34,374 nucleotides of DNA from an uncultured Opitutia bacterium (lineage in GTDB: Bacteria > Verrucomicrobiota > Verrucomicrobiia > Opitutales > CAJWYM01), in NCBI GenBank assembly GCA_913049555.1, contig CAJWYM010000039.1:1-34374 (forward strand), written 5' to 3'. This document shows, piece after piece, positions 1 through 34,374 of this stretch. Both the position numbers and the translations under genes were made by a program. The notes beneath the pieces were generated by a model. That model made no database searches. It saw only the letters and a program-made list of their open reading frames with translations, and had not been told where the DNA came from. How positions within the stretch are numbered: position 1 is the first letter of the stretch; each line of letters starts with the position of its first letter.

Positions 1-80
1 AAAAACAAAATATCGACTCCATGTATGAAAATCCATCTACGGATTTTAGCAAAAACTATCAAACTTTTTGCGGGACCTAA
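1..80 (+). CDS. Possible C-terminal tail of a gene cut by the left edge
   Basis: The frame starting at base 3 is open from the window edge to a TAA at 78-80 and reads KQNIDSMYENPSTDFSKNYQ followed by TFCGT. The composition is protein-like, but only about 25 codons are visible and no family can be recognised. An internal ATG at 21 could also make it a chance 19-codon frame. No terminator with a T-tract follows; only a 4-bp GGGA/TCCC stem overlaps the stop. Treat it as a weak candidate. Confidence 0.25.
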   Translation, partial: KQNIDSMYENPSTDFSKNYQTFCGT

Positions 81-593
81 TCCCACAAATTCTTAACTTT
101 ATTTAATTCTTTCATGAATCTCCAACAATAGAGTGGTATAAATTTCTAGCACAATTAAGGATACAATAATTTATTTTTTTGGTTGAATGTTTTTGTTCTT
201 AACAGCTGCGTTTTTTGTTCGAATAGAATTGTTTTATGAAAGAACCCATTTACAAACGCTCGTAAGAATATTGTTAGAGTTGGTTGCGATAAAAGAAATA
301 TTAAAAATTATTGGATGCAGTGGAGTCGTTGATATGCACACTAAATGCTCTCATGATTCGAAAGGAATTGCAGATGTTGGACTTCTCATTTTATGCATCC
401 TATCAAAATGTGTGAACCATTTACCGCTTTGCCTACAAGAGCATCTCTTGAAGCGACGCTATGATCTTAAGATTTCTATAAAATCGAGTGCGACTGAGTT
501 CAGCGAACGATTATTTTAGGGGAAGCTAAGACAAAACTTTAAAAGAGCTTCTTGATCTTAATCTTATTATAAGTAATATTATAGGATAATTTT
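81..593. other. Non-coding or decayed stretch upstream of the sialate esterase
   Basis: About 510 bases with no convincing gene. The only sizeable open frame (187-519, +, 110 codons) starts just after an A/T-rich stretch, has no clear ribosome binding site, is rich in Leu, Ile, Cys and Lys and matches no family I know. The opposite strand, read across the same bases, gives short peptide stretches interrupted by several stops, as a decayed gene might. Just before the next gene, TTGATC at 552-557 and TATTAT at 577-582 could be a weak promoter, but their 19-base spacing is long. Confidence 0.35.
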
Positions 594-2189
594 ATGAATA
601 AATTTTGCTTTTTAATCTTATTAATTGGGGTCGTTTCATTTTTTAATATGTCTTTATTTGCCAAAGTGGATATGCCTGAAAAAGAGAGAGCTCTTAAAAT
701 AGCGAATCTCTTTTCTGATTCTGTGGTTTTACAATACAATGAACCGATCCGAGTTTGGGGTTGGGGTGCGATTGGAGCTGAAGTGCGGATTCGTTTTGAC
801 GAGCATGATTATGTAACAATTGTGGATTCTAAAGGTTGCTGGGATCTGGTTTTAAAATCATGCATTTCTCTCAATCCACAAGAACTCATTGTTCGTTCCG
901 GTGAGGATCGCATCCTCATTAAGGATGTATTGATGGGAGAAGTGTGGTTGGCTTCGGGCCAGTCGAATATGGCGTATCCTGTTTCCAAATCTGATGTGAA
1001 TGATCATTTACCGGAAATGTCTTATGATAAAATACGATTTTTTAAAAGTATAGAAATCATGTCAGAATTTCCAGAAGATGAAATCTTTGGTATTTGGCAG
1101 AAGTCTAATAAAAAGAATCGTCAAAAATTTTCGGCTGTTGCTTTTTCATATGCAGTTGCGTTACACAAAAAACTGGGTCGCCCAATAGGAATTATCCAAA
1201 GTGCTAGAGGAGGATCTAGGTGTGAGGCTTGGGTTCCAAAAGATCAATTGGATTTGGATCATAAGTTCTATTCTTATCCAATGAAATTTGTCAGGAATTT
1301 TGAAACTAGGAATTCGGAGCTTATCGAGAATTATTACAGGACCGTTTCCGACTGGAAAAGCAGTGGGAGAATCTGGCCGACTCCTAAATATTCAGAAAAA
1401 CAATTAGGGGGCTACATCATTAGAAAGCCCTATGGATTGTACAATGGTATGATTCATCCCCTCTACAGATTCAGAATTAAAGGGGCTCTTTGGTATCAAG
1501 GAGAGGGAAATTCAGGAGAGTCTGAAGCATACAGTCATTTGTTCCCTAAAATGATTGGCTTGTGGAGAAAAAACTGGGGTTATGATTTTCCATTTTACTT
1601 TGTTCAGTTGCCTGCATTTATCAGAAATGACTTGAAAGTTCAAAAAGATGCGAATTTCAATAAGAAGGATCACTACCAAGAAAATTTGAATATTCGCCAT
1701 AAGTGGGCTTCATTTAGAGAGGCTCAAGCCAAAACCTTGAGAATTAAAGATACAGGCATGGTGGTCACATTAGATACTGGAGAGCCCTTTGATGTTCATC
1801 CCTCTGAGAAATTTGTGATTGGTCATCGATTGGCTCAATCTTCAATGCATAGCACCTATGGTTTGGATGTAGTTGGAAGAGGCCCTTATTTCTTAGGGAA
1901 ACTTTCTTTTGATGCGGGAAATATCCGCGTTCCTCTTGGGAGTTCAGAGGGTCTTAAAACTCAAGATGGATTGCCTCCAAAGGGTTTTTCAATTGCAGGT
2001 GAGGATCAGGTTTTTTATTGGGTGGATAAGATTGTTATAGATAAAAATGCATTGATTATGAGCTCTTCTAAAGTTCCTAGACCGATTGCAGTTCGCTATG
2101 CTTGGTTGGAGTTTCCGGAGGTGAACCTCTTCAATGGAGCCAATTTGCCTATGGAACCATTCAGGACGGACAATTGGGAAATTCGATAA
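594..2189 (+). CDS. Secreted sialate O-acetylesterase (SASA/SGNH family)
   Basis: Predicted to remove O-acetyl esters from sialic acids or other acetylated sugars outside the cytoplasm. Residues 1-23 form a signal peptide (hydrophobic core FCFLILLIGVVSFF, then an LFA-KV cleavage-like site). An N-terminal beta domain (about 35-110) precedes the SGNH hydrolase core. The nucleophile block GEVWLASGQSNM is at 115-126 with Ser124. IIQSARGGSRCEAW (200-213) supplies the oxyanion-hole Gly, ALWYQGEGN (298-306) is the family Asn/Gly block, and the DVHP motif (Asp400, His402) completes the triad. Its 531 residues are normal for the family. GGAT lies about 6 bases before the ATG. It stands alone, converging on the comEC-like gene 18 bases downstream. 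The exact substrate (sialate, xylan acetate, other) cannot be told from sequence; no other sialic-acid gene is in the window. Confidence 0.88.
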   Translation: MNKFCFLILLIGVVSFFNMSLFAKVDMPEKERALKIANLFSDSVVLQYNEPIRVWGWGAIGAEVRIRFDEHDYVTIVDSKGCWDLVLKSCISLNPQELIVRSGEDRILIKDVLMGEVWLASGQSNMAYPVSKSDVNDHLPEMSYDKIRFFKSIEIMSEFPEDEIFGIWQKSNKKNRQKFSAVAFSYAVALHKKLGRPIGIIQSARGGSRCEAWVPKDQLDLDHKFYSYPMKFVRNFETRNSELIENYYRTVSDWKSSGRIWPTPKYSEKQLGGYIIRKPYGLYNGMIHPLYRFRIKGALWYQGEGNSGESEAYSHLFPKMIGLWRKNWGYDFPFYFVQLPAFIRNDLKVQKDANFNKKDHYQENLNIRHKWASFREAQAKTLRIKDTGMVVTLDTGEPFDVHPSEKFVIGHRLAQSSMHSTYGLDVVGRGPYFLGKLSFDAGNIRVPLGSSEGLKTQDGLPPKGFSIAGEDQVFYWVDKIVIDKNALIMSSSKVPRPIAVRYAWLEFPEVNLFNGANLPMEPFRTDNWEIR

Positions 2190-2207
2190 AAGGCTGCTGT
2201 ATCCTAA

Positions 2208-3848
2208 TTATACCATGATTTCAGTCGTAAAGTATAAAAGCCATAGGAGGATTGTCGAAATCCATTTGTAGGTTGGATTTTGAAAAAATAGCACAATTAA
2301 AACCATTAGTAAGGGTATCAGTTTACTGAGAAATGGAAGGGTAGAGCTCAAAAAATAATGGCTCAATGGGATCTGTAAAAAAATCTCAATAAGTTGAGTG
2401 GTCGTTTTAATAGTAAAATCTGAAATGAGCTTCAGTGGACTTGCCAGAATTGGATGGACCATACTTACCGGATATATCGTAAGTCCTAAAGTTAAAAGAA
2501 CGGGGAGTATAGGAACAATGAGAAGATTCAAGGGGATGGAAAGAATGCTTACCATATGGGTAATAGGATGGAGGAGAATCGTGCTCGGTAAAAATGCACT
2601 TAAAGTCAGGATCAGACTCGTAAAAACATTTTTTTTGAGAACGAATCGGCACTTGCTTATCCAGTTTGGAGTTGGGTCAAATTTGTAAGGTTGGATCTTT
2701 TCTTCATACAATTTGGCGGTTGGTAGACCTAATTTAAGGATCATAAATACGACAGAGTAGGACAGTTGAAAACCAAGATTCCAAATCACTGAAGGCTTTA
2801 AAATCAATTCTAATAAAGCTGCTGTCAACAGTGCACTAAATAGACATCCTTTTCTAGAAATAATGGGGGCAATCAAGAGTATTGTCGCCATCCAGAATGC
2901 TCTGTAAGCAGCTATTTTTGATCCAGTTAATTCTACAAATAAAAAAAGAAGTAAAATTACCAGAATCGATTTGTAGGTTTTTTTGTATATAAAAAAGCTG
3001 AGTAATTTGTAAATCAAAACTGCAAGGATACCGATATGAAGTCCACTGATCGTAAAGATATGCATGGTTCCACTCCATTTATACAGCAAAGTCTCCCGTT
3101 GTGGTAAAAATGTTTTTTCTCCGCTGATTAAGGCGAGTAATATATTTCTCCATTTTTTTTCATTGTCTAAATGAGGGGCGCTTTGAATCTTTGACAGAAT
3201 CAGGTTGTGAAGATTTTTCTTCTTTTTTGCGATGAAAGGAGTATCCAGTATCTCTTTCAACCGCACTCGACTCAATCGATAGTAAATCCCTTGAAGACTT
3301 AAACTTTCATCGAAACTAGAGTTCAAATGATGCAGGTGTTTGGTTTGTTTTGTTTTTGATAAAACGGCCAAAACGGATACAGAACTCCCTTTTGTCAGGG
3401 AATTCAATTCAACAATATTTTTAGCAGAAAAATAAGTTTTCGACTGAATCGTATAAGATAGATGAATGGGAGCAGCAGTAATTGTTGCGATCCCGCTGAT
3501 TTTTTTATTCTTTTTGTCCTCTTTGTAGATTTGATCGATTTTTATTGTGATTTCAGCTTCTCGATCCGGAAGTGACTGATAGAGGACTGGTATATTTGGA
3601 TATGAATTTTTGTAATAATAAAGGGCGACTAAAAAAATAAAAAAGGAGAGGATTGGTTTGGATTGAATTCTGATTTTCAGAATTTTTAAAGCTAGTAAAA
3701 GAATTATAGGAGTAAATAGAAGTAAGAAATGGGGTGTGATTACGAAGGGTGCAAAAAGGTACCCAGCGCAAATCGGTATCAAATACCAAATAAGGGGGGC
3801 ATGAGTTTTTGATCCGACTTTAAAATTCTCTACATCGGATCGAAACAT
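2208..3848 (-). CDS. ComEC/Rec2-family membrane channel, short form
   Basis: ComEC is the inner-membrane channel that passes single-stranded DNA during natural transformation. This protein has two or three N-terminal membrane segments (about 16-80), a soluble OB-like stretch (about 95-165) and the multi-pass Competence domain from about 230. In that domain the signature THxxAISGLHxG appears as TMHIFTISGLHIG (261-273) and GSKIAAYRAFWMA (309-321) matches the second conserved helix. It ends at residue 546 inside the membrane region. Most ComEC proteins of 700-800 residues carry a C-terminal metallo-beta-lactamase-like domain, and none is present here or in the adjoining bases. The start has no strong ribosome binding site. 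Its 3' end converges on the esterase gene. Family assignment is firm; a role in DNA uptake is inferred, since no other competence gene is nearby. Confidence 0.85.
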   Translation of the reverse strand: MFRSDVENFKVGSKTHAPLIWYLIPICAGYLFAPFVITPHFLLLFTPIILLLALKILKIRIQSKPILSFFIFLVALYYYKNSYPNIPVLYQSLPDREAEITIKIDQIYKEDKKNKKISGIATITAAPIHLSYTIQSKTYFSAKNIVELNSLTKGSSVSVLAVLSKTKQTKHLHHLNSSFDESLSLQGIYYRLSRVRLKEILDTPFIAKKKKNLHNLILSKIQSAPHLDNEKKWRNILLALISGEKTFLPQRETLLYKWSGTMHIFTISGLHIGILAVLIYKLLSFFIYKKTYKSILVILLLFLFVELTGSKIAAYRAFWMATILLIAPIISRKGCLFSALLTAALLELILKPSVIWNLGFQLSYSVVFMILKLGLPTAKLYEEKIQPYKFDPTPNWISKCRFVLKKNVFTSLILTLSAFLPSTILLHPITHMVSILSIPLNLLIVPILPVLLTLGLTIYPVSMVHPILASPLKLISDFTIKTTTQLIEIFLQIPLSHYFLSSTLPFLSKLIPLLMVLIVLFFQNPTYKWISTILLWLLYFTTEIMV

Positions 3849-3981
3849 AGCTCAATCAGTCTGGTAAGTTAGAGAAACAAAATCCAAATGGATCATGGTG
3901 CGCAAAGGAACTTTTCAATCTGTTTTAATAGTTTCTTCCAATCGGTGAGAGCAGACGGAATGGATCGATTAAAAAACAGGA

Positions 3982-5565
3982 CTAGGAGAGATAAATTAAT
4001 TTATATTCTAAAGCATCTTTTAATGCTTCCCAACTAGCCTCAATTACGTTGTCGCTTGCACCAACGGTTCCCCACACATTGTCTCCGTCCGTGGATTCAA
4101 TATGAACCCGAATAATTGATTTGGAGCCCAATCCGCCCTCAACAATCCGAACAGTGAAATCAATCAATTTCACATCTTTAATTTGTGGATAATCAGAGAT
4201 TAAAGCTTTCCTTAGAGCCATATCTAGAGCTCCTACGGGTCCGGATGACTCTGAAACTGTATGATGAAGTTTTTGATCGATTGTAAGTTTGACCGTTGCT
4301 TCAGAGATATTGGAATCGGTCTTTTCGTCTCTTTCGGTGATGACTCGGTAGCTGATGCAATCAAAGAAGTTTTTTTGAGTGCTTTTATTTAAAAATCTGG
4401 AAAGTAACATTTTAAAGGAAGCATCCGCTGCCTCATATTCATAGCCTTTAAATTCTAGTTTTTTCAGTTCTTCTAGAAAAATTTTCAACTCCTCAGATCT
4501 TGCGTCTAAGTCGATCCCAATTTCTTTAGCCTTCATCATGATACTGCTTCTCCCAGACATATCTGAAACCAATACTCGGGTTCGATTTCCGACCAAAGCA
4601 GGGTCTATATGCTCATAACTTCTGGCGACTTTATTAGCAGCATCTGCATGTACTCCTCCTTTGTGAGCAAATGAAGAGGCTCCCACAAATGGAGCTCGAA
4701 TATCGGGTCGTTGATTCACCATGTCATCCAAAAATAAAGATAAATCCCGCATATTTTTGAGGCTGTTTTGGCAATTTAATTCATGACCCATCTTTAGGTG
4801 TAAGCTTGGAACAATGGAAGTTAAATTTGCATTTCCATTTCTTTCGCCATAGCCATTGATCGTTCCTTGAACTAGTTTGGCCCCAACGTCGATACCAGAT
4901 AGAGACAAAGCAGTGCCTAAACCACAATCATTGTGACAATGCATGCCAATGTCTGTTTTTGGAAAGAGAGTGACAATCGTTGCAACGATTTCTCGAAGTT
5001 CTTGGATCATCATTCCACCATTTGTATCACAAAGACTCAGGTTTGAGGCTCCTCCTCGAACGGCGGCTTCTAAGGTTTTGATGGCATAATTATTGTTGTC
5101 TTTATAACCATCAAAGAAATGTTCCGCATCATAAATGACTTTTTTTCCATTCTTTACTAGGTGACGGACAGAATCTTCAATCATTTCTAGATTGGTTTCA
5201 GGCTCTATCCTTAAAACTTCTTGGACATGCAAAAGCCAAGTTTTTCCAAAAATCGTGATGACCTCTGTCTCAGCATCCAAAAGCATTTGAATTTGTGGGT
5301 CTTCTTCAACAGAAATATTTGCTCTTCTTGTAGATCCAAAGGCAGTGACTTTTGCATGATTGAGCTTGAGATTTTTTACTTCCTTGAAAAAAGCCATATC
5401 CCGCGGATTGGAACCGGGCCACCCACCTTCAATAAAGTCTATACCAAATTGATCCAGTTTTTCAGTGATTCGTAGTTTTGCTGAAAGTGGAAAAGAGATT
5501 CCTTCTCCTTGACTGCCATCACGCAAAGTGGTGTCGTAAATTAAAACTTTTTTAGGGGAACTCAT
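3982..5565 (-). CDS. cimA: (R)-citramalate synthase
   Basis: Condenses pyruvate with acetyl-CoA to (R)-citramalate, giving 2-oxobutanoate for isoleucine without threonine deaminase. The HMGL-like TIM barrel covers about residues 5-275. YDTTLRDGSQ (10-19) holds the catalytic Arg15 and metal ligand Asp16. GMHCHND (207-213) gives the metal ligands His209 and His211, and NGYGERNGNAN (237-247) the third ligand region. A C-terminal LeuA-type allosteric domain (about 395-525, ending near WGTVGASDNVIEASW) usually binds isoleucine. The long insert and FGSTRRANISVEEDP (76-90) place it in the CimA branch rather than 2-isopropylmalate synthase, and its 527 residues fit. It is the last gene of the serA-plsY-hom-lysC-thrC-cimA run, 12 bases after thrC. 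No clear intrinsic terminator follows. Confidence 0.92.
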   Translation of the reverse strand: MSSPKKVLIYDTTLRDGSQGEGISFPLSAKLRITEKLDQFGIDFIEGGWPGSNPRDMAFFKEVKNLKLNHAKVTAFGSTRRANISVEEDPQIQMLLDAETEVITIFGKTWLLHVQEVLRIEPETNLEMIEDSVRHLVKNGKKVIYDAEHFFDGYKDNNNYAIKTLEAAVRGGASNLSLCDTNGGMMIQELREIVATIVTLFPKTDIGMHCHNDCGLGTALSLSGIDVGAKLVQGTINGYGERNGNANLTSIVPSLHLKMGHELNCQNSLKNMRDLSLFLDDMVNQRPDIRAPFVGASSFAHKGGVHADAANKVARSYEHIDPALVGNRTRVLVSDMSGRSSIMMKAKEIGIDLDARSEELKIFLEELKKLEFKGYEYEAADASFKMLLSRFLNKSTQKNFFDCISYRVITERDEKTDSNISEATVKLTIDQKLHHTVSESSGPVGALDMALRKALISDYPQIKDVKLIDFTVRIVEGGLGSKSIIRVHIESTDGDNVWGTVGASDNVIEASWEALKDALEYKLIYLS

Positions 5566-5577
5566 CGAGAAATAGAA

Positions 5578-6939
5578 TTAAATTTTTTGTCTAATATAAG
5601 ATTGAATGGATTCTGTTGTGGCCGTGATGGAAGTTTTAACAATTTTTTTGTTTTTAAGGGCCTCCAAAGAATCTGATTTTGCATGAACACCAATTGCTTT
5701 TTCAATTGTATCTGGAAATTTAGCTGGATGGGCAGTGCTTAAAATAATGTTCACTCCCTTAGTTCCTGTTCTTTTAAAACCACATGCGGTGTGGGGGTCG
5801 ACAATATACTTGAATTGACTGTAAACACCATCAATGATGGATGGAATTTCATAATCTGAAGTTCGACTCGCTGAAAAATTGGATACAATCTGATTATCAG
5901 GGATGTCGAAGCGCCCTTCGCTTTTAATGGATTGCATCGCTTCTGTTACTTTTTCTGGGTCTTCATCCAAGATGTAATAAAGGAGTCGTTCAAAATTGGA
6001 GGCAACTTGAATATCCATGGAGGGCGCTAAACTAGGCTTTACAGTGCCTGATTCATAAATACCCTCCTCAAAAAAGCGATACAGGATATCATTTTGATTA
6101 GTGGCAACTTGAAAATCTCCAATGTTCACTCCCATTCTTCGAAGCAACCAACCAGCGAATACATTTCCAAAATTACCGGTTGGAACTACAAAAGTCAGAT
6201 TTCTTCTTTGTGCTTCTTTGAGCTGTAGATAAGCATATAAATAATAGACGCTTTGAGCTAAGATCCTAGCTAGATTGATACTGTTTACAGCAGACAATCC
6301 AACTTCTTTTTTAAAGTCTAAATCTTCAAAAGTTTCTTTGAGAGCCTTCTGAGCATCATCAAAACTTCCTTCAATTGCGAGTGGGTAAACATTCGAAGCC
6401 CCTGTGCAAGTCATCTGCCTTTCCTGCAAAGGAGAGACCCGACCATTTGGATAAAGAATAAATATATTCACTCCTTCTTTACCAAGTAAACCATGGATTG
6501 CCGCTGCCCCTGTATCTCCTGAAGTGGCTCCTAAGACTGTGATGGGTTTGCCGGTCTTTTCTATTTGCTCTTGGTACAAATTTCCTAGCAACTGCAATGC
6601 AAAATCTTTAAAGGCAAGGGTAGGCCCATGAAATAATTCTAAAACAAACAAACGATTTCGCAATGGAACCAATGGGGCAATGTCTTTGTGTTCAAATTTT
6701 GTGTAGCTTCGAGCACATATGGCATCGAGCCGATCTTTTTCTATGTCTGTTGCAAATAGAGAGAAAAATTCAGAAGTCAGCTCAGGGTAAGTGAGGCCTT
6801 CCCAAGACTTGAGTGTAGAAGTTGAAATTTGGGGTAAAATTTCTGGCAAATAGAGGCCGCCATCGGGTGCAAGACCATTGGCAACCGCTTGACAAAAACC
6901 AACCTTGGGTGATTTTCCTCTTGTGCTAACGTATTTCAT
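5578..6939 (-). CDS. thrC: Threonine synthase
   Basis: PLP enzyme that converts O-phospho-L-homoserine to L-threonine in the cytoplasm. The N-terminal MKYVSTRG and the long form (453 residues) mark the E. coli/yeast-type subfamily. The PLP lysine is Lys111 in HGPTLAFKDFALQ (104-116). The phosphate-holding stretch GATSGDTGAAA, the VNSINLARILAQ segment and FVVPTGNFGNVFAGW are all intact. It lies 23 bases downstream of lysC and 12 bases upstream of cimA, in the same direction. The preceding enzyme, homoserine kinase (thrB), is not in the operon or elsewhere in the window, so phosphohomoserine must come from a gene elsewhere. Confidence 0.95.
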   Translation of the reverse strand: MKYVSTRGKSPKVGFCQAVANGLAPDGGLYLPEILPQISTSTLKSWEGLTYPELTSEFFSLFATDIEKDRLDAICARSYTKFEHKDIAPLVPLRNRLFVLELFHGPTLAFKDFALQLLGNLYQEQIEKTGKPITVLGATSGDTGAAAIHGLLGKEGVNIFILYPNGRVSPLQERQMTCTGASNVYPLAIEGSFDDAQKALKETFEDLDFKKEVGLSAVNSINLARILAQSVYYLYAYLQLKEAQRRNLTFVVPTGNFGNVFAGWLLRRMGVNIGDFQVATNQNDILYRFFEEGIYESGTVKPSLAPSMDIQVASNFERLLYYILDEDPEKVTEAMQSIKSEGRFDIPDNQIVSNFSASRTSDYEIPSIIDGVYSQFKYIVDPHTACGFKRTGTKGVNIILSTAHPAKFPDTIEKAIGVHAKSDSLEALKNKKIVKTSITATTESIQSYIRQKI

Positions 6940-6962
6940 GAATGGGCTGATTAGAAATAAAA

Positions 6963-8174
6963 TTATTTTTCCAAATTAAAAACATCGTGTAAAATTTGAG
7001 TCGCTTTATTCGCTTGCTCTGGTTTGATTGCAACCGTAATTTTAATCTCAGATGTGCTGATCATCTGTATATTAATCTCTTCAGCTGCTAAAGCATCGAA
7101 GCAAGTAGCAGCAACTCCTGAGTGGGATTTCATCCCAATTCCGACAATCGAGATTTTAGCAATTTTATCCAGGACAGAAACATTTCCTCCGCCATTTTCG
7201 CTCAAAATCTCATTCACTTTTTGCTCGGCTCTATGAGCATCATCAGCAGGGACAGTAAAGGTTAAATTTGCTAATCCTTTCCGGCCAATATTTTGAATGA
7301 TCATATCGACTACCACTTCAATTTCAGCTAGAGATTTAAAAACTGCAGCAGCCGTTCCCGGTTTATCAGGGATATCACTGACTACAATTTTGCATTGATT
7401 TTTATCCACCGCTAAACCACTTACGAGGACACCTTCCATAGATGCGACTTCTTGTTTCACAATTGTTCCTGGATTATTGTTAAAGCTAGATCTGACTTCA
7501 AAAGGGATATTGAATTTACTGGCAAATTCAACAGCACGGGACTGCATGACCTTGGTTCCACTACTAGCCAATTCAAGCATTTCCTCGTAACTGATTTCTT
7601 TGATTTTCTTAGCGTTTTTGACTACTCGAGGATCTGTTGTATAAACCCCATCAACATCTGTATAGATTTGGCAGATGTCTGCTTGGATCGCGCCTGCAAT
7701 TGCTATTGCAGATAAGTCAGACCCCCCGCGTCCTAGAGTGGTGATATGACCGTCAGCCGATCCTTGAAAACCAGCAACAATGACTGCTTTGCCTTGGTTT
7801 AGTTGTGCTTTGATGTCTCCGCCACTGATATCTAAAATGCGAGCCCTTGTGTGAGCCAAACTGGTTGTTATTCCGGCTTGAGCTCCCGTTCTTGAAACCG
7901 CAGCAACTCCGATGGCATGGAGTGCCATGGTCGTCAATGCGATTGTCTCTTGTTCTCCCACTGATAGAAGAACATCCATTTCCCGATCATCAGGGTGAGG
8001 ATTCAGAGCCTTTGCTCGTTCGATCAATTGATTCGTAATCCCGGATCTTGCAGAGACAACGACAACGACTTGATTGCCATCCTCAATTGTCTGCTTCACT
8101 CGTTCTGCAACTACTTTGATTCTTTCAACATTAGCAACGGATGTGCCTCCGTATTTTTGAACTATAAGTGCCAA
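6963..8174 (-). CDS. lysC: Aspartate kinase, monofunctional
   Basis: Phosphorylates L-aspartate, the entry step to lysine, threonine and methionine. The N-terminal amino-acid-kinase domain (about 1-235) starts with the ATP-binding motif KYGGTS (7-12) and contains GFQG, TTLGRGGSDLSA and the YTDVDGVYTTDPR substrate/nucleotide loop. Two tandem ACT domains follow (about 265-335 and 345-403), the usual site of feedback control by lysine and/or threonine. Its 403 residues match the monofunctional beta-type enzyme; it is not fused to homoserine dehydrogenase, which is the next gene upstream (hom, 23 bases away). Being in one operon with hom and thrC suggests control linked to threonine supply. ATG start with a modest CAGGA-type ribosome binding site. 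Confidence 0.95.
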   Translation of the reverse strand: MALIVQKYGGTSVANVERIKVVAERVKQTIEDGNQVVVVVSARSGITNQLIERAKALNPHPDDREMDVLLSVGEQETIALTTMALHAIGVAAVSRTGAQAGITTSLAHTRARILDISGGDIKAQLNQGKAVIVAGFQGSADGHITTLGRGGSDLSAIAIAGAIQADICQIYTDVDGVYTTDPRVVKNAKKIKEISYEEMLELASSGTKVMQSRAVEFASKFNIPFEVRSSFNNNPGTIVKQEVASMEGVLVSGLAVDKNQCKIVVSDIPDKPGTAAAVFKSLAEIEVVVDMIIQNIGRKGLANLTFTVPADDAHRAEQKVNEILSENGGGNVSVLDKIAKISIVGIGMKSHSGVAATCFDALAAEEINIQMISTSEIKITVAIKPEQANKATQILHDVFNLEK

Positions 8175-8197
8175 TTTCTGTCCTGGTTCATGTTCGA

Positions 8198-9529
8198 TTA
8201 TTTGACTCGATTGAAGATACGGATCATCACCGGTTCTTCTACAACGAATTCTAAAGATGCAAGTTTTTTAACAGTATCTAGGGCATTTTGTTCCGTTGCT
8301 TTGTGCGTTGTCAACATGATAGAAGCGGTTCCGTTTTTATCATTACTTTCTTTTTGGTTGAGTGTTGCAATACTGACTTCGTTGTTCGCCAGAACTTCTG
8401 CGATTTTGGCTAAAACACCGGGTGCATCGGTTGCTTTAATTCTAAAGTAGAATTTTCCTATTATCTTGTCTAAAGAAGAAATTTTTAAATCCGCACTTTC
8501 TTCACAAGGAGTGAAGATTTCAGTGAGTTTTGGTCCCCCTTTTAAGGCTTGAACCGCATCGCAAATATCACTGATAACAGAACTAGAGGTAGGGTTTTGT
8601 CCAGCACCACGACCAATCATAACCGTCTCACCTGCGATATCTCCACTCACACTAATTCCGTTAAAAACCTCATCTACATGAGCAATCTTCTCTTTTTGAG
8701 AGATCAAGCATGGGAATACACCAGCCGTAAGTTGATTGTTGCGAAAGTCTCGAGTGATTTCTGCAATGAGTTTGATTTTAAAACCCATATTACTGGCTAT
8801 TTCAAAGTCCAACTTATTTAGCTTTCGGATCCCCTCTATCCTCATGTCAGACAATTGAATCCATTGACCGTGTGCCAAAAAAGCAAGGATTACAGTCTTG
8901 TGGGCAGCGTCAATTCCATCCAAGTCTAAGGACTCATCATATTCAACATATCCAAGCTTGCGGGCGTCTTCCAAAATCGGCTGAAAATCCAATCCTTCTC
9001 TCTCCATACGAGTGAGGATGTAGTTAGAGGTTCCATTTAAAATTCCAAATATTTGTTTGAAACGATTGGCAACTAGACCCTCATGCAAAGTTTTTATAAT
9101 GGGAATTCCCCCTGCAACACTGGCTTCATAAAAATAATCAGCATCATTTTGGCGAGCAATCTCAAAGAGCTCAGAGCCGTGATCGCAAACGAGGGCTTTG
9201 TTGGCAGTTACAACTATTTTCCCATTTTGAAAGGCCTTTTTAGTCAAGCTCAGTGCTGGTTCAATTCCGCCCATCAATTCACAAATTATTTGGATACTGG
9301 CATCATCGACAATTTCCTCAGGTTTGGTCGTTAGAAGTTCCTTTGGGATTCCAGCTTGGACGGCTTTGTCAATATCACGGATCGCGATCCTAGTGATTTG
9401 AAGCGAAGAACCCACTCTTTTTTCTAATCCCTCACGGTAAGCATCTAAGTTTTTCCAAACCCCTTGACCTACAACTCCGCAGCCGATAAGACCAATATTA
9501 ACAGTAGGGAATTCTTTGTTATTATTCAT
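8198..9529 (-). CDS. hom: Homoserine dehydrogenase with ACT domain
   Basis: Reduces aspartate semialdehyde to homoserine with NAD(P)H. The Rossmann motif GLIGCGVVGQG is at 13-23 and VTANKAL is at 107-113. The catalytic domain shows ILNGTSNYIL (163-172) and the GIDAAHK segment (205-211). A C-terminal ACT domain (about 361-438, starting FRIKATDAPGVLAKIAE) implies feedback by threonine, as in Gram-positive and many other bacterial enzymes. Length 443 is normal. The start ATG overlaps the plsY stop as ATGA, a four-base overlap typical of translational coupling. lysC follows after 23 bases. No fusion or frameshift is seen. Confidence 0.95.
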   Translation of the reverse strand: MNNNKEFPTVNIGLIGCGVVGQGVWKNLDAYREGLEKRVGSSLQITRIAIRDIDKAVQAGIPKELLTTKPEEIVDDASIQIICELMGGIEPALSLTKKAFQNGKIVVTANKALVCDHGSELFEIARQNDADYFYEASVAGGIPIIKTLHEGLVANRFKQIFGILNGTSNYILTRMEREGLDFQPILEDARKLGYVEYDESLDLDGIDAAHKTVILAFLAHGQWIQLSDMRIEGIRKLNKLDFEIASNMGFKIKLIAEITRDFRNNQLTAGVFPCLISQKEKIAHVDEVFNGISVSGDIAGETVMIGRGAGQNPTSSSVISDICDAVQALKGGPKLTEIFTPCEESADLKISSLDKIIGKFYFRIKATDAPGVLAKIAEVLANNEVSIATLNQKESNDKNGTASIMLTTHKATEQNALDTVKKLASLEFVVEEPVMIRIFNRVK

Positions 9530-10179
9530 TTTTTGATAGAATTTTTCTTCTCTGCTTTGTCGAAGGAACCCTCAGAACCTTGAATTATTTTGAGAATGTT
9601 GCTTTTGTGCCTGACTACTACAAGTATAGCAATGAGCGTTACGAAAATGTATTCAGGGGGTTGAATTTCATGTAGTTGAATGGCATCAAAAAAGAGTGCC
9701 CAAATGGGCAAACTGATGGCCAGTGCAATGGATGCTAAAGAAACAATTTTTTTGGAAAAGTAAGTCGCCAACCAAACGGTAATCCCTGCGAGCATTACTA
9801 TGGGCATAATGCCAAAAATTCCTCCAACGGTTGTGGCAACCCCTTTGCCTCCTCGAAATTTTATAAAGATCGAAAATGAATGACCAATTACAGCGGCTCC
9901 CAATCCTAGCACAGACAATAGAGCTTGATGACTGGGATCTGTTCCAATGAAGTCCAAACGAACCCAAGTTGCTGCAATAAACCCTTTTAAAAAGTCTAGA
10001 AAAAAAACAAGATTACCGGGGCCCTTCCCGCAAACTCGAGTCACATTGGTTGCCCCAGGATTTCCACTTCCTTTTTTAAAAATGTCTACCCCTAATCTCT
10101 TTGCAACAATCACAGCAAAAGGAAGAGCTCCTAGCAAGTATCCAGCTAGGATTGCGGCAATAACATCTATGAGGTCCAT
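9526..10179 (-). CDS. plsY: Acyl-phosphate:glycerol-3-phosphate acyltransferase
   Basis: Inner-membrane enzyme that moves an acyl group from acyl-phosphate to glycerol-3-phosphate, making lysophosphatidic acid, the first phospholipid intermediate. All three family motifs are present: GSGNPGATN (37-45), GHSFSIFIKFRGGKGVAT (99-116) and RHKSNI (190-195). Motif 2 normally has Pro after GHxF and here has Ser (GHSFS), a minor deviation. Several hydrophobic helices (about 4-24, 54-72, 88-106, 121-140, 146-166, 178-190) fit the multi-pass topology; 217 residues is usual. It sits between serA (18 bases upstream) and hom (ATGA overlap). The tail from 200 on (GSEGSFDKAEKKNSIKK) is charged. A lipid gene coupled inside an amino-acid operon is unexpected. 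Confidence 0.95.
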   Translation of the reverse strand: MDLIDVIAAILAGYLLGALPFAVIVAKRLGVDIFKKGSGNPGATNVTRVCGKGPGNLVFFLDFLKGFIAATWVRLDFIGTDPSHQALLSVLGLGAAVIGHSFSIFIKFRGGKGVATTVGGIFGIMPIVMLAGITVWLATYFSKKIVSLASIALAISLPIWALFFDAIQLHEIQPPEYIFVTLIAILVVVRHKSNILKIIQGSEGSFDKAEKKNSIKK

Positions 10180-10197
10180 CGGAGCAAAGGGCTTGGT

Positions 10198-11787
10198 TTA
10201 GAGCCTGACCATGGTTACATTTTTAATGTTATCCAATGCATGAATTTTATCCATAGATTCTGCGCAGGGTTGTGAATCCAGCTCATAAACTGAAAGAGCA
10301 GTCCCTCCAGATTCTTCAGACCTGCATAAAGTCATGTTACCAATATTGACCCCATGTTCTCCAAGGATTTGACCCACACTGCCTATGATTCCAGGAGTGT
10401 CTATGTTTTCTAATAAAATGAGCTGCCCATTAGGATTTACTTCTATATCACGTCCTTTGATGTTAACGACCTTCGGCAAGCCTTTCCCAAGGATTGTTCC
10501 AGACAAAGTCAGGCTATTGCCCGTATTGAGAACGGCCTCTATTTGTATGAGGTCTGTATAATCACAGTCGATGCTAGATTTAGTAACCTCTACTTCGATC
10601 CCTAAGTGCTTCATTTTGAGAGGAGCATTGATATCATTGGTATTTTGGCCGCTGATATTCAAAAGGTACCCTTTTTGAATTGCTCTTGTTAGGGGCAGGC
10701 TGTCTAAGTTGGTGATTTTACCCCAATAGGTAATCTTAAGACTCACAATTTGATTTGGAGACAACTGTTGGATAAACGTCCCTAGCTTTTCGCCTAAGGT
10801 CAAGTAAGGCTGTAATTCTTGTAGAGTTTTGGCATCCACAGAGGGTGCATTGATGGCATTAATAACCTTACCTGTTGAAATGACATCAAATACAGCTTCG
10901 GCGATTTCAATGCCAACGCTTTCTTGAGCTTCCTTTGTGGAGGCACCTAAGTGAGGGGTAAGGACTATATTGTCAAGGGAGCGGAGTTCGTGATCCTCAG
11001 ACAAAGGTTCTGATTCGTACACATCTAAACCTGCAGCAGCTACTTTTCCTGATTTGACTGCGTTTATGAGAGCGGTTTCTTTGATGATTCCTCCACGAGC
11101 ACAATTAAATAGACGAACCCCATCTTTCATTAAATCAAAGGCATTCTCATCTATCATATACTTCGTAGTATCTGTCAATGGCATGTGAACCGTTATGTAA
11201 TCTGCGTGTTTGAAAGCATCTTCAAGTTCTACAACTTTAATATCCAAAGCTTTTGCTCTGCTAGATGTCAAAAACGGGTCGTAAGCAATTACAGACATGT
11301 CAAAAGCTTTCGCTCTTTTGGCAACTTCTGCTCCAATTCTTCCAAGCCCAATGACTGCTAAAGTTTTATTGCGTAATTCACTTCCAGAAAAATCTTTTCT
11401 GGCCCATTTTCCAGCTTTCATGCTCGCTGAAGCTTGAGGAATTGGACGCGCCCCGCAAAGCATGTGTGTGAAGGTCAATTCAGCAGTGGCAATGGTATTG
11501 CCAGTAGGGGTATTCATAACGATTACTCCGTTTTCAGTTGCCGATTCAATATCGATATTGTCAACGCCAACTCCAGCTCTGCCTACAACCTTCAATTCTT
11601 TTGCAACGGCAAATACTTCTGGTGTTATCTTGGTTTCACTTCTAACAATGATGGCCGAGACATCCACCGCTAATTTTTGGATCTCTTCCGGAGAAGAACC
11701 ATAGGCTTCAATGACTTCAAGCCCATCTTGATTGCGTAAATACTCTACACCTGTTGGTGAAATTTTGTCTGCTACTAGAATTTTCAT
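10198..11787 (-). CDS. serA: D-3-phosphoglycerate dehydrogenase
   Basis: Oxidises 3-phosphoglycerate to 3-phosphohydroxypyruvate, the first step of serine synthesis. I take ATG at 11787 (MKILVADKIS), which gives 529 residues, the usual long-form length. An upstream in-frame GTG at 11820 would add 11 residues but lies inside the predicted promoter. Substrate and NAD domains: VVGRAGVGVDN (67-77), GLGRIG (147-152), the catalytic Arg231 in NCARGG, Glu260 in ESEPL and His279 in TPHLGAS. An intervening ASB-type domain (about 315-450) and a C-terminal ACT domain (about 455-529, starting LILLENIDTPGIIGSVG) follow; serine usually inhibits through the ACT domain. It is the first gene of the six-gene operon. 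TAGGG lies 6 bases before the ATG. Confidence 0.95.
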   Translation of the reverse strand: MKILVADKISPTGVEYLRNQDGLEVIEAYGSSPEEIQKLAVDVSAIIVRSETKITPEVFAVAKELKVVGRAGVGVDNIDIESATENGVIVMNTPTGNTIATAELTFTHMLCGARPIPQASASMKAGKWARKDFSGSELRNKTLAVIGLGRIGAEVAKRAKAFDMSVIAYDPFLTSSRAKALDIKVVELEDAFKHADYITVHMPLTDTTKYMIDENAFDLMKDGVRLFNCARGGIIKETALINAVKSGKVAAAGLDVYESEPLSEDHELRSLDNIVLTPHLGASTKEAQESVGIEIAEAVFDVISTGKVINAINAPSVDAKTLQELQPYLTLGEKLGTFIQQLSPNQIVSLKITYWGKITNLDSLPLTRAIQKGYLLNISGQNTNDINAPLKMKHLGIEVEVTKSSIDCDYTDLIQIEAVLNTGNSLTLSGTILGKGLPKVVNIKGRDIEVNPNGQLILLENIDTPGIIGSVGQILGEHGVNIGNMTLCRSEESGGTALSVYELDSQPCAESMDKIHALDNIKNVTMVRL

Positions 11788-11799
11788 ATAAAACCCTAG

Positions 11800-11828
11800 A
11801 CTATAAAAACCTGTATTCACAATTGCAA
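11800..11828 (-). promoter_or_regulatory. Predicted promoter of the serA operon
   Basis: On the minus strand TTGCAA (11823-11828) is followed after exactly 17 bases by TATAGT (11800-11805). They match the sigma-70 boxes at 4 of 6 and 5 of 6 positions. The -10 box ends only 12 bases before the chosen serA ATG, so the mRNA leader would be very short (under about 10 bases). The -35 box is the centre of a 20-bp palindrome, which suggests a repressor could block this promoter. Prediction by eye only. Confidence 0.45.
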
Positions 11829-11835
11829 TTGTGAA
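11816..11835. promoter_or_regulatory. 20-bp perfect palindrome, candidate operator of the serA operon
   Basis: TTCACAATTGCAATTGTGAA reads identically on both strands for all 20 bases; the next flanking pair (A/G) breaks the symmetry. It covers the predicted -35 box, 29 bases upstream of serA. Half-sites TTCACAATTG fit a dimeric helix-turn-helix regulator. The TGTGA and TCACA halves are in the reverse order to a CRP site (TGTGA-N6-TCACA), so CRP is not a natural candidate. No regulator gene is adjacent. It has no loop or T-tract and is not a terminator. Confidence 0.55.
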
Positions 11836-12061
11836 GTTGCCAGAATCTAAAAGGATTTACAATAAATGGAGTGATGCGGATAACATTCTTCCAAAGGAGT
11901 TTTTTGAAACAAGTAGAACCCAATATAATTCTGGTTAAGATTTTTTATAATTTAAATAAAAATCAGATAAAATTTGAGTGTCATTATTGTCAAACTTGTA
12001 TTAAGGGTCCGTCCATTCTTATTTATAAATTTGGTTTCCAACTAATGAGGTGGATAGGGGT

Positions 12062-13135
12062 TTAGTTTTCATGGAATTGTGGAAGGGATCGTTTGTTTTC
12101 CGGAATTTTTAATTGATCTTCCAGACGATGCACCGTGTCGATTGTTTTTTCATGAAGATCTCGCCAATTTGTGAGGGGGATTCGTTTTGCTTTAGACCGT
12201 TGGAGATTGGTATTGAAGGCAGAACCGTAAAAGGTGGTCTCTTGTCCGGATTCACATCCAAAACTAGGTCGTTCACTGTTTGATGCGGTCAGTATCTTGG
12301 TGTTGGGTAATTTGGAAAGGTCCGAATAGATACCTTTAAAATCTATAAATCCACCTGAGTAACAACCCTGAATTACAATGAATTTGGGAACTTCTGGGTT
12401 TGATTTAAATAAACTGGCTAAATAATTAGAGTTTAAAAATAGGTAATTAGGATCGTTACCTTCTTTGATTGCGTGTAATTTCATTTTAGTATTACTGGAT
12501 CCATTTGGATCTTGGCCAAAGAAAATGAGGTGTTGACCCAAATAAGGGAATTCGTCTTTTAAATAATTACCGAGAGAATTTATTTTGGAGTCGGACTTGA
12601 ATTTAGGTTTCAAACCGTGGGAACTGATGTATAAGTATAGATAGTCGACCTTATTGGAGAGAGCTTTCCTAATATCTGCTCCTAAGTTGGGGATATCTGC
12701 ACTCCGAAATTGGATCAATTCGGAGGCCAAATTATCAAACTGAACCGCGTCATTGTGGTAGGCAGAAATTGTTGGATAAGAGTAGTAACATTGGATTTCA
12801 TCCTCTGTGTAACCTTTATCTAACCAAATCTTTTTTTGGTCTACAATTTCTTGTAAAAAGTTGGCGGAGTCATTTCCTGCCGCTATGAGAAAAATCTTAC
12901 TTTTGTAAGAAATGGGTTTTCGATTAAAAACAGGAAAATTAGCATCTACAGATGATAGATCACCAGACAATTCTTGATGGTTGAGGGGAGCCATTTGCCA
13001 ACGACCTGCTTTAAAGTAAAAAGAGTTTGGATTCCTAGAGCTACAAGCGCTCAGCAAAAGGAGTAATGAAAAAACCAAAAGAGGCTGATATTTTTTAACA
13101 GTCGAGAGAGGAAGCCAAGACTTTAACTTATCCAT
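12062..13135 (-). CDS. Peptidase C13 (legumain)-family lipoprotein
   Basis: Putative cysteine endopeptidase of the caspase/legumain fold, anchored to a membrane. A lipoprotein signal peptide ends in the lipobox LLSAC, with the lipidated Cys31 counted from the start used here. The first strand ([12 protein letters not shown]), the catalytic His173 in YLYISSHG and Cys258 in [12 protein letters not shown] are followed by [15 protein letters not shown] and TTFYGSAF, which closely match the TA-x-ADRxSFGC and TYFGxA signature of bacterial C13 peptidases. The start is uncertain: ATG at 13135 sits inside the end of hisF as ATGGATAA (8-base overlap), while an in-frame ATG at 13153 would add six residues. 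Both imply translational coupling to hisF. Substrate unknown. No intrinsic terminator is evident downstream. Confidence 0.78.
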
Positions 13136-13895
13136 CAAGTCGGACGGGTACATTCTTTGAAGCTAGATATTCTTTTGCCTCTCGGATTGTGTAAGTTCCA
13201 AAGTGAAATATAGATGCAGCTAGGACAGCGTTCGCATTCCCTATTAAAACTGCTTCAGAAAGGTGTTCAAGAGTTCCTGCTCCTCCAGATGCAATCAATG
13301 GAACCGGAACGTTGGAGCTGACTGTCTGGTTGAGAAGATTGTCATAACCATTTTTGGTTCCGTCACAATCCATACTGGTCAATAAAATTTCTCCAGCACC
13401 TCTGTGAGCAACTTCTTTTGCCCAATCAATCGCATCTAAATCTGTAGGATTTCTACCACCATGGGTATAAACTCTCCAAGAATTAGTTTTGGGGTCTCGC
13501 TTGGCATCGATGGCAACTACAATGCATTGGTTCCCGAAATGGGAGGAGGCCTCAGAAATTAAATCTGGATTTTGGATGGCGGCAGTATTCAAACTAACTT
13601 TGTCTGCGCCTGCATTCAGCATAGATCTGATGTTTTCAAGATTTCTAAGTCCACCCCCGACAGTCAATGGCATGAAACATTGAGAGGCAGTTTTTTCAAC
13701 TACATCCAACATGATGTTTCGGTCATCAGAGGAAGCAGTGATATCTAGGAAAACCAATTCATCTGCACCTTGATCTTGATAAGCCTTGGCTGAATCAACA
13801 GGATCTCCTGCATCTATAAGTTCTTTAAACTGAACACCCTTAACAACTCTACCGGCATTGACGTCAAGGCAGGGTATGATACGGCATGATAGCAT
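13128..13895 (-). CDS. hisF: Imidazole glycerol phosphate synthase, cyclase subunit
   Basis: TIM-barrel subunit that joins ammonia (from HisH) with PRFAR to give imidazole glycerol phosphate and AICAR. The two catalytic aspartates are in place: Asp11 in RIIPCLDV and Asp130 in [18 protein letters not shown] (77-85), [13 protein letters not shown] and [12 protein letters not shown] are the usual phosphate- and substrate-binding loops. Its 255 residues are normal. Its partner hisH lies at 27221-27841 on the opposite strand, grouped with hisC and hisB. hisF itself sits 8 bases after an unknown 585-residue gene and overlaps the C13 peptidase gene. ATG start with no strong ribosome binding site, so expression probably depends on the upstream gene. 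Confidence 0.96.
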
Positions 13896-13903
13896 GCTAG
13901 GAT

Positions 13904-15661
13904 TTAGCCTTCAGCGGTTACCACATGTGGTTCATAGGAAACCGTCAATTTATACTGTTGGTTTGGACGCATAATCAGTGGATGGTCTCTCATCAATGTC
14001 TGCAAATAATGGATGTTGCCGTGGTAAGATCTATATTTAGGATCATCACTGACTACCTCAGTTTCTTGCCAAGTGGCTTGAAAATCATCTTTTACAACAT
14101 TTGCGCGTTGACCTTCTTCCCCAAGACACAAGGTGGTTCCAATTCGGTATCTAGAGTGGGGGCAACCAACAGCAATCATAAACCTCATTTTGTCCATTTG
14201 AACTTGGTTTTTAACAGTGAATAGAAAATCACTTGTAATTTTGCTCCCTTGAAAGGTCCAGCTAACTTTACAGGATCCGAGACCGTTGATTACTTTTTTT
14301 TCTTTAGTTATCAATTCAGGTTGTTCAAAACGAAAGTAAAAAGAGTTTCGTATTCCAAGACCAGTAGTGCACCTCCTACCATAAAAAGAAGGTATAATTG
14401 TATGTTCGCCAAATGTAAGTTCCGGCATCATGATCGGAAGATATTGATTGACGGGCCAATCAAAGATTCCTGGACAGTGAGGAAATGTCAAATAATCGGA
14501 AGTGAGTGCATCATTTCCGCCCATCAATGGCATTTGGATGTGCAACTTACTTGCAGGGTCTTTATAGAGAAACAATCCTTGTTCCTTTTTGCTGTCTTTA
14601 TTGCAAATTATAAAACGACCCATATTTTTGGCGGGTGGGTTGTATGCAACCGCTAATTCACCACCAATAGATTGAGCCAATCGGGACCACTGGCACAAAT
14701 AACGTGCAGCATCAAAATTAGCCATACGAGTTGTGTGTTGATTGACGGTCGCTCTTTCAGAATCTCGGACTACTAGATACCCATGTTCTTGGTCTAAATA
14801 ATTCACGAAAAAATAATAAAAAAGCCTACGCAATGCGTCTAAGAACATAGGTTTTTTGTCTTCGGTAATCCAACCATCACGAAGACCTTGTAAAATCAAG
14901 CTAATACAGTGCATTTGACCATAAGCACCTATAGATCTGCCGTATACCATTCCCATACCATCGGATCGGACAAGGTCAGGGATTAACTTTAAATACTTTT
15001 CTGCGTAGGTTCTAAGACTGGGAAGTTTTCTCTCTCTAAGATTCAGATTTCCATGTAGTTGTAAGGATTGTCGTATGAAAACGAAACTAAAAATGCCATA
15101 AATATCGTAAGCACCCCCAAATCCTTCTTCATGGTCGTCGAAATAACCTGTGGAACTTTTCTCATCAATCCGAGCCAAGAAACGCTCTATAAGTTTACCG
15201 GTCTCGTCCTTTTTGGAGAGCCCTAAAGTAAAACGAGCTACTGCTTTGGCAATATTAAAAGCCTGATAATGGTTGTCGTAATCCGTTCTGGCTAAAAGTC
15301 TAGTGTCTAATTTTTCTCTAGTTGGGTCCAAAAGTCTTTCCCAAACTTCATTTCTTTGTTTGTTTGCACCGAATGCTAAAAGACCTAAAGAGCTAAATGC
15401 CAATCCATTTTCTTCTTCATTATTAAAAGCTTGGTAGGTAATACAGCGAGCGTTCAAATCCACCAAATCAAAATCCCCATGCATTTCATTACCAGTAGCA
15501 CGGTAATATTCACCAATAGCTAGAGCAGCATGACCCGATTCATCTATCCGTGGACTTTCGTTTTCGACAGATGTGACACTGCCATCTTCATTGATTGATC
15601 CTAAATTGTTACCTAGAATGGACTCTGCCATATCTAAGCATTGATCGGCGAAATTTTGCAT
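13904..15661 (-). CDS. Unknown 585-residue protein, probable alpha/alpha-toroid (DUF2264- or heparinase-like)
   Basis: I do not recognise this gene with confidence. It has no signal peptide or membrane segment. The first half (1-330) is rich in amphipathic helices with repeated aromatic motifs such as [18 protein letters not shown] (128-145), [18 protein letters not shown] (172-189) and [19 protein letters not shown] (234-252). This resembles the (alpha/alpha) barrels of DUF2264 and heparinase/alginate-lyase-like proteins, where an F/YGRS loop lines the cleft. The second half (about 345-585) looks beta-rich ([27 protein letters not shown]), like the C-terminal beta-sandwich of polysaccharide lyases. 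A role in carbohydrate breakdown or modification is a guess. It is the first gene of the run leading into hisF (8 bases) and the C13 peptidase. Confidence 0.55.
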
Positions 15662-15729
15662 ATTTGCTATAAAAAATCAAGATTGGTGTAAGGTTGCTTC
15701 GCTGTTTATGACGGCACAAGCATTTAGAA

Positions 15730-15750
15730 AAAGGTCGACTTTAGTCGAAA
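15730..15750 (-). terminator. Weak candidate terminator after rho
   Basis: TCGACT (15735-15740) and AGTCGA (15743-15748) form a short inverted repeat with two bases between. On the minus strand it is followed directly by CCTTTTTC, giving a stem plus T-tract about 35 bases beyond the rho stop. The loop is too small for the full stem, so at most 4-5 pairs form; calling it a terminator is tentative. Confidence 0.3.
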
Positions 15751-15782
15751 TTAGAGGTGGAGCAATCATAAAATGTAAATGA

Positions 15783-16904
15783 TTAGGCAAAGAGTTGCAA
15801 AAAGTCTTCATTCGTTTTGGTCTTTAGCATTCTTTCATGCAAAGCCTCCGAAGAATCGACCACTTTCATTGGAGCTAAACCTCTTCTCATTAATCCGGAT
15901 GCTTTCAATTCAATTTCATCCAGTAAAAGCTCCTCTCTGCGAGTGCCTGAAGCGGAAAGATTGATAGCGGGCCAGTGTCTTAATTCAGCCACTTGCCTGT
16001 CGAGAACGATTTCCATATTTCCAGTTCCTTTAAACTCTTGAAAAATAAGCTCGTCCATCTTACTACCAGTCTCAATCAATGCAGAAGCAATGGTTGTTAG
16101 ACTTCCAGCCTCTTCCGTATTTCTAGCTGCTGAAAATATTTGTCGGGGTCTCTCCAATGCTCGTATATCTAAACCTCCAGTCATTGTTCTGCCTCCACCG
16201 CCCTTAGCTGAGTTGTGCGCACGGGCAAGTCGAGTGATAGAATCAATCAACAAAATAACATCTTTTCCTATCTCAACAAGTCTTCTGGCTCTTTCGATTG
16301 CGAAATCTGCTACCTTGATATGATTTTCAAGAGATTCATCATTGGAGGATGCAAAAACTTCAGCAGGAACTGACCTTCTAAAGTCAGTAACTTCTTCGGG
16401 TCTTTCATCTACAAGTAAAACCATCAAATGGCATTCCGGGTTGTTTTCTAAAGCGCCAAAAGCAATATCTTGTAAGAGGGTAGTTTTGCCGGTTCTTGGT
16501 GGGGCGACAATCAGTCCGCGCTGACCCTTACCAATCGGACAAAAAAGATCGATAATTCTGTTGCTTAGCCTATGATCTTTTGTTTCAAGGTTTATTCTCT
16601 CCTCTGGGGGTATGGTTGTCAGTTGTTCATAGCGAATTTTCTTTTTGCGTTGATCTACGGGCAAACCATCTATGTTTTCTACAAATTTAACTCTAGGGTT
16701 CGGGTGACGTTTGTCCTTGAAGGCAAACCCCCGTACGAAACTCCCTCTTTTAATCTTGAAACGTTTTATCAGTTCACCGGAAATAAAAGGGTCCGACGGA
16801 CGGGCTCTTCCATTGCGGTCCAAGCTAACCAATTGACCAGACTTACTGCCTGCAGGCTCGAAAATTCCTTCTACCGGAATGGACTCATTGTTTGATTCAC
16901 TCAT
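15783..16904 (-). CDS. rho: Transcription termination factor Rho
   Basis: Hexameric RNA-dependent ATPase that ends transcription. I use ATG at 16904 (373 residues); a TTG six bases further upstream is also in frame. There is no clear ribosome binding site. The protein lacks the N-terminal Rho helical domain (E. coli Rho has 419 residues) and begins with a short acidic tail and the cold-shock-like RNA-binding domain (about 10-85, with GELIKRFKIKRGSFVRGFAF). The ATPase domain has Walker A APPRTGKT (134-141), VDERPEEVTDFRR (166-178), Walker B VILLIDS (216-222), the Q-loop region RLARAHNSAKGGGGRTMTGG and the R-loop EFKGTGNME. The Q-loop segment differs from the common RLARAYNTVxPxSGKxLTGG form. 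It is a single gene, divergent from the rhodanese-like gene. Confidence 0.95.
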   Translation of the reverse strand: MSESNNESIPVEGIFEPAGSKSGQLVSLDRNGRARPSDPFISGELIKRFKIKRGSFVRGFAFKDKRHPNPRVKFVENIDGLPVDQRKKKIRYEQLTTIPPEERINLETKDHRLSNRIIDLFCPIGKGQRGLIVAPPRTGKTTLLQDIAFGALENNPECHLMVLLVDERPEEVTDFRRSVPAEVFASSNDESLENHIKVADFAIERARRLVEIGKDVILLIDSITRLARAHNSAKGGGGRTMTGGLDIRALERPRQIFSAARNTEEAGSLTTIASALIETGSKMDELIFQEFKGTGNMEIVLDRQVAELRHWPAINLSASGTRREELLLDEIELKASGLMRRGLAPMKVVDSSEALHERMLKTKTNEDFLQLFA

Positions 16905-17088
16905 ATACAATTATCAACACAAATGCGGATGATATATTTGGGAGGTTGATTAAGATCTGAAATAAAATTAGATCTGGTTTGCTGGTATCGAATCCAGAAA
17001 AATAAAATTATTGCTTCCGTAATATTGCTTGTCAAACTTTTATATACAATGGTTCTTATAATAATAATCATGACAGCGGAAAAATTTT

Positions 17089-17679
17089 ATGAAGTTTATT
17101 AGTGTAGAAACTTTAAATCTGAAAATTCAAAACAATGAAGTTTTTCAAATTTTAGATTTAAGAGACTCACGGAATTTTCAAAAAAGTTCTATAGTTGGGT
17201 CTATTAATAAGCCTCTTTTGACATTAAATCCTTTAGACATTAAGAGACATTTTTCTAATCGGTTTTTAAGTGCAGACCTGATTGTTCTTGTGAGTCAATC
17301 AGAGCGTAAGTCTTCGCAAGCTTTTAAATTATTAGAATCTTATGGAATGAATAATTTGGCTATTTTAAAAGGGGGTTACGAGGGCTGGGTTTCTTATAAT
17401 AGAGGGGCGCCAAATCAAAAATTAAATTCAAGCCAAAGCACCATTGAGAGGGAAGAATCGAGTCGCGCAACGACTGAGGTTAAAACTTTAGTGGAGCCGA
17501 ATCTTAAGACGCTTTATTTAGAAAATACGATTTTAATCCTTCTATTAATTTCTAATTTGTTAGGTTTGTTTTGGGACAGTCGTGGTGCAATTGTCTCTGT
17601 TTTGTTATCTCTATTTCTTATTATTTTGAGATTTAAACAATCATTAAGAATGCTTTGTAATTGGATTTACTATAAGTAG
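17089..17679 (+). CDS. Rhodanese-like domain protein with two membrane helices, catalytic Cys replaced
   Basis: Residues 1-105 form a rhodanese domain: FQILDLRDSRNFQKSSIVGSI (19-39) matches the IDVRxxxEFxxGHIxGA region and LKGGYEGW (93-100) the closing motif. The active-site loop, normally YCxxGxRS, reads VLVSQSERKSS (67-76) with Ser69 where the sulfur-accepting Cys should be, so thiosulfate sulfurtransferase activity is not expected. A polar linker (105-140) leads to two hydrophobic helices (about 143-161 and 166-182) and a basic, aromatic tail. The layout recalls YgaP-type membrane rhodaneses, with the domain on the cytoplasmic side. It may bind or sense rather than catalyse. It is a single gene closed by a good terminator 12 bases downstream. 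ATG start with GGA about 9 bases before. Confidence 0.75.
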   Translation: MKFISVETLNLKIQNNEVFQILDLRDSRNFQKSSIVGSINKPLLTLNPLDIKRHFSNRFLSADLIVLVSQSERKSSQAFKLLESYGMNNLAILKGGYEGWVSYNRGAPNQKLNSSQSTIEREESSRATTEVKTLVEPNLKTLYLENTILILLLISNLLGLFWDSRGAIVSVLLSLFLIILRFKQSLRMLCNWIYYK

Positions 17680-17691
17680 CTTGAATAGGTG

Positions 17692-17717
17692 TGTTGAGAA
17701 AAAGTCTCGACATTTTT
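17692..17717 (+). terminator. Rho-independent terminator after the rhodanese-like gene
   Basis: TGTTGAGA (17692-17699) pairs with TCTCGACA (17705-17712), eight pairs including one G-T, around the loop AAAAG; TTTTT follows at once. It lies 12 bases beyond the stop codon at 17679. Confidence 0.75.
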
Positions 17718-17783
17718 CCTAAATTTGTATTTATAATTTTAAATTATATTTGTCTAACGTCCCGAAATACAAATTCATTTTAA

Positions 17784-19115
17784 ATGAGAAAAAAAATAGC
17801 TACAAAAAAAATCGTTAAACCTTCGTTTTCTTATCTTATCGAAAAGAAAAGAGATGGGGGAGAGTTTACAGAGGACGAAATACGCTTTATCGTAGATTCT
17901 ATTCTCGATGAGGTGATGCCTGAAAGTCAGCAATCGGCTCTTATGATGGCTATCTATTTTCAAGGTATGTCAGCTCAAGAAACGGCAATATTTGCTGAAG
18001 AAATGATGTTGTCAGGGGAAGTGGTGGACATGTCACGCCTTTCTAAACCAAAAGTGGACAAATATTCTACCGGAGGCGTGGGTGACAAGACTTCCATTAT
18101 TTTAGGCCCATTGTCTGCTGCCTGTGGGGTATTGGTTCCTAATCAGTCTGGACAAGACGAAGACTTTGTTATTAGTAACCTAGACAAACTTTCAGCAATC
18201 CCTGGGTTTTCAACAGATTATTCCATCGATAAGTTTACTGAAATTGTAAAAAAAGTGGGTTGTATTTGTGCACAACAAGACGAAGAAATTGCTCCTGTTG
18301 AAAGTATGTTGTATGAGTTGCGTCAAAAGACTTCCACGATTCCCTCGATCCCATTGATCACTGGTAGTGCTTTGAGTCGTAAGCTTGCTGCTGGTGCTGA
18401 AGGACTGGTCATCGATGTAAAATGGGGAAATGGATCTTTTGTGCATGATCTTGAACAGGCGAAACAATTGGCTAGATCCATGACGCGAGTTGGACGATCT
18501 ATGAAAAGACGTTGCGTAGCTTTGGTGACAGATATGAATCAACCCCTGGGTGATTGTGTTGGAACAAGTCTAGAATTAAAAGAGGCTATCGATTTACTTA
18601 AGGGTGAAGGACCTGAAGATTTGCAAGAACTCGTCCTGAAATTAGGGATGGAAGTGGTTCGTCTGGCAGGAGTTGCGGGTTCAACCTTATCTGCCAAACA
18701 AACTATCGAGAAGAGAATCAAAGACGGCTCTGCATTTGAAAAGTTCAAAGAAATGGTTGCCGCTCAAGGCGGAGACACTTCTTACTTGGATGACCCATCC
18801 AAATTTCCTGAAGCTAAACATTGCAGAAAATTACCTGCTCCCAAACGTGGTTATATACATACGATCAATGCTGGTATGATTGCGAGAGGAGTAAAGATTC
18901 TTGCAACGGATAGCAAAGGGGTTATTGATTCCTCTGTCGGAGTTTCTGAAATTCGAAAAGTGGGAACTCAAATCAAACAAGGCGAGCCGCTAATGATGAT
19001 TCACTACAACAACGAAGCTTTGCTCGAACAGGCCTTAGAGTATTTCCGCGAAGCTTATCGTTTGGCCCCCAAAAGACCCAATCCTGTGGAACTGATTGTT
19101 GAGCGAGTTGCGTAG
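17784..19115 (+). CDS. Pyrimidine-nucleoside (thymidine) phosphorylase homologue with altered active site
   Basis: Family members split thymidine or uridine with phosphate into base plus (deoxy)ribose-1-phosphate. The helical N-domain (about 12-80), the alpha/beta domain and the C-terminal PyNP domain (about 360-435) are all present; 443 residues is normal. KYSTGGVGDKTS (93-104), YELR (Arg180), ITGSALSRKLAAG (192-204) and DVKWGNGSF (211-219) fix the family. Compared with E. coli DeoA (offset +9), Lys84, Ser86, Ser95, Ser113, Arg171 and Ser186 are kept, but His85 is Tyr94, Thr123 is Asn132 and Lys190 is Arg199. The usual RGLGHTGGT block is QDEDFVISN (124-132). Changed specificity or lost catalysis is likely. 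No SD-like site is obvious. It is a single gene between two terminators, with no deoA-type operon partners. Confidence 0.8.
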   Translation: MRKKIATKKIVKPSFSYLIEKKRDGGEFTEDEIRFIVDSILDEVMPESQQSALMMAIYFQGMSAQETAIFAEEMMLSGEVVDMSRLSKPKVDKYSTGGVGDKTSIILGPLSAACGVLVPNQSGQDEDFVISNLDKLSAIPGFSTDYSIDKFTEIVKKVGCICAQQDEEIAPVESMLYELRQKTSTIPSIPLITGSALSRKLAAGAEGLVIDVKWGNGSFVHDLEQAKQLARSMTRVGRSMKRRCVALVTDMNQPLGDCVGTSLELKEAIDLLKGEGPEDLQELVLKLGMEVVRLAGVAGSTLSAKQTIEKRIKDGSAFEKFKEMVAAQGGDTSYLDDPSKFPEAKHCRKLPAPKRGYIHTINAGMIARGVKILATDSKGVIDSSVGVSEIRKVGTQIKQGEPLMMIHYNNEALLEQALEYFREAYRLAPKRPNPVELIVERVA

Positions 19116-19130
19116 TATTTTTCTATTAGA

Positions 19131-19161
19131 AAGCCTCTATTTTTGCAATAGGGGCTTTTTT
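19131..19161 (+). terminator. Strong Rho-independent terminator after the phosphorylase gene
   Basis: AAGCCTCTATT (19131-19141) pairs with AATAGGGGCTT (19147-19157), eleven pairs with one G-T, around the loop TTTGC; the T-tract runs through 19161. It starts 16 bases after the stop at 19115 and separates this gene from rfbB. Confidence 0.88.
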
Positions 19162-19214
19162 ATACCCTTTTAACTATTTTTTTATTTTTCTAACATTTCT
19201 TACCTTTTAAAACT

Positions 19215-20279
19215 TTGAAAACAATTTTAATAACTGGTGGTTGTGGATTTATTGGATCTAATTTTGTTCGATATCTCTCAAATTTGTCTCAAGAGATACA
19301 AATTATTAACTTGGATAAGCTTACGTATGCTGGAAATCCCGAGAATTTGCTAGATCTTGAAAATTCTAAGAATTATAAATTTGTTCATGGAGATATCGGT
19401 GACAAAAGCCTATTGGACAGTTTATTCAAAAATGAAGAGATAGATTTTGTAGTAAATTTCGCAGCTGAGTCTCATGTTGATAGATCCATTGACAGCCCAG
19501 AACCCTTTTTTGAAACCAATGTAATTGGAACATTGAGATTGTTAAACAGTGCTAGAGAGTATTGGCAAAATTTGAGTGGGAATAAAAAAGAAGGATTCCG
19601 TTTTTTACATGTTTCCACGGACGAGGTCTATGGTTCTTTGAACTTTAGTGACCCGGCATTTACCGAAGAAACTCCATACCAACCAAACAGTCCTTACTCT
19701 GCATCCAAAGCCTCCAGCGATCATATCGTGCGAGCTGGTTTCCATACTTATGGAATGCCAGTTATTACTACCAATTGCTCCAATAATTATGGTCCTTATC
19801 AATTTCCTGAAAAGTTAATTCCACTTATGGTTCTGAATGCTCTAGAAGGAAAAAGTCTTCCTATTTATGGAGATGGTATGAATGTTAGAGATTGGTTGTA
19901 TGTGGAAGATCATTGTGATGCCATTTGGTCTGTATTGAAAGGTGGAAATCTGGGTGAAACTTATAACATTGGTGGTTGTAACGAAATGCCAAATTTAGAA
20001 ATTATTGACTCTATTTGCTCGCTCTTGGATGAAAAAACCCCAAGAAAGGACCAGACCTCTTACCAAGATCTCAAAATTTTTGTCAAAGACCGTCCGGGAC
20101 ATGATTTTCGTTATGCAATTGACTGTTCTAAAATCAATCGAGAATTGGGTTGGAAACCTAAGGAAACTTTCAAGACTGGAATCAACAAAACAATTGATTG
20201 GTATTTAGAAAATACAAACTGGTGTGATCACATATTTAATAAATCTTACCAACGGCAAAGACTAGGAACTCAGGCTTGA
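19215..20279 (+). CDS. rfbB: dTDP-glucose 4,6-dehydratase
   Basis: Converts dTDP-glucose to dTDP-4-keto-6-deoxyglucose, the branch point to dTDP-rhamnose and other deoxysugars of surface polysaccharides. Extended SDR: ITGGCGFIGSN (6-16) binds NAD, and the catalytic set is Thr135-Asp136-Glu137 in VSTDEVYG, then Tyr161 and Lys165 in PYSASK. NNYGPYQFPEKLIPL and YGDGMNVRDWLYVEDH are the sugar-nucleotide-binding motifs. 354 residues is normal. The start codon is TTG at 19215: the next Met lies far inside the protein, and KTILITGG must be included for the fold. No SD-like site precedes it. The gene runs directly into rfbA (7 bases). Confidence 0.95.
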   Translation: MKTILITGGCGFIGSNFVRYLSNLSQEIQIINLDKLTYAGNPENLLDLENSKNYKFVHGDIGDKSLLDSLFKNEEIDFVVNFAAESHVDRSIDSPEPFFETNVIGTLRLLNSAREYWQNLSGNKKEGFRFLHVSTDEVYGSLNFSDPAFTEETPYQPNSPYSASKASSDHIVRAGFHTYGMPVITTNCSNNYGPYQFPEKLIPLMVLNALEGKSLPIYGDGMNVRDWLYVEDHCDAIWSVLKGGNLGETYNIGGCNEMPNLEIIDSICSLLDEKTPRKDQTSYQDLKIFVKDRPGHDFRYAIDCSKINRELGWKPKETFKTGINKTIDWYLENTNWCDHIFNKSYQRQRLGTQA

Positions 20280-20286
20280 TTTTTAT

Positions 20287-21171
20287 ATGAAACGAAAAGG
20301 GATTGTACTCGCAGGTGGCTCCGGAACTAGACTCTATCCTCTCACTATATCCGTTACGAAGCAGTTGATGGCTGTTTATGATAAACCTATGATTTATTAC
20401 CCGCTATCTGTTTTAATGCTAGCAGGGATTCAGGAGGTTTTGATTATATCTACACCACAAGACAAGACCCTTTTTGAAAACTTATTGGGGGATGGTTCTC
20501 GTTTTGGGATTAAGATTGAATTTGCTGTTCAAGAAAAACCTGAGGGACTGGCTCAAGCATTTTTAATAGGTGAAGATTTTTTAAATGGATCTCCTGCTGC
20601 CTTAATTCTCGGCGATAATTTATTTTATGGATCCAATTTTCATCATCAAATCCGAACAAGCAATGCGAAAATTTCTGGAGCAGGTGTTTTCGGTTATTAC
20701 GTCTCTAACCCCTGTGAATATGGGGTTGTTGAGTTTAATGATACGGGGAAAGTGATCAGCTTAGAGGAAAAACCTAAGCACCCTAAATCAAATTATGCGG
20801 TTCCAGGTATTTATTTTTATGATGAATCCGTATGTGAGAAGGCTAAGAATTTAAAACCCTCCTCAAGAGGAGAATTAGAAATTACAGACCTCAATAAAGT
20901 TTACCTAAAGGAGGGTTCTTTGGATGTAAGTATATTGAGTCGTGGCACGGCTTGGTTGGATACAGGGACTCATGATAGTCTACTTGAGGCTTCTAATTTC
21001 GTTCAAGTGGTTGAAAAACGTCAGGGACTAAAAGTTGCTTGTTTGGAGGAAATCGCTTATCTTTATGGTTGGATCACTGACATCGAATTGCAATGTTCCA
21101 TAGATATGCATGCAAAAACGCAGTATGCCTCTTACTTGATTGATTTAAAAAACCGGGAATACAAGTTGTAG
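20287..21171 (+). CDS. rfbA: Glucose-1-phosphate thymidylyltransferase
   Basis: Makes dTDP-glucose from dTTP and glucose-1-phosphate, the substrate of the preceding gene product. The nucleotidyltransferase signature LAGGSGTRLYPLT (8-20) holds the catalytic Arg; Lys25, the QEKPEGLAQAF loop (82-92), metal-binding GDN (109-111) and the later EEKP and ELEITDLN motifs are complete. 294 residues matches RmlA. It starts 7 bases after rfbB. Neither rmlC (epimerase) nor rmlD (reductase) follows, so the end product, rhamnose or another 6-deoxysugar, is not decided by this locus. The next gene is a FecR-like membrane protein. Confidence 0.95.
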   Translation: MKRKGIVLAGGSGTRLYPLTISVTKQLMAVYDKPMIYYPLSVLMLAGIQEVLIISTPQDKTLFENLLGDGSRFGIKIEFAVQEKPEGLAQAFLIGEDFLNGSPAALILGDNLFYGSNFHHQIRTSNAKISGAGVFGYYVSNPCEYGVVEFNDTGKVISLEEKPKHPKSNYAVPGIYFYDESVCEKAKNLKPSSRGELEITDLNKVYLKEGSLDVSILSRGTAWLDTGTHDSLLEASNFVQVVEKRQGLKVACLEEIAYLYGWITDIELQCSIDMHAKTQYASYLIDLKNREYKL

Positions 21172-21187
21172 TTTAAAGGATTTCATT

Positions 21188-21964
21188 GTGACTCATAAAG
21201 AGTTTGATCGCTTGATGAATGCATACTTCGATGGAAATATCGATGAATCAGAAAGTCGTGTATTTTTTGATGAATTGAGTAAAAACTCTGACCGTAAAAA
21301 GTTGTTCGACCGCTTGAGTCTTATTTACGAAAAAGCAGTCCCATCAGATTCTTTGAAAGAGGACTCTGCTCTCAGCGACCTCGCTCTTTCTGATAACATC
21401 AAACCATCCTCACGTGACAGTGAAATTATCCAAAGTGTAGTCTCTGGATCTATGTTTAGTGAAGTCAACTCGAGTGCATCACGAACTTGGAAAGGTTATA
21501 CAGAGGACAACTATGCAGGGCGCATTTTTGCTGTATTTATAACTATTTTAATTGCTCTTGGTCTTTATATTATTGATAGACAATGGGCAAAATCAATTGA
21601 AGAAAATAAAAAAATAGGCGCTCTTTCCACAGATCTTCAAAAAAATCTCGATAATATTGAGGGGAATGCGAGTTATGAGATCGATCAATTACCTAGTGAA
21701 AAATTTGGGCAAAATGATGACTTTTATATGAGTCGCTCGGATCAGTATTTTTTTATGAATACGGAAGGGCTGGATTTAGCTATGTTTCGCAACTCAAGAG
21801 AACAAGAAAAATCCAGTTATGTGGAAAGAGAAAAAAAAGTCAATGCTCTCACAGAATCAATTTCTAGGGAAACTGGAACTTATATTTTTAGTATTCAGCG
21901 AAATATGGATATTATAAACCGAGACATTAAAGATTTCTCTCATTCTGTGATCTTAATTATTTAG
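21188..21964 (+). CDS. FecR/anti-sigma-like single-pass membrane protein, unknown function
   Basis: The N-terminal 50 residues (FDRLMNAYFDGNIDESESRV and what follows) resemble the cytoplasmic head of FecR-type and zinc-free anti-sigma proteins, where a 'DGxxxxxE' helix pair binds an ECF sigma factor. A Ser/Asp-rich linker leads to one membrane helix (110-129, GRIFAVFITILIALGLYIID), then about 125 external residues, partly coiled-coil-like (131-160), with no FecR domain recognised. Start is GTG at 21188 with AAAGGA seven bases before, one of the better ribosome binding sites in the window. It follows rfbA by 16 bases, so it may be co-transcribed and could regulate envelope or polysaccharide genes. 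No sigma factor gene is in the window, so anti-sigma activity remains a guess. Confidence 0.55.
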   Translation: MTHKEFDRLMNAYFDGNIDESESRVFFDELSKNSDRKKLFDRLSLIYEKAVPSDSLKEDSALSDLALSDNIKPSSRDSEIIQSVVSGSMFSEVNSSASRTWKGYTEDNYAGRIFAVFITILIALGLYIIDRQWAKSIEENKKIGALSTDLQKNLDNIEGNASYEIDQLPSEKFGQNDDFYMSRSDQYFFMNTEGLDLAMFRNSREQEKSSYVEREKKVNALTESISRETGTYIFSIQRNMDIINRDIKDFSHSVILII

Positions 21965-21981
21965 TCGTGTGATTTTGTGGA

Positions 21982-24915
21982 TTATTCGATGACATTTTTC
22001 AAAAGAGCGCTGGTAGCTCCACCTGCAAGTAACTGGGATATAATCTCTTTACTTTTTAGGTCTGAATGATTCACTTCATCAATAATAAACTGAACCTCTA
22101 TTTCTGTTTTGAAATATCTTAGAGCGAGTTCGACAATCTCCGCTTCTTTCATATATTTAAAATAGTCAATTCCCTCTTTGTAAACGATTTTACCCGCTAA
22201 ACTGGAGGCTATAATTTGCTTGATATAGACGGTCGGAATTTTAGTTTTTAATGACTCCATCGATTCCATTTGTTTTAACAAAATATTAGGAACGTAGTTG
22301 CGTATACATTCATCAATCCAATTCGGTTCTTTTTCTTTCATTTTATCAAAAGCGATTCCTAAAGCATCTTTAACTTTTGTTATAGATTGACTTAAATGTA
22401 CGCTGATTGCAGGTAAAGAGGAACTTGGGCGGTGACGGAATTCTTTGAACAAAGCATTGGCTTCTAGTTTGGCTAAAAATCTTAGTTTTTCTAGAACTTC
22501 TTCGATAAAAATTGCTTTGATTTCCATAAACTCATCCTCAGTAAGAAGCATCGATGAAAGAATTTCTAAACTTGAGCAAATAACCCCACACTTGTTGGCG
22601 GAACTGTCTTTTACAATCAGAACTCCATGCGTTGAGAGAAATTCTCTGGCCTTAGGAGTTATAAAAAGGTTGGCTCCCTCAACTATAATTGTGGAAGACG
22701 GAACACCATCTGTGAGGAATTGACTGCAATTCTTCTCATTGATGGTTTGAGGCCGCCCTCCTGCTGGAATAAAAACATCGGTTTTCAATCGATTGTGCAT
22801 ATTATTTCTGAATGCAGCCCCATTCTCTGAATTCAAAGTTTTTAATATTCCTGATTCACTCAACTTTTCAGGTTTAAAAGAAGTTATGGGCATTTGCATT
22901 TCAACCAATCGTAATAATTCTTCCGAATTAAGTCCTTGGGGATCTTCCGCACAACCCAACCCATCTGCAATCCCAAGTATCTTTGCATTTTTACCAAATT
23001 TTTCGAAGAGAATTCTTATTTCATTTCCTGCTACATCTCCGTCTGGACCTCCTGTTATTTTGATTGTGAATGGATCTGTGTAAGGGTTTATATTTTTAAA
23101 TTTAAGGGCTGCCTCAAGAAAAACCGTGACTCCTTCACTTGTGACTCCATACTCTTTATGGTTGATACCTGCACCTGGTTTTGAGGACATAAATGCAGCT
23201 GGCATTGGACATCCTTTAGATACTGCTCGATTGACAATCCAATTAATGATTTCTGGGGAAACCCTTTCGTCGGGTCCAAGGTAGATAAATTCTGGTTTGT
23301 TGTAATAATCTTTTTGGTTTTCAGATTGGATGGCGTTGGGGATGGTTAAGTCTAGCAAACAGTCAGCAAATACTTTAGCCGAAAATTCTATGTCAGAAAT
23401 CGGATTTGCCAGTATCACCGCTTTAGACCCGCCTTCAGGAATATCCTTATTCTTAAGTTGTTGGGCATATGCCAAGTCATAGACTTCATCATAGTGCCTC
23501 TCCTGTTCCAGAGTGAATTCCTCCCAGCTTCTGGGTTGAACAATTCTCATCCCACCTCGAGAAATATCTCTGAAACGAACATGGAAACCAGTAAAATTAC
23601 GGCCGTAGGAATAAAACACACCAAATGGAAGTTCATTTCTATCTTGTGTCTGTAAAAACCTTGAATTAACTCTTACAGCAAGTGAGTATCTTTTTGGATT
23701 GAACAAATTGGTTTTCTCAATATCACGAGCAGCATCGATCAAAGAATGCAGGAGAATTTCACTGTGACTTGTCAATGCTGATCTTGAAACTTGATCTTTT
23801 AGTCTTTTGACTTTTTCAGAAACCTCTTTTTCAGAGAGTTTTCTCTGTGGATCTAGAAATTTTTGATTGAAGAATTTTACAATGAATTCACTGAGTTCTA
23901 GGTCTTTTTGTATGAGATCAATAATTCGATTTTTGGAGTACCTTATGGTGTCGGTTTTGACTAATTTTTGATGAGATAAATTGGCCAACAACAAAAGAAT
24001 TTCAATGTCCTGCAGACTCCAATTTTCATGATGATCATAAAAGGATAATACTGCTTTATCCAAGTAAGGGATCCTACATAAATCTAACTTCCATCTTGAA
24101 GTAGTTTTTTCAATGTCTTTGGAGATCTGAGATCTTAAAGGATTTAGAACTAAAGAGATCAAAGAAACTCTTTCATGGTTAGGTTCTTCAAAGGTCTCCA
24201 GAATAACTTTTGATAGGGCAACGTCCTCGCCGTCTAGGTATTGGCAAATTCTTCCAAAAATTCTGCGACGATCATAATTTCCAAATGCAAGAGATAAATG
24301 GAGTTCCCCATCTTTGCCCGTTTTTTTATCTATAATTTTGCAGTCATGCGTATCCTTCAAAGACTCAATTAATTGAAAATTTTGGATAAATGCATTGGGG
24401 GAAACTGCTTTTAAGTATCTTTCAGAACAGATTTTAAGATGCTTTTCAATGGATTCTATCTCTAATTCAGAATGGTATCTCCTAACATAAGCATGAATTG
24501 TGTTGATTTTTTCTTCCTGAAATGGATCCGTTAGATTCACTTTTTTAAGTTGCCCAAAGTGGAATTCAAGAATCATCCATTTATTATCTAAAGCGGAGTA
24601 AATTTTTGCTGCATGTAGAGCTTCGGCAGGTAGTTGATCCATGGCTTCACAAATTTGCCTAGACTTCAAATCTTCTCGGATAAAGGTGACCGTATTGTCC
24701 TCCTCATTTACAAACATCTGATCTAAAGATTTACCAGAACTATCTCCGGCAATTAATGAAGTGAGGTGAGCCAGTTGAGTTTCATATTTCACCCCAATAA
24801 AATAATCAGCGGACATATTTTCTAAATACTTTGGGAGGACACTGTCCACAGATTTAGAAATGTTCTTTAAAACATCCTTTCGATAATTATCTATTTGTTC
24901 TTTTTGAAATTCCAT
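21982..24915 (-). CDS. NAD-specific glutamate dehydrogenase, large (about 110 kDa) type
   Basis: Interconverts glutamate with 2-oxoglutarate and ammonia, mainly in the breakdown direction. 977 residues puts it in the mid-size class, between the 450-residue GDHs and the 1,600-residue Pseudomonas-type enzymes. The first 400 residues are a diverged regulatory region with ACT-like parts. The catalytic core starts near FGVFYSYGRNFTGFHVRFRD (431-450), with RGGMR, PEGGSK (493-498, substrate lysine region), GPDERVSPE (547-555) and the dinucleotide motif KITGGPDGDVAGN (619-631). EGANLFITPKAR and SSANKCGVICSSLEI mark the C-terminal part. It is a single gene converging on the FecR-like gene (17 bases) and divergent from the small lipoprotein gene. 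Confidence 0.92.
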   Translation of the reverse strand: MEFQKEQIDNYRKDVLKNISKSVDSVLPKYLENMSADYFIGVKYETQLAHLTSLIAGDSSGKSLDQMFVNEEDNTVTFIREDLKSRQICEAMDQLPAEALHAAKIYSALDNKWMILEFHFGQLKKVNLTDPFQEEKINTIHAYVRRYHSELEIESIEKHLKICSERYLKAVSPNAFIQNFQLIESLKDTHDCKIIDKKTGKDGELHLSLAFGNYDRRRIFGRICQYLDGEDVALSKVILETFEEPNHERVSLISLVLNPLRSQISKDIEKTTSRWKLDLCRIPYLDKAVLSFYDHHENWSLQDIEILLLLANLSHQKLVKTDTIRYSKNRIIDLIQKDLELSEFIVKFFNQKFLDPQRKLSEKEVSEKVKRLKDQVSRSALTSHSEILLHSLIDAARDIEKTNLFNPKRYSLAVRVNSRFLQTQDRNELPFGVFYSYGRNFTGFHVRFRDISRGGMRIVQPRSWEEFTLEQERHYDEVYDLAYAQQLKNKDIPEGGSKAVILANPISDIEFSAKVFADCLLDLTIPNAIQSENQKDYYNKPEFIYLGPDERVSPEIINWIVNRAVSKGCPMPAAFMSSKPGAGINHKEYGVTSEGVTVFLEAALKFKNINPYTDPFTIKITGGPDGDVAGNEIRILFEKFGKNAKILGIADGLGCAEDPQGLNSEELLRLVEMQMPITSFKPEKLSESGILKTLNSENGAAFRNNMHNRLKTDVFIPAGGRPQTINEKNCSQFLTDGVPSSTIIVEGANLFITPKAREFLSTHGVLIVKDSSANKCGVICSSLEILSSMLLTEDEFMEIKAIFIEEVLEKLRFLAKLEANALFKEFRHRPSSSLPAISVHLSQSITKVKDALGIAFDKMKEKEPNWIDECIRNYVPNILLKQMESMESLKTKIPTVYIKQIIASSLAGKIVYKEGIDYFKYMKEAEIVELALRYFKTEIEVQFIIDEVNHSDLKSKEIISQLLAGGATSALLKNVIE

Positions 24916-25025
24916 ATGAGTGAATGTTTTTAAGTAAGATTTTAGAATAGGTAATTCAGTAAATGGGATTTTTCAAAAAATTTCTATTTGCTATCCCATG
25001 ATAAGTTCTGGTAGCTTTTTAGACT

Positions 25026-25463
25026 ATGATAAGAAACTATATTCTATACCCTTTATTCACGTGCATGCTTGCAGCTCTCATCACTTCATGTGGAACGATT
25101 CATTCTAGTAACTACCATCCAGATCTTGCACCCTGCACGATTCGCGGTGGAGATCACGATTTACCTTTTGGATCCCTCAAGGTTTGGGTCACTGCAGTTG
25201 AGGGTGAGAAAAAGGTTGCTTCTTTTATGGGGTCTAACCGTAAGATTCCGGTCTTGGCTAAAAGTCAATTTTTCAATATCAAAGGAAAGTTGACTACTTC
25301 GGATGGTAATTACAAATTCAAAGCCTTAATTCAAGCTAATTTGAGTGCACCTGGACATTACTTTGTGAATGGCTCTAAAGAGGGTAACAAGATGGATTTA
25401 TGGATTGAGCAAGAAGGAACTGGCCAAATTGTTTCTAAAGTCAATACCCAAGAGCTTCTCTGA
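25026..25463 (+). CDS. Small lipoprotein of unknown function
   Basis: Not recognised. Residues 1-21 form a lipoprotein signal peptide with the lipobox LITSC (Cys22), followed by GTIHSSNYHPD. The mature 124 residues look like a small beta domain (GSLKVWVTAVEG, QFFNIKGKLTTSDGNYKFKALIQ, GHYFVNGS, MDLWIEQEGTGQIVS). Two further cysteines are absent apart from Cys37 in LAPCTIRGG. It is a single gene with its own intrinsic terminator about 45 bases downstream, divergent from the glutamate dehydrogenase gene. A weak 7-bp inverted repeat (24963-24969 with 24993-24999) lies in the promoter region. Envelope location is the only supportable inference. Confidence 0.7.
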   Translation: MIRNYILYPLFTCMLAALITSCGTIHSSNYHPDLAPCTIRGGDHDLPFGSLKVWVTAVEGEKKVASFMGSNRKIPVLAKSQFFNIKGKLTTSDGNYKFKALIQANLSAPGHYFVNGSKEGNKMDLWIEQEGTGQIVSKVNTQELL

Positions 25464-25508
25464 TCTTAACAATTGCAAATTATACCAATTATTAGAACTT
25501 TTTATTCC

Positions 25509-25536
25509 AAGGCTCCAATTCAATTGGAGCCTTTTT
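25509..25536 (+). terminator. Rho-independent terminator after the small lipoprotein gene
   Basis: AAGGCTCCAATT (25509-25520) and AATTGGAGCCTT (25522-25533) are exact 12-base complements around one base, so about ten pairs with a five-base loop can form; T residues follow through 25536. It lies 30 bases before the hisC ATG, which also rules out longer upstream starts for hisC. Confidence 0.85.
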
Positions 25537-25566
25537 AATTTTATTAGATTGTGCAATCCTATAAGT

Positions 25567-26652
25567 ATGTCCTTTAGCGAAATCAAACACCTAGCTTCTC
25601 TGAACGCTTATGTTCCTGGAGAGCAACCCCAAGAGAGTGGGTGGATAAAGCTAAATACAAATGAAAATTGTTTTCCACCTAGTCCTAAAGTTTCAGCGGC
25701 TATCCAAAAGGCTCTTCCCACATTAGGTCTCTACCCAGATCCAGATTGCCAAGAGTTGAGGTCAAAAGTAGCTTCTTTTCATAAACTCGATAAGAATCAA
25801 GTAATCATAGGCAATGGTTCCGATGACCTCTTAAACCTTTTATTTAGAGCCTATACGGATAAAAACAACGATGCAGCCATGTTGGATCCCAGTTATTCTC
25901 ATTATCCGGTTCTTTCAGAGATTCAAGGCTCTCGTATTATAAAAATCCCATTAACTGATGATTTAGATTTGGATGTAAAAACTCTCAAGAACACGCAGGC
26001 AAATATTTTGTTTTTAACTTCTCCAAATGCTCCTTTATCTTTCGGTTTTAGCAATCAAAAGCTAAAAGAGGTGGTTGAAAATTTTGAGGGACTGGTTGTC
26101 ATCGACGAAGCGTACGCTGATTTTGCCAGTGAAAACGCGGTGGGGCTACTTCAGGACTATAATAATGTTTTTTTGACGAGAACTTTTTCTAAATCTTATG
26201 CTCTTGCAGGATTGAGAGTCGGGTATGGATTGGGTTCATTGGAGGTTATTAAAGTCCTTAACAAGGTTAGAGATCCTTACAATGTAAATAAATTATCACA
26301 GGTTGGAGCGATTGCCGCCTTGGACGACTTAGAGTACTATCAAGAAATTATCCATAAAATTTTAGTTACAAGAGATCAATTGAGGGACTGGATTTTAGAT
26401 CAAGGCTGGAAGGTTCATGCCAGTTGCACAAATTTCTTATTTATGGAGCCTTGCGATGAAAGCGGAAAAATAAGTGGTGATTGTGCAAAAAGTGTCTTTG
26501 AGTTTTTGAAAAAGCATAAAATTTTAGTACGTTATTTCCCTAAACATTCGTTGACTCAAAAAGGGATTCGGGTAACCATCGGGACTGAACAAGAAATGGA
26601 TCAATTTAAAAAGGTTATAATGACATGGATCGAGAAAGAAAAGCTCAAGTAA
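25567..26652 (+). CDS. hisC: Histidinol-phosphate aminotransferase
   Basis: PLP enzyme that transaminates imidazole acetol phosphate with glutamate. The frame is open further upstream, but ATG at 25567 ([18 protein letters not shown]) gives the normal 361 residues and lies beyond the terminator of the previous gene. Fold-type I aminotransferase motifs: [12 protein letters not shown] (29-40), GNGSDDLLN (82-90), SPNAP with Asn154, VIDEAYADF with Asp180 and Tyr183, the PLP lysine Lys209 in [14 protein letters not shown], and the phosphate-binding Arg in KGIRVTIGT near the C-terminus. It overlaps hisB by 28 bases. A diverged HisC can also act on aromatic keto acids; its place next to hisB and hisH supports the histidine role. 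Confidence 0.93.
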
Positions 26653-27221
26653 CTAGAAAAACAAAGGAGACGGTTATTTCAATTACTATCAATCTTGATG
26701 GTAGGGGAGACGCTCTTGTAGATACAGGGATTCCTTTTTTTGATCATATGTTGGATGCTTTTGCTAGGCATGGGTTGTTTGATCTAAAAGTTGAAGCTGA
26801 AGGCGATCTGGAGGTGGATTATCACCACTTAATAGAAGATGTTGGAATTGTCTTAGGACAAGTTTTAAAACAAGCACTTGGGGACAAGAGAGGCATCAAA
26901 CGTTTTGGTCACTTCACACTTCCTATGGATGACTCTTTGGCAGAGTGTGCAATTGATTTGAGCAATCGAGCTTATTTGGTCTACAATGTTTCCTCACCCA
27001 CACGTTTTATTAAAGACTTAAATGTCGATTTATTTAAAGAATTTTTCCAAGCCTTTGCTTGTGATTGCGGGGCCAATGTGCATATAAATTTAAAGTATGG
27101 AAAGGAACCTCACCATATTATAGAAGCGGTTTTTAAAGGATTCGCAAGGGCTCTCGATTTGGCAACTTCTATTGAGAGTAGAGCGGCGGATGGAGTTTAT
27201 TCAACCAAGGGTGTTTTTTAG
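26625..27221 (+). CDS. hisB: Imidazoleglycerol-phosphate dehydratase, monofunctional
   Basis: Dehydrates imidazole glycerol phosphate to imidazole acetol phosphate, the substrate of His[14 protein letters not shown] (38-50) and [11 protein letters not shown] (65-75) carry the manganese-binding His and Glu residues, and the second half-repeat has [16 protein letters not shown]. 198 residues means no fused histidinol phosphatase. AAAAGG precedes the ATG by 6 bases. It overlaps the end of hisC by 28 bases and its TAG stop shares one base with the GTG start of hisH (TAGTG), so the three genes are translationally linked. Confidence 0.95.
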
Positions 27222-27841
27222 TGAGTGAATTCAAAATAGCTCTGCTAGATTATGGAATGGGTAACCTTCGAAGCGTTTGTCGGGCCTTGGAACATTCTGG
27301 AGGGCAAGTGGACGTAGTTTCGGAACCTTTCGATGAAGCCATGTACCAAGCAATCGTGTTCCCCGGCCAAGGGGCCATGGTTCAGTGTATGAGACATCTA
27401 AAGTCCAAAGGGTTGGATCATTTCTTAAGAAATTGGATTGAAAAGGATAAGCCTTACCTAGGGATCTGTTTGGGACTTCATGTCTTATTTGAATTTTCAG
27501 AAGAAGGAAACACAGAAGGCCTTGGCCTTTTCAAAGGTCAAGTAAAACGTTTTGACTTAGAAGCTGGATTTAAAATTCCTCACATGGGTTGGAACCCGGT
27601 TCAATTCAAAAGAGATTCGGCAGTTTTTCATGAAAATAAAAGTGTAGACAGTTTTTATTTCGTGCATAGCTATCATGCCAATCCTGAGGATTCAGAACTT
27701 GCCCTCTGCACAACTAATTACGGACATGAATTCGTAAGTGGTATTCAAAATGGGAACTGTTATGGATTACAGTTTCACCCAGAAAAAAGTCAGGCAAAAG
27801 GATTGCAAATTTATAGTAACTTCATAAAGTATTACAAATAA
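27221..27841 (+). CDS. hisH: Imidazole glycerol phosphate synthase, glutaminase subunit
   Basis: Class I glutamine amidotransferase that hands ammonia to HisF. The nucleophile is Cys83 in LGICLGLHVLF, and the rest of the triad is His186 and Glu188 in LQFHPEKSQ. DYGMGNLRSV (10-19), VFPGQGAM (46-53), MGWNPV (122-127) and FYFVHSYH (145-152) are standard HisH motifs. GTG start, overlapping the hisB stop by one base. 206 residues is normal. The partner hisF is at 13128-13895 on the other strand, unlike the common hisH-hisA-hisF order. hisA, hisG, hisD and hisI are not in the window. Citrate synthase follows 46 bases later. Confidence 0.95.
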   Translation: MSEFKIALLDYGMGNLRSVCRALEHSGGQVDVVSEPFDEAMYQAIVFPGQGAMVQCMRHLKSKGLDHFLRNWIEKDKPYLGICLGLHVLFEFSEEGNTEGLGLFKGQVKRFDLEAGFKIPHMGWNPVQFKRDSAVFHENKSVDSFYFVHSYHANPEDSELALCTTNYGHEFVSGIQNGNCYGLQFHPEKSQAKGLQIYSNFIKYYK

Positions 27842-27887
27842 TTTATCTAGTTATCCCGATACATATTAATCAAACTTGGATAAAATA

Positions 27888-29174
27888 ATGGAAGATACCG
27901 CTACACTAAGAATTGGAAACGAAAACTACAACTTACCTATGTTCAAAGGAACTGAAGGTGAAGTTGCAATCGATACTAGAAAGCTTCGAGCTGATACTGG
28001 ATGCGTAGCCTTTGACGAAGGTTATGGAAACACAGGTTCTTGTAATAGTAATATTACTTTTATTAATGGGGAAAAAGGAATTTTACGTCATAGAGGTTAT
28101 TCTATTGAGTCACTTGCAGAAAATTCAAATTTTTTAGAAACCGCTTATCTCGTTATTTACGGTGAACTTCCATCGGAGTCTCAGTTAGAAGAATTTAACA
28201 AGTCTATCCTTGGCAATGTTGCTGTGCATGAGGGTATGAAAAAGTTTTATGAAGGATTTCCTGTAAATTCTCATCCAATGGCAATTTTATCATCTTTAAT
28301 GCAGGCACTGGGGTGTTACTACCCAGAGATGACAACCAACGATAGAGATAAAGATCTAGCTACTTTCGACAGTGCAGCCGCAGTATTAATTGCAAAGGTA
28401 ATTAGTATTGCCGCAACGACCTACAGGATTCGAGAAGGCCTACCAGTCTTGTACCCCAAGCGCGGCGAAGGCTATTGTGACAATTTTTTACATATGCTCT
28501 ATTCTGAGCCCAATGCATTCGCTGAAATCCCTACAGAAATCTCTAAGGCTTTGAATCTAATCTTGCTTTTGCATACGGACCATGAGCAAAATTGTAGCAC
28601 TTCTACCGTGAGGATGGTTGCCTCTGGGGGTGCAAACTTATTTGCCTCTGTTTCAGCTGGCGTATCTGCCTTGTGGGGCCCTTCCCACGGTGGAGCTAAC
28701 ATGGCAGTTATTAAAATGCTGAATGAAATTCATGCCTCAGGTGATGATGGCAGCCAATTTTTAGAGGATGCCAAAAATGGCAAGGCAAGACTCATGGGTT
28801 TTGGTCACAGAGTATACAAGAACTATGATCCAAGGGCCAAAATTTTAAAAGCTTCCTGTGAAAAGGTCTTAGATATTTTGAACGTTCAAACACCAATTCT
28901 TGAAATCGCTAAAAAACTGGAAAGTGTTGCCTTAGAAGATGATTACTTTGTTAAAAGAAAGCTGTATCCAAATGTAGATTTCTACAGTGGAATTATCCTT
29001 CAATCTATTGGAATTCCCTTAGATATGTTTACTGTTATATTCGCGATTGGAAGGATGCCAGGTTGGATTGCTCACTGGAAGGAACTCGCTGAAGGTCAAG
29101 GAAGGATTCATAGACCCCGCCAGATATATACAGGTGAAATTCTAAGAGAGTATTCAAAAATCGCTACTAGATAA
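27888..29174 (+). CDS. gltA: Citrate synthase, type II
   Basis: Condenses oxaloacetate and acetyl-CoA to citrate, the entry to the TCA cycle. It aligns almost end to end with E. coli GltA, including the N-terminal beta domain ([18 protein letters not shown], then [16 protein letters not shown]) that type I enzymes lack. The catalytic residues are His267 (GPSHGG), His307 ([15 protein letters not shown]) and Asp364 (YPNVDFYSG). I chose ATG at 27888 (428 residues) over a TTG 12 bases upstream: a GGA lies about 9 bases before this ATG, and E. coli GltA has 427. Type II enzymes are hexameric and often inhibited by NADH. It follows hisH by 46 bases and may be read from the same transcript or its own promoter. 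Confidence 0.95.
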
Positions 29175-29467
29175 AAGAGATGTTTCAAAGGTAGTTTTCC
29201 CTGACTCCCTTTAGCCCCTTGTTCTCCCTGATTTTTAAGATTCTTGTAGATTCTCTTAGCTATTAATGAATTCCTTTCTCCTCGATTTTTGGAAGTATTT
29301 TTTCAACCACACACTGGACTTTTGGGACCCCTTTAATTCTAAAAATTTTTTGTATTATCATGGCTTTTAGAATTGTATTTCAAAACTTTATTATTTGAAA
29401 TCTGGTCACTATTTTTTCGGGGACAATCATCCGATTTTTTGTAAGGGGCTAAAACACCTCGACAATC

Positions 29468-29503
29468 TTTAAAATCATCACAGTTTGTGAGTCATGATTT
29501 AAA
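29468..29503. repeat. Imperfect inverted repeat / hairpin
   Basis: TTTAAAATCAT (29468-29478) pairs with ATGATTTAAA (29494-29503) apart from one bulged A, and inside it CACA (29479-29482) pairs with TGTG (29486-29489). No T-tract follows on either strand, so it is not a standard terminator. It could be a fold in a long 3' leader or a leftover of a decayed element. Confidence 0.4.
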
Positions 29504-29603
29504 GTGGGGGATGCTTTGCTTCTTAAAGGTTTTGTCTAAAGTAAGCTCCAAGTATTTATCAATAATCCAATCGGTGATTCTCCACTAATGAAGATTCTAA
29601 TCT

Positions 29604-29759
29604 TTATAAAAGTCTACTAGGAAGACCCAGCAAAGACAGAATCGCATCGGGTGGATAACTTTCGGTAAAATAGGCAAAATTCACAGAATGGACCTGATTA
29701 AAAAATTCCCTAGCACAAGAGATTGAAGGATAAATATCCCCTTTGAAACTATGAGAAAT
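29604..29759 (-). pseudogene. Possible gene relic: 51-codon open frame without a start
   Basis: Read on the minus strand, the frame bounded by TGA at 29760-29762 and TAA at 29604-29606 encodes 51 residues of ordinary protein composition, including CAREFFNQVHSVNFAYFTES followed by YPPDAILSLLGLPSRLL. It has no ATG, GTG or TTG near its beginning and no ribosome binding site. I cannot assign a family. It might be the C-terminal remnant of a gene once downstream of xylB, or chance. Confidence 0.3.
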
Positions 29760-29861
29760 TCAAAGAACATTCATGTACTTTTAAGAAAAAAGTAAAAGTC
29801 CTCCAAAATTATAAATGCTAGATCTGTTCATTATTAACATTGGGATAGAATGGAAAGTATT

Positions 29862-31406
29862 TTACAGGTTTTGTAGGGCTTTTTTGACCAAATCATTGTG
29901 CTTGTTGTAAGTTGCAGAATATTTATTTCTAGATTCAATGATCTGAGTAGATTTTGTGAATTTATCAGCCAATTCATCGAAGGTTTGGTTACTTCTAGCT
30001 TCAGCTGCCCTCATAGCTCCACCGAGAGCTGCTGAATCCGTAGTATTTATTTTTTCAACTGGACACTTAAATATATCTGCAATCACTTGGCAAATACCAT
30101 CGCTCTCTGAAGCTCCACCCGTTACCCGTATTTTTGAAACTTCTTCACCGATCCACTCGCTGTGAATTTTCATACTCTGAAACTGTGTTTCCAAAACCGC
30201 ACGGATGTATTGGGAACAAGGGGCAGATTCATTACAAAATTCATGGTCACCCACAAGGTGAACTCCCTCTTTTTGAATCAATGGAGTGATTTCCGAAACA
30301 ATAAATGGAAGCATCAAATTCCCATGATTTCCAGGATCCGTTTCTTGGAGAGCATCATTTCCAAAGTAATTCCAATCCACTTTGTATTTGTCTTTAACAA
30401 ATTCTCGAGCCAATGAACCATTTTTAAAGCAAATTAAGCTCATAGATCCACCTGCAGGATTGCCAAAAACATGACCATAGCCATTCGAATCCGTTTTAAA
30501 TTCATTCATAGCTGCGAAGAAAGTATCACTGGTTCCAAGACTGATTACAATGGTGCCAGGTGTATGGGCTCCCATACCAATCAAGCTACTTGGATTATCC
30601 CCTGTCCAAGCTACAATAGGAATCCCCTCCTTGAGACCATATTTACTGAAATATGAATGAAGTCCTCCAACTGTCGAGTTGGATGCAACAGCGGGCAAGA
30701 GTTTGTCTTTCAAATTAGGAGCAATTGCCTCCAATATTTGGGCATCCCACTCATTCGATTTAAGATTAAGAAGATTCATTCCTGAAGCATCACCAAAATC
30801 AATAGGACAATTATGACCAGATAAAATCGAAGCTAAAAAAGAACTCACTAAGTGAATGCAAGCAGTTTTTTCATATCCAACAGGATCTTCCTTAAAAAAT
30901 TTTCTTATTTGCACCCCAGTAAATCTTTCAATAGCGGAGGAGCCTGTGTCTGTTTGTAAACGATTTCCGATCTTTGAATCTAAATATTCACAATATTTAC
31001 TTGTGCTAGAGTCCATCCAAATGGGAGAGGTAGTTCTAGACAATCCATTCTCTAATTGATGGACTAGTGAATTCTCAATATGGAGATTTTTAAGCAAATC
31101 TTCAAATTCTGCAGTGACATAAACAGAACCATGTTGCTGTCCACAACCACTGATCGCAAGAACTTGACTAAGGTCTTGACCTGAATCTTGGAGTCGCTTT
31201 AGAACAAGATCTAATGCGGATACCCAAAGCATAGGATTGGAATGTTTCACCAGTGGGTCTTTATTCTCCAAAACACCATTTGGAGAATTGTATTGAGGCA
31301 AATCAGTTGTGAAATTTACGGAAGCAGAGGAGAGAATTTTCCCTGCTTCAGAATCAATAAGCAGAGCTTTAAGACTCTGCGTGCTACTATCCAATCCTAA
31401 ATACAT
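29862..31406 (-). CDS. xylB: Xylulokinase, eukaryote-type FGGY kinase
   Basis: Phosphorylates D-xylulose to xylulose-5-phosphate for the pentose phosphate pathway. FGGY kinase with two actin-like domains: LGLDSSTQSLKALLID (3-18, phosphate 1), SGCGQQHGSVY (86-96), SPIWMDSST (127-135), GDASGMNLL (205-213), the catalytic base Asp270 in WTGDNPSSL, VISLGTSDT (287-295) and VTGGASES near 430. The SGxGQQHGSVY, WMDSST and DASGMNL wording is that of the animal/plant xylulokinase branch; the E. coli enzyme is shorter (484 residues) and differs at these sites. 514 residues fits. It lies 12 bases after xylA and is co-transcribed with it. Some FGGY kinases use other ketoses, but the partner gene makes xylulose the best call. 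Confidence 0.9.
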   Translation of the reverse strand: MYLGLDSSTQSLKALLIDSEAGKILSSASVNFTTDLPQYNSPNGVLENKDPLVKHSNPMLWVSALDLVLKRLQDSGQDLSQVLAISGCGQQHGSVYVTAEFEDLLKNLHIENSLVHQLENGLSRTTSPIWMDSSTSKYCEYLDSKIGNRLQTDTGSSAIERFTGVQIRKFFKEDPVGYEKTACIHLVSSFLASILSGHNCPIDFGDASGMNLLNLKSNEWDAQILEAIAPNLKDKLLPAVASNSTVGGLHSYFSKYGLKEGIPIVAWTGDNPSSLIGMGAHTPGTIVISLGTSDTFFAAMNEFKTDSNGYGHVFGNPAGGSMSLICFKNGSLAREFVKDKYKVDWNYFGNDALQETDPGNHGNLMLPFIVSEITPLIQKEGVHLVGDHEFCNESAPCSQYIRAVLETQFQSMKIHSEWIGEEVSKIRVTGGASESDGICQVIADIFKCPVEKINTTDSAALGGAMRAAEARSNQTFDELADKFTKSTQIIESRNKYSATYNKHNDLVKKALQNL

Positions 31407-31418
31407 GACCCTAGACTC

Positions 31419-32726
31419 CTAAATGAATTCGTTGATTAAATTTTCAAGCATCTCTTGACGACCGGAAGCCACTTTGGGTTCAGGATTGTTGAGTGCATAC
31501 TCTTCAAGTTCTTTAAAGGAGGTATTGCCCTCTTCCACTTTGGCCCCAATGCCTGAGTCAAAAGTGGAATATCTGTTTTGGAGCGCCTCTGCAAGTCTAC
31601 CATCTTCCCGAATTGCAGCCGCAATTTTTAAGCCTCTGGCAAATGCATCCATTCCTCCAATGTGGGCATAGAATAAATCGATCGGATCATGAGATTCTCT
31701 TCTGCGTTTGGCGTCAAAATTAAGACCACCCGTTTGAAATCCACCCATTTTTAAAACACAAAGCATTATTTCGGTGGTTTGGTAAATATCCGTTGGGAAT
31801 TGGTCCGTATCCCAGCCGATCAATTCGTCCCCCCGATTCGCATCAATAGAACCAAGAGCGTCAGCATTCATGGCAACCGTGAGTTCGTGTTGCATCGTGT
31901 GACCCGCTAAAGTTGCGTGGTTCGTTTCAATGTTTAATTTAAAATGTTCAGTAAGATCGTATTCGCGTAAGAAATTCAAGCAAGCAGCGGAATCTGAGTC
32001 GTATTGATGAGTAGAAGGTTCACGGGGTTTGGGCTCAATATAAAAAGGTCCTTCAAAACCAATTTCTTTTTTGTAATCAACAGCCATATGGAAGAATCGA
32101 GCTAGGTGATCGAGTTCTCTCTTCATGTCAGTATTCATAAGGGTTGAATAGCCTTCTCGACCTCCCCAAAAAGTATATCCAAGACCACCAAGACGGTGAG
32201 TAACTTCCATGGCCTTTTTGACTTGAGCAGCTGCGTAGGCATAAACGTTAGCATCTGGAGTGGTTGCACCCCCTTGGGAGTAGCGAGGGTCAATAAACAG
32301 ACAAGCAGTTCCCCACAATAGTTTTTTCCCGGTCTGGTTTTGAAATTTTTCTAATTCATCCGCTACTCGATCTAAATTTTTATTAGACTCAGACAAAGTC
32401 GCACCTTCAGGAGAAACATCCCTATCATGAAAACAGTAATAATCTAAACTCAATTTTTCAAGAAACTCAAAAAAGACTGGAACACGATCTACTGCAGTTT
32501 GAAGAGTATTTTTACCATCATCCCATGGCATGTCTGCAGTTCCTTGACCGAAAGGATCCGCAAGTTCATTCCTCATTACATGCCAATAAGCACCTGCGAA
32601 GCGCATCAACTCTCTCATTGTTTTTCCCTCAACGACCTCATCCGGGTTGTAATGTTTGAATGCCAGTGGATTTTTAGATTTTGGTCCTTCGTATTGGATT
32701 GTTTGTATGTCTTTGAATGCGCTCAT
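31419..32726 (-). CDS. xylA: Xylose isomerase, class II
   Basis: Isomerises D-xylose to D-xylulose. TIM barrel of 435 residues, the class II length (class I enzymes are about 390). Catalytic His100 and Asp103 are in [10 protein letters not shown]. The metal ligands Glu231 (IEPKPREP), Glu267 and His270 ([12 protein letters not shown]), Asp295 (GSIDANRGD), Asp306 and Asp308 ([10 protein letters not shown]) and Asp338 (LNFDAKRRR) are all present. Full agreement with the class II pattern suggests an active enzyme. It is the first gene of the xylA-xylB pair, with a perfect -10 box (TATAAT) and a 17-bp inverted repeat upstream that probably controls it. Confidence 0.96.
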
Positions 32727-32773
32727 AATATTTATTGGTTGTTCATTGGGTTCTTGATTTGGGTTATGTGTCT

Positions 32774-32802
32774 ATTATAGTCCAATTATTAGGGTGTGAT
32801 AC
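32774..32802 (-). promoter_or_regulatory. Predicted xylA promoter
   Basis: On the minus strand TATAAT (32774-32779) is a perfect -10 box about 48 bases before the xylA ATG. The -35 box at 17-base spacing (GTATCA, 32797-32802) is poor, which would suit a promoter needing an activator or controlled by the regulator that binds the overlapping inverted repeat. Confidence 0.45.
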
Positions 32803-32816
32803 CGCAAAATGCGGTA
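32800..32816. promoter_or_regulatory. 17-bp inverted repeat, candidate xyl operator
   Basis: TACCGCA (32800-32806) and TGCGGTA (32810-32816) are exact complements separated by AAA. It lies between the divergent xylA and MFS genes and touches the -35 region of the predicted xylA promoter. Its size suits a dimeric LacI-, GntR- or ROK-type repressor. No T-tract follows, so it is not a terminator. The spacing to both genes (74 bases to xylA, 86 to the MFS gene) would allow control of either. No regulator gene is in the window. Confidence 0.5.
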
Positions 32817-32901
32817 AAGTTTTGTTAAAATACGAAAAACTTTATAAATATTCTTTAAAGAAGCTCGTGATTCCTCTCTACAAGCTTTGTAATGGTAACT
32901 T

Positions 32902-34254
32902 ATGTCTGCATTTGAAATAAAAAATATTCGTCTTTTTATTCTATTTCGCATTTGTTTCAATGCTCGATTTTATTACCCAATCTTCACAATCTTGTTTCTT
33001 GATTATGGACTTACACTGGAGCAGTTCGGGATTTTAAATGGAGTCTGGGCCATTAGCATCGTTGTACTTGAAATTCCATCCGGAGCCTTAGCTGATACCC
33101 TCGGCCGGAAAAAATTACTAGTCTTTGCTAGTTTTGCAATGATGTTTGAGATGTTATTGATTTTATTTGCTCCCATCGAGAGCGGGTGGACTTTTTCATT
33201 TTTTTTAATCAATCGTATGATCAGTGGAGCTGCAGAAGCAGCAGCTAGTGGAGCGGACGAAGCCTTAGCATATGATTCGATCAAACAAGTGGGACTTGCA
33301 GATCAGTGGGATCGAGTTTTGGAACTAACAATGCGATGGAAATCTTTTGCCTATGTAATTGCACTCAGTTTAGGCGCTGTTGTGTACGATGCAGAGTTTT
33401 TGAATCATTGTTTCTCAACGCTTGGATTCAACCTTGAATTGTCCTCTTTATTCACTTTAAGAATCCCCATAGCCTTGACTCTACTACTTAGCTTTGGAGC
33501 TATTTATTCTTCATGTTCAATGAAAGAAATTTCCGATTACAAAGGATATTCTTCAAGCAATGTGCAAATATTAAACACAAGTAAGATGTCGACAGCATGG
33601 ACTAAAACAATTCAGGCTGGAAGTTGGATTTTACATACACCCATTGCTTTCTCAGTTATTTTAGCAGGATTGTTAATGGATCATGTAGTCCGTTTGATAT
33701 TAACTATAAACAGTGAATTTATGAGACTGATATCACTTCCGGAGGCTACTTTTGGGGTTATTGGTGCAGTCATGGCATCCATGGGTATATTAGTTCCCAA
33801 ATTAAGCCGTTATTTAGCAAATAATAAATCCTTAGTAATCAACTATTTTATTGTAGCATCTTTGGTGGGTTTTGGTCTATTCGGGATGAGCATGTTCGGT
33901 AAATTTTGGGGGATTTTACCAATGGCATTTCTCTATATTGCAATGGGTATGACTGCATTCTTTGTGAGTTTTTACCTGAATAAAGTTACGGATTCTTCAG
34001 AAAGGGCAACCGTGCTTAGTTTTCGAGGCCTGTCTTATAACTTGGGCTATGGGTTTGTTGGTCTTTCATATTCATTGCTTGTTTACCAAATAAGAAAAAA
34101 CACCCAAGGAGAAACTTTAGAAAAAAATATCGATGACTTGGTTTTCATTCAATCTTTTCAATGGATCTTTCCTTACTATTGCCTTTGTTTTTTATTTGCT
34201 ACCCTCTACTGCAATTATAGGCTCAAAAAAAGTTCTTCCCCCAAGAAGATTTAA
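32902..34254 (+). CDS. Major facilitator superfamily transporter
   Basis: Integral membrane transporter with about 12 hydrophobic helices over 450 residues. Motif A is seen between helices 2 and 3 as GALADTLGRKKLL (61-73), preceded by VLEIPS, a pairing common in MFS permeases of unknown or efflux type. RMISGAAEAAASGADEALAYDS (about 105-126) matches the helix 4 region of the same group. A cytoplasmic loop near 205-230 separates the two halves. It does not resemble the XylE or FucP sugar symporters. It is divergent from xylA with a shared 175-base region holding an inverted repeat, so xylose-linked expression is possible, but the substrate cannot be told. Confidence 0.82.
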   Translation: MSAFEIKNIRLFILFRICFNARFYYPIFTILFLDYGLTLEQFGILNGVWAISIVVLEIPSGALADTLGRKKLLVFASFAMMFEMLLILFAPIESGWTFSFFLINRMISGAAEAAASGADEALAYDSIKQVGLADQWDRVLELTMRWKSFAYVIALSLGAVVYDAEFLNHCFSTLGFNLELSSLFTLRIPIALTLLLSFGAIYSSCSMKEISDYKGYSSSNVQILNTSKMSTAWTKTIQAGSWILHTPIAFSVILAGLLMDHVVRLILTINSEFMRLISLPEATFGVIGAVMASMGILVPKLSRYLANNKSLVINYFIVASLVGFGLFGMSMFGKFWGILPMAFLYIAMGMTAFFVSFYLNKVTDSSERATVLSFRGLSYNLGYGFVGLSYSLLVYQIRKNTQGETLEKNIDDLVFIQSFQWIFPYYCLCFLFATLYCNYRLKKSSSPKKI

Positions 34255-34259
34255 AGTAA

Positions 34260-34374
34260 TTTTACCATGACAACGCAGGAAGACTAAAAACGGTTGATGG
34301 ATTCAGTTATGATTACGTTGCTAACAGTGGAAATCTGATTGAAAAAATCACAAGTCCAGTTCATCTTACCAATT
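34260..34374 (+). pseudogene. RHS/YD-repeat fragment without a start, cut by the right edge
   Basis: Just after the MFS stop, an in-frame TAA (34257-34259) opens a frame that runs to the window edge and reads FYHDNAGRLKTVDGFSYDYV followed by ANSGNLIEKITSPVHLTN. YHDNAGRLKTV and YDYVANSGNLIEKI are clear YD-repeat units (YDxxGRLxxV, YxYDxNGNL) as in RHS proteins and related wall-associated toxins. No ATG, GTG or TTG lies between the stop and the repeats, so the visible part is either a 5'-truncated relic or the inside of a frameshifted gene. The true extent lies outside the window. Confidence 0.55.

Follow-up and report, generated by a model that had tools for sequence, protein, structure and literature searches.

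The sigma-70-type promoters of bacteria are built from two hexamers, TTGACA at -35 and TATAAT at -10. Palindromic operators that lie over the -35 box are a general kind of repressor site, and the binding site of CRP reads TGTGA-N6-TCACA. The region preceding serA in an uncultured Opitutia bacterium (Verrucomicrobiota; Opitutales) has features in common with all of them. It resembles a sigma-70-type promoter in its hexamer pair, in their 17-bp spacing and in a good -10 (TATAGT), with the particularity that TTGC, kept before serA throughout the order, stands where TTGA would be expected, and that the leader is predicted to be very short. Its likeness to a repressor operator lies in a perfect dyad symmetry with the -35 box at its centre; here, however, no second site was found and the arms are not conserved in relatives, and an operator at this place is putative. 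The palindrome shares with the CRP site the same two five-base words, but they are found in the opposite order and with another spacing (TCACA-N8-TGTGA), in agreement with the exclusion of a standard CRP site in an earlier note on this DNA. Literature searches listed no work that deals with promoters of serA or with transcription starts for Opitutales.

The stretch of DNA analysed, called the window hereafter, comprises 34,374 nucleotides and corresponds to the whole of contig C39 in an assembly of 3.1 Mb. Its serA gene is the first of a run of six genes encoded by the same strand:

10198..11787, minus strand: serA, first in the operon, coding for a D-3-phosphoglycerate dehydrogenase of 529 aa (TIGR01327)
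9526..10179, minus strand: plsY (TIGR00023)
8198..9529, minus strand: hom, homoserine dehydrogenase (NF004976)
6963..8174, minus strand: lysC, aspartate kinase (NF005155)
5578..6939, minus strand: thrC, threonine synthase (TIGR00260)
3982..5565, minus strand: cimA, citramalate synthase (TIGR00977)

The gene order serA-plsY-hom-lysC-thrC-cimA, which the earlier note had proposed, is borne out by these NCBIfam matches and by intergenic gaps of 18, -4, 23, 23 and 12 nt, that is, of 12–23 nt or a 4-nt overlap. The position of plsY directly 3' of serA is found in 120 of the 126 loci with enough sequence (window included), and hom lies within 3.5 kb after serA in 53 of 72 loci. On the 5' side of serA the same strand carries a gene with a weak caspase-like match and then hisF. 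The gene between hisF and serA (12062-13153, minus strand) is lipoprotein-like and its caspase-type match is weak, below the family cut-off.

The elements preceding serA are the following:

11816..11835, no strand: perfect palindrome TTCACAATTGCAATTGTGAA, defined by self-complementarity and set against a Markov chance model
11823..11828, minus strand: TTGCAA, -35-like element at the palindrome centre, from a promoter scan and the conservation of TTGC before serA in Opitutales
11800..11805, minus strand: TATAGT, proposed -10, 17 bases from TTGCAA and in a register shared with relatives
11792..11794, minus strand: putative transcription start, about 7 nt past the -10, an inference from sequence

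The serA ATG occupies 11787-11785 (minus strand) and TTGC begins 41 nt 5' of it. The range discussed in the earlier note (11800-11835) spans both the -10 box and the palindrome, and the distance of 17 bases that it gave between TTGCAA and TATAGT is correct when read on the minus strand. This organization is probably that of a promoter of the sigma-70-like type, lacking a Shine-Dalgarno sequence and giving a leader of very few nucleotides; the palindrome superimposed on it would be there either by chance or as a private operator. RNA polymerase carrying the housekeeping sigma factor would take TTGCAA as -35 and TATAGT as -10, and transcription would begin near 11793, about 5 nt 5' of the serA ATG. 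Note that we infer the transcription start, the sigma factor and any regulator acting at serA. The pair TTGCAA-N17-TATAGT has 9 of 12 matches to the sigma-70-type hexamers with a spacing inside the 16–18 bp interval. The promoter scan alone is no richer than chance (2 found versus 1.7 expected), and the pattern TTG-N20-TATAGT, found once, is present in 21 of 100 shuffles. The promoter that the earlier note had placed at these two boxes gains support from the comparison with other Opitutales, in which TTGC and its spacing are kept before serA. The rnpB gene of the source genome is preceded by TTTACA-N17-CATAGT (by eye); the -10 profiles of background genes and the promoters of tRNA genes and rnpB are too few to define a consensus for the order. 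A sigma-54 promoter, suggested by TTGC, was dropped as there is no GG at the right distance (by eye).

The comparison covered 132 serA loci with 128 distinct upstream regions: 30 loci including the window, the best 80 of 520 confirmed ones, and 22 further. These relatives are best matches and not a random sample; some genomes occur in both collections, and merging was restricted to upstream regions that are identical. The nearest relatives in serA show ~60–64% identity and come from Opitutia (Verrucomicrobiota), none of them from the family of the source genome. TTGC is found 30–75 nt 5' of the serA start in 116 of the 128 distinct upstream regions, some of these occurrences being probably incidental (e.g., in L016 and L027). 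The background frequency of TTGC in the same interval, for genes with free upstream DNA and starts defined by a simple ORF rule, is 23–27% (18/67 in the source genome, G000; 23/92 in G031; 16/69 in G034). Among the background genes of G000 and G031, -35-like words are TTGA somewhat more often than TTGC. Among the first 30 serA loci, TTGC falls within one 21-nt interval in 23. For the rho gene, treated in the same way as a control for plain shared descent, no 4-mer does better than 13 of 30 loci within an interval of 21 nt. Two rho-like genes are present in the source genome (window 15783-16910, minus strand, and G000:C3:23556-24650), as in most relatives.

Alignment on TTGC retained 113 sites, rows being dropped if they had no TTGC at 30–60 nt, short flanks or a duplicate. 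T is found at +23 in 74% of them, at +24 in 84% and at +28 in 58%. These T-rich positions coincide with those that a -10 would occupy at a spacing of 17 bp; the window carries T, A and T there, respectively. Several relatives share a longer core, TTGCAATT. Across the order, serA has kept both TTGC and the distance that separates it from the -10. In a subset of Opitutaceae serA regions (L013, L040, L066, L131), a GTCAT-like word is found ~20–50 nt 5' of TTGC; it may be another part of a promoter or operator.

The only Shine-Dalgarno-like word before serA is AGGG (11797-11794). A start near 11793 lies past it, which would leave AGGG outside the message and give a leader of ~5 nt; serA translation would then initiate without a Shine-Dalgarno sequence. 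Such words are not enriched before gene starts relative to a control interval (3 versus 3 of 67 genes in G000, 7 versus 10 of 92 in G031, 9 versus 9 of 69 in G034), nor before serA (8 versus 18 in the 132 loci). Together with reports of Shine-Dalgarno-scarce or leaderless initiation in Verrucomicrobiota, this makes the short serA leader fit the order. Two Verrucomicrobia are listed as Shine-Dalgarno-scarce (PMC10783764) and ~10% of the starts of Akkermansia muciniphila are leaderless (PMC4782308). The published cases, as far as the available excerpts of these papers go, do not concern serA or promoters of Opitutales, and the start at serA is a putative one.

All 20 bases of TTCACAATTGCAATTGTGAA are self-complementary, as the earlier note had stated, and TTGCAA at its centre is itself palindromic. 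Under a second-order Markov model fitted to 194,324 bases of the source genome, perfect palindromes of 20 bp or longer arise 11 times per 4 Mb, from which ~0.09 are expected in the window and ~8.5 in the 3.1-Mb genome. The palindrome is therefore unusual at the serA promoter, yet not extraordinary genome-wide; the chance rarity previously claimed for it holds for one promoter and is lost at the scale of the genome. Given the conserved TTGCAA core, the remaining seven pairs would all match with a probability of ~1–2 in 10,000 (arithmetic from composition and pairing rate), and the odds of meeting one such palindrome among a few thousand promoters come out at about a few in ten. The low chance of a perfect palindrome centred on the -35 box at one given place argues for a function beyond that of a plain promoter.

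The arms were compared over 109 sites with a TTGC core (the window and 108 other distinct sites), selected by the same row-dropping rules as the TTGC alignment. Around the core, perfect pairing extends over a half-length of 10 in the window; none of the 108 other sites exceeds 4. All seven outer pairs match in the window, while the others have a mean of 1.85 matches and a maximum of 5, which is the chance level. As relatives share the core without the arms, the centre of the palindrome is its conserved part and the arms are new. They are private to the source genome at the available sampling, which is at the level of the order with no genome of the same family. According to the earlier note, a lack of conservation before serA in relatives would speak against its proposal; at order level the palindrome is indeed not conserved, the relatives compared including no same-family genome. 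The arms would be either a chance elaboration of a palindromic core or a private repressor site over the -35 box, chance being slightly favoured.

A lineage-specific operator, which would add to the promoter rather than replace it, is a tentative possibility. A dimeric repressor would bind the 20 bp, cover the -35 box and switch the operon off; an amino acid might act as its co-repressor. That a protein on the palindrome represses the operon in this way is possible, as suggested by the perfect symmetry centred on the -35 box, for which ~0.09 occurrences are expected in the window, and the complete match of the seven outer pairs, so distant from the mean of the other core sites, points in the same direction. 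The half-site pattern TTCACAA-N6-TTGTGAA, with at most two mismatches, is also found at 39 genomic places versus 19 for a reversed control. The operator would, however, have arms absent from every relative compared and an exact 20-mer that is single-copy in the genome, and the window proteins identified include no regulator encoded next to the operon. With up to three mismatches, the 20-mer is found genome-wide, besides serA, at one intragenic site and at one site 154 nt 5' of an esterase-like gene. Of the 39 half-site places, 15 were looked at (serA included), and 11 of these are inside genes, which further weakens the operator, and 4 are intergenic. The three intergenic places other than serA are found at an esterase-like gene, between a divergent pair coding for alkaline-phosphatase-like and FAD-oxidoreductase-like proteins, and beside a DNA-ligase-like gene whose place is also flanked by a protein with no assigned name (all names by eye). 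No amino-acid gene is found beside the intergenic near copies other than that of serA in the 15 loci looked at. The earlier note had proposed an amino-acid-responsive operator and a genome search for variants of the palindrome upstream of amino-acid genes. That search yields none beside such genes apart from serA (15 of 39 half-site places looked at), and the proposal finds no support, with arms absent in relatives, a single exact site and no amino-acid gene near the other intergenic loci. Attempts to define a regulon by the exact palindrome or by its half-sites gave no coherent gene set, and a second copy of CAATTGCAATTG is intragenic.

A second alternative, which we regard as unlikely, is that TTGC-N19-TT is not a plain -35/-10 pair and is instead the site of a serA-specific activator or of an unusual sigma factor shared by the order. 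Its conservation is far above both the background and the rho control. In addition, the second position of the -10-like box, where A is expected, is T in 84% of the relatives and A in 6% (113 sites; e.g., L087, L106 and L026). A T at this position fits a standard sigma-70 -10 poorly, and the relatives may therefore depend on an activator or on a different sigma factor. Against this, the window carries a good TATAGT and several relatives have CATnnT at 16-bp spacing, which is an ordinary pattern (by eye). Searched in six genomes, CTTTTCCTTGC is found at 25 places versus 34 for its control and TTCCTTGC-N19-TTCG at 10 places versus 4, two of the 10 being serA. These two words, which are the Opitutaceae form of the conserved element, were rejected as a regulon motif since they delimit no coherent gene set.

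The most far-reaching proposal joins these two alternatives and is improbable: Opitutales would govern serine and aspartate-family synthesis through the serA-specific TTGC-N19-TT element, mostly without the -10 A, and a novel factor, and in the source lineage the element would have become the perfect 20-bp operator of a private repressor. A role of the palindrome at the RNA level, in which its hairpin would terminate or attenuate transcripts arriving from upstream genes, is very improbable. An 8-bp stem (-6.6 kcal/mol) can form, and five U begin a few nt beyond it. However, the interval 11500-12100 contains no terminator-like site, the hairpin taken with its context is no stabler than shuffles (z -0.84; z -0.53 for a 282-nt region) and its arms are absent from relatives. 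An intrinsic terminator, with a G+C-rich stem followed directly by a U run, was rejected on this structure, and the window has no Rfam match at gathering score.

A different element is found before serA in Opitutales of family f16, where TTGC is mostly absent and a TTGAC-type promoter is present together with a hairpin just 5' of serA. The hairpin reads AATCG[A/G]GTTGGAAAA[C/T]AGTCCC[G/A]CGATT, with an exchange of A/G for G/A at opposed positions, and is found at L014:3088-3131 (minus strand), L042:405-448, L090:2953-2996 and 9 other sites. In the 12 distinct sequences, 97.7% of cells pair and three outer pairs vary on both sides (13 cells), a value that none of 500 shuffles attains. The sequence of its loop has a single copy in each of the 11 genomes of genus g16 searched; it was not found in G144, also of family f16, nor in the source genome. 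At gathering score, Rfam yields no match for five f16 loci; a permissive search with two loci gave two weak sub-gathering matches, neither at the hairpin. A literature search for a serA leader, RNA motif or riboswitch found none. The f16 hairpin is a candidate regulatory RNA.

The probable sigma-70-like promoter of serA, with its very short leader, unites an element conserved in the order and a palindrome that is specific to the lineage and whose meaning is uncertain, and is ordinary in kind. The palindrome belongs mostly to an ordinary promoter with a possible site for a local regulator, and is in itself of local interest. The control of gene expression in Verrucomicrobiota seems little charted. 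An element found before one gene across an order provides a clear target to establish which type of promoter is used by these bacteria and how their translation starts without a Shine-Dalgarno sequence.
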